Origin: Vreelandella piezotolerans
GTDB lineage: Bacteria > Pseudomonadota > Gammaproteobacteria > Pseudomonadales > Halomonadaceae
Assembly: GCF_012427705.1 (NCBI RefSeq)
Contig: NZ_CP048602.1
Coordinates: 1,426,001 to 1,490,000, forward strand
Direction of reading: 5' to 3'
DNA: 64,000 nt
Positions 1-64,000 of the stretch are shown piece by piece. The notes below the pieces were generated by a model. That model made no database searches. It was not told the DNA's origin and saw nothing but the letters and a program-made list of their open reading frames with translations. A program made the translations under genes and the position numbers. Numbering within the stretch: position 1 is the stretch's first letter; each line of letters opens with the position of its first letter.

Positions 1-434
1 CAGAGCGCATGAGTGCCTAACGTGTCGGGAAGCTGCTGAATCAGTGTGACGTCGCCAGATGATTCATACTCGAAGTAACCGGCTGCCGCGATCAGCTCAT
101 CGTATTTGTGGTCAGGCGGAGTGTCGAAGATTTCGTCTGTCTCTGGGTCACGATAACCAACGAAAACACCACTCTCATGACTATCTAGCTCATGACAAGC
201 AACGAGTGACTCCATCCAAGGAACGAGGCCAACGACACTACCATCTTCTCTCAGCCCCCAAGCAAGAATCGGCAGGCCGTAGTAGGTGTCGGGACTCGCA
301 GCGAGCTGGTAGACCATCTCTAATCCATCTAGCTCTGGGGCTAAACGCACTAAATACTTTCGCGCCTGATGACGCTGACGCACGGTTTCCAGGTCGATGA
401 CCTGGGCAGAGCGAGTTGACAGGGGTGCGCCCAT
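1..434 (-). CDS. Hypothetical protein, C-terminus cut by window edge
   Basis: An open frame runs from the ATG at 434 to base 1 without a stop, so about 144 N-terminal residues are seen. The start is preceded by a GAGG ribosome-binding site 7 bases upstream. The product begins MGAPLSTRSAQVIDLETVRQ, has no signal peptide or membrane segment, and is acidic with many Asp and Glu. I do not recognise the family. It has ordinary codon use for this window and lies 112 bases downstream of the DUF3080 lipoprotein gene on the same strand, so it could be the distal gene of that transcript. It is called real because the frame stays open with a good start. Confidence 0.7.
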   Translation of the reverse strand, partial: MGAPLSTRSAQVIDLETVRQRHQARKYLVRLAPELDGLEMVYQLAASPDTYYGLPILAWGLREDGSVVGLVPWMESLVACHELDSHESGVFVGYRDPETDEIFDTPPDHKYDELIAAAGYFEYESSGDVTLIQQLPDTLGTHAL

Positions 435-546
435 GGTGTCCCTCCTTGTACTGCGTGGCCACGACGTTGGCAAGCAGCGATCACCGCCTGCCGCTACCTT
501 CACCAATAGCACAGCTTGACCGTCAGGTTAAGCGTAAACATGATTT

Positions 547-1539
547 TTAATCAGGTGTACAAGTAGTGTGTGCGCTCTTTAACGCGGTATGTTCTTTCCA
601 GGTCGATTGAAATTGCGACCACGGTGCCTCTGGATTATCCAGTGAGAGCCAGTCGCGTTGGTAAGTGGCAACAGCATCGGGAGGTGTGATTGGGTGGGCA
701 TCGATCAATTGATTGACGCTAACGAGCCATTGCTGTGAGTGAGTGGCCATCGTCTCGATCCAAACGGGTGTGTCCACGGTGAGACAGGCTTCTTCGTCAG
801 AGGTCTGCGTGAGCAGTTGATTAGCTTCACGGAGTCGCTGTTCCGCGAGGAGGAGCGCGCGCAGAACCTCTGCCGTAAGCGGTCGTTCCTGTAATGTCTT
901 AAGGTGATTCTCAAGTCGTGAAGAGTCTTGCTCCCATCGATGGCTGAACTGCTCATTGACCATTTGACGAAGATAAGTGAGGGCAGCTAGCTGCTCGCTA
1001 ATGTCGTCCGCCCCCCCTGGGGGTAGTGGGCTGCTAGCCCTGGAAAAGCTTTTTTCCCACTCGTCGGAATCGAAGATGGCGTTCCAGCTCACAGCGGGTA
1101 GCTGCTCGGTTTTTAGATCGGTTAGCTGCGCCAAGCGTGCTTTGTCGTCATCGCCTAGAGTGTTGGGGATATCGCTATTCCAGCAAGCGTCCAAGCGTTG
1201 CCATAGAGAGCGTTCATAAAGCCAGTGCTGGCTGGGAGGGGCGACACGGCCCAACTGATTATTGCGGGCAGCAATCAAGGACGTAATTTGGCACTCACGC
1301 AGCGCGTAGATGTTGAGCATGCCGTCGCGGGTTTCTGGCACGTCGATCAAGCGCTGCTGACGCTCAGGGAAAGCACCTATGTTACGCGGCTCTGATCGCG
1401 TTGGCAGTGGTGTATCGAGCGCCGCTGCCAACTGCTGGTGGTATTGCTCCCAGGCGTGCTCAGCGCTGTCGTCACTACACCCAACAAGTAAAAAAACCGT
1501 AGCGACCGGCCACCAGAGTGTGCGGAATGGTTTGGGCAT
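547..1539 (-). CDS. DUF3080 family lipoprotein
   Basis: 330-residue protein of unknown function. The N-terminus is a lipoprotein signal: a basic start, a hydrophobic stretch, then FLLVGC with the lipidated Cys at about residue 21. The region around residues 75-120 (LRECQITSLIAARNNQLGRV) matches the DUF3080 family, known from Pseudomonas and Halomonas relatives. The rest is helical and charged, consistent with a periplasmic domain on a membrane anchor. The start ATG has AGGAG six bases upstream and lies 3 bases after the stop of the MATE gene, so the two are almost certainly co-transcribed and translationally coupled. The role is unknown; nothing in the sequence suggests an enzyme. Confidence 0.87.
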   Translation of the reverse strand: MPKPFRTLWWPVATVFLLVGCSDDSAEHAWEQYHQQLAAALDTPLPTRSEPRNIGAFPERQQRLIDVPETRDGMLNIYALRECQITSLIAARNNQLGRVAPPSQHWLYERSLWQRLDACWNSDIPNTLGDDDKARLAQLTDLKTEQLPAVSWNAIFDSDEWEKSFSRASSPLPPGGADDISEQLAALTYLRQMVNEQFSHRWEQDSSRLENHLKTLQERPLTAEVLRALLLAEQRLREANQLLTQTSDEEACLTVDTPVWIETMATHSQQWLVSVNQLIDAHPITPPDAVATYQRDWLSLDNPEAPWSQFQSTWKEHTALKSAHTTCTPD

Positions 1540-1542
1540 ACA

Positions 1543-2961
1543 TCACTCCTGTCGACTGATCCTTTTTAAACGCCAAGCCAATAAACAGGCAGCTGTGCTG
1601 AGGCCCGCAATCAACCCCATCCAGTAGCCGTGTACACCCAACGGGTCAGACACACTCCCCAGGCCGTAGGTTCCTAGCCAGTGCCCGCCTCCCAAACCAA
1701 CGATCCAGTAAGAGAGCACGGTAATTACCATCACGATCCGCGTATCTTTGTAGCCTCTGAGTGCGCCAGCCAAGTTGACTTGTAAGGAGTCAGAAAGCTG
1801 AAAAATCACCGCCAGTGAAATGATGGTAAGCGCTAACGCTTGAATATCTGCATTCGAGGTATAAAGCGATATCACCCAGGGCGCAGTGAACCACAATAGC
1901 GTGCTATTGATGGCAGCAACAATGACGCTGATGACGATACCATTCCAAGCCACTTGGCGCGCCATAGTCAAGCGCTGTTGGCCAAGCGTGTTACCTACGC
2001 GAACGGTCAGTGCCATGCTCAACGACATCGGTAACATGAACAGAATGGTCGTATAGCTGAGCGCGATTTGGTGCGCGCCAACGGTCACTTCACCGAAGCT
2101 GGCAATGAATAACGCGATCAGCGTGAACAGCGTGACTTCGACGAAAATAGCCACCCCGATCGGCACCCCTACGACGACGAGTTCGCGAATGCCCGCTAAA
2201 CGAGGTGGCGTCAGCTGCTGCCATAATGACACGCTGCGATAGGTGTTGCCGCGGCGAGTGTAAAGCGCCATAGCGATGGCCATGGTCCACATGGAGATGG
2301 CGGTGGCAATGCCACAGCCAAAAGCACCCAGTGCCGGGAGCTGCTGCCAACTGACGGGGGCGAGATCGCCAAACAGAATCGACAAACCCTCGCCGCCGTA
2401 GATGAGTAAATAGTTACAGGGGACATTGACGGCCAAACCGATCAAGCTGATCCACAGGGCGGGGCGGGTGTGGTTCATACCATCCGAAAAGGCGCGTAGT
2501 GCTTGGAAGAGAGCAATGCCCGGCATGCCAAACGCCACAGCGCTAAGGTAGGCAGCGGACTCCTTTGCAACGCTCGACGGCACGTCCATGCGTTCGAAAA
2601 TAGGTGTCACGGCGACCCATAGCAAGATTGCGGAGAGTAGGCCCAATGCCAACGCTACCCACAAAGCTTGATGCACGGCCGGGCGAATGGCATCGTGGCG
2701 CTGGCCACCCAGCAAGTGTGCCACGATGGGCGTCAAGCCCATGAGGGTGCCGGTCATGAAGAGCATCAGCGGCATCCACAAGCTCGACCCGACCGAGACC
2801 GCCGCTAAGTCCGTGGCGTTGTGTCGGCCGGTCATCATGACGTCGACCACGCTCATGCCCGCTTGGGCTAGCTGTGCACCACAAATCGGCAGTGCCAATG
2901 TGACCAGTGTGCATGTTTCTGGCCAGTAGATGGATTTGATATCGCTAGTAAAGCCGCCCAA
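1543..2961 (-). CDS. MATE family multidrug efflux transporter
   Basis: Inner-membrane exporter of the multidrug and toxin extrusion family, which couples extrusion of cationic drugs or metabolites to Na+ or H+ entry. About 12 hydrophobic helices span the protein in two homologous halves. The N-terminal segment LALPICGAQLAQAGMSVVDV and the following MMTGR are typical of the NorM type. I place the start at the TTG at 2961 (472 aa) because AGGAG sits 7 bases upstream; the frame also opens at a TTG at 2982, inside whose extension that ribosome-binding site lies. It is followed after 3 bases by the DUF3080 lipoprotein gene. The substrate cannot be read from sequence. Confidence 0.93.
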   Translation of the reverse strand: MGGFTSDIKSIYWPETCTLVTLALPICGAQLAQAGMSVVDVMMTGRHNATDLAAVSVGSSLWMPLMLFMTGTLMGLTPIVAHLLGGQRHDAIRPAVHQALWVALALGLLSAILLWVAVTPIFERMDVPSSVAKESAAYLSAVAFGMPGIALFQALRAFSDGMNHTRPALWISLIGLAVNVPCNYLLIYGGEGLSILFGDLAPVSWQQLPALGAFGCGIATAISMWTMAIAMALYTRRGNTYRSVSLWQQLTPPRLAGIRELVVVGVPIGVAIFVEVTLFTLIALFIASFGEVTVGAHQIALSYTTILFMLPMSLSMALTVRVGNTLGQQRLTMARQVAWNGIVISVIVAAINSTLLWFTAPWVISLYTSNADIQALALTIISLAVIFQLSDSLQVNLAGALRGYKDTRIVMVITVLSYWIVGLGGGHWLGTYGLGSVSDPLGVHGYWMGLIAGLSTAACLLAWRLKRISRQE

Positions 2962-3097
2962 GGTATGGCTCCTGTTTAGCAAAGAGACCTAAGAAAAGTC
3001 GATAGAGTAGCAGGAGTCGCTGTGCTTTGCCGTCTCCTCTTTAGCCTTGTGGAGGGGCAGGGGTATACTGCGTGAAATGCATCACGAAAGTATCAAC

Positions 3098-3676
3098 ATG
3101 GTCACACACGAAAAAGAGCGTTGGACGCTCGACGATATCAGGGCGCTGTTCGATGGTGTGTTTTTAGAGCAGTTTCAAACGCGTCTCGTCAAAGGGGGCG
3201 ATGAGCCGCTTTATCGTCCCGCAAGTGCCGAGTTTCCGTACCATCAAGTTATTTTTGCTCGTGGTTATTTTGCCAGCGCGCTTCATGAAATTAGTCATTG
3301 GTGTATCGCAGGGGAAAAGCGGCGGCAGCTCGAAGACTATGGCTACTGGTATCTACCGGATGGTCGGAATGCCGAACAGCAGCAGGCCTTCGAGCGAGCA
3401 GAAATTGCGCCACAGGCCCTCGAACGACTGTTCGCTCATGCCTGTGGACGCACGTTTCACGTCAGCGTTGACAATTTAGGGGGAGAGGTCGAGGTAGACC
3501 GAGACGCCTTCGCCGCAAAGGTCGCTGCAAGAGCGCAGCGCTATTTATATGAGGGGTTACCGCTGCGCGCCAACGCTTTTCATACAGCGTTGGCGCACTA
3601 TTATCAGCAACACGCCTCTCTCGATGACGCCATTGACAAGGGAAGAGCGCAGCTAGCGGCATGTGCCGCGGTTTAA
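3098..3676 (+). CDS. epmC: Elongation factor P hydroxylase EpmC
   Basis: 192-residue ortholog of EpmC (YfcM), which hydroxylates the beta-lysylated lysine of elongation factor P, the last step of EF-P modification. Family hallmarks are visible: the RLVKGGDEPLYRPA segment, an HEISH metal site at residues 63-67 followed by WCIAGEKRR, and YGYWYLPDGR. The start is uncertain: ATGs at 3077 and 3098 and a TTG at 3047 are in frame. I prefer 3098 because a TATACT -10-like element lies at 3063-3068 and a purine-rich GAAAG precedes 3098. Its stop overlaps the stop of the convergent exonuclease-like gene by 4 bases. EpmA and EpmB are not in this window. Confidence 0.9.
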   Translation: MVTHEKERWTLDDIRALFDGVFLEQFQTRLVKGGDEPLYRPASAEFPYHQVIFARGYFASALHEISHWCIAGEKRRQLEDYGYWYLPDGRNAEQQQAFERAEIAPQALERLFAHACGRTFHVSVDNLGGEVEVDRDAFAAKVAARAQRYLYEGLPLRANAFHTALAHYYQQHASLDDAIDKGRAQLAACAAV

Positions 3677-4152
3677 TCCTGTATGTTTAACTGGCGGTGG
3701 AGGGTCAGCATCACTTCTATTTCGTGCTCAGGGCGCATCGGTTCCAGGCCAAGATCGTTGAAGGCTTCGCTACGTAGGCGATGCCACTCTCCGGCATCCA
3801 ACCGGTCGTAGAGCACCTTGGCCGGTGCAAGTTCAACGAAAGGATCCAAACCATAGGTATCGAAAAGCCTGGCGAACGCGGCTTCGTCTTCGCCGTTATC
3901 GCTGGTATAGAGAGTCGCTGAGAAGTGGTCGTTCTCCAGCTCGCGAATCACGTCCAGCGGGCTGACCCCCAAACTCTCCAACTCTTCGATACTGTACGCG
4001 CCCATGACGTTGCTGTCCTCGTCGATCCAGCTATCGTCAGGCTGAATCAGCGTTTGTTTGATACGTCCATCGGGCAGCGACCAGGCAATGGAGAGCGGCA
4101 GGCCATGGTCTTCGCCTGTTTCGATGGCAATGAAGCCAGGATAGTCAGCCAC
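3673..4152 (-). CDS. DnaQ-like exonuclease-fold protein, probably degenerate
   Basis: 159-residue protein co-transcribed with tatD, its start lying 21 bases after the tatD stop. The GTG at 4152 is chosen because AGGAG lies 7 bases upstream. It resembles short 3'-5' exonuclease (DEDD/RNase H fold) proteins: a first beta strand FIAIETG, then PLSIAWSLPDGR, and later LYTSDNGEDEAAFARLFD where the second acidic motif is expected. The usual D-x-E of motif I is here A9-I-E11, and the C-terminal H-x4-D is H143 followed by Met at 148. Catalysis therefore looks compromised. The fold assignment rests on pattern recognition only; it could be an unrelated hypothetical protein. Confidence 0.75.
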   Translation of the reverse strand: MADYPGFIAIETGEDHGLPLSIAWSLPDGRIKQTLIQPDDSWIDEDSNVMGAYSIEELESLGVSPLDVIRELENDHFSATLYTSDNGEDEAAFARLFDTYGLDPFVELAPAKVLYDRLDAGEWHRLRSEAFNDLGLEPMRPEHEIEVMLTLHRQLNIQD

Positions 4153-4172
4153 GCAGTTGCTCCTTTTAAGCA

Positions 4173-5018
4173 TCAGCATTCAATACGGAAAAAACGTCGG
4201 GCGGTCTGCGTCGAAGCAGCCCCCAGCTCGGTGTCGCTTACCTCATGCCAACGGGCGATCTCTTGCACGATCCATGGCAGCAAAGCCGGTTCGTGTCGGC
4301 GTCCCTTCAATTTAGCAGGCAAATTCCGGGGCAGCAGGTAAGGGCAGTCGGTTTCCACCATCAGTCGGTCCAACGGAATGTCGCGCACCACTTCGCGTAG
4401 ATGATGCCCTCGGCGCTCGTCGCAAATCCAGCCGGTGAGGCCGATGTGTAGGTCTAGGTCCAGATAGCCATGCAGGGTCGCTCGATCCGCCGTAAAGCAG
4501 TGTATCACTGCCTCACTAATGTCATCTCGCCAGTGGCGGAGGATATCCCGCATACGCGCTCCTGCATCCCGCTCATGTAGAAACAGTGGCAGGCCGCTTT
4601 CTGCCGCCAGTGCCAGCTGGGCTTCGAAGGCATGCTCCTGCTGCGCTGGGGTGGAAAAATTGCGATTAAAATCCAACCCGCACTCTCCAACCGCCACCAC
4701 TTCCGGCATGCCATAGAGCCGTCGCATCTCTTGGGCGACCGTGTCGGTCCATCCACTGGCATCATGAGGGTGAACGCCCGCCGTTGCGTGAACCCCCGGG
4801 TACTGCTGCGCCATGTGCACAGCCTGCTTAGCGTGGGCGATATCGGTGCCGGTCACGATCAGCGTCGTAACATTGGCCGCCTTGGCCCGCGCTAGCACGT
4901 TATCCAGGTCGTGCTGGAAGCTTTCGTGGGTCAAGTTCGCGCCAATGTCCACCAAGGGTGTCTCGGGGCGAAATTGCAGTGCTTCGGGTAAAAACGTATC
5001 GGCCTCAATGCTTGCCAA
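4173..5018 (-). CDS. tatD: TatD family metal-dependent hydrolase
   Basis: 281-residue TIM-barrel metal-dependent hydrolase, orthologous to E. coli TatD, a cytoplasmic 3'-5' exonuclease implicated in DNA repair and oxidative stress. The segments VDIGANL, TAGVHPHD, VGECGLDFNRNFSTP, FLHERD, GLTGWICDERRG and VETDCPYLLPRNLP follow the E. coli protein closely and contain the metal ligands. The N-terminus is about 20 residues longer than the E. coli protein. The start is placed at the TTG at 5018, which has GGAGGA 6 bases upstream; the ATG at 5036 has no Shine-Dalgarno. It heads a two-gene operon with the exonuclease-like gene. Confidence 0.93.
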   Translation of the reverse strand: MASIEADTFLPEALQFRPETPLVDIGANLTHESFQHDLDNVLARAKAANVTTLIVTGTDIAHAKQAVHMAQQYPGVHATAGVHPHDASGWTDTVAQEMRRLYGMPEVVAVGECGLDFNRNFSTPAQQEHAFEAQLALAAESGLPLFLHERDAGARMRDILRHWRDDISEAVIHCFTADRATLHGYLDLDLHIGLTGWICDERRGHHLREVVRDIPLDRLMVETDCPYLLPRNLPAKLKGRRHEPALLPWIVQEIARWHEVSDTELGAASTQTARRFFRIEC

Positions 5019-5140
5019 ACTGTATTCCTCCGCCATGGGTCATTAACGCTATTGTAACGCTGGCGGCTCACAACCACTAATGCGCCTACAATCTGCACGC
5101 GGTACGAATGGCACGAATTGCAAAAAAACTGGCTTGTTAG

Positions 5141-5163
5141 GTAAACAGTAGCCGGGTGTTTAC
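5141..5163 (+). promoter_or_regulatory. Candidate operator upstream of binding-protein gene
   Basis: Perfect 7-base inverted repeat GTAAACA-N9-TGTTTAC, 78 bases before the start codon of the periplasmic binding protein. It sits just upstream of a TACTAT (5167-5172) that could serve as a -10. The symmetry suggests a dimeric regulator, but its identity is unknown. Confidence 0.4.
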
Positions 5164-5240
5164 TTTTACTATGCAAGGGGTCCATCGAATAAATGCACAG
5201 TAAATACTCCTTCAATAACAACAATAGACAGGTATAAATC

Positions 5241-6470
5241 ATGCAATTATCACGTCACTTCGCAATGACAGCGCTATCCGCTGCGGTGCTTACGGCCGCC
5301 TGTGCGCCCCAGGTAATGGCCAATGAAGGGATCTCGGATAACGAAATTCGTATTGGTTATCTAGCTGATATGTCTGGGGTTTACCGTGACCCCATCGGCC
5401 CCCTTGGTGAGGATGCCATTCATATGGCCATAGAAGATGTGGGGGGTAGCGTGCAGGGTGCCAATATCGTTGTGTTTAGTGCCGACGACCGAAATAGTCC
5501 CGACGTGGGCTCCAGCGTCGTGCGTGAATGGATCGACGAGCGTAACGTGGATATGGTCACAGGCTTGGTGGCCTCATCGGTCACATTGGCGGCGGTGAGC
5601 TTGTTGCAAGAGGCCGATAAGCTGGGGTTAGTGAACGGCGCGGTTTCATCTGGAGTGACCAATGAGCACTGTTCTCCCAATCATATTCATTGGGTTTATG
5701 ACACCTGGGCAATGTCTAATGGTACTGCTAAAGCGATTACGCAAGAGGGCTACAAAAATTGGTACTTATTGAGCGCTGACTACTCGTTTGGTCACGCACT
5801 TGAAGCGGACGTCGAGCGCGTCGTCACTGAAAATGGCGGGACCATCGTAGGGCGCGCCCGCCACCCCTTCCCCAACAACGATTTCTCATCGTTTATGCTG
5901 CAGGCGCAAGCGTCTGGGGCGGATGTCATCGCCCTGAACAATGCCGGTGGGGACACTATCAACGCAGTGCAAACAGCAGGGGAGTTTGGGATTACCCAGG
6001 CAGGCCAGGTGTTGGCAGGGATGGTGCTGTTTAGTACTGATATTCGCAGTATTGGACTTGAGAATGCGCAGGGTCTGCAGTTTACCAAGGCGTGGTATTA
6101 CGACCTCAATGAAGAGACGCGTGACTGGGCGGAACGTTTTCGTGAGCGCACGGGCAGCATGCCGACCATGGTGCACGCCGGAATTTATTCCAGTACGCGC
6201 CACTACCTAGAAGCCATTGCCGCGGTAGGCACCGATGATACACAAACGGTTCGCCAGCAGATGGCCGATACGCCGATTAACGATATCTTTGCCACGAATG
6301 GCTATATCCGAGAAGACGGTCGCATGGTGCACGATATGTATCTTGTCGAAGTGAAAACACCGGAAGAGTCGGCCAATGAAGATGACTTGTTCCGCATCGT
6401 GCGGACTATCCCCGCAGAGGAAGCGTTCAGGCCGCTGTCTGAAAGCGTCTGCCCATTGATAACGAGTTAA
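5241..6470 (+). CDS. ABC transporter substrate-binding protein (branched-chain amino acid type)
   Basis: 409-residue periplasmic binding protein of the LivJ/LivK type (type I fold). A signal peptide of about 28 residues ends at QVMA before NEGISD, a likely signal peptidase I site. The mature protein starts with IRIGYLADMSGVYRD, the typical first strand and ligand loop, followed by GPLGEDAIHMAIEDVGG. Related proteins bind branched-chain amino acids, amides, or aromatic and fatty acids. No permease or ATPase genes lie nearby; the next four genes are CoA ligases and beta-oxidation enzymes, so the ligand is probably the carboxylic acid they degrade. AGG lies 9 bases before the ATG. Confidence 0.9.
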   Translation: MQLSRHFAMTALSAAVLTAACAPQVMANEGISDNEIRIGYLADMSGVYRDPIGPLGEDAIHMAIEDVGGSVQGANIVVFSADDRNSPDVGSSVVREWIDERNVDMVTGLVASSVTLAAVSLLQEADKLGLVNGAVSSGVTNEHCSPNHIHWVYDTWAMSNGTAKAITQEGYKNWYLLSADYSFGHALEADVERVVTENGGTIVGRARHPFPNNDFSSFMLQAQASGADVIALNNAGGDTINAVQTAGEFGITQAGQVLAGMVLFSTDIRSIGLENAQGLQFTKAWYYDLNEETRDWAERFRERTGSMPTMVHAGIYSSTRHYLEAIAAVGTDDTQTVRQQMADTPINDIFATNGYIREDGRMVHDMYLVEVKTPEESANEDDLFRIVRTIPAEEAFRPLSESVCPLITS

Positions 6471-6513
6471 TCCATCGCTGAAGCCTTTTAGACCATAACA
6501 ACAAGGACTTAGC

Positions 6514-8061
6514 ATGACGCTTACCGACTCAATCCATCGTAATACCATTGGCGCTGCGCTTGACCGCAGCGCACGTAAATATCCTCAGCAGCTGGCTCTT
6601 CGCTTCGCTGAGCGCTCTTGGAGCTATCACACTCTCAATGCTGCCGCTAACCAAGTGGCTAATGCCCTTTTGGAGGCAGGGCTGGTGCCAGGAGACCGCC
6701 TAGCCGTTTATGGCAAAAACTCCGACGCCTACGTGATTGCTTGGCTGGCAGCGGTTAAGGCTGGGCTGGTGCATGTTCCGGTCAATTTTGCCCTGAGTAG
6801 TGAGGAGCTTGGCTACATTTTGCAGCAGTCAGGCGCTAAGGGAGTGCTGAGTGATGCGTCGCTGGCTGACAAAGTGTGTGAGGCCACTCAATCCATCACG
6901 CTGACGGTGAATGGCACCTTGCATGCTGTAGAGCCTAGCGGCTTCGATGTATTAGCCAGCGCCGGTTCGTCCCACTCAAGTAAAGAACCTGACGTCGCGC
7001 TAGAAGGGAGTAGCCTTGCCCAGCTGCTCTACACCTCGGGCACGACCGCCGCGCCCAAGGCCGCGATGATGAGCCATCAGGCGCTAATGGCTGAATACAT
7101 GGCGTGTATGGTGGAGCTGGATATCAAAGGCAATGAGGCGATGTTGGCCGCATTGCCGCTTTACCACTCAGCGCAAATGCACGTGTTTTTAATGCCTGCA
7201 TTACTGCTCGGTGCCCCGGTCACTCTTTTGGAGGCGCCGCTGCCCGAAAGCTGCTTAGCGGCCATGGCTCAACACAAGATTAGCTCTTTTTTTGCGCCGC
7301 CTACGGTGTGGATAAGCCTCTTACGCCATCCGCAGTTCGGCCAGCACGACCTCTCTTGCCTGAAAAAAGCCTACTACGGTGCCTCCATTATGCCGGTGCC
7401 CGTACTCGAAGAGATGCAGCAGCGCTTTAGCGGTGTGGGGTTATACAACTGTTACGGCCAAAGCGAAATAGCGCCCTTGGCGACTGTTTTACGACCCGAA
7501 GAGCATGCTGAGCGCCCGGCATCGGCGGGTCGTGCGATTCTCACGGTAGAAACGCGTATCGTCGATTTAGAGGGAAACGATGTCGCCCCAGGGGAGCACG
7601 GTGAAATCGTGCATCGCTCGCCGCAGCTCATGGTGGGTTACTGGGATAAGCCCGAGATGACCGCTGAAGCGTTTCAAGGCGGTTGGTTTCACTCAGGGGA
7701 TGTCGGTTATGTCGACGAGGCGGGATATCTATACATTGTTGATCGCATTAAAGACGTGATTAACACCGGCGGTGTGTTGGTGGCCAGCCGCGAAGTGGAA
7801 GAGGCGCTGTTCAAGCACGAGGCGATTTCTGAGGTGGCGGTGATAGGTCTGCCGGATGAAAAGTGGATCGAAGCGATTACGGCAGTGGTGGTATTAAAAG
7901 AGGGCCAGGCAGTCAGTGAAGAAACGCTGATTCACCACGTCAAAGGCATCATGGCGCCTTACAAAGTCCCTAAACGGATCGTCTTCACCGACGCACTCCC
8001 CAAAAGCACGGCGGGAAAAATTTTAAAGCGCCATCTGCGTCATGATCTCAAGGAGTCATGA
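6514..8061 (+). CDS. Acyl-CoA synthetase (AMP-forming)
   Basis: 515-residue adenylate-forming ligase that activates a carboxylic acid to its CoA thioester via an acyl-AMP. Visible motifs: the P-loop-like LLYTSGTTAAPKAAMMSHQA near residue 170, NCYGQSEIAP near 310, the GGWFHSGDVGYVDEAGYLYI hinge region near 388-408, DRIKDVINTGG, and the C-terminal catalytic Lys in PKSTAGKILKR. Full length for the family. It lies 43 bases after the binding-protein gene and overlaps the acyl-CoA dehydrogenase by one base. Substrate chain length cannot be told from sequence; medium-chain or branched acids are plausible. A second ligase in the same cluster (10470-12122) is only distantly similar. Confidence 0.93.
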   Translation: MTLTDSIHRNTIGAALDRSARKYPQQLALRFAERSWSYHTLNAAANQVANALLEAGLVPGDRLAVYGKNSDAYVIAWLAAVKAGLVHVPVNFALSSEELGYILQQSGAKGVLSDASLADKVCEATQSITLTVNGTLHAVEPSGFDVLASAGSSHSSKEPDVALEGSSLAQLLYTSGTTAAPKAAMMSHQALMAEYMACMVELDIKGNEAMLAALPLYHSAQMHVFLMPALLLGAPVTLLEAPLPESCLAAMAQHKISSFFAPPTVWISLLRHPQFGQHDLSCLKKAYYGASIMPVPVLEEMQQRFSGVGLYNCYGQSEIAPLATVLRPEEHAERPASAGRAILTVETRIVDLEGNDVAPGEHGEIVHRSPQLMVGYWDKPEMTAEAFQGGWFHSGDVGYVDEAGYLYIVDRIKDVINTGGVLVASREVEEALFKHEAISEVAVIGLPDEKWIEAITAVVVLKEGQAVSEETLIHHVKGIMAPYKVPKRIVFTDALPKSTAGKILKRHLRHDLKES

Positions 8062-9206
8062 TGGACGAGCAGACGCACGCGCTTTTTCACACCATGATAA
8101 CCCGCTGCTTAGCACAGGAAGTCGCGCCGTATTACCCACAGTGGGAAGAGGCTGGCGAGATTCCACGTTCGTTATGGCAGGCACTAGGAGCCGCTGGATT
8201 GCTTGGGATAGATCTAGAGGAGACGTACGGCGGCTCTGGAGCGGATATTGCCATCACACAGTTGGCGCTTGAAGAGATGTCTCGCCATGGCTTTGGTGGC
8301 CTTGCCAGTGCCTACAACATTCACGCCAATATCGTGATGCCCTATGTACTGAATCTGGGGTCGCCTGAACAAAAAGAGACATGGCTGCCGCGAATGGCTC
8401 AAGGTGAGTGCTTAGGAGCGATTGCCATGAGCGAACCTCATGCAGGCAGTGACTTGGCCGCAATGAGAACGCGTGCCACCCCAACAGATCAGGGTTGGCA
8501 GCTCGATGGCAGCAAACTGTTTATCACCAACGGTCAAGTAGCTGACCTGGTGATTGTCTGCGCAAAAACGGATCCTACTGCTGGCGCAAAAGGGGTCTCG
8601 CTATTTTTGGTGGACACCACGTTGCCTGGTTTTTCCCGGGGTAAGCCGATCAAAAAAATAGGTCAGCATGCCAGTGATACGGCGGAGCTAGCCTTCGATC
8701 AATTACAGCTGCCTACCAACGCGCTACTGGGTAAAGAGGGCGAAGGGTTTCGCTATCTCATGCAAGAGCTGCTCCGTGAGCGTTTGGGGGTGGGCGCCCA
8801 AGCGTTGGGGGCGATAGAAGGGGCGCTGGCGCTAACGCTTGAGTACGTCACCCAGCGGGAAGCCTTTGGCCAGCGGATCGCCGATTTTCAAAATACCCGC
8901 TTTACGCTGGCGCAGATTAAAGCCCAGCTAGAGATGGCAAGGGCTTACTTCGAGCAGTGTGTCGAACGGTATCGACAAGGCACCATGAGTAGCACCGATG
9001 CGGCTATTCTCAAGTTACAGCTGAGCGAGCTGCAGTGCCATGCAATTGATCGCTGCTTGCAGCTATTTGGTGGCTACGGCTACACCCAGGAGTACCCCAT
9101 TTCACGCTTTTATCTGGATGCACGGGTACAAACGATTTATGCCGGCAGTTCTGAAATCATGAAAGAAGTGATCGCGCGCTCGCTGCTGGGCAAAGCTTCT
9201 GAATAG
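8061..9206 (+). CDS. Acyl-CoA dehydrogenase
   Basis: 381-residue FAD enzyme catalysing alpha,beta-dehydrogenation of an acyl-CoA, the first oxidative step of beta-oxidation. Shows the FAD/substrate motif IAMSEPHAGSDLAAMRT near residue 125, QREAFGQRIADFQ near 275 and the C-terminal signature GGYGYTQEYPISRFYLDAR. The catalytic Glu is expected in IYAGSSEIMKE. The start is set at the second ATG of ATGATG (8061), because AGGAG at 8051-8055 is 5 bases from it but only 2 from the first. The TGATG overlap with the ligase stop indicates translational coupling. Confidence 0.94.
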   Translation: MDEQTHALFHTMITRCLAQEVAPYYPQWEEAGEIPRSLWQALGAAGLLGIDLEETYGGSGADIAITQLALEEMSRHGFGGLASAYNIHANIVMPYVLNLGSPEQKETWLPRMAQGECLGAIAMSEPHAGSDLAAMRTRATPTDQGWQLDGSKLFITNGQVADLVIVCAKTDPTAGAKGVSLFLVDTTLPGFSRGKPIKKIGQHASDTAELAFDQLQLPTNALLGKEGEGFRYLMQELLRERLGVGAQALGAIEGALALTLEYVTQREAFGQRIADFQNTRFTLAQIKAQLEMARAYFEQCVERYRQGTMSSTDAAILKLQLSELQCHAIDRCLQLFGGYGYTQEYPISRFYLDARVQTIYAGSSEIMKEVIARSLLGKASE

Positions 9207-9246
9207 GCGGAAAGCGTGAGCGTGTCATGTTCAACAAGGAGAAGAT

Positions 9247-10431
9247 ATGCAGCTGGATAGCGTAGTCATCGTGGGCGGTGCACGTACGGCCATCGGCGGG
9301 TTTGGCGGGGCGCTGTCAACGTTTGCCCCGCACGAGTTAGGTACCATCACGGCCATAGAGGCGCTACGCCGAGCTGGGGTAGACGGCGCCGATATTGATC
9401 ACTCAGTGTACGGTCATATTATTACCACCGGCCCACAAGATGCCTACTTGGCTCGCCATGTTGCGCTCGATGCAGGCGTCCCTAAAGAAGCCGGCGCCTT
9501 TAATGTTAATCGGCTGTGCGGCTCCGGAGTCCAAGCGGTGGTGTCAGCGGCGCAGCAAATTGCCATGGGTGATAGCCGTCTTGCCTTAGCGGGCGGTGCC
9601 GAAACCATGTCCCGTGGTGCCTACGTATTGGCTCCCCAGGCGCGTCATGGCATCCGTATGGGTGACACTTCCCTTCAAGACTTGACCCTGGGGGTGCTCA
9701 GCGACCCATTTGGCAGTGGTCACATGGGGCTCACCGCTGAAAATATCGCTCAGCAGTATGGATTGAGTCGTGAGCAGTTGGATCAGTTCGCCCTCGATAG
9801 CCATCAAAAAGCAGCGCGGGCGATATCAGAAGGGCGTTTTGATACTCAAATCGTGCCAGTTGAGGTGACGAAAGGTAAGCAAACGCTGGCCTTTGCCCGT
9901 GATGAGCATGTCCGAGAGGGTGTTGAACTCGGTGATTTAGCACGTCTAAAACCTGCGTTCAAACGCGGCGGCGTGGTCACGGCTGGCAACGCCTCGGGTA
10001 TTAATGATGGCGCGGCAACGCTGGTCTTGGCTCATGCCGAAGAGGCGCAGACTCGGGGGCTCACTGTGCGTGCGCGGCTTCGAGTCGCCACCACCGCGGG
10101 TGTGGAGCCATCGCTGATGGGGTTAGGGCCGATTCCTGCGGTCAAGCGCTGCCTAACGCAGGCAGGGCTAACGATCAACGATATCGATGTGATTGAATCC
10201 AATGAAGCGTTCGCGGCCCAAGCGATGGCAGTGGCCGCGACGCTCGGCTTTCCGCTCGAAAAGCTCAATCCCAATGGTGGAGCGGTGGCGCTTGGCCACC
10301 CCGTGGGGGCGACGGGCGCCATCTTAATCTTGAAGGCGCTGCATGAGTTGGAGCGTATTCAGGGGCGCTTTGGATTGATTACGCTCTGCATTGGCGGTGG
10401 GCAAGGCATCGCGCTGTTGATCGAGCGCTAA
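9247..10431 (+). CDS. Acetyl-CoA acetyltransferase (thiolase)
   Basis: 394-residue thiolase of full length. The nucleophilic Cys lies in NRLCGSGVQAV near residue 88; the second active-site elements are NEAFAAQAM, GGAVALGHPVGATGA and the C-terminal CIGGGQGIALLIE. Thiolases of this family cleave 3-ketoacyl-CoA or condense two acetyl-CoA. In a cluster with two CoA ligases and an acyl-CoA dehydrogenase, the degradative direction is likely. The cluster lacks its own enoyl-CoA hydratase and hydroxyacyl-CoA dehydrogenase, which FadB (18347-20533) could supply. AAGGAG precedes the ATG. Confidence 0.93.
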   Translation: MQLDSVVIVGGARTAIGGFGGALSTFAPHELGTITAIEALRRAGVDGADIDHSVYGHIITTGPQDAYLARHVALDAGVPKEAGAFNVNRLCGSGVQAVVSAAQQIAMGDSRLALAGGAETMSRGAYVLAPQARHGIRMGDTSLQDLTLGVLSDPFGSGHMGLTAENIAQQYGLSREQLDQFALDSHQKAARAISEGRFDTQIVPVEVTKGKQTLAFARDEHVREGVELGDLARLKPAFKRGGVVTAGNASGINDGAATLVLAHAEEAQTRGLTVRARLRVATTAGVEPSLMGLGPIPAVKRCLTQAGLTINDIDVIESNEAFAAQAMAVAATLGFPLEKLNPNGGAVALGHPVGATGAILILKALHELERIQGRFGLITLCIGGGQGIALLIER

Positions 10432-10469
10432 GCCGCCCCGGTATCCAATAACAATCAAAGGTAGGTCTT

Positions 10470-12122
10470 ATGTCGACGATAACGCCAAAACTGCTTCCTT
10501 CGACGTCCTCTGCCACCAACCCTCCCATGCTGATCAAGGATCTGCTGGAGTCCGGTGTGCGCATGGCGGGCAACAATCAGATTGTGTATCGTGATCAAAC
10601 CCGTCACGACTACCGTCGGTTTCAAGAGCGTGTTCATCAGTTGGCCCACCTTTTAACCTCACAAGGCGTTCAGGCCGGTGACGTGGTGGCCGTGCTCGAT
10701 TGGGACAGCCACCGCTATCTAGAGTGTTTTTTCGCCATTCCCATGATCGGTGCGGTGCTACACACAGTGAATGTCCGCTTAGCGCCTGAGCAGATCCTAT
10801 ACACCATGGAACACGCGGAAGATGTCTTTGTGCTGGTGCATGAAGACTTTGTGCCCCTGTTGGAACCGCTGGCCCATCAGTTGCCCAATATTCGCGGTTA
10901 TCTACTCTGCCAGGAAACCACCCAGGAAGTGACCACTCCGCTCCCCCTGGTGGGAGAGTTTGAAACGCTGCTGGCTGAGCAACCCAGCCACTATGAGTTT
11001 CCCACGTTCGATGAAAATGGCGTGGCCACCCTGTTCTACACCACCGGTACCACGGGCAATCCGAAAGGGGTGTTTTTCACCCACCGTCAGCTTGTGTTGC
11101 ACACGCTAGGTGAAGCCAGCACGTTCCAAGCGCCCGGCTTCGAGCTGCTGAACCGAGATAAGGTGTATATGCCGATTACGCCGATGTTTCACGTGCATGC
11201 CTGGGGCGTCCCTTACACCGCCACGCTGTTAGGGGCGACACAGGTGTATCCGGGCAAATACGAGCCCGAGATGCTGGTGAAGCTGCTGGTCAGTGAAAAG
11301 GTCGATTTTTCGCACTGTGTACCGACGCTGCTCAACATGGTGGTCAGTGCCGAGGCGATTGCGTCGAAGAAGGTCGATCTAACTGGCTGGAAGGTTCTGG
11401 TAGGCGGCAGCGCACTGACTCAGGCATTGGCAAGTCGTGCCTGGGCGTTGGGGATCGATACCCGTAGCGCCTACGGGATGTCGGAAACCTGCCCGCTGCT
11501 CACGGCCGATATATTACCGAAAGAAGTCACTGAGGCTGACTTCGAGCATCAGCTTCCGTGGCGCTGCAAAGCGGGGCTTCCGGTGCCGTTTGTCAGGCTG
11601 CAGGTGGTCGATCTCGACGGCCAACCGCTCCCCCACGATGGTAAAAGCGTGGGCGAAGTGCGTGTTCAAGCGCCTTGGCTCACCCAGGCTTACTATAAAG
11701 AAGAGCAGCGCAGTGAAGAGCTGTGGCAGGATGGCTGGCTGCATACCGGGGATGTGGGATCGCTGGACGAGCACGGCTTCCTATCGATTAGCGACCGCAT
11801 TAAAGACGTCATCAAAACGGGCGGCGAATGGCTGTCATCGTTGGAGTTGGAAAGCTATATCAGCCAGTGCCCCGGGGTTGCTGAAGTAGCAGTGATTGGC
11901 GTGGCAGATGATAAATGGGGGGAGCGACCGGCTGCGCTGGTGGTGCCCAGTGATATCGAGCAACCGCCTACCGTTGAAGCGATTCAGGGCTTTATGGAGC
12001 AGTTTGTTGCGCAAGGAAAGCTGAACCGTTGGGGCGTTCCCTCGCTGATCCGTATCGTCGATGAAATCCCCAAAACCAGCGTCGGCAAGCTAGATAAAAA
12101 GCGCATCCGCACGGAGATATAA
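10470..12122 (+). CDS. Fatty acid-CoA ligase (long/medium-chain type)
   Basis: 550-residue AMP-forming acyl-CoA ligase. Motifs: TLFYTTGTTGNPKGVFFTHR near residue 190, SAYGMSETCPLLT near 340, DGWLHTGDVGSLDEHGF near 420, SDRIKDVIKTGGEWLSS and the catalytic-Lys motif IPKTSVGKLDKKR at the C-terminus. It belongs to the branch annotated as long-chain or medium-chain fatty acid-CoA ligase, and differs from the first ligase of the cluster. AAAGGTAGG lies just upstream of the ATG. It is the last gene of the catabolic group and faces the AraC-type regulator, with only 11 bases between the stops. Confidence 0.93.
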   Translation: MSTITPKLLPSTSSATNPPMLIKDLLESGVRMAGNNQIVYRDQTRHDYRRFQERVHQLAHLLTSQGVQAGDVVAVLDWDSHRYLECFFAIPMIGAVLHTVNVRLAPEQILYTMEHAEDVFVLVHEDFVPLLEPLAHQLPNIRGYLLCQETTQEVTTPLPLVGEFETLLAEQPSHYEFPTFDENGVATLFYTTGTTGNPKGVFFTHRQLVLHTLGEASTFQAPGFELLNRDKVYMPITPMFHVHAWGVPYTATLLGATQVYPGKYEPEMLVKLLVSEKVDFSHCVPTLLNMVVSAEAIASKKVDLTGWKVLVGGSALTQALASRAWALGIDTRSAYGMSETCPLLTADILPKEVTEADFEHQLPWRCKAGLPVPFVRLQVVDLDGQPLPHDGKSVGEVRVQAPWLTQAYYKEEQRSEELWQDGWLHTGDVGSLDEHGFLSISDRIKDVIKTGGEWLSSLELESYISQCPGVAEVAVIGVADDKWGERPAALVVPSDIEQPPTVEAIQGFMEQFVAQGKLNRWGVPSLIRIVDEIPKTSVGKLDKKRIRTEI

Positions 12123-12133
12123 ACGCCAACGTT

Positions 12134-13138
12134 TCACCCTGTCGCCTGCGCCTTACGGTAGGCGGCAGGGGAGTTTCCCGTCCACTGCTTGAAGGCGCGG
12201 CTGAAGCAGGCTAAGTCCTCGAAGCCCAGCGTTTCTGCGATGGAAGCGAGCGTCCGATGGCTTCGGGTGAGCGCTTGAATCGCATAGTCACGGCGGTACT
12301 CATCTTTCACGGCTTGGAAGTGCGTCCCCTCCAGTCGTAAATGCCTCGATAGTGTTCGAACGGAGACATGCAGTGCCTCGGCGACCTCTTGCACGGTACA
12401 CGCATCCGGCAGGTGACGGCTGAGATGCTCTCTCACCCGGTGAGTCGCTAAACGATCTTCAAACGAGACATAGAACCAATCCGCGGGGGCGCGCTGTAAA
12501 AAAGCCCCCAGGTGCCGCTTCGTTTGCCGGATAGGCTGCTCCAATAGCGACTTATCGAAGTAAACGGCCGTTTGTGGCTGATCGAATTTTACTTTGCCAG
12601 GGTAGAAGTAGAGGTAGTCGGCACTGTGTGTGGGTTGCGGATAGCTGCACTCCATCAACACGGGCGGTATCTTGCGAGCGATCAACCATGAAGCGATGCC
12701 ATGAAAAAGCTTGAGCATTAATTCGTGCACGAAAATACGGCTGCCCGGCAGCGGCGCATGCTCCTCGAGCGCCATCCTCGCTAGGTCGTTGTCGATGGTA
12801 AAGGTGTAGCCAAAGTCATCCAGCATGATGCGAAAAAACTGGGTGTAGCGATGGAGGGCTACCTGGAGCGTTGGCGCGTCCAACATACTCAAGCAAAGCA
12901 GCTTGAGCGTTCCGCAGCGTAACGGGCGGGAGAAAAAGCGCGGCGTTTCATCGTCTAACTCGACGGCCAGCCGACGATATAACTCCGCGAACTGCTCGAC
13001 GGTAACACGCCCGTGAGGGGCGCTGAGTAAAAAGGGGGAAATGCCCGCCTGTACTAGATAATGCGTGGGGGGCTGCCCCGCAAATGTAAGGCCACGAAAG
13101 AGTTCGTTGACGAAATGCATGGAGACCGTAACTGTCAC
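12134..13138 (-). CDS. AraC family transcriptional regulator
   Basis: 334-residue regulator. Residues about 20-200 match the arabinose-binding-like effector domain found in OruR/ArgR-type AraC proteins; the C-terminal 100 residues carry the double helix-turn-helix domain, with VQEVAEALHVSVRTLSRHLR and SIAETLGFEDLACFSRAFKQ followed by the WTGNSPAAYRK signature. Regulators of this group commonly control adjacent lipid or carboxylate catabolism genes. Its position tail-to-tail with the acyl-CoA synthetase cluster makes that cluster its likely target, though no operator can be assigned with confidence. Confidence 0.92.
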   Translation of the reverse strand: MTVTVSMHFVNELFRGLTFAGQPPTHYLVQAGISPFLLSAPHGRVTVEQFAELYRRLAVELDDETPRFFSRPLRCGTLKLLCLSMLDAPTLQVALHRYTQFFRIMLDDFGYTFTIDNDLARMALEEHAPLPGSRIFVHELMLKLFHGIASWLIARKIPPVLMECSYPQPTHSADYLYFYPGKVKFDQPQTAVYFDKSLLEQPIRQTKRHLGAFLQRAPADWFYVSFEDRLATHRVREHLSRHLPDACTVQEVAEALHVSVRTLSRHLRLEGTHFQAVKDEYRRDYAIQALTRSHRTLASIAETLGFEDLACFSRAFKQWTGNSPAAYRKAQATG

Positions 13139-13291
13139 GGTGATTTCACCTTGCCCGCATCTTTAAACACCGCTTTATAGTCGTGATCCTTCCGTGACGT
13201 TAGCACGTTGTCTCGCTTGGCTCTACAAGGGTGCATCGTAATTCGGAAGCATGCGTTACACTGTGCGCCTCACGATGAAGGAGGACACTGC

Positions 13292-15211
13292 GTGACCCTG
13301 TTACGACTCGAACAGCTGCAACTCGCTTACGGCACCCAAGTACTGCTCGATCGCGCCGACCTGACGGTTGAAAGAGGCGAGCGGCTGGCGCTGGTCGGAC
13401 GCAACGGCACCGGTAAATCCACGCTACTCAAGCTCGTAGCGGGCGATATTCAGCCAGATGATGGCACCATTTGGCGCGCCCCCGGTTTGAAAATCGGCGT
13501 GCTGGCTCAGGAGCTTCCCGAATCCTCGGGGATGACCATCTTCGATATGGTGGCCCAAGGCCTGCCCGAAGCAGGTGAGCTGCTGTCGGAATATCAACAC
13601 CTGATCAACGATCCTGACCCGGACATGAATCGCATGGCGACGCTTCAGACGCGGCTCGAGGCCATTGACGGCTGGTCGTTTCATCAGCGTATCGATGTCG
13701 TGCTCACACGACTGGGTTTGCCACCCGAAGCGGAGATGAGCGCACTTTCCGGCGGCTGGCGTCGTCGGGTGGCGCTGGCCCGTGCGCTGGTTTCCGAGCC
13801 GGACCTACTGCTGCTGGATGAGCCGACCAACCATTTGGACCTCGATACCATCGCGTGGCTGGAAGAGCAGCTGCTCGCTTTCAACGGCGCTGTGCTGCTG
13901 ATCACCCACGACCGTGCGTTTCTGTCGAAACTCGCCACGAATATTTTAGAACTGGATCGCGGGAAGCTCGGGCGTTATCCCGGTGTCTACAGCGAGTATC
14001 AAGAGCGCAAACAGCACGAGCTGGAGGTCGAATCGCGCGAAAATGCATTGTTCGATAAAAAGCTCGCTCAGGAAGAGGCCTGGATTCGCCAGGGGATCAA
14101 AGCGCGCCGTACCCGTAACGAAGGGCGCGTCCGCGCGCTAGAAGCCATGCGCAATGAGCGCAGCCAACGCCGCGAGCGTCAAGGCACCGCCAATCTCACG
14201 GTGGATAGTGGCGAACGCACCGGTAAGCGGGTGGTCGAGCTCAAAGGCGTTACTCAGCGCTTTGGTGATGAGGTGATCCTGCGCAACGTGAACCTGGAAG
14301 TGATGCGTGGCGACCGCATCGGCTTCTTGGGGCGTAACGGTGCCGGTAAAACCACGCTGTTGAAAATATTGCTTGGCGAGCTGGCCCCTACCGAAGGCAG
14401 CGTACAGTTGGGCACTAATCTCAAAGTGGCCTATTTTGATCAGCTACGGGCCGGCCTCGAGTTGGAAAAAACGGTGTATGACAACGTAGCCCAGGGGAGT
14501 GATCGCGTTAGCGTGGGCGGTAAAGACCGCCATGTCATGAGCTACCTGCAAGATTTTCTGTTCACCCCAGACCGCGTTCGTCAGCCAGTGAAAGCGCTTT
14601 CCGGTGGTGAGTCCAATCGCCTGCTCTTAGCCAAGTTGTTCACGCAGCCTGCTAACGTGTTGGTGCTGGATGAGCCCACCAACGACCTGGACATGGAAAC
14701 CCTGGAGCTACTCGAAGAGCTACTGCTCGATTTTGATGGCACGCTGCTTCTGGTTTCCCACGACCGAACCTTCATGGATAACGTGGTGACCAGCATGCTG
14801 GCCTTCGAAGGTGAAGGGCGTGTGCGCGAATACGTGGGGGGCTACACCGACTGGATTCGTCAAGGAGGGCAGCTGCCGCCCGCTCCCTGGGAGGGGGCAG
14901 CGCGTCAACAAACGGAGCCTACTCGCGCAGCGGAAGAAAAAACGCCACCGGCAATGGCGGCGGAGCCTGCGAAAAAAACCGTCAAGCTCTCTTACAAGCT
15001 TCAACGTGAATTGGATGCGCTGCCTGCTGATATCGAACGGCTAGAGAGTGACGTGGAAGCACTTGAGAAAGAGATTGGCGACCCCGCTTTTTATCAGCAG
15101 GAAGCCACGGCGGTCACTGCCAAGCTACAGTCACTCGAGAAGGCCCAGCAAGCGTTGGATAGTGCCATGGAGCGCTGGATGGAGTTAGAAGCCATGGCGA
15201 ACGGAGAATAG
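13292..15211 (+). CDS. uup: ABC-F family ATPase Uup
   Basis: 639-residue soluble ABC-F protein with two nucleotide-binding domains. Walker A motifs are GRNGTGKST (near residue 37) and GRNGAGKTT (near 350); signature motifs are LSGGWRRRVALAR and LSGGESNRLLLAK; Walker B segments are LLLLDEPTNHLDL and VLVLDEPTNDLDM. The C-terminal 90 residues form the charged coiled coil typical of Uup, a ribosome-associated and DNA-binding protein linked to transposon precise excision. The length is very close to E. coli Uup. The GTG at 13292 is chosen because GGAGG lies 8 bases upstream; the frame continues further upstream without support. A terminator follows at 15230-15251. Confidence 0.94.
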   Translation: MTLLRLEQLQLAYGTQVLLDRADLTVERGERLALVGRNGTGKSTLLKLVAGDIQPDDGTIWRAPGLKIGVLAQELPESSGMTIFDMVAQGLPEAGELLSEYQHLINDPDPDMNRMATLQTRLEAIDGWSFHQRIDVVLTRLGLPPEAEMSALSGGWRRRVALARALVSEPDLLLLDEPTNHLDLDTIAWLEEQLLAFNGAVLLITHDRAFLSKLATNILELDRGKLGRYPGVYSEYQERKQHELEVESRENALFDKKLAQEEAWIRQGIKARRTRNEGRVRALEAMRNERSQRRERQGTANLTVDSGERTGKRVVELKGVTQRFGDEVILRNVNLEVMRGDRIGFLGRNGAGKTTLLKILLGELAPTEGSVQLGTNLKVAYFDQLRAGLELEKTVYDNVAQGSDRVSVGGKDRHVMSYLQDFLFTPDRVRQPVKALSGGESNRLLLAKLFTQPANVLVLDEPTNDLDMETLELLEELLLDFDGTLLLVSHDRTFMDNVVTSMLAFEGEGRVREYVGGYTDWIRQGGQLPPAPWEGAARQQTEPTRAAEEKTPPAMAAEPAKKTVKLSYKLQRELDALPADIERLESDVEALEKEIGDPAFYQQEATAVTAKLQSLEKAQQALDSAMERWMELEAMANGE

Positions 15212-15229
15212 AACGCGTAGTGAAATGCC

Positions 15230-15251
15230 AAAGGCCCCGTGAGGGGCCTTT
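15230..15251 (+). terminator. Hairpin terminator between uup and usp
   Basis: Perfect 9-base stem AAAGGCCCC / GGGGCCTTT with a GTGA loop, 19 bases after the uup stop and 12 bases from the convergent universal stress protein stop. The flanking A and T runs make it usable from both strands, although the U tract is short. Confidence 0.75.
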
Positions 15252-15263
15252 GAGATTGACAAG

Positions 15264-15716
15264 TCACTCGTCGCTTTTTTCACCTTTTTTACCCACACGC
15301 ACGGCGAGCACATCGCACTGTGCGCCGTGAAGAACACCGGTCGACGTAGAGCCCAGTAACAGCGCGAAACCGTGGCGACCATGGGAGCCGACCACGATCA
15401 AGTCGACGTTATGCTCATCGGCGAAACGGTGGATCTCGGTGTCAGGCATACCCACGACTACGTGTTGATCGGCGGCGTCGACGTGGGGAGCAGCAATGTC
15501 AGCCAAGCGTTTTTTGGCATGATCATCGAGCTGGTCTTGTATGCTGGTGAGGTCCATGGGTATGTCGCCGCCGTAGGCGAATCCCAAGGGTTCCAGAGTG
15601 TGCATGATCGAAATTTTCGCGCCGTTGTTGCGCTCGGCAATCGCCACCGCACGCTCAAGGATTTTGTGAGAGTCTTTGGTTAAGTCGACGGCGACCAGGA
15701 TATGGCGATAGCTCAT
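15264..15716 (-). CDS. Universal stress protein (UspA family)
   Basis: 150-residue single-domain cytoplasmic Usp. It starts MSYRHILVAVDLTKDSHKIL, the typical first strand and helix, and ends with the nucleotide-binding signature VVGSHGRHG then GSTSTGV, matching G-x2-G-x9-G-S/T of the ATP-binding Usp type. The start ATG at 15716 has AGGAG 7 bases upstream; an upstream extension of the frame to 15797 lacks any Shine-Dalgarno. Such proteins accumulate under starvation, osmotic or oxidative stress. The gene is monocistronic, tail-to-tail with uup. Confidence 0.94.
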   Translation of the reverse strand: MSYRHILVAVDLTKDSHKILERAVAIAERNNGAKISIMHTLEPLGFAYGGDIPMDLTSIQDQLDDHAKKRLADIAAPHVDAADQHVVVGMPDTEIHRFADEHNVDLIVVGSHGRHGFALLLGSTSTGVLHGAQCDVLAVRVGKKGEKSDE

Positions 15717-15861
15717 GGCGTATCTCCTTGGTGATGTGCCACACAGAAAGGCTCTGTTCGATACCTTTACTTTAGGTCTGAAAATGAATCTTAACAACGA
15801 CCTAGGTCATGGTTTTTAAATATTGCGAGTTGAGTTTGACGAAAAGAGGGTAAGCGTTGCA

Positions 15862-16404
15862 ATGGAATGGTTGATCATCGTTTTTATTCTGATGTTTGTG
15901 ATTGCGCCAGTCATGTGGTTAAAACCAAGCCCGCGCCAAAAGCGCCAGATGGCGCTGCGCTCCTGCGCAGCGCGTCAGGGGGTGACGGTCAAAATGGCCA
16001 AACCGCCGCTCCATCACTTTAGAGGCACCATGCCGGCTTATCGCTGGCACTACGCGCAGTCCGCGCCTGGGCCAGATTTTTTATTGGTGAGAAACTCCAA
16101 TGCCAGTGAGGCATTAGAGCCCTTTCATGCAGGCTGGCGCTGGCGCATTGCGCCGCTGCGTCCCTTGCCCGATGTGGCCAGCACACACTTACGAACTCTG
16201 TTAGAGCGTCTGCCTCAGGATGCGTTGGTATTGGAATCTAACGCCCATTCGCTGACGTTATGGTGGTGGGAATCACAAACCGCCGAGCGGTTTACGCGCT
16301 ATTTGGCGGATATCGAACCTCTCAAGAAGGCGTTAAGCGGCCTTTCAGACCACCCACCCGCCAAACCGCTAGCGCCAGATGGCGTGGAACAAGGAAACGT
16401 CTAA
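15862..16404 (+). CDS. Hypothetical single-pass membrane protein
   Basis: 180 residues, starting MEWLIIVFILMFVIAPVMWL, a single N-terminal transmembrane helix, followed by LKPSPRQKRQMALRSCAARQ and a soluble domain rich in Arg, Leu and Trp (a WWW run near residue 142). Similar proteins in Pseudomonas and Halomonas are sometimes labelled preprotein translocase YajC, but apart from the N-terminal helix I see no YajC features. The ATG at 15862 follows GAGGG; the upstream extension to 15823 lacks a better site. It ends 4 bases before the convergent MarR stop. Function unknown. Confidence 0.8.
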   Translation: MEWLIIVFILMFVIAPVMWLKPSPRQKRQMALRSCAARQGVTVKMAKPPLHHFRGTMPAYRWHYAQSAPGPDFLLVRNSNASEALEPFHAGWRWRIAPLRPLPDVASTHLRTLLERLPQDALVLESNAHSLTLWWWESQTAERFTRYLADIEPLKKALSGLSDHPPAKPLAPDGVEQGNV

Positions 16405-16407
16405 TGA

Positions 16408-16860
16408 CTAGGCTGTGGGGCTATCTTGGTCCCTTGCCTGAATCGCCAGACCGTTGGATTCGATCAGCGCAAGCCACTTATCCAACTGGTCCAGGTCCTG
16501 TTCGCTCAAGCCCGCTAGCATCTCCTGACGCGCAGCCAGTACCACACTATCGATCTGCTCCAGGAGCGGCATGGCGGCTGGGGTAAGATAGAGCCGTTTG
16601 CTGCGTCGATCGTTATCGCAGGCGCGACGCTCGACCAGACCTTGCGCCTCCAACTGTCCTAAAGTACGCACCAGCGACGGCGCCTCGACACCGATCGCGC
16701 GCGCCAAATCACACTGAGGATTGCCTTCCCCCAGTTTCCAAAGATGGTACAGCGTCACCCACCGGGTTTGGGTCAGCCCTAATGGTGCCAGCCTGCGATC
16801 GAGGATCGAGCGCCACAGATGGGGCAAACGAGCAATACGAAAACCAATTGTTGATGCCAT
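16408..16860 (-). CDS. MarR/SlyA family transcriptional regulator
   Basis: 150-residue winged-helix regulator. The N-terminal dimerisation helix leads into TQTRWVTLYHLWKLGEG, a recognition region VEAPSLVRTLGQLEAQGLVE, and the wing RRACDNDRRSKRLYLTPA, all typical of SlyA-like MarR proteins that bind palindromic operators and respond to small aromatic ligands or oxidants. It lies 72 bases downstream of the DUF5924 gene on the same strand and has a possible separate promoter in that gap. Its target is not evident from the sequence. Confidence 0.92.
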   Translation of the reverse strand: MASTIGFRIARLPHLWRSILDRRLAPLGLTQTRWVTLYHLWKLGEGNPQCDLARAIGVEAPSLVRTLGQLEAQGLVERRACDNDRRSKRLYLTPAAMPLLEQIDSVVLAARQEMLAGLSEQDLDQLDKWLALIESNGLAIQARDQDSPTA

Positions 16861-16932
16861 AGGTAACTAACTGCCGAAAAGTGTAAGTGAACGAATTGTC
16901 ATAAGCTGCGCCGCTGAATGCAAGGCGTTCTG

Positions 16933-18090
16933 TCACTCGGGCTGATTAGCGTCATTTTGGGTGGAGCCATTGCCCGGAATGAAACGACGTAAATTCAGAG
17001 CGCTCAAACCGCTCGCACGGACCGTGCCATCGGCCACGGTAGCGGCGTTAACATCTTCCGAGACAGTAAACCGAATCAATCCTAGCCGCTGGCCACCGTC
17101 GGTCATGATATCGACACGCCACTCGCCAGAGGGGTCTTGAGGGAAATTCTGTTTATGGCTCCAGGCGCGGTATCCCTGTTCGCGGCCGCCGTTGATCGCC
17201 AGTGCAACGGTATCCAGCGCTTTTCCATTATGATGCCACGCATGGTAAATCGTTTCGCTCAGCCCTCGCGGGGCGCGAATGGCCGTATAGACGTACAGGC
17301 CGCTGCTGCGAATGGCCTCGGGCGTCAGGGTCAGCGACCCTTGCGGGGCGCGCTGCTGCGTATCGAAAGCGGGGGAGAGCGCCGTGCTGGTCATCCACAG
17401 GCTGGCGGGCGGTACCCAAACGCGGCCAAGCCATGCCCCGTAGGCCAGTACCACGGTAAGCGCAAAAAATCCCAACCAGCGCGCGGGAGAGCGTTTTTTG
17501 AGTAGATGCCAGAAGCTGGGCAGCGCCACGAGTACCGTCAAGACTAAGGCAAGTAGCATGCTCTGGCCGGTGGTCAGGTGAACCATGATGGGGAGTATCA
17601 CCAGCAGAACAAGAAAGACGCACTGAGCATGAAACATGAAATAGAGGCTGCGCCAGCGGCCAGCGAGTTTGTAGTAGAGCGGGTCAATGATCGACCACAC
17701 GGCCATGCCTATGACCAAGAGCGCGAAGAGCGCTTGTCCACTGTTCCACACCGTAGTGACTAGAATAAAGGGCAGGGTGAAAAACAGCGTCTCTTGGTGG
17801 ATCATTTGCGCAATAAAGGCCGTTACGCCTCTCGGCAGCGTCGGGTGACCACGATGGGAGAGCCAGCGGCCAATCACACTTTCAGATAGCAGTAGTAGCC
17901 AAGCGAACAGCAGGCCGAGTGCCAAAGCTGCGCCTAGCCACTGCTGCCGATCCACCAAAAAAAAGCTGCCGAGCCCGGCCGCAAACGCCATCGGTGGCCA
18001 AAGCCAGCTCCAGGGCTTCAAGCGCTCGACGATTCGTTCGATGCATCCTTGCAGTGCTTCTAGTCGCGCGGGTGTGAGGAGTGTCCCCAT
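16933..18090 (-). CDS. DUF5924 membrane protein with C-terminal DUF2914 domain
   Basis: 385-residue integral membrane protein. Residues about 30-230 contain six or seven hydrophobic helices; residues about 250-360 form a soluble domain with IYHAWHHNGKALDTVALAI, YRAWSHKQ and GEWRVDIMTDGGQRLG, which matches DUF2914. In related proteins DUF2914 is thought to fold as a beta-sandwich on the periplasmic side. Function is unknown. No strong ribosome-binding site precedes the ATG at 18090, so the exact start is uncertain. It is divergent from fadB, with 256 bases between them. Confidence 0.85.
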   Translation of the reverse strand: MGTLLTPARLEALQGCIERIVERLKPWSWLWPPMAFAAGLGSFFLVDRQQWLGAALALGLLFAWLLLLSESVIGRWLSHRGHPTLPRGVTAFIAQMIHQETLFFTLPFILVTTVWNSGQALFALLVIGMAVWSIIDPLYYKLAGRWRSLYFMFHAQCVFLVLLVILPIMVHLTTGQSMLLALVLTVLVALPSFWHLLKKRSPARWLGFFALTVVLAYGAWLGRVWVPPASLWMTSTALSPAFDTQQRAPQGSLTLTPEAIRSSGLYVYTAIRAPRGLSETIYHAWHHNGKALDTVALAINGGREQGYRAWSHKQNFPQDPSGEWRVDIMTDGGQRLGLIRFTVSEDVNAATVADGTVRASGLSALNLRRFIPGNGSTQNDANQPE

Positions 18091-18275
18091 AGCGTCAAAA
18101 ACTCATCAATGAAACGTATATGATCGTTGGGATCGTGATTAAAGTCGATGTGACGACGAAGTGTGGAAGAAAAAAGCGCAAGAAATGTGCTCATGGCCAT
18201 GTGAACTGGGGGTAAGCCAATTAGCCAAAAGTCAGGGCTTGACGTACTGATGTAACTCAACCAAGCTAAAGCAAT

Positions 18276-18289
18276 CAAACGACCGTATG
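18276..18289 (+). promoter_or_regulatory. Candidate PsrA-like operator of fadBA
   Basis: CAAAC-GACC-GTATG, one mismatch from the CAAAC-N4-GTTTG form of the Pseudomonas PsrA box, centred 64 bases before fadB. A TTGACG (18239-18244) lies just upstream. PsrA is the fatty-acid-responsive repressor of fadBA in Pseudomonas; its presence in this organism is assumed, not seen. Confidence 0.4.
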
Positions 18290-18346
18290 AAATGCGTGGC
18301 GGGCTCGTTATCGACGTGCCAGCCCGAACTTGTGGAGAGAGCGCGA

Positions 18347-20533
18347 ATGATCTATCAAGGCAATGCCATCACGGTGGAGCGTCGTGACACCCAGGGTGGT
18401 AATGACATCGCAATGCTCACTTTCGATTTGAAAGATGAGTCCGTCAACAAGCTATCTAGCGCCGTCGTGGCCGAGCTAGGCGACGCTGTCAAAGCGATTC
18501 AGGCCGAAAGTGGTTTGGAAGGGTTGATGATTCGCAGCGCCAAAGACGCCTTTATCGTCGGCGCCGACATCACAGAATTCCACAGCCTGTTCCACAAGGG
18601 CGAAGAGTACTTGGTGGAGATGAACCTCAAGGTTCACGACATCTTCAACGCCATTGAAGACCTGCCTTTCCCTACGGTGACGGCAATCAACGGGTTGGCG
18701 CTGGGCGGCGGCTGCGAAGTCCTGCTAACCACCGACTTCCGCGTGATGAGTGAGAAAGCCAAAATTGGCTTGCCGGAAACCAAGCTGGGTATTCTGCCGG
18801 GGTGGGGCGGTTGCGTGCGTCTGCCGCGCCTGATCGGTGCCGATAATGCCGTCGAGTGGATTGCTGGTGGTACCGAAAACCGTGCCGATGCTGCCTTGAA
18901 AGTAGGCGCCGTGGATGCCGCTGTTGCCCACGAGCAGTTGGAAGAGGCGGCACTGGATATCCTCGACCGCGCCAATGCAGGCGAATTGGATTATCACGCT
19001 CGTCGCGAAGAGAAAAAATCACCGCTCAAACTCAACGCCATCGAACAAATGATGGCGTTCGAAACCGCTAAAGGATACGTCGCTGGCAAAGCGGGCCCGC
19101 ACTATCCCGCCCCGGTTGAAGCGATCAAAGTGATCCAAAAAGGCGCCGGTGAGACCCGCGCCCGCGCTCAAGCCATCGAAGCCAAGTCGTTCGCCAAATT
19201 GGCGCTAAGCAGCGTTGCCTTCAACTTGGTGGGCCTGTTCCTGAACGACCAAGTGGTCAAGAAGAAAGGCAGCAAGTACGAGAAGCAGGCGCAGCCGGTC
19301 AAGCAAACCGCCGTGTTGGGTGCTGGCATCATGGGCGGGGGGATCGCCTACCAGAGTGCCAGCAAGGGCACACCGATCCTGATGAAAGACATCAAGGACG
19401 ATGCCATCGAGCTTGGCCTCAAAGAAGCCCGCAAACTGTTCGCTAAACAGGTAGAGCGTAAGAAGCTCACCACCGAGCAGATGGCCGAAAAACTCTCCAA
19501 TATCCGTCCAACCCTCTCTTACGGCGATTTCGGTAATGTCGATTTGGTCGTAGAAGCGGTGGTCGAGAACCCCAACGTCAAAGACGCCGTGTTGACCGAA
19601 GTAGAGGACAAGGTAAGTGAGAACACGATTCTGACTTCCAACACGTCGACCATTTCGATTAACCGTCTGGCCAAGAATCTGAAGCGCCCGGAAAATTTCT
19701 GTGGCATGCACTTCTTCAACCCCGTGCACCGCATGCCGCTGGTGGAAGTCATTCGTGGTGAGAAAACCTCGGACGCCGCCGTTGCCGCAACCGTGGCTTA
19801 TGCTCGGGCCATGGGTAAAACCCCCATCGTGGTGAATGACTGCCCTGGGTTCCTGGTCAACCGTGTGCTTTTCCCTTACTTCGGTGGCTTTAGCTTCCTG
19901 GTCGAGCAGGGTGCCGACTTCCAGCGCGTCGATAAAGTCATGGAGAAGTTTGGCTGGCCAATGGGCCCGGCGTACCTGCTGGACGTCGTCGGCATGGATA
20001 CCGCCGTGCACGCCAATGATGTGATGGCTGAGGGCTTCCCAGATCGTATGGCACGTGAGGGTAAAACGGCTATTCAGGTCATGTACGATAACAAGCGCTT
20101 GGGCCAGAAGAACGACAAAGGCTTCTACGCCTACGAAGAAGATAAGAAGGGTAAGCCGAAGAAAGTGAGCGACGAGCAGGCTTACGCACTAGTAAAAGAA
20201 GTGGTGAAAGAGCAAAAAGAGTTTTCGGATGAGGACATCATTGCTCGCATGATGGTGCCGCTGTGCCTTGAGACCGTGCGTTGCTTGGAAGATGGCATCG
20301 TCGATACGCCCGCAGAAGCCGACATGGCGCTGATTTACGGCATTGGCTTCCCTCCCTTCCGTGGCGGTGCGCTGCGCTACATCGACGCGCTGGGCGTGGC
20401 TGAGTTCGTCGCGATGGCGGATCGTTTGGCAGAAGAACTAGGGCCGCTGTACGCGCCTACCGAGAAGCTCCGCGCCATGGCCAAGAGCAACGAGCAGTTC
20501 TATGCGGGCGCCACGGCAAGCGCTCAGGCCTAA
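18347..20533 (+). CDS. fadB: Fatty acid oxidation complex alpha subunit FadB
   Basis: 728-residue multifunctional enzyme: enoyl-CoA hydratase/isomerase domain at the N-terminus ([35 protein letters not shown], catalytic Glu in each) and 3-hydroxyacyl-CoA dehydrogenase domain from about residue 315 ([17 protein letters not shown]ossmann motif, [33 protein letters not shown]). It forms the alpha2beta2 beta-oxidation complex with FadA, encoded 24 bases downstream. The start [10 protein letters not shown] matches E. coli FadB (MIYKG-like) and follows GGAGAG; the frame extends upstream to 18287 without support. Likely induced by fatty acids. Confidence 0.96.
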
Positions 20534-21736
<1,203 letters not shown>

Positions 21737-21757
21737 TATGCGCTCTTCCCCGTAATG

Positions 21758-21786
21758 AAAACGGCACCCTGAGCGGTGCCGTTTTT
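21758..21786 (+). terminator. Bidirectional terminator after fadA
   Basis: Perfect 11-base stem AAAACGGCACC / GGTGCCGTTTT with a 6-base loop, followed by a T run on the plus strand and preceded by an A run. It lies between the convergent fadA and flavodoxin-like genes and can serve both. Confidence 0.9.
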
Positions 21787-21798
21787 CGTTTCAAGATG

Positions 21799-22260
21799 TT
21801 AAAACAATCCGTTATCCAACCCAGCAGCAAGGGTCATGCCCAGCTCTTCGGCTTGGCTGATAAACGCCTCTTGCCACTCGCCGCGAAAAATCAGAGGGTC
21901 CTGCACCCAACGCCAGCGTAGTCCCGTAACGATACTTTCCACTGCCCGACGAGTACCCGTTCCATCATGGCCCGCGCGGATGTAGAGCGCGCAGGGCAGG
22001 CCCTGCTTCTCTTCCAGTACGCCGTAGTAGCTGCGGTCGAAAAAGTCCTTTAGCGCGCCGCTCATGGTGCCTAGGTTTTCGGTAGTGCCCAATACGATAC
22101 CGTCACAATCGATGATGTCCGTCGGTCCTGCGTCGAAAGGCGTTTTGACGATGCACGTCACTGACTCGATATCCTCATGTTCTGCACCTCGCTGTACGGC
22201 CTCGCTCAAGGCGCGGGTATTGATGGAGGGGGAGTGGGCCACGATTAATAGACGTTTCAT
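21799..22260 (-). CDS. Flavodoxin family protein / FMN reductase-like
   Basis: 153-residue flavodoxin-fold protein. MKRLLIVAHSPSINTRALSE gives the first strand and the phosphate-binding loop; DGIVLGTTENLGTMSGALKDFFDRSYY is the typical FMN-contacting region of NADPH-dependent FMN reductase/WrbA-related proteins. The ATG at 22260 follows GAAGA; the frame extends to a TTG at 22278. The electron partner or substrate is unknown. Tail-to-tail with fadA across a shared terminator. Confidence 0.87.
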   Translation of the reverse strand: MKRLLIVAHSPSINTRALSEAVQRGAEHEDIESVTCIVKTPFDAGPTDIIDCDGIVLGTTENLGTMSGALKDFFDRSYYGVLEEKQGLPCALYIRAGHDGTGTRRAVESIVTGLRWRWVQDPLIFRGEWQEAFISQAEELGMTLAAGLDNGLF

Positions 22261-22419
22261 TCGGCGTTCTTCAGGCAATTGGCGGTAAGTTCAAGAGGTG
22301 CCACACTGTAAGCACTCCATGGCACAGCCTAGTCGCCTTTGGGTAAACCAATCAAACGCTCTCACACGGCATCTTGGATAGGGTATCAAGCGTTGAACGA
22401 TCAACCAGGGAATTGCGTC

Positions 22420-22986
22420 ATGCGCCAGCAGACCAAAGCGATAGGGATCACCACTTTTTGCACATTGGCACTCTTATTGGCAGGGTGTGCCGGCCCATCA
22501 CGCCCGCCTGCCGATAACGAGCGCTCGGCGGCTCCTGCCGTCAATCAAGTAGCGACAGTGCCTAGCGCGCAGATAGCGCAGCCATCTTCCGTGGTGCGCG
22601 CCGATGATTGGGCGCCGCCACTGCAGGTGAGTCCAGAAGAAGAGGCCGCTTATTACGTCAGCCGCTTGGCGGATCGCCGGTTCGTCAGCCAGTATGGAGG
22701 CCCCGATAACTCAAGGCCTTGGTACATCGCCGCCGAGCGACTAGGCGACATCGGCCTGCCGGCAGTGCCGCTGTTGTTCTCGAGATTACACACCGATGAC
22801 GCTTATGAGTTGATGCTGGTGCTATACGCGCTTCAGCTCGCCACACAGGATCCGCTTGTGACGTTTCAAACGGACGGTGACTACATTCAATTGCCCTCCG
22901 TATTAGACCCTGACGCAAATGCGGAAAATCGGCGAATTGCGCAGCAGTGGTGGGAGCGCCATTCGTCGCGATTAGAGTTTCGCTAA
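22420..22986 (+). CDS. Hypothetical lipoprotein
   Basis: 188-residue exported protein. A lipoprotein signal peptide ends in LLLAGC (Cys near residue 23). A low-complexity Ala/Pro/Ser linker (about residues 25-65) is followed by a compact domain with RPWYIAAERLGDIGLPAVPLLFSRL, which resembles one HEAT-like helical repeat, then RRIAQQWWERHSSR. The domain is conserved-looking but I cannot name it. The ATG at 22420 follows CAGGGA; the longer frame from 22339 would hide the signal peptide. Probably anchored in the outer or inner membrane, periplasmic side. Confidence 0.8.
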   Translation: MRQQTKAIGITTFCTLALLLAGCAGPSRPPADNERSAAPAVNQVATVPSAQIAQPSSVVRADDWAPPLQVSPEEEAAYYVSRLADRRFVSQYGGPDNSRPWYIAAERLGDIGLPAVPLLFSRLHTDDAYELMLVLYALQLATQDPLVTFQTDGDYIQLPSVLDPDANAENRRIAQQWWERHSSRLEFR

Positions 22987-23038
22987 ATCATTCGCTACAT
23001 TATGGCTTGCTATTACATCCGTAGAATAGGAGAGCATG

Positions 23039-23515
23039 ATGGCTTTTGCACTATCCTCAATGAGCGTCACTAGCTCGGCGTTTGCGAATCACCAAGCGAT
23101 TCCTGCCAAGCACACGGGCGAGGCTGAAGACGTTTCCCCAGCGCTTGCGTGGGAGGGGGCGCCGGAAGGTACTAAGGGGTTTGCGGTGATTTGTCATGAC
23201 CCAGATGCGCCACTGGTGAAAGAGGGCAGTTATGGTTTCGTTCACTGGGTGCTGTACAACCTGCCTGGTGAGACCACTTCGCTGGAAGAAAGTACTGCGC
23301 TGGGCACGTCCGGTATCACCGATTTCGGTAAATTGGGATATGGCGGGCCTATGCCGCCGGAAGGACATGGCAGCCACCTTTACTACTTCTGGGTACTGGC
23401 GCTGGACAAGCAGACGTCACTGCCCGAAGGGCTGACGTTGCCTGAGCTACTCCAGGCCGTGGAACCCCATCTGCTGGGAATGAATCGCTTGGTAGGTACT
23501 TACCAGCGAGGCTAA
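23039..23515 (+). CDS. YbhB/YbcL family Raf kinase inhibitor-like protein
   Basis: 158-residue phosphatidylethanolamine-binding-protein (PEBP) family member. Hallmarks: CHDPDAPLVKEGSYGFVHWV with the DPDAP and HW motifs, and GPMPPEGHGSHLYYFWVLAL matching the GPxPP-GxHxYxF signature of the ligand pocket. The bacterial role is unclear. There is no obvious signal peptide, so it is likely cytoplasmic. The second ATG of ATGATG is preferred as AGGAG is 6 bases from it and 3 from the first. It lies 52 bases after the lipoprotein gene. Confidence 0.92.
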   Translation: MAFALSSMSVTSSAFANHQAIPAKHTGEAEDVSPALAWEGAPEGTKGFAVICHDPDAPLVKEGSYGFVHWVLYNLPGETTSLEESTALGTSGITDFGKLGYGGPMPPEGHGSHLYYFWVLALDKQTSLPEGLTLPELLQAVEPHLLGMNRLVGTYQRG

Positions 23516-23606
23516 ACCGGCATTAGGCTGGAGCATTGCGCTCAAGCCGTGTAGGCTCCGTCGCTTGCTACTGTTTGCGTGACTGTCTGCTGCGATGGAG
23601 TCTTTA

Positions 23607-23954
23607 ATGAGTGACCTGCCTAACTGCCCTACCTGTGCCTCTGAGTTTACCTACGATGATGGCCTTCAGTATGTTTGCCCCGAGTGTGGTCACGAGTGGT
23701 CGAAAGCGCCAAGCGCCAGCGAAGCGGACTTGGATGATGGCATTCGTGATGCAAACGGCAACCTGCTCGTCGATGGTGACTCGGTGACCGTGATCAAAGA
23801 TCTCAAGGTCAAAGGCAGCTCCTCGGTCGTCAAAGTAGGCACCAAAGTCAAAAACATTCGATTGGTGGACGGCGATCACGACATCGACTGTAAAGTCGAC
23901 GGTATTGGTCCTATGAAATTGAAGTCCATGTTCGTCAAGAAAGTCACCTCTTAA
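23607..23954 (+). CDS. yjdM: Zinc-ribbon protein YjdM (PhnA family)
   Basis: 115-residue protein of the YjdM/PhnA family. An N-terminal zinc ribbon is formed by CPTC and CPEC (Cys pairs near residues 7-10 and 26-29), followed by [20 protein letters not shown] and the [20 protein letters not shown] beta domain with Lys-rich strands. Historically called alkylphosphonate utilisation protein PhnA, but it is not phosphonoacetate hydrolase and its biochemical role is unsettled. The ATG at 23607 has GGAG 6 bases upstream. A strong terminator follows at 23969-23996, so the gene is probably the end of its transcript. Confidence 0.93.
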
Positions 23955-23968
23955 TCCCGCCTTCAGAC

Positions 23969-23996
23969 AGCCTGCCGCTTGCGAGCAGGCTTTTTT
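23969..23996 (+). terminator. Rho-independent terminator after yjdM
   Basis: AGCCTGC-CGC-TT-GCG-A-GCAGGCT hairpin followed by six T (23991-23996). It lies 15 bases after the yjdM stop and isolates it from the SUF operon promoter. Confidence 0.92.
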
Positions 23997-24092
23997 ATGT
24001 CCATGTCATAGTTTTCCTAAATGATAATGATTGGCTTTTTTGATGTTATCAGCCGCGAACGTGCTAAGAAGTCGCGCTATTTGATAAGGATT

Positions 24093-24143
24093 TTGCAGAA
24101 GGGCTTCACATCAAATTTATACAGGACTAAAATGGTACCCAAT
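24093..24143 (+). promoter_or_regulatory. SUF operon promoter with IscR-type operator
   Basis: TTGCAG (24093-24098), 17-base spacer, TTTATA (24116-24121) form a candidate sigma-70 promoter. The 25-base segment 24119-24143 agrees at 18 positions with the type 1 IscR consensus ATASYYGACTRWWWYAGTCRRSTAT as I recall it, with the core GACTAAAAT intact. It overlaps the -10 and the transcription start, as expected for repression by a [2Fe-2S] Rrf2 protein encoded by the first gene. Confidence 0.5.
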
Positions 24144-24193
24144 TAGCGGGTAGGCCAACGGTTCGGCCCAACGCGATGGCAAACGGAGTGACT

Positions 24194-24658
24194 ATGCTCA
24201 AGCTTTCTCGGCTGACAGATTATGCCGCTGTGGTGATGGCACAAATTGCCCGTCATCCCCAGGCGTCGCATGCGGCGGCTGACTTAGCAGACGCGGTACA
24301 GCTACCCCATCCCACCGTGAGTAAAACCCTTAAAATGCTGGTGAAAGCAGGACTCTTGGAGTCGCAGCGTGGGGTTCAAGGTGGTTATCGCCTAGCGCGG
24401 CCAGCGTCGCACATCACGGCGGCTGACATTATCAGTGCCATTGAAGGCCCCGTCGCGATGACCGAGTGCAGCCAAGCCGAAGGTGAGTGCGACTTGGTGG
24501 CCACCTGCGGTGTGGCCGACAACTGGCAGCGAGTATCGCTGGCCATTCGCACGTTACTCGAAAGTGTGACGTTGGCGCACTTGGCCGACACGACACCTAT
24601 CAAACTGCCCGTACAGTTACCGATCCAAAGCATTAGCCTATCGGCGGCATCCGCATAA
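24194..24658 (+). CDS. Rrf2 family regulator of the SUF operon
   Basis: 154-residue winged-helix Rrf2 protein. It starts MLKLSRLTDYAAVVMAQIA, has the recognition helix region PHPTVSKTLKMLVKAGLLES and the wing QRGVQGGYRLARP. Three Cys at residues 92, 99 and 105 (ECSQAEGECDLVATC) match the iron-sulfur ligands of IscR-like proteins, so it probably senses cluster status and represses its own operon. The ATG at 24194 follows GGAG; a longer frame from 24176 lacks a site. It is the first gene before sufB and belongs to the SUF regulator group known from Xanthomonas and Halomonas relatives. Confidence 0.94.
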   Translation: MLKLSRLTDYAAVVMAQIARHPQASHAAADLADAVQLPHPTVSKTLKMLVKAGLLESQRGVQGGYRLARPASHITAADIISAIEGPVAMTECSQAEGECDLVATCGVADNWQRVSLAIRTLLESVTLAHLADTTPIKLPVQLPIQSISLSAASA

Positions 24659-24726
24659 GCCGCTAGGTCTATCACCCTATTGACGGCGAGCTGACCTCGC
24701 CACCCAACTGCCCGGAGGGTATCACC

Positions 24727-26169
24727 ATGGCAAGCGAAGAAATGGAACAGTTGGTTCGTCGCGAGTACAAAGATGGTTTTGTAACCGATATCGAAAGCGA
24801 CACACTGCCACCTGGCCTTGATGAAAACACCATTGCCTTCATTTCCAAGAAGAAAGGCGAGCCCGAGTGGATGTTGGAGTGGCGTCTGGATGCGTATCGT
24901 CAGTGGTTGAAGATGGAAGAGCCATCCTGGGCGCACCTCGACTATCCGCCCATCGATTATCAAGAGATCTCCTATTTCAGCGCGCCCAAGCGCCCAGAAG
25001 ATCGTCCCCAAAGCCTCGACGAGGTAGACCCTAAACTGCTGGAAACCTACGAGAAACTGGGTATTCCGCTGCACGAGCGTGCCGCCCTGGCAGGGGTTGC
25101 CGTCGATGCGGTCTTCGACTCCGTCTCGGTTGCGACGACCTTCAAAAAAGAGCTGGCGGAAGCGGGCGTGATTTTCTGCTCCATTTCCGAAGCGATTCGT
25201 GACTACCCGGATTTGATCAAGCAGTACCTGGGTACGGTAGTGCCCGTGGCTGATAACTATTTTGCTGCGCTAAACTCCGCCGTGTTCACTGATGGCTCGT
25301 TCGTGTTCGTGCCAAAAGGCGTGAAGTGCCCGATGGAGCTGTCTACCTACTTCCGTATTAACGCGGCCAATACGGGCCAGTTCGAGCGCACGCTGATCAT
25401 CTGCGAGGATCGTGCCGAGGTCTCCTACCTGGAAGGCTGCACCGCACCCATGCGCGATGAAAACCAGTTGCACGCTGCCGTGGTCGAACTGGTTGCATTG
25501 GACGATGCCTACATCAAGTACTCCACCGTACAGAACTGGTATCCCGGTGACGAAGAGGGTAAGGGCGGCATCTATAACTTCGTGACCAAGCGCGGAGACT
25601 GCCGTGGTGAGCGTTCCCGCATCAGCTGGACACAGGTCGAAACCGGCTCGGCGATCACCTGGAAGTATCCTTCTTGCGTACTGCGTGGCAAAGACAGCAT
25701 CGGCGAGTTCTACTCCGTTGCCGTTACCAATGGCCGCCAGCAGGCGGATACCGGCACCAAGATGATTCACATTGGTGAGGGTACTCGCTCCTACATCGTC
25801 GCCAAAGGCATTTCGGCGGGTAAGAGCGACCAGTCCTACCGTGGTCTCGTCAAGATCGGGCCGCGTGCCAAGGGTGCGCGTAACTTTACCCAGTGCGATT
25901 CACTGCTGATCGGCGACAAGTGCGGGGCACACACCTTTCCGTATCAAGAAATCGGTAACAGCACGGCGACCATCGAGCACGAAGCAACGACCTCCAAGAT
26001 CGGTGAAGATCAGCTCTTCTACTGCCAGAGCCGTGGTATCTCCGAAGAGGACGCGGTCAGCATGATCGTTAACGGTTTCTGTAAAGACGTTTTCCAGGAA
26101 CTGCCGATGGAATTCGCAGTTGAGGCGGAAGCACTGCTAAATGTCACTCTGGAAGGCGCGGTGGGCTGA
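24727..26169 (+). CDS. sufB: Fe-S cluster assembly protein SufB
   Basis: 480-residue scaffold subunit of the SufBCD complex on which [4Fe-4S] clusters are built. Full family length. Landmarks: [60 protein letters not shown] with the conserved Cys, [20 protein letters not shown] and [20 protein letters not shown] near the C-terminus. GGAGGG precedes the ATG. It is separated from the regulator gene by 68 bases and from sufC by 70. Confidence 0.97.
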
Positions 26170-26239
26170 CCGCACCGGCACCCAACTCATTTTAAGGGCG
26201 TCGCGCTCGCGACCCGCAAGCATTTAAAAGGCGATCACT

Positions 26240-26989
26240 ATGTTGCAAGTTAATGATTTACACGTCACCGTCGAAGGTAAAGAGATTCTGAAAGGCTTGA
26301 CGCTCACCATCAATGCCGGTGAAGTTCACGCCATCATGGGCCCTAACGGCGCGGGTAAATCCACGTTGTCAGCAGTTATTGCTGGTAAAGATGGCTACGA
26401 GGTGACCCAAGGCAGCATTACGTTCGAAGGTCAGGACGTACTGGAGATGGAAATCGAAGAGCGCGCCCAAGCGGGTCTGCTGCTGGGTTTCCAATACCCG
26501 GTCGAAATTCCGGGCGTGAAGAACATCTACCTGCTGAAGTCCGCGCTGAACGCTCAGCGGGCTGCGCGCGGTGAAGGTGAAATGCCTGCCCCCGAATTCA
26601 TGAAGCTGGTGAAAGAGAAGCTTGGCTTCATGAAAATGGACGCCAGCTTTCTGCAGCGTGCGGTGAACGAAGGCTTTTCCGGCGGTGAGAAAAAGCGCAA
26701 TGAAATCCTGCAGATGCTGGTGCTTCAGCCAAAGCTGGCCATGCTCGACGAAATCGACTCTGGCCTCGACATCGACGCCATGAAAGTCGTCGCTGACGGC
26801 GTGAACAGCCTGCGTGCCGAAGAGCGTGCCATTCTATTGGTCACCCACTATCAGCGCCTGCTGGACTACATCGTACCGGACAAAGTCCACGTTCTGGTCG
26901 ACGGCCGCATCGTGAAAACCGGCGATGCCGAGCTTGCCAAAGAGCTAGAGGCCAACGGTTACGAAGGCATTGAGGAGTCCGTGGCATGA
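26240..26989 (+). CDS. sufC: Fe-S cluster assembly ATPase SufC
   Basis: 249-residue ABC-type ATPase of SufBC2D. Walker A GPNGAGKSTLSAVIAG near residue 36, Q-loop GFQYPVEIPGV, signature FSGGEKKRNEILQM near 150, Walker B KLAMLDEIDSGLDIDAMKVV, and the H-loop VTHYQRLLDYI. Its ATP hydrolysis drives SufB-SufD rearrangement during cluster assembly. The stop overlaps the sufD start by 4 bases (ATGA), showing translational coupling. Confidence 0.97.
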   Translation: MLQVNDLHVTVEGKEILKGLTLTINAGEVHAIMGPNGAGKSTLSAVIAGKDGYEVTQGSITFEGQDVLEMEIEERAQAGLLLGFQYPVEIPGVKNIYLLKSALNAQRAARGEGEMPAPEFMKLVKEKLGFMKMDASFLQRAVNEGFSGGEKKRNEILQMLVLQPKLAMLDEIDSGLDIDAMKVVADGVNSLRAEERAILLVTHYQRLLDYIVPDKVHVLVDGRIVKTGDAELAKELEANGYEGIEESVA

Positions 26990-28326
26990 GCGATACCCAA
27001 ACCTTTCTGGACACGCTAGCGGCGCGCAGTCAGCAGCGCGCTGGAGAGCCTACCTGGATCGCTGCTCGCCGTCAGGCGGGCGCGGCTCGCTTCGAAGCAA
27101 TGGGCTTCCCGACCCGCCGCGATGAAGAGTGGAAATACACCGATGTTCGCGCCATCGCCCAGGGCAACTTTGCCTTGGCAGAGAACGCCGAGTTCTCTCA
27201 GGCCCAGGCGGCTGCCCTCACGCTGCCCCTGGATGCTTACCGGCTGACGTTCGTGGACGGTGTGTTTTCGGCAGCGCTATCGGACCTCGATGCGCTTCGC
27301 GACAGCGTTCAGGTCATGCCGCTCTCCAAAGCGCTGACGGATAACCATGAAGCCGTTGGAGGGCCGTTGGGTCGTTTGACCGGTGTCGACTTCTCGAGCT
27401 TTGCTGCGCTGAACACGGCCTTTATGGAAGAGGGCGCTGTAGTGCGTATCGCCCCCGGCACCGTAGTCGAAAAGCCCATTTTGCTACAGTTCCTTTCCCG
27501 CGCGGGCACGCCGGTGATGAGCCATCCACGCATTCTGGTGGAAGCCGCTGGGCGTAGCGAAGCGACACTGATCGAGCACTACGTAGGCGAGGCGGATGCC
27601 ACCAACTTCACCAACGTGGTGGCTGAGTTGATGCTGGATCGTGGGGCGATTTTGAACCACTACAAGCTGCAGGAGGCGCCGCTCGGCGATCTGCATGTGG
27701 CGAGCATCCACGTAGAGCAGAATCGTGACAGCCGCTACACCTCGCACAACTTGAATCTGGGTGGCGCGCTGGTGCGTAACGACCTGATCAGCGATTTGAA
27801 TGGGCAGGGCGCTGAGACGAACTTCTACGGCCTGTTCTTTGGCCAGGGGCGTCAGCACGTGGACAACCACACCAAGGTCAACCACAACGCCCCGCTGACG
27901 TTCTCGAACGAAAACTACAAAGGCATTCTGGATGACCGCGCTCACGGCGTCTTCAACGGTAAGGTCTACGTGAAGCGCGACAGCCAGAAGATCGAAGGTT
28001 TCCAGAGCAACCAGAACCTGCTGCTATCGGATCGCGCGCAAATCGACGCAAAACCCGAGCTCGAAATCTATGCCGACGACGTGAAGTGCTCCCACGGTAC
28101 CACTACCGGTCAGTTGGACGAGGACGCGATCTACGCACTGCGTACCCGCGGTATCGACGAAGCCACCGCCCGTGGCCTTCTGACACTGGCGTTTGCTGGG
28201 GAAGTGCTGGAGCAAGTGGCACTGGATGCCGTCGCTGAGCGCGTCGAGTTGGCGGTGGCGGGTAAATTGCCGGAGCGTTTCAACCTGGCCGGACTGGTCG
28301 AAGCGGCGGCTGCGCTCAACGATTAA
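26986..28326 (+). CDS. sufD: Fe-S cluster assembly protein SufD
   Basis: 446-residue SufB paralogue and partner in SufBC2D, needed for iron entry. Recognised by FPTRRDEEWKYTDVRAI near the N-terminus, IAPGTVVEKPILLQFLSRAG, the beta-helix core, NFYGLFFGQGRQHVDNHT and the C-terminal ADDVKCSHGTTTGQLDEDA, which carries the conserved Cys-Ser-His-Gly. The start overlaps sufC; sufS begins 14 bases after the stop. Confidence 0.96.
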   Translation: MSDTQTFLDTLAARSQQRAGEPTWIAARRQAGAARFEAMGFPTRRDEEWKYTDVRAIAQGNFALAENAEFSQAQAAALTLPLDAYRLTFVDGVFSAALSDLDALRDSVQVMPLSKALTDNHEAVGGPLGRLTGVDFSSFAALNTAFMEEGAVVRIAPGTVVEKPILLQFLSRAGTPVMSHPRILVEAAGRSEATLIEHYVGEADATNFTNVVAELMLDRGAILNHYKLQEAPLGDLHVASIHVEQNRDSRYTSHNLNLGGALVRNDLISDLNGQGAETNFYGLFFGQGRQHVDNHTKVNHNAPLTFSNENYKGILDDRAHGVFNGKVYVKRDSQKIEGFQSNQNLLLSDRAQIDAKPELEIYADDVKCSHGTTTGQLDEDAIYALRTRGIDEATARGLLTLAFAGEVLEQVALDAVAERVELAVAGKLPERFNLAGLVEAAAALND

Positions 28327-28340
28327 TCAAGGAGTCATCG

Positions 28341-29606
28341 ATGCCCCATAGCGTGATTGAGAAGCCCATGGCGGGCAGCACTGCGGCGTATGACGTTGAG
28401 GCACTGCGTGGCGACTTTCCGATTTTAAATCGTGAAGTGCACGGTAAACCACTCGTCTATTTGGATAACGCGGCGACCAGCCAAACGCCACAACAGGTGA
28501 TCGAGGTGTTTAGCGACTACTATTCGCGCTATAACGCCAACATTCACCGAGGGCTGCACACGCTGGCCGATGAAGCGACAGCCGCTTTTGAAACCACACG
28601 TCATCGTGTCAAAGCGTTTCTCAATGCTGAAGATGCTCGCCAAATCATTTTCACGCGGGGTACTACCGAGGCCATCAATCTCGTCGCGCAGAGCTGGGGG
28701 CGCAGCTCACTCGGCGCGGGTGACGAGGTATTGATCTCGATGCTGGAGCACCACTCTAACATCGTGCCTTGGCAGCTGTTGGCAGCCGAGCGAGGGGTCA
28801 CCATCAAGGTGATTCCGGTCGATGCTCGCGGTTCGCTCGATATGCAGGCGTACCGTGAGCTGTTGAACGAGCGCACCAAGCTAGTGGCCGTGAATCATGT
28901 CTCCAATGCACTGGGCACGATCAACCCGGTGAAAGAGATGGCGGCATTGGCGCATCAGCACGGCGCATTGATCCTGGTCGATGGCGCCCAGGCCACGCCG
29001 CATCAGCAGGTCGATGTTCAGGAGATAGACGCCGATTTCTACGCTTTCTCAGGTCATAAAGTATACGGCCCCACGGGCGTAGGCGTGCTTTACGGCAAGC
29101 AGGCGCTACTAGAGGCCATGCCGCCTTGGCAGGGTGGTGGTGAGATGATTAGCACCGTCTCTTTCGATGTTGGCACTACCTTTGCCGATATTCCTCATAA
29201 ATTCGAAGCGGGCACGCCCGCCATTGCCGAGGTCGTGGCACTAGGGCGCGCCTTGGAGTGGATGGAAGGCGTCGGTGTCGACGCGATTAGTGCTTGGGAA
29301 ACGGTATTGCTGGACCATGCGACTCAGGCCGTCAACCAGATCGACGGCCTGCGTATCCTGGGAACCGCGCCCCATAAAGCGGGTGTTCTCTCCTTTGTGG
29401 TCGAGGGTGCGCATGCCCAGGACATTGGCCTGCTTATCGACCAGTTAGGCGTCGCGATTCGCACTGGACACCACTGTGCTCAGCCGCTGCTTCACCATTT
29501 TGGTGTCGAGGCAACCTGTCGTGCCTCGTTTGCGGCGTATAATACGCTCGACGAAGTGGATATCTTCGTGGCAGCGCTCAACCGCGTGATTGGGATGGTA
29601 CGTTAA
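28341..29606 (+). CDS. sufS: Cysteine desulfurase SufS
   Basis: 421-residue PLP-dependent group II cysteine desulfurase supplying sulfur to the SUF scaffold. PLYLDNAAT-type start (KPLVYLDNAATSQTPQQVIE), NIHRGLHTLADEAT, PLP-Lys motif YAFSGHKVYGPTGVGVLYG, and the catalytic Cys379 in RTGHHCAQPLLHHFG. The N-terminus carries an extra 15-residue leader before the family core. AAGGAG precedes the ATG. No sufE or sufU-like acceptor follows; the next gene is sufT. Confidence 0.96.
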   Translation: MPHSVIEKPMAGSTAAYDVEALRGDFPILNREVHGKPLVYLDNAATSQTPQQVIEVFSDYYSRYNANIHRGLHTLADEATAAFETTRHRVKAFLNAEDARQIIFTRGTTEAINLVAQSWGRSSLGAGDEVLISMLEHHSNIVPWQLLAAERGVTIKVIPVDARGSLDMQAYRELLNERTKLVAVNHVSNALGTINPVKEMAALAHQHGALILVDGAQATPHQQVDVQEIDADFYAFSGHKVYGPTGVGVLYGKQALLEAMPPWQGGGEMISTVSFDVGTTFADIPHKFEAGTPAIAEVVALGRALEWMEGVGVDAISAWETVLLDHATQAVNQIDGLRILGTAPHKAGVLSFVVEGAHAQDIGLLIDQLGVAIRTGHHCAQPLLHHFGVEATCRASFAAYNTLDEVDIFVAALNRVIGMVR

Positions 29607-29614
29607 GGACTGCT

Positions 29615-30184
29615 ATGGATATCGAGCAAGTGGCCAGCCTCGAACGAGGCCAACAACTACCGCTGCAACGAGATGTCGACGCTATCGCCATTCCGTTTGG
29701 CAAAACGGAGACGCTGGCGGAAGATAGTGTCGTCAGCGTCATGCAAGCCAAAGGCAGCTCGGTCAGTGTCGGGTTCGAAGGGCGTTTATACTTGATCGAA
29801 GGACGTCATTTGGACGCGCTGGGGCTAGAGCCGCTCCCACGGCCGACGCTCCCTGAGAGCGCTAGCGATGAAGAGATCGAGCAGTTCGTGTGGGATCAGT
29901 TGCGCACCTGTTTCGATCCCGAAATACCGGTCAACATCGTTGATCTAGGGTTGGTATATGGCTGCCGAATCGAGCGCTTGATCAGCGGCGAGCGTATGGT
30001 GACTATCCGTATGACGTTGACCGCGCCAGGGTGTGGAATGGGGGACGTGATTGCCGCCGATGCGCGCAACAAAATCCTGGGAGCGCCGCAAATCAACAAG
30101 GTGCATACCGAGATCGTCTTCAGCCCGCCCTGGAGTCGTGACATGATGAGCGACGAAGCCAAGCTAGAGCTCGGCATGTTCTAA
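29615..30184 (+). CDS. sufT: Putative Fe-S cluster maturation protein SufT
   Basis: 189-residue protein with a C-terminal MIP18/DUF59 domain: EEIEQFVWDQLRTCFDPEIP, VNIVDLGLVYGCRIE, and TLTAPGCGMGDVIAADARNK with the conserved Cys. The N-terminal 80 residues (VMQAKGSSVSVGFEGRLYLI) match the SufT family extension. SufT proteins help mature Fe-S proteins under high demand. It is 8 bases after sufS and appears to be the last gene of the SUF operon, though sanA begins only 18 bases further on. Confidence 0.93.
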   Translation: MDIEQVASLERGQQLPLQRDVDAIAIPFGKTETLAEDSVVSVMQAKGSSVSVGFEGRLYLIEGRHLDALGLEPLPRPTLPESASDEEIEQFVWDQLRTCFDPEIPVNIVDLGLVYGCRIERLISGERMVTIRMTLTAPGCGMGDVIAADARNKILGAPQINKVHTEIVFSPPWSRDMMSDEAKLELGMF

Positions 30185-30202
30185 CCCCTGTTGGGGAGCT
30201 GG

Positions 30203-31018
30203 ATGCACAGCCTGTTATTACGTTGGATGAAGCGTTTGCTAATGTCGCTAGGAGCCTTGTTGCTGCTGGCGACATTGCTGTTTATAGCCGGTAATTTGTG
30301 GGTGCTCGCGAGCACCACACGCTATATCGACGGCCACTGGGCGCAGTGTCGTCCGACCGATGTGGCGATTGTGTTTGGCACCTCTCACTGGACGCGCAGT
30401 GGTCTGCGCAACCCTCACTTTCATGCCCGCATGCGAACCTCAGCGCGCCTTGTGGCTGACCAACGTGTGAAGCATCTGCTGATCTCCGGGGACAATCGCA
30501 CCCAGGCGTATAACGAGCCGCGCGCAATGTGGCGAGACCTGTATCGCCGAGGGGTGTCCGCGGAGCAGCTGACGATGGATTTCGCTGGCTTTAGCACCTA
30601 CGACACGATGGTGCGTGCGCGAGATGTGTTTCAGTTGGATGAGGCGCTATTGGTCACTCAGAGCTGGCATTTGCCTCGGGCCATCTTTATTGGTCGAGCG
30701 CTAGGCATGGACGTGACGGGCTGCATCGCAGAGGAGCAACCCGCAGCAGACGAGTGGCGGCTGAGGATGCGCGAGTGGGTCGCACGCATTGCCACGTTGG
30801 GAGACCTATACCTCTGGGGGAGGGAGCCTTACTTTCTTGGTCCCGCTGAGCCGATCGATCTACAGCCGGAGAGTAGTAGTGCGACTGAAAGCAGCAAACC
30901 GGCACTCGAAACGACCGTTAATAGCGATGCTGCTCTACTGTTATTGCAGACGCAGGAGGATGAAAGGGGGATAGAGCCGAGTGCCGAGGAGTACTTAACC
31001 CCTAATGCCCGATACTAG
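30203..31018 (+). CDS. sanA: SanA/YdcF family membrane protein
   Basis: 271-residue protein with one N-terminal transmembrane helix (about residues 12-35) and a DUF218 domain facing the periplasm: DVAIVFGTSHWTRSGLRNPH, LLISGDNRTQAYNEPRAM, MDFAGFSTYDTMVRARDVF, LLVTQSWHLPRAIFIGRALG. These match SanA, linked to envelope barrier function and vancomycin exclusion at high temperature. The C-terminal 45 residues are an acidic, Ser-rich tail absent from E. coli SanA. The ATG at 30203 follows GGGGAG. It may be read through from the SUF operon; its stop overlaps the convergent downstream gene by 4 bases. Confidence 0.9.
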   Translation: MHSLLLRWMKRLLMSLGALLLLATLLFIAGNLWVLASTTRYIDGHWAQCRPTDVAIVFGTSHWTRSGLRNPHFHARMRTSARLVADQRVKHLLISGDNRTQAYNEPRAMWRDLYRRGVSAEQLTMDFAGFSTYDTMVRARDVFQLDEALLVTQSWHLPRAIFIGRALGMDVTGCIAEEQPAADEWRLRMREWVARIATLGDLYLWGREPYFLGPAEPIDLQPESSSATESSKPALETTVNSDAALLLLQTQEDERGIEPSAEEYLTPNARY

Positions 31019-31461
31019 CGCCGGGCTTTGCGTTTTTGCAGGCTATACAGCTCCCGGATAAGCTTTCGGCAACCCTGCATGCACTCGTCCACGACCGGCT
31101 CGATGGGATCGGGCAGAGGGTGAGTGAATAGCGTTGAAAGGGCCTGCATGAGTACACGCTCTTGTTCCAACAGCTCATTGATCAATACTTGGCTATCGTT
31201 GCCCACGAAACTCTTCAAACGGCTCCACAGCCACAGAAAATCGTCCCGCTCGACATCCGCATCCCGTGGCAGCATTTTCAGGTGAGCACGGGCAAGCTCC
31301 TGCAACGTGCGCATTTGTTGGAGTCGCTCAGTATAGTGCGGCTTCAGTGCATCGCGCAGCGAGGGGCGCAGGCGTTCGATATTGTCCTGGAAATAATCAA
31401 TGCTATCGGCCAGCGCTTCCAGCACGCTGTCCATCGCCACTTGGCGATTGTCGAGAAACAT
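31015..31461 (-). CDS. Hypothetical helical protein, possibly four-helix bundle
   Basis: 148 residues, almost wholly alpha-helical by composition, without signal peptide or membrane segment. The order NIERLRPSLRDALKPHYTER, LARAHLKMLP, WLWSRLKSFVGNDSQVLINE, LLEQERVLMQAL recalls DUF2383-type ferritin-like bundles, with His and Glu spaced along helices, but I would not assign it firmly. It lies downstream of rimK on the same strand with a hairpin between them. The C-terminus is basic (QKRKARR). Confidence 0.75.
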   Translation of the reverse strand: MFLDNRQVAMDSVLEALADSIDYFQDNIERLRPSLRDALKPHYTERLQQMRTLQELARAHLKMLPRDADVERDDFLWLWSRLKSFVGNDSQVLINELLEQERVLMQALSTLFTHPLPDPIEPVVDECMQGCRKLIRELYSLQKRKARR

Positions 31462-31494
31462 GAGCGTCTACCTCCTTCGGTGACGCAGATTGTG

Positions 31495-31521
31495 GGGGTG
31501 GCAGCGTTGATTTGCCACCCC
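31495..31521 (-). terminator. Hairpin between rimK and the downstream gene
   Basis: Perfect 9-base stem GGGGTGGCA / TGCCACCCC with a 9-base loop, 28 bases past the rimK stop. No T run follows on the minus strand, so it may attenuate or stabilise the rimK message 3' end rather than terminate fully. Confidence 0.5.
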
Positions 31522-31549
31522 TAATGGGGATTATTTTTGCAATTGACCG

Positions 31550-32458
31550 TTAGCCTTTAGGCTTGGGTGGTGCTTTGCGAGCAGGCACTGCATTCTTTTC
31601 GATATGCTCGATGATCATGCCGGCAATATCCTTGCCGGTGGCGCTCTCGATGCCCTGTAGTCCGGGAGACGAGTTGACTTCCATGATCACCGGGCCGTGG
31701 TTCGAGCGAAGCAAATCCACGCCCGCGACGCGCAGTCCCATCGCCTTGGCTGCACGAATTGCGGTGGAACGCTCTTCGGGGGTAATGCGAATCACGCTAG
31801 CGGTGCCGCCGCGGTGTAGGTTAGAGCGGAATTCGCCCTCTGCCGCTTGTCGCTTCATCGAAGCGACGACCTTATCACCAATGACGAAACAGCGAATATC
31901 GGCGCCGCGTGCTTCCTTGATGTACTCCTGCACCATGATATTGGCTTTCATGCCCATGAAGGCTTGAATTACGGACTCTGCGGCTTGGTTGGTTTCTGCC
32001 AATACCACACCAATGCCTTGAGTGCCTTCCAGTAGCTTGATGACCAGGGGGGCACCCTTCACCATGGTGATCAGGTCGGGAATGTCGTCAGGGGAGTGAG
32101 CAAAACCAGTAATGGGTAGGCCCAAGCCTTTACGGGAGAGCAGCTGCAGCGAACGCAGCTTGTCACGGGAGCGAGTAATCGCGACCGAGTCGTTGAGGAC
32201 GTAAGTGCCCATCATTTCGAACTGACGTAGCACCGCACAGCCGTAAAAAGTCACCGACGCGCCAATACGAGGGATGACCGCATCGAACGGCTCGATTTCC
32301 GCGCCTTTATAGTGAATAGAAGGGTGGTGCGAGGCGATGCTCATATAGCAGCGCAGGGTATCCACAACCCGGGCAGTGTGGCCGCGCTGTTCGGCGGCTT
32401 CCACCAGTCGGCGGGTAGAGTAGAGGTTGCGATTACGCGAAAGCAGGGCAATATGCAT
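31550..32458 (-). CDS. rimK: Ribosomal protein S6 glutamate ligase RimK
   Basis: 302-residue ATP-grasp ligase that adds glutamate residues to the C-terminus of ribosomal protein S6. It opens [64 protein letters not shown] (ATP-binding loop), [20 protein letters not shown] and [15 protein letters not shown] carry nucleotide and metal ligands. It is co-directional with rimB, 39 bases upstream, as in the rim operons of Pseudomonas where RimB modulates RimK activity. Short Lys/Pro-rich C-terminal tail. Confidence 0.96.
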
Positions 32459-32497
32459 GCAAGGCTCCGGGTTGAAAAAGTTGCCGTTTAAAAGTGT

Positions 32498-32938
32498 TCA
32501 AGGCTCGCCGTGCAAAAAAGCGGCACCGGGGGCGACGAGCAGGCGACGCATGGCACGCCTGCCCAGCAACATCGCGTGGCGCATATTGCTACGGTCGGTC
32601 AGGGTGAGTTCAACCGGAAAGTTCAGTTCGCCCAGTTGCATAGGGGTTCTAATCACATAGCGCCACTCGCTATGGCCGTTTGAGCTGGTGACGCGTCGAC
32701 GGTCGTGTAGGTGTAAACGGTAGCGGTGTGCTGGGGTTTCTGGTCCGCCGCTATGGGTCAAAAAACTCACCCATAGCTGCCCGTCGGCATCTTCGTGGGT
32801 TTCGATCTCTTCAGCGTGCAGTGCCGACGTGCGCGCACCGGTATCGGCTTTGCAGCAGAGGTGAAGCCCTAACTCAGGTAACGTCACCATTTCGCGGCGG
32901 CCGATGACCGCTTTGGCCTGATAGGGTAATTCCTTCAC
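32498..32938 (-). CDS. rimB: RimB-like zinc protease family protein
   Basis: 146-residue retropepsin-like protein (RimB, ATP-dependent zinc protease family). The Asp of the aspartyl-protease-like motif lies in CCKADTGARTSALHAEEIE; VELTLTDRSNMRHAMLLGRRAM is the C-terminal signature. In Pseudomonas, RimB acts on RimK-modified S6; that role is inferred here from gene order with rimK. The start is the GTG at 32938, with AGGAG 6 bases upstream; the frame remains open further upstream to 33058, but that would overlap the DUF3549 gene and has no site. Confidence 0.9.
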   Translation of the reverse strand: MKELPYQAKAVIGRREMVTLPELGLHLCCKADTGARTSALHAEEIETHEDADGQLWVSFLTHSGGPETPAHRYRLHLHDRRRVTSSNGHSEWRYVIRTPMQLGELNFPVELTLTDRSNMRHAMLLGRRAMRRLLVAPGAAFLHGEP

Positions 32939-32990
32939 AGTGCACTCCTGACGATATAAGAAAAACAAGACATAGTGATGACGTTTGTTG

Positions 32991-34034
32991 TTAGCCGTTA
33001 TGCGAAGACTGCATGGCCGATAAACGCGCCTGGATAGCGGAACCCGCAGGCGCGTCACGTAGGGTAAGCATAACGGGTAAGCGTAGACGAGGAATCAACG
33101 CAATGTCGCGTACCACGGAGGCAAAGTGGCTGCGCTCGTCTTCCGCCAAGCGCTGTAGGAACCGGGGAAGGCGTTCGGCGTCTTCTAGCCATGGCCAGCC
33201 GCGTCCGGCTATGGCGGCCATCAAATCTGGGCCGCAGGCTGCCGGGTCGTTTAGCAGGTGGCTGTACCATTCGCCTGCTAGAGCTGCACGGGAGCTGCCA
33301 ACGGACCGCACGCAGGCGCACAGCGTTTCTAAATCTCCCTCGCTGGCTGCCACCTCGCCACGCGCGCACAGAGCTTCGACGAGCGCATCCGGCAAGGGTT
33401 GGTGCTCCAAGCAGTAGCAGAGGGAGTGGATCACACTTGTCGGCAGGCCGGGAATGCGGCCGGCGAGCGCCTCTGCGGTCTCGTTATCCAAGCGAACGAC
33501 GTAATCGGCAATGCCTTGTAGCCCCAAAGCTTGCCAGTCGATCGTCTGTTGGCCGCTCAAATACGCTTCCACAGCCTCTAGGTGCTGGCTGGCAGATAGG
33601 CCATGGGCATGGGTAGCCCGGGCATTGAGCATGGCCTGAAAAGTAATGTCCGGCGTAAACGCCAGTGGATTATCTTTCATCAGATGATCGACGTCTGCCG
33701 TGTCGGCGGCGCCCAGGTCGGTGGCGGCGGCATTGCGCCCAAGCGTTTCCAACAGACGGTTGATGAAACCGTCACGCTGGGCAGGCGAGAGCATGCCTTG
33801 CTCGTCCAGTGGCAGTGCCAAGAACCAAATGGCAGGCTCTTCCATGGCTCCCAAACGGAAGACGATGGCGAGCCGTGCCTGACCCTGCCAAGGCTCGGGC
33901 CATGCGTGCTCGGCGTTCTCGAAAGCGCGCAATACGTCTCGTGGACACGCCGTGACCCGGCGCCCCATATGGTAAAGCGATACCTCCGCACCGCTGCGCG
34001 TAAAAAACTCATCAAGGGTGTGAATTGGCTGCAT
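32991..34034 (-). CDS. DUF3549 family protein
   Basis: 347-residue cytoplasmic protein matching DUF3549: the start IHTLDEFFTRSGAEVSLYHMGRR, WQGQARLAIVFRL, and PAIWFLALPLDEQGMLSPAQRDGF are characteristic. The C-terminal half is leucine- and alanine-rich with repeated helical pairs, suggesting a helical scaffold. Function unknown. It heads the minus-strand group with rimB and rimK, 52 bases before rimB. Cys-rich patch CLEHQPLPDALVEALCARGE is noted but has no metal-site spacing. Confidence 0.88.
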   Translation of the reverse strand: MQPIHTLDEFFTRSGAEVSLYHMGRRVTACPRDVLRAFENAEHAWPEPWQGQARLAIVFRLGAMEEPAIWFLALPLDEQGMLSPAQRDGFINRLLETLGRNAAATDLGAADTADVDHLMKDNPLAFTPDITFQAMLNARATHAHGLSASQHLEAVEAYLSGQQTIDWQALGLQGIADYVVRLDNETAEALAGRIPGLPTSVIHSLCYCLEHQPLPDALVEALCARGEVAASEGDLETLCACVRSVGSSRAALAGEWYSHLLNDPAACGPDLMAAIAGRGWPWLEDAERLPRFLQRLAEDERSHFASVVRDIALIPRLRLPVMLTLRDAPAGSAIQARLSAMQSSHNG

Positions 34035-34319
34035 GACATCCTTCCGCTTTTCAAGCCTGCACTCTACCTTGCTGGTTTGCCACTGTCAGCCGCAACCGCT
34101 GATTAATCCGCGCTTTATTATCTAGGTGGTTAAAAATTGAACAACGTTGTGTAAGCCGCGTGAGAGTAGCGGTGGCGACACCTTTCCATAGTTTATCCAC
34201 AGCCTCTTGCAGGTTTTCTGTGAATCTGTGAATAACGACTTCGATAGAGGCGTACGAGTGGCAACTTACCCACAGAGTTGGGATAATGGATGTCAACATT
34301 GTTCAACCCCAAGGTGTTT
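34035..34319. other. Non-coding region with DnaA-box cluster and flanking inverted repeat
   Basis: No gene is visible between the divergent DUF3549 and yqcC genes. Three matches to the DnaA box occur: TTATCCACA at 34193-34201 (plus, exact), TTATTCACA at 34227-34235 (minus, fits TTATNCACA), and TTACCCACA at 34266-34274 (plus, one mismatch). They lie between TTGAACAACGTTG (34137-34149) and CAACATTGTTCAA (34294-34306), which are inverted copies with one mismatch. The left arm contains the 10-base palindrome ACAACGTTGT. Possible roles are a replication-related DnaA-binding locus or DnaA-controlled promoters; no replication gene adjoins it. Confidence 0.6.
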
Positions 34320-34652
34320 ATGAGCGTCCATCAACAGCTTCAAACCGCGCTTCTCGAGCTTGAAGCCGCCATGAAGGCCGCGAATTTATGGCGCACCCCT
34401 ACGCCCGAGGCGTCGGCGTTTGCCAGCCAGCAGCCTTTCTGTATCGATACCATGTCGTTGCCTCAATGGGTGCGTTATGTGTTCATTGCGCGACTGAACG
34501 CGTTAATCGATGCCAAAGCCGCCATGCCTGCCAAGTGCGACGTTGCCCCGGCGGTGGCGGCTTACATGATGCAGGAGAAGCTCAGGGCCAGTGACCAAGT
34601 GCTCGTCGTCAAAGCAGTGGAGCGTGTCGACCAAATCGTCACCGAGAATTAA
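34320..34652 (+). CDS. yqcC: YqcC family protein (DUF446)
   Basis: 110-residue helical cytoplasmic protein of the YqcC family. Typical elements: LLELEAAMKAANLW, the QPFCIDTMSLPQWVRYVFIARLNALI core and the C-terminal VLVVKAVERVDQIV. Function unknown; E. coli yqcC lies near truC. The ATG at 34320 has AAGG 5 bases upstream; the frame starts at 34290 without a site. The last bases before the gene carry one arm of the inverted repeat that flanks the DnaA boxes. Confidence 0.92.
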   Translation: MSVHQQLQTALLELEAAMKAANLWRTPTPEASAFASQQPFCIDTMSLPQWVRYVFIARLNALIDAKAAMPAKCDVAPAVAAYMMQEKLRASDQVLVVKAVERVDQIVTEN

Positions 34653-34670
34653 GAGCGTGTCTCATCAACG

Positions 34671-34706
34671 AAAATGCCCAAGGCGCTCGCCCTGGGCATT
34701 TTTTTG
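34671..34706. terminator. Bidirectional terminator between yqcC and ompW
   Basis: Stem AAAATGCCCA paired with TGGGCATTTT, extended by AGG/CCC with one mismatch, around a short loop; a run of seven T follows on the plus strand and an A run allows use from the minus strand. It lies between convergent genes. Confidence 0.9.
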
Positions 34707-34722
34707 TGGAGACTGCGTCGCT

Positions 34723-35349
34723 TCAGAAACGATAGCTCAATCCTGCCATGACGACCATGGGGTCAATGGCAACGGTGCCTGCAGCGGCACCATTGACGGT
34801 GGCATCGGTATCGATGTCCAAGTACCAGGCGGCAGCATTCAATGCCCAATGTTCGTCGATCAGCAGGTCGACACCAACTTGGGCGGCAGCGCCCCAGGAG
34901 TCGTCGAGATCGAGTTCGCCAATCGCTAGCTGCTCATCGGAGAAGCGTGTGTAATTGATGCCTGCGCCAACGTAGGGTTGTACGCGAGCGTCGCTTCCGC
35001 CCAACGGATAGTACTGCAAGGTTAAGGTCGGCGGCAGGTGCTTGGTAGAGGCGAGGTTCTCGCCGTTGAGTTGGATGTCGTGCTCAAAGGGGAGTGCGGC
35101 CAGCAGCTCGACGCCCAGCTTATCGTGGAAGCGGTAGCCCAAGGTGAACGCGAAGTCGGTTTTATCCTGAACATCCACTGCGAAGGCACCGCCTGCCAGC
35201 GAGCCGTTGTCGCTCTTGGGGGCTACTTTAGCGACCCCTACACGGGTGAAAAAGTCGCCGGCACCGTAGGCAATGGCTTGGCTGCTGATGGCCAAGGTGG
35301 CAGCGGCAAACCCAGTGGCGAGTAAGGTGGGAAGTGATAAAAGGCGCAT
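34723..35349 (-). CDS. ompW: OmpW family outer membrane protein
   Basis: 208-residue outer membrane beta-barrel. A signal peptide ends at SSQAIA before YGAGDFFTRVGVAKVAPKSD, the conserved first strand of OmpW. Later strands include FAFTLGYRFHDKLGVELLAALPF, LPPTLTLQYYPLGG, VQPYVGAGINYTRF and the final VVMAGLSYRF, which ends with the aromatic residue needed for barrel assembly. OmpW makes an eight-stranded barrel with a hydrophobic channel and often responds to osmotic or oxidative stress. GGAG lies 6 bases before the ATG. Confidence 0.94.
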   Translation of the reverse strand: MRLLSLPTLLATGFAAATLAISSQAIAYGAGDFFTRVGVAKVAPKSDNGSLAGGAFAVDVQDKTDFAFTLGYRFHDKLGVELLAALPFEHDIQLNGENLASTKHLPPTLTLQYYPLGGSDARVQPYVGAGINYTRFSDEQLAIGELDLDDSWGAAAQVGVDLLIDEHWALNAAAWYLDIDTDATVNGAAAGTVAIDPMVVMAGLSYRF

Positions 35350-35496
35350 GGCGTCGCTCCTGACCGTTCATTTTAGGGAAGTGAGTTGCTTAGCAATCAT
35401 GCGGACAGTGTATCGAGTCAGGGCGAAGGCGTTCTTGACCTGGAGCAATCGCGGTGCTCTTGTGGCTCGAAACTTTCGACACAAAGTACCGCGCAC

Positions 35497-35528
35497 AAAA
35501 AAGCTCAGCGGGTTGCCCCGCTGAGCTT
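35497..35528 (-). terminator. Rho-independent terminator of putP
   Basis: Perfect 12-base stem AAGCTCAGCGGG / CCCGCTGAGCTT with a TTGC loop; on the minus strand a run of six T follows. It begins 18 bases beyond the putP stop. Confidence 0.92.
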
Positions 35529-35546
35529 ATTGCATCCTATCTTGGG

Positions 35547-37046
35547 TTACACTTCTTGACGGTCGATATGCTTGTACTCACCGGCGTCTGCCGTCACGCT
35601 GCTGACGACCAGAATGGCGATGAACGAGGCGATGAAGCCTGGAATGATTTCATACACGCCGGGACCACCCATGAAGGAGCCGTTCCAGCCCAGTGCAATC
35701 CATACCATGACGGTGACTGCGCCGACGATCATACCGGCTACCGCGCCCGCACCGTTAGTACGTGGCCACATCAGTGACAAGATGATCAGCGGGCCAAAGG
35801 CTGCACCAAAGCCCGCCCAGGCGTTACTGACCAGACCCAGCACTTGGGAGTTTTCGTCAGAGGCAATAAAGGCTGCCACAATACCGACCAGCACGACGCA
35901 GACCCGCCCCACTGCCACACACTGCTGCTCAGTGGCATTTTTGTGCAGGAAGAGACGATAGAAATCCTCGGTCAGCGAGGAAGAGGAGACGAGCAGCTGA
36001 CTAGAGATGGTGCTCATGATGGCCGCCAGCAGCGCCGCATACAGGAAGCCGGTGATCAACGGATGGAACAGCAGGTTGGCTAGAATAATGAAGATGGTTT
36101 CTGGGTCTTGTACGTCCAGCCCATTACGAACGGCAAACGCACGACCTGCCAAGCCCAGAGAAACGGCTCCAATGAGCGATACCAGCATCCATCCCATGCC
36201 AATGTTGCGCGCAATGGGCACATCCTTTTGTGAGCGGATGGCCATGAAGCGCACGATGATATGCGGCTGACCAAAATAGCCAAGGCCCCAAGTAACCGCT
36301 GACAGCCAGCCGATAAAGGTCAAGCCGGTCGTCCAAGAGAGCAGGGTGGGGTCAACGCTATTCAGCGTTTCGGAGGCCTGGGAGAAACCGCCGCCGCCTT
36401 CGCCGAACAGTACTACGGCTGGCATGATGATCAGCGCCAACATCATGATGCAGCCCTGCACGAAGTCGGTCATGCTCACCGCCAAAAAGCCGCCCACGAC
36501 GGTATAGATCAATACCACGCCCAGGGTGATGACCACGCCCATGGCGTAATTGCTCATGTCACCGAAGTTATAAACCCCCGTGAATGCGCTTTCGAACAGC
36601 TTGCCGCCAGCGACGAGGCCCGACGCCGTGTAAACGGCGAAGAAAATCACGATGACGATGGCCGATACCGTGCGCAGTGACAGCGCCCGGGTCGGGAAGC
36701 GATTGGCCAAAAAGGCCGGGATGGTGATGGCGTTACCGTAGTGAATGGTCTGCTCACGCAGGCGCGGCGCCACCAGCAGCCAGTTAAAGAACGCCCCGAC
36801 CAGCAGGCCGATCCCGATCCAGGCGGAACCGAGGCCCGATACGAACATGGCGCCGGGCAACCCCAACAGCAGCCAGCCGCTCATGTCCGAAGCGCCCGCG
36901 GAAAGTGCGGCGACCTGTGGGCTAAGAGTTCGCCCCCCCAACATATAGTCTTCAGAAGAAGACGTGGATTTGCGCATTGCGTACACGCCAATGGCGATCA
37001 TCAGCGCAAAGTAACCAAATAAGCTAATCCAGACACCTGTAGCCAT
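35547..37046 (-). CDS. putP: Sodium/proline symporter PutP
   Basis: 499-residue SSS-family transporter with about 13 transmembrane helices. MATGVWISLFGYFALMIAIG opens TM1; SSSEDYMLGGRTLSPQVAALSAGASDMSGWLLLGLPG is the canonical PutP TM1-2 region with the Na+/proline-binding Ala-Ser-Asp-Met; GGFLAVSMTDFVQG and the SSQLLVSSSSLTEDFYR segment contain the other ion ligands. The ATG at 37046 follows GGAG; the frame runs to 37166 without support. It lies downstream of putA on the same strand, after 343 non-coding bases with its own probable promoter. In a halophile it may also feed proline as an osmolyte. Confidence 0.96.
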   Translation of the reverse strand: MATGVWISLFGYFALMIAIGVYAMRKSTSSSEDYMLGGRTLSPQVAALSAGASDMSGWLLLGLPGAMFVSGLGSAWIGIGLLVGAFFNWLLVAPRLREQTIHYGNAITIPAFLANRFPTRALSLRTVSAIVIVIFFAVYTASGLVAGGKLFESAFTGVYNFGDMSNYAMGVVITLGVVLIYTVVGGFLAVSMTDFVQGCIMMLALIIMPAVVLFGEGGGGFSQASETLNSVDPTLLSWTTGLTFIGWLSAVTWGLGYFGQPHIIVRFMAIRSQKDVPIARNIGMGWMLVSLIGAVSLGLAGRAFAVRNGLDVQDPETIFIILANLLFHPLITGFLYAALLAAIMSTISSQLLVSSSSLTEDFYRLFLHKNATEQQCVAVGRVCVVLVGIVAAFIASDENSQVLGLVSNAWAGFGAAFGPLIILSLMWPRTNGAGAVAGMIVGAVTVMVWIALGWNGSFMGGPGVYEIIPGFIASFIAILVVSSVTADAGEYKHIDRQEV

Positions 37047-37389
37047 GAAACTTCTCCAATTTGTGAGGACGACGCTACGATAAGTACAAAAGCGACTGCG
37101 GGTGCTGACCCTTTTGTACACGGCGAGCGTCGACAGGGGCTGCGTTGGCCAGGCCATGGCGGCCATCAGCAGCCTTGTTGTTGTTAATCCTGAGTCGCTC
37201 TTCTACTGCCAAGCGTCGCGCATTCGCTCGTCGAAGCATGAGAGAGTTGATGGGTACGTGCGTATCTCGTGTTCCCCGTGCCCGGCGGGAGGCCCGTGAA
37301 GGCCCCCCGCGTCAAGGCAGTTGCTCTATTATTGTCAACCATGAGACGGTTCCTTTTCAGGAGTTCAGGTTAGTTGTATGGACGAGCCG
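37047..37389 (-). promoter_or_regulatory. putA-putP intergenic region with inverted repeat and hairpin
   Basis: No convincing gene here. Close to putP is a perfect 9-base inverted repeat GTACAAAAG (37084-37092), 18-base spacer, CTTTTGTAC (37111-37119), ending 38 bases before the putP start; it is a likely regulator site. Nearer putA is a GC-rich hairpin (37285-37294 with 37301-37310, ten pairs with one wobble on the minus strand) lacking a T run. It could end or attenuate the putA transcript. A TTGACA on the minus strand lies near 37330-37339 without a clear -10. Confidence 0.5.
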
Positions 37390-40300
37390 TTACTCATCCC
37401 CTAGCGCCAGAAGTGACGCGTTGCCACCTAGGGCGGCGGTGTTGTTAGTAATCGTTTTTTCGGTCACGAAGCGCTGCAAATAGTGCGGTCCGCCCGCTTT
37501 CGGGCCAGTGCCGGATAGCCCCTGTCCACCGAACGGTTGAACGCCCACGACAGCCCCGATGATATTACGGTTGATATACACATTGCCTACTCGAATTTTC
37601 TGCGCTATTTCAGCGGCAAAGGATTCATTACGGCTATGTACCCCAAACGTCAGGCCATATCCACGGCCGTTGATGTCGTTGATGACCTTGTCCAACTCGC
37701 GTGCTTTGTAGCGCACGATATGTAGGATGGGGCCAAACTGCTCGCGGGTAAGGGCATCGATGCTATCGATGGTAAAAGCCACTGGCGGCACGAACGTACC
37801 GTGCTGGGTGTGTTCAGCGGCCATAGGCGTTTCGGCGACTAAGCGGTTTTCGCCTTTGAGCTTTTCGATGTGCGCCATTAAGCCTTTACGCGCGTCTTCA
37901 TCGATGACGGGGCCGACATCGGTGCCCAGGTCGCGGGGGTCGCCGATCCGCAGTTCGCTCATCGCACCCTTAAGAATTTCGATGACGCGATCAGCGACGT
38001 CTTCCTGAAGGTAGAGCACTCGCAGGGCCGAGCAGCGCTGACCGGCACTCTGGAACGCCGATTGAATCACATCCACGACGACCTGCTCCGGCAGGGCCGT
38101 CGAGTCGACGATCATCGCGTTCATACCGCCGGTTTCGGCGATCAGCGTGGGTAGCGGCGCATTTTCGCGGGCGGCCAATGCGCGGTTGATGATTTGCGCC
38201 GTGTCGGTGCCGCCGGTGAAGACCACGCCGGTAATGCGCGGGTCAGACGTCAATACGCTGCCCACGGTCGGGCCGTCGCCCGGCAATAGCTGCACCACGT
38301 CGCGGGGCATACCGGCTTCGTACAACAGCTCGATGACGCGGTGGGCAACGATCGAGGTTTGCTCGGCGGGTTTTGCCAGCACCGTGTTGCCTGCAACGGC
38401 GGCGGCAACGATTTGTCCGCAGAAGATCGCCACCGGGAAGTTCCAGGGGCTGATGGCTGCAAACACGCCTTTACCACCCATGGTCAACCGGTTGGACTCA
38501 CCGGTCGGGCCAGGCAGTTCGATCGGCTCGCCAAACGACGCCTCGGCACGCATGGCATAGTAGCGGCAGAAATCGACCGCTTCCTTGATTTCATCGACGC
38601 CATCGGTGAGCAGCTTGCCGCCCTCGCGGGAGCAGAGCGTCATCAGCTCCGCCATGTGCTCTTCCATCAGATCGCCCAGCCGACGCACAATCGCCGCGCG
38701 CTCGGCGACGGGCGTCGCGTCCCAGCGTGGAAAGGCTTCCCAGGCGGCATCGAGGGCTTTCGCCGCTTGCTCTTTACTGGTCCACTGCACGCTACCGACG
38801 GTTTGGCGACGATCGAATGGCGACGTTACGCGATGCGTGTTGGCGCTGTCATCGGCCACATCGAAGGCTAGCAGCGGCTTGGTGGGGTACTGCTTGTCCA
38901 TGAACCCGCCCATCTTCTCCATCAGCGGGTAGTAGTGGCTACGGATATTGAGATTGACCCCGCGTGAGTTGCGACGTTTGGGTCCATAGATGTCTTTCGG
39001 CAGCGGAATACGCTTGTTATAGAACGTTTTCTGTTGACGCAGGGTGTCAATGGGGTGCTGGCACAGCGACTCTACCGGCACGTCGGGATCGACGATCTGG
39101 TGAACGAACGATGAGTTGGCGCCGTTTTCCAGCAGGCGACGAACCAAGTAAGGCAGCAGGTCTTTATGAGCCCCGACCGGCGCGTAGATACGACAGTAGG
39201 TGCCTTTGGGCGCACGCTCCAGGGCCGCATCATAAAGCGCTTCGCCCATACCGTGCAGACGCTGGAATTCGAACGGGCGCTTGTCGTGGTTCGCGAGTTC
39301 CAAAATGGTGGTGACGGTGTGGGCGTTATGCGTCGCGAACTGCGGGAAGATGCGGCCACGGGTGTCGTCAGAGAGCAAGAACTGCGCACAGGCCAAATAC
39401 GCTACGTCGGTACACGCCTTGCGGGTGTAAACCGGGTAACCATCGATACCCAACTGCTGCGACTCTTTGATCTCGCTGTCCCAGTACGCCCCTTTGACCA
39501 AACGCAGCGGAATTTCATCGCCCTGTTCGTCGGCCAAGCGGTTGATGTAGTGCAGCACCGGTAGCGCGCGCTTCGAGTACGCCTGTACCACTAGGCCAAA
39601 GTGACCCCAGCCTTTGACGGCGTCGCTTTGATAAATCGCACGGAACACTTCCAGTGAGAGTTCCAGCCGATCGACTTCTTCGGCATCAATGGTAACGGCC
39701 ACGTCTAGCGCGCGTGCTTTGGTGACCAGCTGGATGACGGTATCCACCAACTCGGCCAGCACTTGCTCTCGGCGGCCGAATTCATAGCGCGGGTGAAGAG
39801 CGGAAAGCTTGATGGAGACCGAGGGGGCAGGCGTCTTGTCGCCCAGGGACTTACACGCTTTACCGACTTGCTCGATGGCACGGGCGTAATCGTCGAAATA
39901 GCGCTTGGCGTCGGCGCGGGTGCGGGCAGCTTCGCCCAGCATGTCGTAAGAGTAGGTGTAACCTTTATTGAACAGCGGCTTAGAGCGCTTTAGCGCTTCA
40001 TTAATGTCGCGGCCCAATACGAATTGTTTACCCATGATTTTCATAGCTTCGGTCATTGCCCGACGAATGACCGGCTCACCCATGCGGTTCACCATGCGAT
40101 TGATGAAATGGGCGGGCTGGCCCTCTTTAGGATGATCCAGCTTCAATACCCGGCCGGTCATCAGCAGGCCCCAAGTCGAGGCGTTGACCATCCACGACTC
40201 GCTCTTGCCGACGTGGGACTGCCAATCGGCTGGCCCCAATTTATCTTCGATGAGTGCATCGGCGGTAGCTTTGTCCGGAATGCGCAACATCGCCTCGGCG

Positions 40301-40581
40301 AGACACATCAGCATGAGCCCTTCGTGGGTATCCAGGCTGTACTGTTGCAACAGCTCGTCGATGGTATCGACAGCGGTGTCCATGTTGCGAACGTCGCGTA
40401 CCAGCGCTGCCGTGTTGGCTTCAATGCGCGCGAAATCGTCCTGATCGGCGTTGAGTAGCTTGATCAGCTCGCCCACGTAAGCATCTTCGTCGACGATGTA
40501 GTGTTCGCTGACACGCTGCATGAGCGTATCGAGGTCGGTTTGCCAGGTGGCAGAGTCACGCATTTTCTTAGCATTGAGCAT
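37390..40581 (-). CDS. putA: Bifunctional proline dehydrogenase / P5C dehydrogenase PutA
   Basis: 1063-residue enzyme that oxidises proline to glutamate. The N-terminal half is the FAD proline dehydrogenase barrel (SIKLSALHPRYEFGRREQVL, RLVKGAYWDSEIKESQQLG, YAPVGAHKDLLPYLVRRLLE); from about residue 560 follows the NAD aldehyde dehydrogenase domain (ISPWNFPVAIFCGQI, FTGGTDTA, ETGGMNAMIVDSTALPEQVV, catalytic Cys in SAGQRCSALR, PFGGQGLSGTGPKAGG). The length matches P. aeruginosa PutA. It lacks the N-terminal ribbon-helix-helix of E. coli PutA, so it cannot autoregulate by DNA binding; the upstream AraC protein is the likely regulator. Confidence 0.97.
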   Translation of the reverse strand: MLNAKKMRDSATWQTDLDTLMQRVSEHYIVDEDAYVGELIKLLNADQDDFARIEANTAALVRDVRNMDTAVDTIDELLQQYSLDTHEGLMLMCLAEAMLRIPDKATADALIEDKLGPADWQSHVGKSESWMVNASTWGLLMTGRVLKLDHPKEGQPAHFINRMVNRMGEPVIRRAMTEAMKIMGKQFVLGRDINEALKRSKPLFNKGYTYSYDMLGEAARTRADAKRYFDDYARAIEQVGKACKSLGDKTPAPSVSIKLSALHPRYEFGRREQVLAELVDTVIQLVTKARALDVAVTIDAEEVDRLELSLEVFRAIYQSDAVKGWGHFGLVVQAYSKRALPVLHYINRLADEQGDEIPLRLVKGAYWDSEIKESQQLGIDGYPVYTRKACTDVAYLACAQFLLSDDTRGRIFPQFATHNAHTVTTILELANHDKRPFEFQRLHGMGEALYDAALERAPKGTYCRIYAPVGAHKDLLPYLVRRLLENGANSSFVHQIVDPDVPVESLCQHPIDTLRQQKTFYNKRIPLPKDIYGPKRRNSRGVNLNIRSHYYPLMEKMGGFMDKQYPTKPLLAFDVADDSANTHRVTSPFDRRQTVGSVQWTSKEQAAKALDAAWEAFPRWDATPVAERAAIVRRLGDLMEEHMAELMTLCSREGGKLLTDGVDEIKEAVDFCRYYAMRAEASFGEPIELPGPTGESNRLTMGGKGVFAAISPWNFPVAIFCGQIVAAAVAGNTVLAKPAEQTSIVAHRVIELLYEAGMPRDVVQLLPGDGPTVGSVLTSDPRITGVVFTGGTDTAQIINRALAARENAPLPTLIAETGGMNAMIVDSTALPEQVVVDVIQSAFQSAGQRCSALRVLYLQEDVADRVIEILKGAMSELRIGDPRDLGTDVGPVIDEDARKGLMAHIEKLKGENRLVAETPMAAEHTQHGTFVPPVAFTIDSIDALTREQFGPILHIVRYKARELDKVINDINGRGYGLTFGVHSRNESFAAEIAQKIRVGNVYINRNIIGAVVGVQPFGGQGLSGTGPKAGGPHYLQRFVTEKTITNNTAALGGNASLLALGDE

Positions 40582-40715
40582 TGGAGCCCCCGTAAGACAG
40601 GTCTGAAACGAGCAACTTTAACGATAGCTGGGTTGGCTACCGTTAAAAAAGTGATGGCAGGGCTGGTGCCCAGTCTGACGATCGAATTTAGAGCTAGCCG
40701 CCGTTAGGTGTATGT

Positions 40716-40739
40716 CGTTTTCATGGCAAAACGTGTCAA
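40716..40739 (-). promoter_or_regulatory. Candidate putA promoter with spacer palindrome
   Basis: On the minus strand TTGACA (40739-40734) is followed at once by the inverted repeat CGTTTT-N6-AAAACG (40733-40716), which would fill the spacer before a weak -10 (around 40715-40708, ACATAC-like). A regulator bound there would sit between the -35 and -10. It is 135 bases before the putA start. Confidence 0.42.
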
Positions 40740-40835
40740 TTTCTCGGCAAGCAGTACCTGTTTACGACTTTAGTAGAGTTGGCAGGCACTGGCGAGGGCT
40801 CAGTTCAACGGCGTCGTGTTCGTTTAACCGAATGC

Positions 40836-41702
40836 CTATCGGCGCGAAGAGAATATGCCCGGACTTACCGATGGACCGGAGGGTGGAAGAGCCGTTGAGT
40901 GGTTCGTTGAGCTGTGGACGGTATCGAGCGCCGGATTCGCGAAGCCTTGCCGTAACTGGCGTGGTGAAGCGCCATAGCTGCGCCGAAACGCGTGGGAGAG
41001 GGCGCTTTGATTGGCAAACCCCGTTTGGATGGCAATATCGGTCAACGGCAGGCGGCTCTGCATAATGAGCTGGCGCGCCGCGTGTAGCCGTTGCCTGCGA
41101 ACATACTGCCAAGGCGATAGACCCGTTTGGGCGCGAAAACGCTCGGAGAAATGCGCTTCGCTCAGGCAGGCAAGCTTGGCTAGATCTGCCACGCGCAGCT
41201 CGTCAGCCAAATGACGACGGATAAAACGATCGATTTGATCGAGGTTGATCCGGCGCTGGTTCGTTGCGCCCGACGCACCCAATCGCGCTTTTAGCGAGCC
41301 CAGCAGCGTGGCGGCTAGACGGTCTTGTTGAAACGAGGTCGCCGAGTTGTCAAATCCTCGGGCCAGCTCGCTCTCCACAAAGGTTAGATAGTGGCGCAGT
41401 GGGCTATCCAGCGCGAAAAAACGCGGCGCATCGAAAAGCGCCACCAGCTCGCGATGTTCGCCGGTAAGGGCGGGCGCGTCCTCGGGCAGGTCCAAAATCA
41501 GTTGGCGATTGTGGCCATTGCCCGAATAGTAGTGTTCATGGTTGGCAGGTACTATGCAGCCGGAAAACGCATTCACACGCCCACCCAAGCCCTCGATCTC
41601 AAACTCCGACGAGCCACACAGTGTAATGACGATCTGATGAAAGTCGTGGGAGTGATGCTTCGTCGCCGTTTCCAGAGGTATTTGTCGGATGGTGCTCGGC
41701 AT
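40836..41702 (-). CDS. AraC family regulator, probable proline utilisation activator
   Basis: 288-residue protein: an N-terminal cupin-like sensing domain (residues about 10-80, with HSHDFHQIVITLCGSSEFEIEG and NHEHYYSG) and an AraC helix-turn-helix domain (RVADLAKLACLSEAHFSERF, RAQTGLSPWQYVRRQRL, LTDIAIQTGFANQSALSHAF). A 30-residue Pro/Ser-rich tail follows. It lies directly upstream of putA on the same strand, the position of PruR, the AraC activator of putA in Pseudomonas. The proline role is inferred from that context. GAGGAG is 6 bases before the ATG. Confidence 0.9.
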   Translation of the reverse strand: MPSTIRQIPLETATKHHSHDFHQIVITLCGSSEFEIEGLGGRVNAFSGCIVPANHEHYYSGNGHNRQLILDLPEDAPALTGEHRELVALFDAPRFFALDSPLRHYLTFVESELARGFDNSATSFQQDRLAATLLGSLKARLGASGATNQRRINLDQIDRFIRRHLADELRVADLAKLACLSEAHFSERFRAQTGLSPWQYVRRQRLHAARQLIMQSRLPLTDIAIQTGFANQSALSHAFRRSYGASPRQLRQGFANPALDTVHSSTNHSTALPPSGPSVSPGIFSSRR

Positions 41703-41729
41703 ACGGTTCTCCTCGTCGCTACAGCGTGG

Positions 41730-42089
41730 TTAGCGCTGACGAAGCGCTGTATGTGCCGCCAAATGGTCGCGCAGTGCTTTCAGCTCTGCATAACCCTCTT
41801 GGTTGAGCAGCGGTTTGCCTTGAGCAATCTGCCAGCGCCTGCCATGGGTATCCATCAAATGGGACGCGCGGCGACGAATATTGTCGAGATACTCATCGTG
41901 GCGAATGGGGTAACCGATCAATGCATTCCACTCGGTCTCACTCACGCTGCTTTCCAACGCCTTGTCAAAGAGGGTAATCAGGTCTTTTGGCTCAGTGCGG
42001 TAGCGGGGGGTTCCGGCGTTCATCAGCACCAACAGCACGGCGCCTATGACCAGTACACACACGCCCAACACTAGTAAATAAAGTGCCAT
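41730..42089 (-). CDS. Hypothetical single-pass membrane protein
   Basis: 119 residues with one N-terminal helix (LYLLVLGVCVLVIGAVLLVL), then a helical soluble part with FDKALESSVSETEWNALIGYPIRHDEYLDNIRRRASHLMDTHGRRW. No known family recognised. GGGAG lies 6 bases before the ATG. It is 27 bases upstream of the AraC-type regulator and might share a transcript with it. Confidence 0.8.
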   Translation of the reverse strand: MALYLLVLGVCVLVIGAVLLVLMNAGTPRYRTEPKDLITLFDKALESSVSETEWNALIGYPIRHDEYLDNIRRRASHLMDTHGRRWQIAQGKPLLNQEGYAELKALRDHLAAHTALRQR

Positions 42090-42196
42090 CTCACGCTCCC
42101 GGCCGCATCAGAATGGACGTCACTCGTGGCGCCCGCATCAGAGTCATTGCCCAGTATACGCCTGCGCCCGCCGAGACGAAAATTTTAACCTTTTGC

Positions 42197-42222
42197 GAAC
42201 TTTTTCCCTGAGCAGTGTCTGA
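42197..42222 (+). promoter_or_regulatory. Sigma-E/AlgU-like promoter of candidate sRNA
   Basis: GAACTT (42197-42202) and TCTGA (42218-42222) separated by 15 bases, matching the extracytoplasmic-stress sigma factor consensus GAACTT-N15/16-TCTGA. The predicted start is 7-9 bases downstream, near 42230. Confidence 0.5.
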
Positions 42223-42229
42223 GTGTGTA

Positions 42230-42325
42230 CAGGCAACATAGCGATGGCAGTCGCTAATCGTGTTGTTCTGGCTATTGTTTTCGATCCCTTGCTTCCGCTG
42301 CTTATCCCAAGCAGCGGTTTTTTTT
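42230..42325 (+). ncRNA. Candidate small RNA A, about 95 nt
   Basis: Predicted from a sigma-E-like promoter and an orphan intrinsic terminator on the strand opposite both neighbours. Parts in order: a 6-base stem TAGCGA/TCGCTA with hexaloop at 42239-42256; a U-rich unpaired stretch (42257-42294) ending in GATCCCTTGCTT (42283-42294); terminator stem CCGCTGCTT/AAGCAGCGG with loop ATCCC and eight T. A U-rich single-stranded segment before a terminator with a long U tail is the usual layout of Hfq-bound sRNAs. The 12-base segment recurs in candidate sRNA B at 46534-46545. No match to a named sRNA is claimed. Confidence 0.5.
42295..42325 (+). terminator. Strong intrinsic terminator of candidate sRNA A
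   Basis: Perfect 9-base stem CCGCTGCTT / AAGCAGCGG, loop ATCCC, followed by eight T (42318-42325). It points along the plus strand where no protein gene precedes it. Confidence 0.9.
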
Positions 42326-42368
42326 GTAGGTACGTTGGGCTGACTCTAACGCTTTGGTGTTGTCGCAC

Positions 42369-42776
42369 TCAATGACGACGAATCGTGAGTAAGGCCATGA
42401 GAACGTCGCGACGTGTGACGATCCCTACCAAGCGATGCTGCTCGACGACGGGGTAAATCTTCGGTTTGGCGCCGAGCATCTCTTGCGCGAGGTCGGTCAC
42501 GCTTTTGTTGGGGGTGGTGGTCAGCACGTCTTGACGCATCAGCTCTCTCACCAGAGGGGCTTCGTGGTCATGGTAAATGCTGTCGAGTACGCGGCCCAAG
42601 ACATCTTGTTCGGAGATGAAGCCGATCAAACGGTCCGACATATCGACGACCGGTGCCCCCGGCAGGCGATGTAACGCAAGCCCTTGGGCAAGCGTCGTGA
42701 TGGATGTCTCTCCTGAGACGCGGTAGCAGTCACGAGACATGATGTCTCTAACGGTATCCGGAATTTTTTTGTTCAT
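42369..42776 (-). CDS. CBS domain-containing protein
   Basis: 135 residues comprising a pair of CBS motifs: TVRDIMSRDCYRVSGETSIT with GAPVVDMSDRLIGFISEQDV, and LVRELMRQDVLTTTPNKSVT with YPVVEQHRLVGIVTRRDVLM. Such stand-alone Bateman modules bind adenosine nucleotides and sense energy or ionic state. The ATG at 42776 follows GAGGAG by 7 bases; the extended start at 42791 would bury that site. It is divergent from the YqaE-type gene, with 142 bases between them. Confidence 0.92.
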   Translation of the reverse strand: MNKKIPDTVRDIMSRDCYRVSGETSITTLAQGLALHRLPGAPVVDMSDRLIGFISEQDVLGRVLDSIYHDHEAPLVRELMRQDVLTTTPNKSVTDLAQEMLGAKPKIYPVVEQHRLVGIVTRRDVLMALLTIRRH

Positions 42777-42918
42777 GAGAGCACTCCTCATCGTGATCGA
42801 CAGGCCGCGGCCGATTCTCTTACTGTAGGTGATTTAACTCACTCTGCGCTGCCCCCATACTGTCTCTATTCAACGCTTTGCTTTTTCAAATCAGCCTCGA
42901 ATGCTGTGAGGAGTCGTG

Positions 42919-43452
42919 ATGGACGCTCGTGAATACCTGAATCGCAAAGGCGTGGGCTTGGACCGAGATCCTGACAAGCCCAATACGCTGGAAGAGAAAG
43001 CCTGGGAGCGTGCCCGAGGTTCGGGTCAGCAGCGCCCCAAATCAGGCACTCCGCATGATTGGGAGGATTGGGAGCGTTTCCATGACGATCTTGCCGAAGG
43101 TGCCGACACCCTAGAGCAAAAGATAGACAAAGAGGCACATCGTAAGGCGCTCGCTCGTGAGAAAGCGGCCTCTGAGCAGGCCAATGCTGCCGTCGAGCAC
43201 TTTACGCCTCCGCCAATGGTCGAAAAGGCCACCGCCAGCTCGCAGCCAGCCCCTGCTGTCCATAGCCGAGCAACGCCTGACGAGCCGGCAGCGCTCGAGT
43301 GGGCCTATAGAGCACTGGCCGTACTGCTACCACCCTTGGCCCTCGGGCTGACCGACGGAGGTGCGCGGCGCGTGATCATTAGTGTGCTACTGACGTTGGC
43401 GGGTTGGATACCAGGCGTCATCTACGCGTTGGTCTGGTTGAGTAAACGATAA
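42919..43452 (+). CDS. YqaE/Pmp3-type membrane protein with long hydrophilic N-terminus
   Basis: 177 residues. The last 55 residues (LAVLLPPLALGLTDGGARRV, then IISVLLTLAGWIPGVIYALV) match the YqaE/Pmp3 proteolipid family: two helices, PPLA and the GWIPGVIYA motif. Pmp3 proteins modulate membrane potential and are induced by salt and cold. The family is normally about 55 residues; here 120 hydrophilic, charged residues precede it (LEEKAWERARGSGQQRPKSG and an Ala/Glu-rich helix). The ATG at 42919 has AGGAG 5 bases upstream; a GTG at 42916 is less well placed. Confidence 0.85.
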   Translation: MDAREYLNRKGVGLDRDPDKPNTLEEKAWERARGSGQQRPKSGTPHDWEDWERFHDDLAEGADTLEQKIDKEAHRKALAREKAASEQANAAVEHFTPPPMVEKATASSQPAPAVHSRATPDEPAALEWAYRALAVLLPPLALGLTDGGARRVIISVLLTLAGWIPGVIYALVWLSKR

Positions 43453-43475
43453 ATCCGCTTTGCGCTCTTGGTGCA

Positions 43476-43503
43476 TTGGCAGGAGAGGTGAATGACGTAT
43501 AAT
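43476..43503 (+). promoter_or_regulatory. Sigma-70 promoter of yigM
   Basis: TTGGCA (43476-43481), 16-base spacer, exact TATAAT (43498-43503), 34 bases before the start codon. No BirA-type biotin operator is visible over it. Confidence 0.6.
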
Positions 43504-43537
43504 TGTCGTCAACTATCTTCTTCTTTGGGGTTTACTG

Positions 43538-44407
43538 ATGGGCTACCTAGTAGGCGTTACGGCGTTGTGGGCGTTTTCGTTCTCGTTGATTGGGGTCTAC
43601 CTCGCTGGTCAGGTAGATAGCTACTTTGCCGTGCTGGTGCGCGTGACGTTGGCCATGCTGGTATTTCTGCCTTTTTTACGACCAAGCCTGCTGCGCGGTA
43701 AGCAGCGGCTGGCGTTGATGGCACTGGGCGCGATTCAGCTCGGTGTGATGTATGCCTTCTTTTATCACTCGTTTTTACTGCTCTCCGTGCCAGAAGTGCT
43801 CTTGTTCACTATTTTTACGCCGGTTTACATCGCGCTGCTGGACGATTTGATGTTCAAGCGCTTTACACCCATCTATCTCGTCACCGCCGTGCTCGCGGTG
43901 ATCGGGGCTGGGGTCATTCGCTACGATGGCGTTGATAGCGGTTTCTGGTTAGGTTTTTTGGTCGTGCAGGGCGCGAACCTATGTTTTGCCATTGGCCAAG
44001 TCGGCTACCGTCGTCTTGCAGCCGATCTTCCGCCGACATTGGCGTGGCACAACGTGTTTGGCTGGTTCTTCATTGGCGCCATGCTGGTGGCGTTGCCTGC
44101 GTTTTTGCTGTTCGGCAACGGTGCGGCGCTACCCTCGACGTCACTTCAGTGGGGCGTTCTGGCGTGGCTGGGCCTCGTCGCGTCGGGGGTGGGATATTTC
44201 GCTTGGAACCAGGGTGCCACTAAGGTGGATGCGGGTACGCTGGCCATCATGAACAACGCGCTTGTGCCTGCAGGTCTGGTCGTCAATCTCGTCATCTGGA
44301 ACCGCGATGCCGATCTTGGCAAGTTACTGCTGGGGGCTGCCATCATGGGCGCTTCGCTATGGCTGAACCACTGGTGGCTGCAGCGCCGCCAGTGGGCGGC
44401 GAGCTAA
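43538..44407 (+). CDS. yigM: Biotin transporter YigM (DMT/EamA family)
   Basis: 289-residue inner-membrane carrier with ten helices in two EamA halves. It aligns throughout with E. coli YigM, the high-affinity biotin importer: ALWAFSFSL, YLAGQVDSYFAVLVRVTLA, MLVFLPFLRP, VIGAGVIRYDGV, ASGVGYFAWNQGATKVDAGT and AIMNNALVPAGLVVNL are nearly identical. Biotin as substrate is therefore inferred by orthology. The Shine-Dalgarno (GGGG) is weak. The gene is monocistronic with a good promoter. Confidence 0.93.
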   Translation: MGYLVGVTALWAFSFSLIGVYLAGQVDSYFAVLVRVTLAMLVFLPFLRPSLLRGKQRLALMALGAIQLGVMYAFFYHSFLLLSVPEVLLFTIFTPVYIALLDDLMFKRFTPIYLVTAVLAVIGAGVIRYDGVDSGFWLGFLVVQGANLCFAIGQVGYRRLAADLPPTLAWHNVFGWFFIGAMLVALPAFLLFGNGAALPSTSLQWGVLAWLGLVASGVGYFAWNQGATKVDAGTLAIMNNALVPAGLVVNLVIWNRDADLGKLLLGAAIMGASLWLNHWWLQRRQWAAS

Positions 44408-44517
44408 GCTAAATCGCTGATTTTTCCCGGCGCCGTGCAAGCCGCCATCGCGCCGGGTAATTTGCTCGTGACTGTCTTCCTCTCCATAATGTGGGCTGAT
44501 GCTAGCGAGAGTTGCCC

Positions 44518-45450
44518 ATGTCCACCACCCCATCGCAAGGCTCCCCCTCTGGTAGCCCTCGTCATCCAGCGACGCCGTTCAAGACGATTGGATTGATTGG
44601 CCGTCTCGGCAGCGACAAAGTCGTTGACTCCCTTCAACGCTTGGTCCGCTACTTGACCGAGCATGACTATAAAGTACTCATCGAAGACCGTACCGCTACG
44701 GCGCTGTCCCATCACGGCGTACCTGAAGCGAGCCGTCGAATGCTGGGGGAATTATGTGACCTGGTGATCGTCGTGGGTGGGGATGGTAGCCTTCTCGGTG
44801 CCGCACGAACCCTATGCCGCAGCGGGACGCTGATCCTGGGGGTCAATCGTGGGCGGTTGGGTTTTCTCACCGACATCTCACCGGATGAGCTCGAAAACCG
44901 GGTCGGCGAGGTATTGGCAGGCGCATTCGAAGTCGAAGAGCGTTTTTTGCTGGATGCAGTGCTCTACCGCAACGGAGTAGCGGTAGGCAACGGTGACGCC
45001 TTGAACGAGGTCGTCGTACACCCTGGCAAAGCGGTGCGCATGATCGAGTTCGAGCTGTTCATCGATGGACAGTTCGTTTATAGCCAGCGTAGCGATGGGC
45101 TAATTGTCGCCACGCCGACCGGCTCAACTGCTTATGCACTGTCAGGCGGCGGGCCTATCATGCACCCAAAATTGGATGTGGTGACGCTGGTGCCCATGTT
45201 TCCACATACCCTCTCCAGTCGTCCCATCGTGATCGATGCGGCCAGCGAAATACGTATTCACATCGGCGAAACCAACCAGACCTACCCGCATATTAGCTGC
45301 GATGGCCAAACACGTGCGGTGGCCAAACCTGACGATGTGCTGGTCATTACCCGTAAGCCAGAGCGCGTTCAGTTAGTGCACCCTATTGGGCACAATTTTT
45401 ACGATGTGCTGCGCAGTAAACTCGGCTGGAGCCATCGGCTAGGGGATTGA
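44518..45450 (+). CDS. nadK: NAD kinase
   Basis: 310-residue ATP-NAD kinase making NADP. After a 22-residue Ser/Pro-rich leader come KTIGLIGRLGSDKVVDSLQR, the signature VVGGDGSLLGAARTL with GGDGS, GVNRGRLGFLTDISPDEL, LNEVVVHPGKAVRMIEFELF, DGLIVATPTGSTAYALSGGG and HTLSSRPIVI. Typical proteobacterial length plus the leader. The ATG at 44518 follows GAGAG; the frame opens at a TTG at 44512. The metallophosphoesterase gene begins one base after its stop, so the two form an operon. Confidence 0.96.
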   Translation: MSTTPSQGSPSGSPRHPATPFKTIGLIGRLGSDKVVDSLQRLVRYLTEHDYKVLIEDRTATALSHHGVPEASRRMLGELCDLVIVVGGDGSLLGAARTLCRSGTLILGVNRGRLGFLTDISPDELENRVGEVLAGAFEVEERFLLDAVLYRNGVAVGNGDALNEVVVHPGKAVRMIEFELFIDGQFVYSQRSDGLIVATPTGSTAYALSGGGPIMHPKLDVVTLVPMFPHTLSSRPIVIDAASEIRIHIGETNQTYPHISCDGQTRAVAKPDDVLVITRKPERVQLVHPIGHNFYDVLRSKLGWSHRLGD

Positions 45451-45451
45451 T

Positions 45452-46438
45452 ATGGAGGGCTATGATTTAATCGGCGATGTCCATGGCTGCGGCGCAACGC
45501 TAGCAGCGCTGCTCGAGAGGTTGGGGTATCACCAGCGTAGCGGTGTCTACCGCCATCCTCGGCGCAAAGTGATCTTTTTAGGCGATCTCATCGATCGCGG
45601 ACCGCGCATCCGGCTCGCCGTCACGATTGCACGACGCATGGTAGAGGCGGGCGAGGCGCACATCGTGATGGGCAATCACGAGTACAACGCGTTGGCCTAT
45701 ACCCACCCAGCGCCTGCCGGGAGCGGCAAGCGTTGGCTTCGCGAGCATACGCCACGCCACAACCGCATCATTCAAGATACGCTGAATCAGTACCGTGATC
45801 ACACCAACGAGTGGGAGGATACGCTGGCGTGGTTCAAAACCATTCCGCTCTTTTTAGAATTGGATGGAATCCGTGTCGTGCACGCCTGCTGGGACGACGC
45901 GCTGATCCATGAGCTCAAGCAGCGCGCGCCTACAGCGCGTATGGATAGCCAGTTTTTGGTGGAGTCCACTGACCCGTCCTCTCAGGCATATCGCATCCTT
46001 GATCGACTCACCCGCGGTCCCCATATACGGTTACCGAAAGGGGTGGCGATCCATTCAGGCGATGGCTTTACCCGGCAAACTTTTCGAGCGCATTTTTGGT
46101 CAGCCAATCCACAGCAGTGGGGCGATGTGGTGTTTCAGCCTGATAACCTTCCCGGTGATTTAGAGACGCAGCCACTCAGCGAAAGCGAACGACAGCGGCT
46201 TAGTTATTACGGCCCCGATCAGCCGCCGCTCTTCATCGGTCATTACTGGTGTGAGGGTATTCCTGCACTGCCTGCTTCCAATATCGCTTGTTTGGATTAT
46301 AGCGCCGTCAAGTTTGGCCGGTTAGTGGCGTATCGTTGGAGCGGTGAAACGCAGTTGAATGCTGACCATTTCGTTTGGATTCAAGTGCCTAGAGAGGAGC
46401 GGGCGCTGCCCAAGCCTTGGGAAATCGATTTTGATTGA
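45452..46438 (+). CDS. Metallophosphoesterase (Ser/Thr phosphatase-like)
   Basis: 328-residue calcineurin-like phosphoesterase. Metal-site motifs: DLIGDVHGCGATLAALL, VIFLGDLIDRGPRI, IVMGNHEYNAL, and later VVHACWDD. These are the GDxHG, GDxxDRG and GNHE motifs of diadenosine tetraphosphatase / bacterial PP-type enzymes. The C-terminal half (FIGHYWCEGIPALP, then NIACLDYSAV) supplies the last ligands. Substrate unknown. It is coupled to nadK, one base apart, which may hint at nucleotide metabolism. Confidence 0.92.
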   Translation: MEGYDLIGDVHGCGATLAALLERLGYHQRSGVYRHPRRKVIFLGDLIDRGPRIRLAVTIARRMVEAGEAHIVMGNHEYNALAYTHPAPAGSGKRWLREHTPRHNRIIQDTLNQYRDHTNEWEDTLAWFKTIPLFLELDGIRVVHACWDDALIHELKQRAPTARMDSQFLVESTDPSSQAYRILDRLTRGPHIRLPKGVAIHSGDGFTRQTFRAHFWSANPQQWGDVVFQPDNLPGDLETQPLSESERQRLSYYGPDQPPLFIGHYWCEGIPALPASNIACLDYSAVKFGRLVAYRWSGETQLNADHFVWIQVPREERALPKPWEIDFD

Positions 46439-46488
46439 GTATCAAGCAGAATGGTTACATAAGGTTACATAATTTTTGCAAAACGGCT

Positions 46489-46515
46489 GAACTAACCCTC
46501 TTGCCGGATATCAGA
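46489..46515 (+). promoter_or_regulatory. Sigma-E-like promoter of candidate sRNA B
   Basis: GAACT (46489-46493), 17 bases, TCAGAGT (46511-46517). The arrangement parallels GAACT-N16-TCTGAGT at 42197-42224. The -10 differs from the TCTGA consensus at one base, so the call is weaker than for candidate A. Confidence 0.35.
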
Positions 46516-46521
46516 GTAAGT

Positions 46522-46577
46522 GTTCCCTTGAATGATCCCTTGCTTTTATCCGGCGGCCCCCTCCGCCGGATTTTTTT
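46522..46577 (+). ncRNA. Candidate small RNA B, about 55 nt
   Basis: Predicted transcript from the sigma-E-like promoter to a strong terminator. It contains CCCTTG twice, the second within GATCCCTTGCTT (46534-46545), identical to the segment before the terminator of candidate A. The alternative is that the segment is only the 3' untranslated end of the nadK-phosphoesterase message; the two are not exclusive, since an sRNA can be made from a 3' end. Confidence 0.4.
46548..46577 (+). terminator. Strong intrinsic terminator
   Basis: Perfect 9-base stem ATCCGGCGG / CCGCCGGAT, loop of six, followed by a run of seven T (46571-46577). It lies 110 bases past the phosphoesterase stop and serves that operon and/or candidate sRNA B. 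Confidence 0.92.
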
Positions 46578-46636
46578 GCTTCTCCGTTGGCAACGGGCCG
46601 CAAGCTGCACGACCACTTGGATACTAGGGAGATGCC

Positions 46637-47488
46637 ATGCATCCCGTCATGCTCTTACCCCCGGGCGCAGATACACAAGCACTGCGCAAAGCGTTGTGGC
46701 ACTACCGCATTGGTCATCGCATCACCGACGAAGCGGAGGGCCAGCTATTGTGGGTCGCCGACCCTCGCCAGCATGACGAGCTGCGGGCCGTGGTCGAGCG
46801 ATGGGAGCGCGGCGAACCGCTCATTCGGGAGCAGGAGCGTCCCCGTCGACCCCGCAGTACCCAACATTGGGCGGTTGTTCTGCGCCAAGTACCCATCACG
46901 GCACTCATGATCGGCGTTAGCCTGCTGATATTCGCCTTGAGTGGCGTGCTGGGCGATCTACTGGTGGTGGCCCTGACCATCGTGCCAGTGGGTATTTCCG
47001 GTGGCCAGTTGGTGTACGGTTCGTTAGCGGATACCGTGCTGGGAGGGCAGGTATGGCGTCTGCTCTCCCCCGCATTCCTGCATTTTGGTTGGATGCACCT
47101 GATATTCAACCTGATGTGGGTGTGGTACTTCGGACGGCAAATCGAGCTGCTGCAAGGCAGTAAAACGATGCTGCTCCTGCTTCTCGTCGCCGGTATCGGC
47201 GCCAACTTGGCGCAATACGTGACCGGAACGGTGCTGTTTGGCGGTATGTCCGGCGTGGTCTATGCGCTATTGGGCCATGTGTGGCTCATGTCCCGCCGTG
47301 CCCCGAACAGTGGCTTTTTCGTGCCGCAAATGCTGGTGGTTTTCATGCTGGGTTGGATGGTGTTCACCATGACCGATATCGCCAGTACCGTCGGCTTTGG
47401 CAACGTGGCCAACGAAGCCCACCTGGGCGGTCTGCTCGTGGGGCTCGCCTCAGGCTGGTATTATTCTACTCAACGACGCAAAGCTTGA
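46637..47488 (+). CDS. glpG: Rhomboid intramembrane serine protease GlpG
   Basis: 283-residue rhomboid protease. An N-terminal cytoplasmic domain of about 80 residues (ALRKALWHYRIGHRITDEAE, QLLWVADPRQHDELRAVVER) resembles that of GlpG; six helices follow. HLIFNLMWVWYFGRQIE in TM2, catalytic Ser205 in GGMSGVVYALLGH of TM4 and His262 in NEAHLGGLLVGL of TM6 form the Ser-His dyad. It cleaves helices of membrane substrates within the bilayer. AGGGAG is well placed before the ATG. yeaC follows 41 bases downstream. Confidence 0.94.
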   Translation: MHPVMLLPPGADTQALRKALWHYRIGHRITDEAEGQLLWVADPRQHDELRAVVERWERGEPLIREQERPRRPRSTQHWAVVLRQVPITALMIGVSLLIFALSGVLGDLLVVALTIVPVGISGGQLVYGSLADTVLGGQVWRLLSPAFLHFGWMHLIFNLMWVWYFGRQIELLQGSKTMLLLLLVAGIGANLAQYVTGTVLFGGMSGVVYALLGHVWLMSRRAPNSGFFVPQMLVVFMLGWMVFTMTDIASTVGFGNVANEAHLGGLLVGLASGWYYSTQRRKA

Positions 47489-47529
47489 TGCCACCAATTT
47501 GAACGCAGCCAAGACGTGAGGTGCTGACC

Positions 47530-47814
47530 GTGAGCGATATGACCTTCGATAAAATGATCAACCAAATGACGCCAGCGATTTATGAAAGCCTGAAACAGGC
47601 AGTCTCGCTACGTAAATGGCCCGATGGGCGCCGCCTGACGGCCGAGCAAACCGAGCTGTGTCTGGAAGCCGTCATGCGTTACGAAGTCGAAAACAACGTC
47701 CCGGAAGAGAGCCGCGTAGGGTACTTGGAACGGCGCACCTGCGGTGCAGGTGCGACGGGTGCCGGTGTGAGTCCCGAAATGGCGGGCCTGGGCCGGGATG
47801 CCACGCGTGACTGA
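47530..47814 (+). CDS. yeaC: YeaC family protein (DUF1315)
   Basis: 94-residue cytoplasmic protein. MINQMTPAIYESLKQAVSLR, KWPDGRRLTAEQTELCLEAV and MRYEVENNVPEESRVGYLE match YeaC/DUF1315 over the first 70 residues; the C-terminal 25 residues are Gly-rich and lineage-specific. The start is taken as the GTG at 47530 with GAGG 8 bases upstream; an ATG 9 bases later is possible. Its 3' end overlaps the DUF2797 gene by 17 bases. Function unknown. Confidence 0.88.
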   Translation: MSDMTFDKMINQMTPAIYESLKQAVSLRKWPDGRRLTAEQTELCLEAVMRYEVENNVPEESRVGYLERRTCGAGATGAGVSPEMAGLGRDATRD

Positions 47815-48661
47815 TCTGTTGATTCCAGATATTTCTCCGGTTAAAGGATGTCTGCAGAAAATGGCGGCGGCGCTGCCTAGCCGCCAAGACGAACCGGTGG
47901 TTTACCACCTGCGCGCAGGTGAGCATCGGGTGGCGTTGAACGAGCGTATTGGTACGCCGCTGCGCCTCTCTTGGAGCGGTGCCATTGCCTGCACTCACTG
48001 TGGGCGAGCAACTAAGAAAAGTTTTGCCCAAGGCTTCTGCTACCCTTGTTTCAAGCGACTGGCGCAGTGCGATACCTGCATCATGAAGCCAGAGACCTGC
48101 CACTATTACCAAGGCACCTGCCGTGAGCCGGAGTGGGGCGAGGCGCACTGTTTTCAGCCTCATATCGTCTATCTTGCCAACTCGTCTGGACTGAAGGTGG
48201 GAATTACCCGCAAAACGCAAATGCCCACCCGCTGGTTGGATCAAGGCGCTATTCAGGCGCTGCCGATTCTCGAAGTGAATACCCGCCAGCAGTCCGGGTT
48301 TGTCGAAATGCTGTTCAAAGAGCAGGTGGCCGACCGCACCAACTGGCGTGCGATGCTCAAAGGTGAGGTCGAACCACTCGATCTCCGCGCCGAACGCGAC
48401 CGCTTGCTGGGCACCCTGGGTGATGGGTTGGACCAGCTACGCCGTGTACACGGCGAGGACGCCATCCGTACCTTAGATGAAGCGCCTTTGCAGTTTGCGT
48501 ATCCCGTTGCGACGTTTCCGCGCAAAGTCGTATCGCATAACTTTGATAAACGGTCCCTGGTCGAAGGCATACTCCAGGGCATCAAAGGGCAGTACCTCAT
48601 GCTTGATACGGGAGTGATTAATCTACGTAAATTCACGGGTTACGAAATTTCGGTCGGCTGA
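47798..48661 (+). CDS. DUF2797 protein with zinc-ribbon cysteines
   Basis: 287 residues matching DUF2797. Residues about 65-115 are Cys-rich (CTHCGR, FCYPCF, QCDTC, ETCHYYQGTC), probably binding one or two zinc ions. Next comes HIVYLANSSGLKVGITRKTQ, TRWLDQGAIQALPILEVNTR and RTNWRAMLKGE. The strand-loop-strand with KVGITR recalls GIY-YIG-type domains of the T5orf172 group, though this is only pattern likeness. Function unknown. The start ATG overlaps the yeaC end, implying coupling; an in-frame GTG 9 bases on is an alternative. Confidence 0.88.
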   Translation: MPRVTDLLIPDISPVKGCLQKMAAALPSRQDEPVVYHLRAGEHRVALNERIGTPLRLSWSGAIACTHCGRATKKSFAQGFCYPCFKRLAQCDTCIMKPETCHYYQGTCREPEWGEAHCFQPHIVYLANSSGLKVGITRKTQMPTRWLDQGAIQALPILEVNTRQQSGFVEMLFKEQVADRTNWRAMLKGEVEPLDLRAERDRLLGTLGDGLDQLRRVHGEDAIRTLDEAPLQFAYPVATFPRKVVSHNFDKRSLVEGILQGIKGQYLMLDTGVINLRKFTGYEISVG

Positions 48662-48753
48662 AAATTAGGCATTTTGCCTAGCCAGAGTGGCATCGGTTGA
48701 CTAGGGTTAGTAAGTCACTACAGACACTGCCCTCGTTACGCAAGGAAGCCCCG

Positions 48754-49179
48754 ATGCCATGGCTAAAACTGCTGCATATTGCCGCGCTGGTTATTTGGTG
48801 CGGCTCACTTCTCTATCTGCCCGCGCTGTTATTACAAGCGCTTCAGCTGCGTAAAGATGCTGGGTTTGCCCAAGGCACGCCGCCTATGCCGCGGTTTTTT
48901 TATAATTCCATTGCCACGCCTGCTGCGCTCGCTGCCATCGCCTCTGGCACGCTGTTGTTTCTTTTACACGGCTTGCTGGGCGGCTGGTTGATTCTCAAGC
49001 TGGGCGCCGTGGTGGTGATGGTGGTCGCCCATGGTTGCTTTGGCTGGCTCATCTTGCGTTTGGAAATGGGCATTTTCAAGGGCGTCAAGATGGCCAGTCT
49101 TTGCGCGCTGTTGCTGGCGGTGTTGGGTATCTTTGGCGTCCTTGGGTTTGTGCTCTCAAAACCGCTGGAATGGAGCTAA
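48754..49179 (+). CDS. CopD-like integral membrane protein
   Basis: 141 residues with four hydrophobic helices. MPWLKLLHIAALVIWCGSLL resembles the first helix of CopD/HemJ-like proteins, with His and Cys in the helix; FFYNSIATPAALAAIASGTLL and GWLILKLGAVVVMVVAHGCFG follow. Such genes often sit beside cytochrome oxidase clusters and may take part in copper or haem handling; that is inference. The ATG at 48754 has AAGGAAG upstream; the frame extends to 48697. Upstream of the oxidase genes and co-directional with them, but separated by the divergent DUF2231 gene. Confidence 0.85.
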   Translation: MPWLKLLHIAALVIWCGSLLYLPALLLQALQLRKDAGFAQGTPPMPRFFYNSIATPAALAAIASGTLLFLLHGLLGGWLILKLGAVVVMVVAHGCFGWLILRLEMGIFKGVKMASLCALLLAVLGIFGVLGFVLSKPLEWS

Positions 49180-49219
49180 CTCAATGGCAACCCCAGAGAT
49201 GATGGCTGGCTTCGAGCGG

Positions 49220-49681
49220 CTACGATTCTACTTCCACGCCTACCGCGTGTTCATACACCAGTTGGCCGCCCAGCCATCCCGCCAGTGCAATCAGGCTTGC
49301 CGTGACCAGCGATATCGCCAAGCCCCAGGGCAGCACCGCGCTGGGTTCGTTGAAGCGCAGCAGCCAGTTCAGGGATGCCAAAGAGAGCATCACCACGGCC
49401 ACGATGGCATGACTCCAACCGGTAATCAGTCGGCGGATGCGAGCGACGGTGACCAAGTCGATGATGCCCGCGACCGAGGCAACCCAGCCGCCAAACGCGC
49501 CAACGCCCGCCAGCCAAAGCCCGCCGCGCAGCCAGAACGTATCCTGGGTGTACCAGTAGGCCAAGTCGCAGGCAACCAACGCCATCAGCGCCGCCACTGG
49601 GAAGTGAATCATCACTGGATGAAGCGGATGGCCCGCCAGCGATGCGCGGCTTTTGATCGAGCGTTGGGGCGTCTGTGTCAT
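49220..49681 (-). CDS. DUF2231 family membrane protein
   Basis: 153 residues, four transmembrane helices. SLAGHPLHPVMIHFPVAALM is the DUF2231 signature (HPLHPxxxHFP), and later GWSHAIVAVVMLSLASLNWL supplies another His. Conserved His residues suggest haem or metal binding, as proposed for related redox membrane proteins. The ATG at 49681 has AGGA upstream. It is divergent from the caa3 oxidase operon, sharing a 68-base promoter region with stacked inverted repeats. Confidence 0.92.
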   Translation of the reverse strand: MTQTPQRSIKSRASLAGHPLHPVMIHFPVAALMALVACDLAYWYTQDTFWLRGGLWLAGVGAFGGWVASVAGIIDLVTVARIRRLITGWSHAIVAVVMLSLASLNWLLRFNEPSAVLPWGLAISLVTASLIALAGWLGGQLVYEHAVGVEVES

Positions 49682-49704
49682 GATCACTTCCTGTGGTTAG
49701 ACAA

Positions 49705-49727
49705 ATCAAAACAGTTTGATAGATCAA
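49705..49727. promoter_or_regulatory. Stacked inverted repeats in DUF2231-ctaC divergent promoter
   Basis: ATCAAA-ACAG-TTTGAT (49705-49720) runs directly into AG-ATCAA (49721-49727), so TTTGAT is shared by two overlapping palindromes. It sits between the divergent DUF2231 and ctaC genes and is probably a regulator site. The second palindrome TTGAT-N2-ATCAA is two bases too short for an FNR/Anr box. Confidence 0.4.
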
Positions 49728-49749
49728 CTGCATGTCAGGGAAAACGCTC

Positions 49750-50814
49750 ATGAGGGAACGCAATAGCGCCACGTCCACCAGCATGTCGTATCGCGCCGCG
49801 CCGCGAACCCGTCAAGCGGCCTGTTGGCTCGGGCTTGGCTTGCTGTTCGGCGTTGCGGGTTGCAGCGGCGACAGCTCTATCTTAGACCCTGCAGGGCCTG
49901 CCGCAAGAGACGTTCGGTTAATTTGGTGGGTGATGCTGGTGTTTGCCACCGTTGTATTGGTCGGGGTCACCGTGGTTTGGCTATATGCTTTCAAACCGCA
50001 TAACGTCGAGCGCACACCCGCCCAAGAGCGCCGTATCGCGCGGCGTTGGATCATTGGGGGTGGCCTCGTCTTGCCCATTGCCAGCATTACGGCGCTGCTG
50101 ACGTTTGGCGTGCCCGCTGGGCAGCGCATGCTGCCGCTGCCGCTCGATGAACCGCCTGAAGTGATCGAAGTCATTGGCCATCAGTGGTGGTGGGAGGTGC
50201 GCTATCCCGGTGCCGAAGGGGGCGAGGTAATCACTGCTAACCAGCTCGTCATGCCCGCCGGAGAGCCTGTGGATTTTCATGTAAGCGGCGCGGATGTGAT
50301 ACATGCATTTTGGGTGCCGCGCCTGGGCGGCAAAATCGACATGCTGCCGGGAAGAGTGAATAAAATTCGCCTGGAAGCCGATGAGCCCGCCGTGTTTGGT
50401 GCCCAGTGTGCCGAGCTCTGTGGAGTGGGCCATGCGCATATGCATTTATACGTCGAAGCCGTACCCCGTGACGACTTCGAGGCTTGGCTGGCGGCTCGGC
50501 AGGAAGCCACGCTAAGCGAAGTGGCAACGCAAGATTCAACTCATGACGATGCTAGAGACGCCTTTATGACCCACTGCGCGAGTTGCCATCGCGTGGCGGG
50601 CGTTAGTGAAGGCGGTGTCGGGCCAAACCTCTCGGATGTGGGAAGCCGAACAACGCTCGGCGCGGGCGCAATGGCTATGGAAGAGGGCGCGGTGAGCCAG
50701 TGGCTGCAACGCCACCAAGCGTTGAAGCCAGGTAACAAAATGCCTACCCATAACGACATCGACACGGACACCTTGGATGCCCTGGGTGCTTGGCTGGAGA
50801 CCTTGACCCCATGA
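49750..50814 (+). CDS. ctaC: Cytochrome c oxidase subunit II with cytochrome c domain
   Basis: 354-residue subunit II of a caa3-type oxidase. A lipoprotein signal ends at FGVAGC (Cys38); two helices follow (about 58-80 and 100-120). The CuA site is complete: His185, Cys220, Cys224, His228, Met231 in CAELCGVGHAHM. Residues about 265-350 are a fused class I cytochrome c with CASCH (276-280) and a distal Met in KPGNKMPTH. The fusion lets the enzyme accept electrons without a separate cytochrome c. The ATG at 49750 follows AGGGA; the ATG at 49732 has none. Its stop overlaps the ctaD start (ATGA). Confidence 0.95.
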   Translation: MRERNSATSTSMSYRAAPRTRQAACWLGLGLLFGVAGCSGDSSILDPAGPAARDVRLIWWVMLVFATVVLVGVTVVWLYAFKPHNVERTPAQERRIARRWIIGGGLVLPIASITALLTFGVPAGQRMLPLPLDEPPEVIEVIGHQWWWEVRYPGAEGGEVITANQLVMPAGEPVDFHVSGADVIHAFWVPRLGGKIDMLPGRVNKIRLEADEPAVFGAQCAELCGVGHAHMHLYVEAVPRDDFEAWLAARQEATLSEVATQDSTHDDARDAFMTHCASCHRVAGVSEGGVGPNLSDVGSRTTLGAGAMAMEEGAVSQWLQRHQALKPGNKMPTHNDIDTDTLDALGAWLETLTP

Positions 50815-53336
50815 AAAGCGTGAATCAAGAAGCAATAGAGCAGGAACCGCAGCAGTTACACGAAGACCTGCACGATATTTGGGGCAACCCAAAGGGTTTG
50901 AAGTCGCTCACCATCGTGAACCATACGACGCTTGGCCTGCGTTTTATGATTACAGGAATGGTATTTTTCCTGATTGGCGGCATTCTCGCCATGCTAGTGC
51001 GCACCCAGCTGGCGATGCCTGACCAAAACTTCATGTCACCGGAGATCTACAACCAGGTGACCACCATGCATGGCACGGTGATGATGTTCCTGTTTGCGAT
51101 CCCCATGCTGGAGGGGCTGGCGATTTATCTGATTCCGAAAATGATCGGTGCCCGGGATCTCGTATGCCCACGCCTTACTTCGCTGGGTTACTTCTGCTAT
51201 CTGTTTGGCGGGATCATTCTGACGTCGAGTTTGATCATCGAGATGGCACCGTCCAGCGGCTGGTTCATGTACACGCCGCTGAGCAGTAAGGAGTTTGCAC
51301 CGGATCTGGGGTCTGACTTCTGGCTGCTAGGCATTACCTTCGTGGAGATCTCGGCGCTCTCGGCGGGGGTGGAACTGGTCGTCTCTATCTTACGCACCCG
51401 CACCCAGGGCATGGCACTGCATAAGATGCCGCTGTTTGCGTGGTACATCCTCGCCATGGCGCTAATGATCGTGGTGGGCTTCCCACCGCTGATCTTGGGC
51501 AGCGTGTTGTTAGAACTCGAGCGCGCGGTCGGCATGCCGTTCTTCCAAATTGCGGGCGGCGGCGATCCAGTGTTATGGCAGCATCTTTTCTGGCTGTTTG
51601 GCCACCCAGAGGTGTACATCATCTTTCTGCCTGCTGCCGGGATCATTTCGACGCTGATTCCCGTGTTTGCCGGGCGGCCCATCGTGGGGTACGGCTGGGT
51701 AGTGGCGGCAATTACCATCATGGGCTTTATCAGTTTTGGGCTGTGGGTTCACCACATGTTCACCATCGGCATACCTCAACTGGCCCAGGCGTTTTTCTCG
51801 GCGGCCAGCATGCTAGTGGCCGTGCCCACGGCGATTCAAGTCTTTGTCTGGTTGGCTACGCTCTGGCTCGGCAAACCCAAAATGAAGCTGCCCATGCTAT
51901 GGGTGATGGGCTTTTTGGTCATCTTCGTGTGTGGTGGGCTTACCGGTGTCATGCTGGCGCTGGTGCCGTTCAATTGGCAGGTGCACGACACTCACTTCGT
52001 GGTGGCCCATATGCACTACGTGCTGGTAGGCGGCATGTTCTTCCCGCTGATTGCTGGGCTGTACTACTGGTTGCCGCTCTTCTCCGGGCGAATGCCTTCC
52101 GAGAACCTGGGGCGTTGGGGCTTCTGGCTGACCTTCCTAGGCTTTAATGGCACGTTTTTGATCATGCACTGGACCGGGCTGCTCGGTATGCCCCGACGGA
52201 TTTACACCTATGAAGCGGGGACTGGGTGGGAAATTTTCAATTTGCTCTCGTCGGTGAGTAGTTTCGTGCTTTCAGCGGGGATTGCCATGGTGCTTCTGGA
52301 TATCGCGCTACACTTCCGGTTTGGTAAGCCCGCTCAGCATAATCCCTGGAATGCCGACACGCTGGAGTGGGCGAATACCATGCCGCCCAGCGCTTATAAT
52401 TTCGTCAGTCTACCCCGCGTGGAAACCCGACACCCGCTGTGGGAGGACCCCAACCTACCGCATACCATGGCCGAAGGTAAGCACTCGCTGGCGGTTGCTT
52501 CACACGGCAGGCGGGAGATGTGGGGCACCGATCCGATTTCCGGCAGCGTGCGGGAAATCATTCATCTGCCTGGCAACTCCTGGTGGCCGCTGTTTGCCGC
52601 GTCGGCCCTGGCGGTGGTATGCCTTAGTCTTCTCACCCGTGTGTACCTACTGGCAGGTGTATTCGTGATCATTGCCGGTATCTTTTTGCTGCGCTGGTCT
52701 TGGGAGAACGGTGCCCACCCCAAGGCGGCACCGGATGCAGGCGTCAAACCCGGCGACCCACCGCTTCACTCGCGCACCATGGATGGCCCCGGCCTCTGGG
52801 CGATGGGGATTTTCCTGATTGCCAATGGCTCGTTCTTTCTCTCTTATCTGTTTGGTTGGTTTTATCTCTGGACCGTTTCGCCCGAGTGGCGCATGCCTGA
52901 GACGCCGCCGCTCTCACTTTTATTGATGGGGGTGGCTGGCGTGGCGGTTTTAGTCGGCAGCGCAGTGATGGAAAAACTCGTGCGTGGGCTGCGCCAGCAG
53001 CGTGATGCTGGTCTAGGCGCAGGCTTCTATCTAGCCGCTGCGTTAGGCGGACTTCAGGTGGGACTAACGGGCTGGGCGCTTTGGCAAGCTGAGCTTGCTC
53101 CTACGCAAACCTCCCATGACGCAGTGATGCTGGTCGGCCTTGTCTATGCGCTGTTCCACGGCGGTTTAGCCGTCATCTTGACCGTGCTACAAGGGCTGCG
53201 AGTGGGCTATGGCTATGTAGGCGCTCATGCGCCTTTTGAGCCTGGCGTCGTAACACTGTTGTGGCGCTATAACGTGGTCACCTTTGGTCTATTAATAGCG
53301 GCGCTAGCGGTGCTGCCCCGCGTGTTAGGAGGGTAG
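50811..53336 (+). CDS. ctaD: Cytochrome c oxidase subunit I fused to subunit III
   Basis: 841-residue fusion. Residues about 30-560 are haem-copper oxidase subunit I: low-spin haem ligand in NQVTTMHGTVMMFLF, CuB/Tyr motif FWLFGHPEVYIIFLPAAG, HHMFTIG, and haem ligands in HDTHFVVAHMHYVLVGG. From about residue 640 the protein continues with a subunit III-like module (GLWAMGIFLIANGSFFLSYL, GWFYLWTVSPEWRMP) of five or so helices. Proton-pumping terminal oxidase in the inner membrane. Fused I-III proteins are known in caa3-type oxidases of several proteobacteria. The start overlaps ctaC by 4 bases. Confidence 0.95.
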   Translation: MKSVNQEAIEQEPQQLHEDLHDIWGNPKGLKSLTIVNHTTLGLRFMITGMVFFLIGGILAMLVRTQLAMPDQNFMSPEIYNQVTTMHGTVMMFLFAIPMLEGLAIYLIPKMIGARDLVCPRLTSLGYFCYLFGGIILTSSLIIEMAPSSGWFMYTPLSSKEFAPDLGSDFWLLGITFVEISALSAGVELVVSILRTRTQGMALHKMPLFAWYILAMALMIVVGFPPLILGSVLLELERAVGMPFFQIAGGGDPVLWQHLFWLFGHPEVYIIFLPAAGIISTLIPVFAGRPIVGYGWVVAAITIMGFISFGLWVHHMFTIGIPQLAQAFFSAASMLVAVPTAIQVFVWLATLWLGKPKMKLPMLWVMGFLVIFVCGGLTGVMLALVPFNWQVHDTHFVVAHMHYVLVGGMFFPLIAGLYYWLPLFSGRMPSENLGRWGFWLTFLGFNGTFLIMHWTGLLGMPRRIYTYEAGTGWEIFNLLSSVSSFVLSAGIAMVLLDIALHFRFGKPAQHNPWNADTLEWANTMPPSAYNFVSLPRVETRHPLWEDPNLPHTMAEGKHSLAVASHGRREMWGTDPISGSVREIIHLPGNSWWPLFAASALAVVCLSLLTRVYLLAGVFVIIAGIFLLRWSWENGAHPKAAPDAGVKPGDPPLHSRTMDGPGLWAMGIFLIANGSFFLSYLFGWFYLWTVSPEWRMPETPPLSLLLMGVAGVAVLVGSAVMEKLVRGLRQQRDAGLGAGFYLAAALGGLQVGLTGWALWQAELAPTQTSHDAVMLVGLVYALFHGGLAVILTVLQGLRVGYGYVGAHAPFEPGVVTLLWRYNVVTFGLLIAALAVLPRVLGG

Positions 53337-53340
53337 GGCG

Positions 53341-53685
53341 ATGGAACGACTCAACTTTACTCATCCTATCCATTTGGCGGTGGGGCTAACGCTTTGGAGC
53401 GTTTGGTTCGTGGCCGTGTATAGCGGCCTTTCCGTGGCGTGCGCGGTCACCCCCCCTCCGCCCGAGGCGGGAGCGCTAACGCTCCTCAACGTAGGTTTGG
53501 GCGGTTTTACCCTAATCTGTGCCGCCGGGCTTGTGCTCTTGGGCTGGGGGAGCTGTCGCACGGCCAAACAGCACCAGGGGCGACAGCGCTTCCACGCGGT
53601 GGTATCCGGTTGGCTCTACCTGTTCTCGGCCTTTGGGGTGGCGTTTGCGGGGCTGCCGATCATAGGTGTGCCGCCTTGCCTGTAA
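53341..53685 (+). CDS. Hypothetical membrane protein in oxidase operon
   Basis: 114 residues with three hydrophobic segments (about 12-35, 47-68, 90-108). I do not recognise the family. It starts 4 bases after ctaD and its end overlaps the copper ATPase start by 10 bases, so it is embedded in the operon. Position suggests an accessory or subunit IV-like part of the oxidase; this is inference only. No Cys or His motif for metal binding is evident. Confidence 0.8.
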   Translation: MERLNFTHPIHLAVGLTLWSVWFVAVYSGLSVACAVTPPPPEAGALTLLNVGLGGFTLICAAGLVLLGWGSCRTAKQHQGRQRFHAVVSGWLYLFSAFGVAFAGLPIIGVPPCL

Positions 53686-55982
53686 CCGAGGCCGAACACG
53701 TTGCTACCAAGCAAGAGGCGCCGCTCTATACGCTTCACGGTATGTGGTGCACCAGCTGTGCGCTGGCGGTGGAGGGCGCATTAGCTCGCCTTCCAGGCGT
53801 CGTGCAGGCCAGCGTTCATTATCCGACCGCAACGGTATGGGTAAACGGCACTCCCGCTTCAACGCAGTTGGCGGCGTTAGCTCCCGTGGTGACGCGGCTA
53901 GGCTATCGGCTAAGCGAGTTGGAGCCTGTGCACGATGCTCAACAGCGCCTTGCCAAAGAGAGCCGCTATTTATCGTTGCGACTTATCGTGGGCGCGGTAT
54001 TGGGCATGTGGACCATGCTAGCGTCGCTATTGATTTATGCGGGCGCGCTGCCTAATGCCGCCATAGAGCTGGTCGTCGCGTGGGTGGCCGGTGCCTTCTC
54101 GCTGCCAGTAGTGCTCTATTCCGGTCTGCCGTTTTATCGAGCGGGGTGGCGCACGCTATTGGCCCAGCGCCCCGGCATGGATGTATTGGTAAGCCTGGGG
54201 GTGCTTGGTGCCATGGTGGTCTCGGTAGGGCTGCTCCTACGCGGCTCTTCCGAGGTCTATTTCGATACCGCAGTGATGCTCATCGTGCTACTTCTGGTGG
54301 GCCGGCTGGTCGAAACCCTGTGCAGGCAGCGGGGGCTCAAAGCCTTTGATGCACTAAGGCTGCCGGAGGCTGATGTCGTAGTTTGCCAAGGCGGGCAGCG
54401 CGACACGCAGCCCGTTGGGGAAGTCGCTATAGGAGCCGTGATTGAAGTGCCCCCTGGTGAGCAGGTGCCCTTGGATGGCCTGCTGGACACGCCCGGCTGG
54501 CTGGATACCGCCACGCTAACCGGGGAAAGCGTGCCCCGTTATCTGCATGCCGGGCAGCGCGTCTATGCGGGCTGCCGCTATGCGGCGAGGCTAAACGCTG
54601 CGCCTTTGAAGGTGATTGTGACTGCTACCGTCGGCCAGCGGCGGATGGATAAACTGTGCGAGCAAATGCGCCGCGCCCAGGCAAAAAAGGGCGAATTGCA
54701 CAAGCTGGCCGACCGCTTTGCCTCATGGCTAAGCCCCGTGGCGCTGCTGCTGGCGGTGCTGACACTTCCGCTCGGGCTGCTGATGGGCCTTGGTTTGGAA
54801 GACGCAGCCGTGCGTGCGCTGTCTGTTTTAGTAGTGGCGTGCCCCTGCGCGGTGGGGCTGGCGGTGCCGCTGGCAAGCCTCGCCGGTACCAGCCAGGCGT
54901 TACAACAGGGCATTGCGCTTCGCGACCCTTCTGCTTTTGAAACGCTGGCCAACGTACGCGGCATTGCCTTCGATAAAACAGGCACGCTCACCCGTGGGCA
55001 GCATCAGGTAGTGAATGCCGCGCTGCGCCAAAGCGAAGACCTCACCCAGTTTCGGGCGATGCTAAGCAGCGCCGTCAGTCAAAGCGAGCACCCTTTAGCC
55101 AGCGGTTTGCGGGATTGGGCCAGCACGGTTGAAACAGCGGCGCCGTCCAACGTGCTTCATAACGTACAGCATATTGAGGAGCATCCCGGCAAAGGTCAGC
55201 AAGTCACGTTTCAAAACGCAGAGCAGTGGTGGTTAGGTAGCGCCGTATGGATAGAGCAGCAGCTTGGCGCGCCCTTGCCAGATAGCGCTCATCAACCTGA
55301 CAACGCCTTTGCATCGCAGGTAGTCGTGGCGGATAGCCATGGTTGGCTCGCCACGCTCTACTGTGCCGACCAGCCGGTGAGCGATGCGACAGCGAGCCTT
55401 GCCGAATTAAAGCGCTCAGGGTACATCGTGGCGCTGATCAGCGGCGACCGCCAGGGCCCGGTGGGCTGGCTTGGCCAGCAGGTAGGGTTAGCAAACAATG
55501 CGTGCTACGCCCAGCGCTCGCCGGAAGCCAAAGCGGCACTGCTCAAAGCGCTGCCATCGCCCACGCTCTATGTGGGCGACGGGGTGAACGATACCTTGAG
55601 CCTTGCCGAAGCCGGGGTAGGCGTCGTCCCCATGCAAGCCAGCGACGCCGCCCGTGAAGGTGCCGCCGCGCAGCTGCTTCGGCCAGGAGTGAGTGGTGTA
55701 GTGTGTTTACTCTCGTTGGCTAAGCGCACACGCCGAGTCATGATGCAGAACCTAGTATTTTCGGCACTCTATAACACGCTGGCGCTGGGGCTGGTGATCA
55801 TCATGGCGGTTCCGCCCTTAGCCGCCGTGCTGGCGATGGCGGCAAGCTCGTTCAGCGTGACGTTAAATGCAGCGCGACTTGCATGGTCAGAGCCTAGCAA
55901 GACTAGCGATATCCCAGCGCCTGACCCAAACGCTCCGCATTCGACGTCACCCACTGCGGGTCAATCGCTCCCCACTGTTTAA
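53676..55982 (+). CDS. Cu+ P1B-type ATPase (CopA2/FixI-like)
   Basis: 768-residue copper exporter. An N-terminal HMA domain carries Cys25 and Cys28 (GMWCTSC). Eight helices and all P-type motifs follow: TGE in ATLTGESVP, the CPC in VVACPCAVGLAVPLA, DKTGTLT phosphorylation site, SEHPLA, and GDGVNDTLSLAEAG (usually GDGINDAPAL). LYNTLALGL and AMAASSFSVTLNAARL give the YN and MxxSS ligands of the Cu+ subgroup. In an oxidase operon it probably delivers copper to the periplasm for CuA/CuB assembly. No ATG precedes the HMA motif; the TTG at 53676 with AGGTG upstream is the best start. Its 3' end overlaps the opposing gene by 80 bases. Confidence 0.92.
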   Translation: MPVTEAEHVATKQEAPLYTLHGMWCTSCALAVEGALARLPGVVQASVHYPTATVWVNGTPASTQLAALAPVVTRLGYRLSELEPVHDAQQRLAKESRYLSLRLIVGAVLGMWTMLASLLIYAGALPNAAIELVVAWVAGAFSLPVVLYSGLPFYRAGWRTLLAQRPGMDVLVSLGVLGAMVVSVGLLLRGSSEVYFDTAVMLIVLLLVGRLVETLCRQRGLKAFDALRLPEADVVVCQGGQRDTQPVGEVAIGAVIEVPPGEQVPLDGLLDTPGWLDTATLTGESVPRYLHAGQRVYAGCRYAARLNAAPLKVIVTATVGQRRMDKLCEQMRRAQAKKGELHKLADRFASWLSPVALLLAVLTLPLGLLMGLGLEDAAVRALSVLVVACPCAVGLAVPLASLAGTSQALQQGIALRDPSAFETLANVRGIAFDKTGTLTRGQHQVVNAALRQSEDLTQFRAMLSSAVSQSEHPLASGLRDWASTVETAAPSNVLHNVQHIEEHPGKGQQVTFQNAEQWWLGSAVWIEQQLGAPLPDSAHQPDNAFASQVVVADSHGWLATLYCADQPVSDATASLAELKRSGYIVALISGDRQGPVGWLGQQVGLANNACYAQRSPEAKAALLKALPSPTLYVGDGVNDTLSLAEAGVGVVPMQASDAAREGAAAQLLRPGVSGVVCLLSLAKRTRRVMMQNLVFSALYNTLALGLVIIMAVPPLAAVLAMAASSFSVTLNAARLAWSEPSKTSDIPAPDPNAPHSTSPTAGQSLPTV

Positions 55983-56196
55983 TGGTGTAGTGGCCAATGT
56001 TGTGGCGTTCGCCGTCGCTTTTTTCGAACACGCACTCGATATCCAGTTCCCCTAGCGATGTAATGGTGTCCTGTGCGGTGCGTCTGGGCATGCCGGTGGC
56101 TTCCATCAGGGCGGGCACGCTGGCCACGCCTTGCTCGATCAAATGAGCCACGTAAAGGCGGCGGTAAAAACTGGATTTCGTTTTGCTAAGCGACAT
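55903..56196 (-). CDS. Winged helix-turn-helix protein
   Basis: 97 residues. SSFYRRLYVAHLIEQGVASV, PALMEATGMPRRTAQDTITS and LGELDIECVFEKSDGERHNI with HYTIKQWGAIDPQW match a small winged-helix family widespread in gammaproteobacteria but of unknown target. The recognition helix is TGMPRRTAQDTI. The last 80 bases overlap the 3' end of the opposing copper ATPase gene. It lies downstream of the radical SAM gene on the same strand, 38 bases away, and likely shares its transcript. Confidence 0.88.
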   Translation of the reverse strand: MSLSKTKSSFYRRLYVAHLIEQGVASVPALMEATGMPRRTAQDTITSLGELDIECVFEKSDGERHNIGHYTIKQWGAIDPQWVTSNAERLGQALGYR

Positions 56197-56234
56197 GGAA
56201 ATAACGTCTTCTTAGTGATGGGTATTCCAGCAGT

Positions 56235-57314
56235 CTAATCAAATAAATCCCCCTGCGCCCGGGGCGGACGAAAATCACGGGTATTCAACCCCTGATCGGT
56301 GCGGGCCTGCATGTTCCACTGGCGGCTAGCACGCTGAAACCGCTGGGCAATCAAATCGGCGAAGACCCCTTCGCCGCGAAAGCGCTTCCCAAAGGCCGCC
56401 TCGTAGGTTTTACCGCCCCGACACTGGCGCATCAAACTCATTACCTTAGCGGCGCGCTCGGGGTAGTGGGCCTCTAGCCACGCCTCGAATAGAGGCGCGA
56501 CCTCGTGGGGTAGCCTCAGCAGCATCCAAGTGGCGGTGCGCGCTCCTGCACGGCTCGCGGCTTCCAGAATGCGTTCGATCTCATGGTCGGTCAGGCCAGG
56601 AATGATGGGGGATACCAGCGTGCCCACCGGAATTCCCGCTGTATTCAGCTCACGAATCACTTTCAGACGCGCCTGGGGCGATGCCGCACGGGGTTCCAGC
56701 GTGCGCTTGAGGTCAGCGTCCAGGCTGGTCAAACTCACGAACACCCGCACCAAGCGATGCTCCGCCATTTCTGCCAGTAGATCGATATCCCGCAAAATCA
56801 GCGTGCTTTTCGTCACTAGCGTGACCGGGTGTCGGCACGCCAGTAGAAACTCCAGCAGGCGGCGGGTGGTTTGGTAAGTGGCTTCCAGCGGCTGGTAGCA
56901 GTCGGTATTGCCAGAAAGGTTAATGGGACGGCAAACGTAGTGAGGGTGGCAAAGCTCCTCTTTTAAATGCTCCACCAACCCGCTGCGGGCGATCAGCTTG
57001 GTCTCGAAATCCAGCCCCGGCGATAAATCCCAATAAGCGTGGGAAGGGCGGGCGTAGCAGTACACGCAGCCATGCTCACAGCCACGGTAAGGGTTGAGCG
57101 AGCGGTCGAAGGGCAGGTCGGGCGACTGGTTCCAAGAGAGCGCGCTTTTGCTGGGCTCTTCACGCACTTCCGTTGCCAGCGAGTTGGCGGCCTCTTCCTG
57201 CCACCAGCCGTCATCCTCCGCCACGCTGTGGGTAGGGGCAAAACGGTTATGCGGGTCGTAGGTAGCACCGCGCCCTTTGTGCACGGTAGTGCGAGAGAGG
57301 TCCAATGATGTCAT
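56235..57314 (-). CDS. PA0069 family radical SAM protein
   Basis: 359-residue radical SAM enzyme of the PA0069/spore photoproduct lyase-like group. The [4Fe-4S] motif is CEHGCVYCYARPSHAY near residue 83-98 (C-x3-C-x2-C); before it is LPFDRSLNPYRGCEHG. VTLVTKSTLILRDIDLLAEM and GIPVGTLVSPIIPGLTDHEI follow the family pattern. Substrate unknown. The ATG at 57314 follows AGGTGG; the frame extends to 57335 without a site. Proteins of this group are often annotated DNA repair-related, without proof. Confidence 0.92.
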   Translation of the reverse strand: MTSLDLSRTTVHKGRGATYDPHNRFAPTHSVAEDDGWWQEEAANSLATEVREEPSKSALSWNQSPDLPFDRSLNPYRGCEHGCVYCYARPSHAYWDLSPGLDFETKLIARSGLVEHLKEELCHPHYVCRPINLSGNTDCYQPLEATYQTTRRLLEFLLACRHPVTLVTKSTLILRDIDLLAEMAEHRLVRVFVSLTSLDADLKRTLEPRAASPQARLKVIRELNTAGIPVGTLVSPIIPGLTDHEIERILEAASRAGARTATWMLLRLPHEVAPLFEAWLEAHYPERAAKVMSLMRQCRGGKTYEAAFGKRFRGEGVFADLIAQRFQRASRQWNMQARTDQGLNTRDFRPPRAQGDLFD

Positions 57315-57471
57315 CTGCCACCTCGTACGTAGCATTGAAATATATGTTCATGCATACAGTATATGAGGTTTTCTCAGCACCGCAACCAAGCGGGCAGTAC
57401 AGCCACGACAGCGCTAATGGTATTTTGGGAAAAGAGGGACGACTTACTTGGATGATTGCAGGAGGGAAAGC

Positions 57472-58035
57472 ATGTACGCGACGAAGAATCAGCGTGTGGC
57501 GCTGATCATTATCGACATGCAGCAGGGCATGGCGACTGAAAAGGCGGGAGAGCGCAATAACCCGCAAACCGAAGCCAACATTCAGCGACTGCTAGCCACT
57601 TGGCGGCAAAGCCAGCAGCCAGTGGTTCATGTGCGTCATCTCTCTCGCTCACCCGAATCGCCGTTTTGGCCTGGTCAGAGCGGCGTGCTGTTCCAGCCTG
57701 CGTTTGAGCCACTCGCCACCGAGCATATCGTCGATAAAAACGTGCCCGATGCGTTCACTCACTCTGGGTTAGAGCGCTGGTTACACGCCCGCAACGTCCA
57801 TCAGCTGGTCGTCGTCGGCGTCAGTACCAGTAACTCCGTCGAGGCCACGGTGCGTTCGGCGGGAAATTTGGGCTTCAATGCCTACGTGGTGAGCGATGCC
57901 ACCTTCACGTTTGCACAGCAAGATTACACAGGTAGCTTTCGCACAGCCGACGAGGTGCATGCGATGTCGCTGGCGAATTTGGACGGGGAGTATGCGCAGA
58001 TTGTGAGTATGGAAGAGGCGCTGGCCTTTTTGTAG
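57472..58035 (+). CDS. Isochorismatase-family hydrolase with Ser in place of catalytic Cys
   Basis: 187-residue cysteine-hydrolase fold protein. Asp15 (LIIIDMQQGM) and Lys89 (VDKNVPDAF) of the catalytic triad are present, but the nucleophile position reads VGVSTSNSVEAT with Ser122 where TSNCVEAT is usual in cysteine hydrolases. GNLGFNAYVVSDATFTF and EVHAMSLANLDGEYAQI complete the family pattern. Some close relatives, as far as I recall, also carry Ser, so it may be a distinct subfamily. The ATG at 57472 has AGGAGG upstream. Substrate unknown. Confidence 0.9.
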   Translation: MYATKNQRVALIIIDMQQGMATEKAGERNNPQTEANIQRLLATWRQSQQPVVHVRHLSRSPESPFWPGQSGVLFQPAFEPLATEHIVDKNVPDAFTHSGLERWLHARNVHQLVVVGVSTSNSVEATVRSAGNLGFNAYVVSDATFTFAQQDYTGSFRTADEVHAMSLANLDGEYAQIVSMEEALAFL

Positions 58036-58041
58036 ATCGTT

Positions 58042-58422
58042 CTACCACTCTCCGCTCTCGATCAGCTGCGTTGCCTCAACCGTTGGGTTGTAGATATAGC
58101 ACCACGCATCGCCATACTGTGTTGCCAGCACCGTCCGGTCGTACACGCCTTCTGCGGGGGCCAGGGGCAGGTAATCTTCCAATTCATCGAGCCGCGCTAA
58201 TCGCTCGGCGTCGATGGCGTACACTTCAACGATCACACCGGCAGACGGCGTGAGCTTGGCGCCTGGGTAGGGCCCAAGATCGTAGAGCGTAATCTCGTTT
58301 AGGCAGTCTTGACCCAGCATGTCCGCGCCGTTTAACCAATGATGATTGCGGTGGCCGCGCTTTAACGTGCCGTACACAGCGACTCGAGGGCAGCGCTGGA
58401 TGGCTTGGTGAAGATGCTGCAT
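58042..58422 (-). CDS. Gamma-glutamylcyclotransferase-like protein (YtfP/AIG2)
   Basis: 126-residue protein with the GGCT/AIG2-like fold. VAVYGTLKRGHRNHHWLNGA is the YGSLR-type substrate loop (here YGTLKRG); PYPGAKLTPSAGVIVEVYAI and LDELEDYLP, containing the catalytic Glu position, follow. YtfP-like enzymes release 5-oxoproline from gamma-glutamyl amines; the exact substrate is unknown. The ATG at 58422 has AAGGTG 5 bases upstream; the GTG at 58440 is an alternative. Confidence 0.9.
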   Translation of the reverse strand: MQHLHQAIQRCPRVAVYGTLKRGHRNHHWLNGADMLGQDCLNEITLYDLGPYPGAKLTPSAGVIVEVYAIDAERLARLDELEDYLPLAPAEGVYDRTVLATQYGDAWCYIYNPTVEATQLIESGEW

Positions 58423-58506
58423 GGGGTCACCTTTTCGCACTATTCAATAAGCTAAGACGACACGCCGATTTTCGACCGCTAAGAGCCATTCAACAAACGT
58501 TGGCCT

Positions 58507-58536
58507 AAAAGCGCCCTGGTCGTTTGCCAAGGCGCT
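58507..58536 (-). terminator. Terminator of pgi
   Basis: Stem AGCGCC-TGG paired with CCA-GGCGCT (one bulge or mismatch in each arm) and a T4 run on the minus strand, 20 bases past the pgi stop. Confidence 0.75.
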
Positions 58537-58556
58537 GTGCTTACTTACCTTTTAAC

Positions 58557-60224
58557 CTAACGCTTCTTCCGCACCGGTTTTTTATCACTGCTCGCGGGCT
58601 CGGCGCTATCGGCTTTGCGTGCGCTGCTGGGGAAGTGGGCACGCACCAGCTCAAGCAGCCCCTGCGTAGAAGCGTCGAAGTCGGCGGCGTTGGCGTCGAT
58701 GCGCTCGCTGATTTCACCGGCGATGCGCTTACCGAGTTGCACGCCCCACTGGTCGAACGAGTTAATGTTCCAAATCACGCCCTGTACGAACACCTTGTGT
58801 TCGTAGAGCGCAATCAGCGCGCCCAGGTTTTTCGGCGTTAGCTCGTCGAGCAGCAGGGTGCTGGAGGGGCGGTTACCGGGGCAGCTGTAGGGGTCGAGCT
58901 GGCTCAGCTCTTTGCTGTCGCCTTGACTGCCTTCCATGAAGGCGTTGGCTTGGGCCAGCATGTTGGTGAGCAGCGCGAAGTGGTGGTCCTCCACGCCCGG
59001 CTCTGGCTTGAGCGAAGCGATGAAGTCGATGGGTACGTAGCGGGTGCCCTGGTGCAGCAGCTGGAAGAAGGCGTGCTGGCCGTTGGAGCCTGTTTGGCCC
59101 CATACAATCGGGCCGGTTTTGTAGTTCACCGGGTGGCCGAAAATATCCACCGACTTACCGTTGGACTCCATGTCCAGCTGCTGCAGGAAAGAAGGCAACT
59201 GGTTCAGCGCTTGGTCGTAGGGCACGATGGCCTGGGTTTCGGCACCGATGAAGTTGATGTACCAAATGCCGATCAGCGCCATCAATACCGGCATGTTCTG
59301 GGCGAACGGCGCCTCGATGAAGTGGCGATCCATCTCGTGGGCGCCTTCCAGCAGCTCGATGAAGCCTTCGAAGCCAATCGAGAGCGCAATCGGTAAGCCG
59401 ATGGACGACCACATGGAGTAGCGGCCGCCCACCCAGGCCCAAAACTCGAACACGTTCTCTTCGCGAATGCCGAACTCCATGGCCGCTTTACGGTTGGTGG
59501 AGGCGGCAATGAAGTGCGCGCCCACGTCGGCGTTTTCCCCCGCGTTTTCCAGGAACCACCGCCGCGCGGTCTTGGCGTTGAGCAGGGTTTCCTGGGTGGA
59601 GAAGGTTTTGGTCGAGACGATGAACAGTGTGGTGGCGGGGTTGAGTCGTGAGAGCACTTTTTGAATATGGGTGCCGTCCACGTTGGAAACGAAGTGGAAG
59701 TGCAGCTCTGGGTGGCGATACTTCAACAGCGCACGCACCGCCATATTGGGGCCAAGGTCCGAGCCACCAATGCCGATATTGACCACGTCTTTGATGCGCT
59801 GGCCGTTATAGCCTTTCCACTCGCCGCTGCGCACCGCTTCGGAGAACAGTTTGATCTGCTCACGGGTTCTGGTGATTTCTGGCATCACGTCTTCGCCGTC
59901 CACATACACCGGCTCATCGCCCAAATGGCGTAGGGCGGTGTGGAGTACCGGACGGTTCTCGGTCACGTTGATAATGTCGCCAGAGAACATCTGGGCGCGG
60001 CGCTGCACCAGGGCGGAGTGGTCGGCCAGCTCGATCAGTTTGGCCAGCACCTCGTCCGATACCTGATGCTTGGAGTAATCCAAAAAGAGGCCGCCGACGC
60101 GCAGGCTCATTTTTTCAAAGCGCTGCGGATCATTCGTAAAGTAGTCACGAATACGGTCATTGGCGGTTTTATCGCGCAGGCGCTCTAGGGCCTGCCAAGT
60201 AACGCTGCGAGTGAGTTGAAACAT
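58557..60224 (-). CDS. pgi: Glucose-6-phosphate isomerase
   Basis: 555-residue glycolytic/gluconeogenic enzyme converting glucose-6-phosphate and fructose-6-phosphate. Motifs: VVNIGIGGSDLGPNMAVRAL, STKTFSTQETLLNAKTARRW, FEFWAWVGGRYSMWSSIGLP (signature 1), GIWYINFIGAETQAIVPYDQ, GQTGSNGQHAFFQLLHQGT and VQGVIWNINSFDQWGVQLGK (signature 2). Full length, with a short Lys/Ser-rich C-terminal tail (SSDKKPVRKKR). It sits downstream of the fructose PTS genes but after a terminator and 225 bases, with its own likely promoter (TTGTTC then TAGTAT upstream). Confidence 0.96.
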   Translation of the reverse strand: MFQLTRSVTWQALERLRDKTANDRIRDYFTNDPQRFEKMSLRVGGLFLDYSKHQVSDEVLAKLIELADHSALVQRRAQMFSGDIINVTENRPVLHTALRHLGDEPVYVDGEDVMPEITRTREQIKLFSEAVRSGEWKGYNGQRIKDVVNIGIGGSDLGPNMAVRALLKYRHPELHFHFVSNVDGTHIQKVLSRLNPATTLFIVSTKTFSTQETLLNAKTARRWFLENAGENADVGAHFIAASTNRKAAMEFGIREENVFEFWAWVGGRYSMWSSIGLPIALSIGFEGFIELLEGAHEMDRHFIEAPFAQNMPVLMALIGIWYINFIGAETQAIVPYDQALNQLPSFLQQLDMESNGKSVDIFGHPVNYKTGPIVWGQTGSNGQHAFFQLLHQGTRYVPIDFIASLKPEPGVEDHHFALLTNMLAQANAFMEGSQGDSKELSQLDPYSCPGNRPSSTLLLDELTPKNLGALIALYEHKVFVQGVIWNINSFDQWGVQLGKRIAGEISERIDANAADFDASTQGLLELVRAHFPSSARKADSAEPASSDKKPVRKKR

Positions 60225-60404
60225 AAAGGGCGGTCCTGTTGTTTTTACATCGTTATCGCTAACGGGGTGTGTCCGACCCCTGGCGTCGCTGTTATTTATG
60301 TAAAAATACTACATGTTGCACGCGTGAGAACAACAGTTAGCGATAAATGGTAAGAAAAATGGTTAATAAAACAGCGGGGTGGCGGTCGTCTTGAACGGCT
60401 GACT

Positions 60405-60437
60405 GAAAAAACAAAAGGGCGAGATTGCCTCGCCCTT
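60405..60437 (-). terminator. Terminator of the fru operon
   Basis: Perfect 9-base stem AAGGGCGAG / CTCGCCCTT, loop ATTGC; on the minus strand the stem runs into TTTTGTTTTTT. It starts 12 bases beyond the fruA stop. Confidence 0.9.
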
Positions 60438-60449
60438 AGTGTGCCGCTT

Positions 60450-62186
60450 TTAGCTGGCAACGGCTACTTGGGCAGCGCCACGTTTGATAAACGCGTAGCC
60501 CAGGCCGGTGATCAATGAGCCCACCACAATGGCGCCCAGGTAAAGCAGAGCGGGAGTAATGGCGTTAGGAATCAGCAGCACGAAGATACCGCCATGGGGG
60601 GCCATCAGCTTGGCACCCACCAGCATGGAGAGCGCACCCGTGACCGCGCCCCCGGCGATACAGGCGGGAATCACGCGCAGCGGGTCTTTCGCAGCGAAGG
60701 GAATCGCGCCTTCACTGATAAAGCATAGGCCCAGCACGAACGAGGCTTTACCCGCTTCCCGCTCGGGGGCGGAGAACTTGTTGCGCGCCACGAAGCTGGC
60801 AATGCCCATACCAATGGCGGGCACCATACCTGCCGCCATGATCGCGGCCATCGGGCCGTAGGTTTCAGAGGCCAACAGGCCGACGCCAAAGGTGTAGGCC
60901 GCTTTGTTGACCGGGCCACCCAGGTCGAAGCACATCATGGCGCCGAGCAGAATGCCCAGCAGCACGGCATTCGTCGAGCCCATGGACTCCAAGAAGCTGG
61001 TGAGCGCGCTCAGCACGGCAGCCACCGGCTCGCCAATCACGTAGATCATCGTCAGGCCGGTGACCAAGCTGGCAATCAGCGGGATGATCAGAATCGGTTT
61101 GAGCGACTCGACGCTGGAGGGCAGCTTCACGTAGCGCGTGACGGCGAGTGCCACATAGCCCGCCAGGAAACCGGCCAGAATACCGCCGATAAATCCGGAG
61201 CCAATCTCGGCGGCCAACATGCCGCCAATCATGCCGGGGGCAATGCCGGGGCGGTCGGCAATCGAATAGGCGATGTAGCCCGCTAGAACGGGAATCATTA
61301 GCGCGAAGGCCGTGCCGCCACCAATCTGCATTAGCGCGGCGGCCAGGGTGCCTTCCTCCTGGAAGGCCTCGATACCGAACACGAACGAGAGGGCGATGAG
61401 CAGGCCGCCTGCGACCACCATGGGCAGCATGAACGACACGCCAGTCAGCAGGTGCTTATAAATGCCTTTTTCTTTGATGCTTTTTTTGGCCGTGGCGCTG
61501 CCAGCAGTGCTGGTGCCGTCTTCCACGGCAGCGTCAGTGAGGGCGGCCTCCAGGGTCGGGCGCGGCTTTTTGAGCGCGTTGCCGGTCGACGTTCGGTAAA
61601 TTCGCTTACCCGCAAAGCGCGAGGGGTCGACTTCGATATCGCAGGCCAGCACGACGACATCGGCGGCGGCGATGTCGTCGTCGGTGAGTTGGTTCTGCGC
61701 GCCCACCGAGCCTTGGGTTTCGACGCGGATCTGGTGGCCCATGGCCTTGCCCGCTTCGGCGAGCGCTTCGGCGGCCATAAAGGTGTGCGCAACGCCGGTG
61801 GGGCAGGCGGTGACGGCAACGATGTTTTTACCCCCCGCACTGCTAGTCGGGGCAGCCGCTGTGGCTGCCGGGGCACTGTAGATCGGCGCTTCCCGCTTAG
61901 CTTGGCTTAAAAAGGCGCTGGGGTCGGGCAGGGCGCTGGCAATAGGAGCCTGGAATAGCCGCTTGCCTTCGAACCGCTCCGGGGCGGGCACGTGGTCGGC
62001 AGCTACGACGATCAAATCGGCGTTGGCGATCTGTTCAGCGCTGGCGGCTTGCAGCGGCGCAATTTCGCCGTGCATCTCCACATGAACGTTCCAGCCTAGC
62101 CGCGTGGCGGCTTGCTCTAGGCGCTTAGCGGCCAGGAAAGTGGTCGCCATGCCGCTGGGGCAGGCGGTAATCAGAATGAGGTTCAT
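60450..62186 (-). CDS. fruA: PTS fructose transporter subunit IIBC
   Basis: 578-residue membrane permease of the fructose phosphotransferase system. Two tandem IIB domains: residues 1-105 (ITACPSGMATTFLAAKRLEQ, a IIB' domain with Cys9) and about 122-220 (VTACPTGVAHTFMAAEALAE, the usual phosphorylated Cys). IIC follows from about residue 250 with eight to ten helices, including GVSFMLPMVVAGGLLIALSF and CFDLGGPVNKAAYTFGVGL. It imports fructose as fructose-1-phosphate. The ATG overlaps the fruK stop by 4 bases. Confidence 0.95.
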   Translation of the reverse strand: MNLILITACPSGMATTFLAAKRLEQAATRLGWNVHVEMHGEIAPLQAASAEQIANADLIVVAADHVPAPERFEGKRLFQAPIASALPDPSAFLSQAKREAPIYSAPAATAAAPTSSAGGKNIVAVTACPTGVAHTFMAAEALAEAGKAMGHQIRVETQGSVGAQNQLTDDDIAAADVVVLACDIEVDPSRFAGKRIYRTSTGNALKKPRPTLEAALTDAAVEDGTSTAGSATAKKSIKEKGIYKHLLTGVSFMLPMVVAGGLLIALSFVFGIEAFQEEGTLAAALMQIGGGTAFALMIPVLAGYIAYSIADRPGIAPGMIGGMLAAEIGSGFIGGILAGFLAGYVALAVTRYVKLPSSVESLKPILIIPLIASLVTGLTMIYVIGEPVAAVLSALTSFLESMGSTNAVLLGILLGAMMCFDLGGPVNKAAYTFGVGLLASETYGPMAAIMAAGMVPAIGMGIASFVARNKFSAPEREAGKASFVLGLCFISEGAIPFAAKDPLRVIPACIAGGAVTGALSMLVGAKLMAPHGGIFVLLIPNAITPALLYLGAIVVGSLITGLGYAFIKRGAAQVAVAS

Positions 62187-63154
62187 CGCGTGGCTCCCTC
62201 GGTGTGGGTGTCGTCAAGACGCCGTACCCGGGTCTGTTGTTGGAGTGAGTCGAAATCATCGGCGTGGGGGGTGCCCACCCCGACGTGGCGTACCGCTTCG
62301 GCAGAAAGCGCCGTCGCAAAACGAAGCGTATCGACGGGTGTGTGCTGGCTCAGCAGCCCATGCAGCATGCCCGCCACAAAGGTGTCACCCGCGCAAACGG
62401 TGTTTGTGGCGGTGACAGTGGGCGGCGTGGATTGCCAAGTGCCGTGCTGGCTCACCCATAGAATGCCTTCGGCACCTGCTGAAATCAGCGCGTGTTCGAT
62501 ACCGCTGGCGTGCAGCCGTTCGGCGGCAGCTTGGCGCTGCTGGTCGGTATCGAGCGTGCTACCGGCCCAGTCGGCCAGCTCGGTTTCGTTGGGCTTTACT
62601 GCGGCAGGCTGCGCGGCAATCGCCGTGAGCAGCGCCGGACCGCTGGTATCTACCCACAGCGGCACTGCGAAACCTTTCAAGAAGGCAAGCAGCTCGCCGA
62701 ACGCGGGTTGATCGATACCGGGAGGCAGGCTGCCCGCCACCACCACGGCCTCGGGCGGCGCACTACCATCGAACAAGCCGCCGAGCGCAGCGCGTAAAGC
62801 CTCCAGGTGGGCAGCTTCGATGGGCATGCCGGGGCCGTTGATATCGGTCACGCGGCCGCTCTGCTCGGCAAGTTTGGCGTTAATGCGCGTGCTGCCCGGC
62901 ACCCGCACGAAGGCGTCGATGACGCCGTAACGGGGAAAGGCGAGGCTGAACGGAGCATCGTTCTCTTCGCCCAAAAAACCGCTCACGATCACCTCGTGAC
63001 CTAAACTTGCCAACACCCGCGCGACGTTCACGCCTTTACCGGCCGCTTCTAGCTGCGCGCTGGTGGGGCGGTTGACGTGTCCCAGCGTCAGCGCCTCCAG
63101 ATTGAAAGCGAGATCCAGCGCGGGGTTGAGCGTAATACAGACGACTCGTGCCAT
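62183..63154 (-). CDS. fruK: 1-phosphofructokinase
   Basis: 323-residue PfkB-family kinase that makes fructose-1,6-bisphosphate from fructose-1-phosphate. CITLNPALDLAFNLEALTLG and AAGKGVNVARVLASLGHEVI (PfkB signature 1), VAGSLPPGIDQPAFGELLAF, VKPNETELADWAG, and NTVCAGDTFVAGMLHGLLSQ with the catalytic Asp (signature 2). Its start overlaps the fruB stop by 1 base (TAATG) and its stop overlaps fruA, making a tight operon fruB-fruK-fruA. Confidence 0.96.
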   Translation of the reverse strand: MARVVCITLNPALDLAFNLEALTLGHVNRPTSAQLEAAGKGVNVARVLASLGHEVIVSGFLGEENDAPFSLAFPRYGVIDAFVRVPGSTRINAKLAEQSGRVTDINGPGMPIEAAHLEALRAALGGLFDGSAPPEAVVVAGSLPPGIDQPAFGELLAFLKGFAVPLWVDTSGPALLTAIAAQPAAVKPNETELADWAGSTLDTDQQRQAAAERLHASGIEHALISAGAEGILWVSQHGTWQSTPPTVTATNTVCAGDTFVAGMLHGLLSQHTPVDTLRFATALSAEAVRHVGVGTPHADDFDSLQQQTRVRRLDDTHTEGATR

Positions 63155-64000
63155 TAGCGGGCCTCCAGGGCGTCGCGTACCTCGTCGCTGGTCGCCTTGC
63201 CGAGCGCGAGCTGCGCCGTGGCCTGGGCATCTGGCAAGTCGAATTCACGCAGGCGAGCTTTGACCAACGGGATTTGACGCGCGCTGACCGAGAGTTCATC
63301 GACACCCAGGCCCACCAGCACTGGCACGGCCATGGTGTCGGAGGCTAGCTCACCACACACGCCGACCCATTTACCGTGTGCATGGGCGGCCTCTACGGTC
63401 ATTTGTATCAAGCGCAGTACCGCCGGATGCAGGCCATCAGCTTGAGCGGAGAGCTCTGGATGGCCGCGGTCAATGGCCAGTGTGTACTGGGTCAAATCGT
63501 TGGTGCCGACCGAGAAGAAGTCCACTTCGGCGGCCAGCGTCGGGGCTAACAAGGCACTCGATGGGACCTCGATCATCACGCCAAGCTGCACGTCGGTGGC
63601 GCGCTGCTGGGGGGCGATCTCGGTGAGCAGGCGGTCATAGATCGCTTTCGCGGCGCGGAATTCGGCCACGTCTTTGACCATCGGCAGCATGATGCGCAGC
63701 GGTTTGCCGACGGCGGCCATCAGCAGCGCGCGAATCTGGGTTTCCAGCACGTCCGGCTGGGTCAGCGCGAGGCGAATACCTCGCAGGCCGAGGAAGGGGT
63801 TGTCTTCCTGGGGCACTGGCCAATAAGGCAGCGGCTTGTCGCCGCCCACGTCCAGGGTGCGGGCGACGAGCGGGCGGCCGTCGAGGGCATCGGTCGCTTC
63901 GCGGTATTCGGCGATTTGCGTGGCGAGATCCGGCGCGCTGGAGTAGGCCATGAACAGGAACTCGGTGCGCAGCAGGCCGACCCCTTCCGCACCGCGCTCG
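63154..64000 (-). CDS. fruB: PTS enzyme I domain, probable FruB, N-terminus beyond window
   Basis: The visible 281 C-terminal residues are the PEP-binding barrel of enzyme I: GVGLLRTEFLFMAYSSAP, TLDVGGDKPLPYWPVPQEDN, FLGLRGIRLAL, MLPMVKDVAEF, GVMIEVPSSALLAPTLAAEV, FFSVGTNDLTQYTLAIDRGH and GKWVGVCGELASD with the catalytic Cys. The gene continues past base 64000 on the minus strand. Its place before fruK-fruA suggests the multiphosphoryl transfer protein (IIA-HPr-enzyme I fusion) rather than general PtsI; the missing N-terminus would decide. Confidence 0.88.
   Translation of the reverse strand, partial: ERGAEGVGLLRTEFLFMAYSSAPDLATQIAEYREATDALDGRPLVARTLDVGGDKPLPYWPVPQEDNPFLGLRGIRLALTQPDVLETQIRALLMAAVGKPLRIMLPMVKDVAEFRAAKAIYDRLLTEIAPQQRATDVQLGVMIEVPSSALLAPTLAAEVDFFSVGTNDLTQYTLAIDRGHPELSAQADGLHPAVLRLIQMTVEAAHAHGKWVGVCGELASDTMAVPVLVGLGVDELSVSARQIPLVKARLREFDLPDAQATAQLALGKATSDEVRDALEAR

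Follow-up and report, generated by a model that had tools for sequence, protein, structure and literature searches.

Within the window, the stretch of 64,000 nucleotides that was analysed, a short intergenic region separates an open reading frame of 119 aa from a CBS-domain gene. Both frames are read on the minus strand, as an earlier note on this DNA had described, and the elements which that note had pointed out on the plus strand are all present where it placed them: a GAACTT-N15-TCTGA promoter-like element, a region for an RNA of about 95 bases, and a 9-bp terminator with eight T (Table 1). We refer to the predicted RNA as sRNA A. The stem of its terminator occupies 42295-42317, with 9 pairs, and is followed by the T run, TTTTTTTT. 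The product of the 119-aa frame has no Pfam match. A further conserved block (42140-42190; AGTATACGC ... GACGAAAATTTT) lies between that gene and sRNA A; the gene's divergent promoter and an A/T-rich upstream element of sRNA A may both be located in it.

Table 1. Positions of sRNA A, sRNA B and their parts in the window
Feature	Position	Strand	Remark
ORF, 119 aa	41730..42089	-	flanks sRNA A
Sigma-E/ECF-type promoter of sRNA A	42197..42222	+	GAACTT (42197-42202), 15-nt spacer, TCTGA (42218-42222)
sRNA A, ~97 nt	42229..42325	+	start inferred from the -10 element, end set at the T run
Pairing site 1 of sRNA A	42240..42257	+	5' hairpin region, complementary to porin mRNA codons 5-10
Pairing site 2 of sRNA A	42268..42286	+	CUGGCUAUUGUUUUCGAUC, complementary to porin leader -35 to -17
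Unpaired core of sRNA A	42283..42294	+	GATCCCTTGCTT, common to sRNA B, conserved in genus
Intrinsic terminator of sRNA A	42295..42325	+	covariation in its stem
CBS-domain ORF	42369..42791	-	flanks sRNA A
Promoter-like element of sRNA B	46489..46515	+	GAACTA, 16-nt spacer, TCAGA
sRNA B (inferred ends)	46522..46577	+	UUCCCUUGAAUGAUCCCUUGCUU and terminator

By BLAST, the sRNA A element was found in 59 of 97 relatives, comprising 59 of the 61 that belong to the same genus and none of the 36 from other families; among named records, promoter and core were seen in Vreelandella, Halomonas and Halovibrio (42 stretches). The earlier note had proposed a covariance model of Halomonadaceae as a check. Such a model (R1), built from 51 of the 59 aligned loci with the 8 most divergent omitted, recovered sRNA A in 203 of 275 Halomonadaceae genomes and 15 of 24 genera, including 80 of 82 genomes of its own genus (a count of rows). 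When 293 genomes drawn from the order were searched there were nine matches, six of them in the family; the three weak matches outside it (E 4.5e-4 to 9e-3) were rejected, as none lies beside a CBS or 119-aa gene. When 27 loci from other genera were inspected, the CBS gene adjoined sRNA A in 25, and the remaining two had the 119-aa and AraC genes. The weak R1 matches among these loci thus share a gene neighbourhood, which provides evidence that does not depend on the model. A few members of the genus carry insertions inside sRNA A (loci L052-L054, L057, and L055 in genome G035).

The predicted fold of sRNA A is more stable than those of its shuffles (z = -3.71), and five of its 21 pairs show two-sided changes; 40 cells with such changes were counted, whereas shuffles gave 12.3 and 0 of 500 shuffles scored as high. 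All five covarying pairs lie in the terminator stem, and the two 5' helices show one-sided changes only. The sequence of the 5' hairpin is the most conserved part of the RNA across the family, which suggests that its letters matter beyond its fold.

As for the promoter, the match taken by itself is at chance level, and it is conservation that raises the case above chance. The pattern GAACTTN{14,18}TCNNA occurs once in the window, against 1.28 expected from the shuffled window, and GAACTTN{15,16}TCTGA has a single occurrence genome-wide, at sRNA A, with one also found in the backwards control. Within the genus, a sigma-E-type promoter is conserved with the gene: the spacer is 15 in 59/59 loci, the -35 is GAACTT in 58 and GAACTA in one, and the -10 is TCTGA or TCAGA in 55 of the 59. 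Among the 27 loci from other genera only nine retain an exact GAACTT-N15-TC; in the others the -35 drifts, in several genera to GAATCATT, GATAGTTT or GAGAATTT, and a GTCA-like -10 stays. The sigma factor itself, RpoE (TIGR02939), scored above the family cut-off in each of ten genomes tested, and by eye GGAACTT (GGAACTA in one) with GTCAG, at a longer spacing, lies upstream of rpoE in the six genus members among them. The assignment to sigma-E/AlgU made in the earlier note is plausible on indirect grounds, namely the promoter fixed in the genus, the presence of RpoE and the similar elements before rpoE, and less so in other genera, given the 9/27 exact matches. From these patterns, we consider sigma-E control of sRNA A likely.

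The second feature in Table 1, the sRNA-like unit B (sRNA B), sits 4.3 kb from sRNA A between a metallophosphatase-like gene and a rhomboid gene. The genome has just two perfect copies of GATCCCTTGCTT, one in sRNA A and one in sRNA B (46534-46545). Of the named-record loci long enough to include B, 12 of 12 have it, 4.2-4.5 kb from sRNA A and with a spacer of 16, and it was present at the same distance in five other genomes searched for the core (one with a mismatch); when 20 other loci were read for 9.5 kb, it was seen in five (G124, G155, G156, G287 and G007). Its range takes in the genus and some other genera. Used as a 12-base antisense seed in six genomes with one mismatch allowed, the core led to sRNA B and found few gene starts, none of which was seen to recur between genomes, and it was set aside in this form; the matches were ribE in the genome under study (G000), and a lamB (11/12 in its leader) and one other gene in G022. 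The two CCCUUG motifs of sRNA B would fit CAAGGGA ribosome-binding sites, which is a hint at shared targets of this type. The contexts of CAAGGGA with ATG were read for 41 of the 42 occurrences in G000, for 34 in G022 and for 13 in G005, and the rpoE leader was added to these. The genes in G000 include, among unrelated ones, a porin-family gene, two TonB-receptor genes, a curlin-repeat gene and the rpoE leader, and only argB (3/3 genomes), serS and a flagellar gene recur between genomes. Upstream of rpoE in genus members there is a CCCAAGGGACGCTATG leader with a short reading frame (L213, the rpoE locus of G000, and L210-L215; CAAGGAA in L214). By its letters this leader could pair with the CCCUUG motif of sRNAs A and B, and a feedback loop could result.

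There were no matches to Rfam 15 in the window at gathering scores, and the best sub-threshold match of sRNA A, to ncS025, reached 20.9 bits (46 needed; E 0.09). In the excerpts of the one paper collection searched, Halomonas sRNAs appear only as synthetic sRNA tools (including PMC13101641). The earlier note had also likened the RNA to ErsA of Pseudomonas, whose gene adjoins polA. We examined the region downstream of polA in G000, G038, G130, G094 and 30 genomes of other families, and rejected orthology, as the position differs: sRNA A lies beside the CBS gene, and nothing sRNA-like follows polA in G000 or G038, where there is only a terminator-like hairpin and another gene. By a simple pattern, a GAACTT-type element lies no more than 420 nt after polA in 6 of the 30 other-family genomes (in one of them 392 nt away); one was also seen by eye in G094. 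In this survey, two of the 30 loci ended without readable sequence beyond polA, and for others the frame finder may have been wrong. These polA-linked sequences have no obvious kinship with sRNA A. In several other families of the Pseudomonadales, sigma-E-like promoters followed by terminator-like hairpins were observed close behind polA, the position of ErsA (L138, L176, L178, L180 and L199). What stands is a likeness by kind: ErsA is AlgU-dependent and represses the porin oprD with Hfq (PMC5819304 and PMC7264166, excerpts). Because it has no Rfam family at gathering score and occupies a position other than the polA site, sRNA A is by these tests a new family, although its functional kind is a known one, and the Rfam result together with the distribution of R1 matches agrees with the suggestion in the earlier note of an sRNA gene that cannot be recognised as any named one.

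A candidate target was noticed while many gene leaders were being inspected. The protein concerned is, in the genome under study, a Porin_4/Porin_1 protein whose related PDB chains are porins such as OmpF, and codons 5-10 of its gene (TTA GCG ACT GCT ATC) have their reverse complement in the sRNA A hairpin, GCGATAGCAGTCGCTAA, with 17 consecutive pairs of which three are G-U. The second motif pairs with the porin leader GATCGAAACAGTAAGC at -35 to -17 through 18 pairs, interrupted by a single bulged base in either RNA. The two sites are 9-10 nt apart in sRNA A and ~30 nt apart in the porin mRNA; the pairing parts of the sRNA follow the order of the antisense strand at the porin start, from which the Shine-Dalgarno/AUG segment is missing. 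Cofolding of the two RNAs gave -64.4 kcal/mol, compared with -17.1 and -12.3 kcal/mol apart, a gain of ~35. Complementarity to an outer-membrane protein mRNA near its start codon is therefore what is found here, and the guess in the earlier note that outer-membrane protein synthesis would be lowered has gained a specific candidate. Second porin loci (of the L332/L378 type), at first thought to be the target, were discarded as they have no long pairing. One of these, the second tandem porin gene of the genome under study (L378, G000:C1:2518602-2519090), has an open frame of only 205 aa, compared with ~345 aa in most relatives, and may be broken.

Porin matches were obtained in 25 of 28 genomes searched, the other three (G013, G029 and G124) having sRNA A and no porin match at E 1e-10. 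Among the fetched loci, 19 genomes had the right porin, and of the 380 pairs possible at their coding sites 346 are standard, including 314 Watson-Crick pairs. Six genomes fetched later as a test gave 112 of 120 pairs at the coding site (18-19 of 20 in each), and all six contain the leader motif GATCGAAA. For 16 of the 19 genomes the best ungapped complementarity between sRNA A and its own porin has no equal in 894,750 background positions; for G000 and G287 it is equalled at one background place each, and in G007, whose pairing has drifted, 14 background places do as well. There are also matched changes at the coding site. In G040, G130 and G156, where GCC replaces GCT in the porin, sRNA A has G replacing A, and in G035, which stays complementary to its own porin despite the insertion in sRNA A, a porin GTC is met by C. 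Own pairs exceeded permuted pairs when Watson-Crick pairs only were scored (p = 0.018), but not when G-U was counted (p = 0.36).

The leader site is weaker than the coding site: its mean scores were 34.8 for own pairs, 33.0 for swapped pairs and 22.9 for shuffled ones, and the lowest-scoring own pair is equalled or passed by 6.5% of shuffles. The clearest co-change at this site is in G287, where the own score is 43.0 compared with a mean of 27.6 for other sRNAs on its porin; the sRNA A of G287 also scores up to 42.5 on the porins of other genomes. On the porin side, synonymous conservation was highest, among 54 windows, in the three that cover codons 4-8, 5-9 and 6-10; start-of-gene codon bias is a possible second cause. 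With RNAduplex the own porin scored -66.8, one of 125 ORF leaders in the window was lower, and some of 2,317 plain windows reached -77.5; we set these energies aside because GC-rich windows score equally well. By the gapped score, two of 5,098 windows do at least as well as the own pair, and none of 5,098 does so for the genus consensus. Duplex energy and the gapped score of the own sRNA thus leave the porin not fully set apart.

Three other explanations have to be weighed against these observations. It might be that sRNA A is a genuine sRNA with the porin as its target and that another ECF sigma factor, or a housekeeping promoter, drives it in place of sigma-E. The pattern is expected about once per window by chance and the -35 differs in several other genera, as this explanation would allow, but a spacing fixed in 59/59 genus loci and the similar elements before rpoE and sRNA B make it rather improbable. 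Slightly less probable again is that sRNA A, while still an envelope-stress sRNA, uses its exposed CCCUUG core as the seed on CAAGGGA Shine-Dalgarno regions of several outer-membrane protein mRNAs, the porin pairing being minor. Such a role would account for a core that is nearly invariant in the genus and recurs in sRNA B, and it finds candidate targets in the outer-membrane proteins among the CAAGGGA genes of G000 and in the 11/12 match of the G022 lamB leader. However, CAAGGGA resembles a Shine-Dalgarno sequence, so that matches of this sort are expected, and few of the genes recur between genomes; moreover, outside the genus sRNA A is mostly without CCCUUG, and it is the hairpin and UUCGAUC that are kept.

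We regard as very improbable that there is no sRNA at all and that the conserved element acts in cis, for example as the terminator of the CBS gene or as the upstream region of the 119-aa gene. Conservation does extend upstream of 42197, into the block where, judged by eye, the 119-aa gene may have its divergent promoter. The T run, however, occurs only on the plus strand and so cannot end CBS transcripts, and the conserved unit begins with the promoter, finishes with the terminator and has a trans match in a porin mRNA.

The reading we prefer, to which we would assign a probability of about 80%, is that sRNA A is a trans-acting sRNA of the Halomonadaceae which, from an envelope-stress promoter of the sigma-E type, pairs with a porin mRNA at two sites and blocks its translation. 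Envelope stress would lead to synthesis of sRNA A, most likely from the sigma-E (RpoE/AlgU)-type promoter, and the first half of the RNA would pair with porin codons 5-10 and its middle with the leader from -35 to -17. Binding at both sites would form a helix on either side of the porin Shine-Dalgarno sequence and start codon and hold these in the intervening loop, such that translation would be blocked and the porin mRNA probably exposed to decay. The computations show the anatomy of the gene, its conservation and neighbours, the covarying terminator, the complementarity at two sites and the constraint on synonymous positions of the target; we infer the transcription of sRNA A, its sigma-E dependence, its use of Hfq and the direction of the effect, repression.

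Several known sRNAs offer points of comparison. RybB pairs through its free 5' end, whereas the pairing part of sRNA A is within a hairpin. MicF pairs with the ompF mRNA and is not known to be driven by sigma-E. Both MicF (PMC9988348, excerpt) and sRNA A have a long antisense-like match to the start region of a porin mRNA, although their location and sequence differ. MicA and RybB are stress sRNAs that lower porin mRNAs (PMC1804206, excerpt), and sRNA A would resemble them as porin-lowering stress sRNAs, siblings sharing a task, although it has no Rfam match and its pairing is longer and at two sites. VrrA of Vibrio is sigma-E-dependent, with a promoter match conserved among its homologues, and pairs with the ompA coding region to block ribosome binding (PMC2628432, excerpt); it is like sRNA A in combining a sigma-E promoter match with coding-region pairing to an outer-membrane protein mRNA. 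The likeness is by kind, the target being ompA rather than a Porin_4 gene, and sigma-E dependence, shown for VrrA, is predicted for sRNA A. A wider and more doubtful proposal, which we put forward tentatively, is that sRNA A acts as a two-site clamp, having originated as antisense to the gene it now targets, and that, with its sibling sRNA B, it forms a two-sRNA envelope-stress module specific to Halomonadaceae, in which A would handle one porin while the CCCUUG seed, common to both, would act on other outer-membrane proteins and on the rpoE leader.

If our preferred reading of a two-site porin repressor is true, sRNA A would be a native envelope-stress sRNA with a ready-to-test target, in a family that industrial biotechnology makes use of. 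A highly expressed porin promoter of H. bluephagenesis is the main source of Halomonas promoter libraries (review, PMC12164125, excerpt); should that porin prove to be the target, any construct retaining its leader and first codons could come under the control of sRNA A. The pair would also be a clear case in which the most conserved part of an sRNA mirrors synonymous sites of its target, a relationship that could be tested by compensating mutations.
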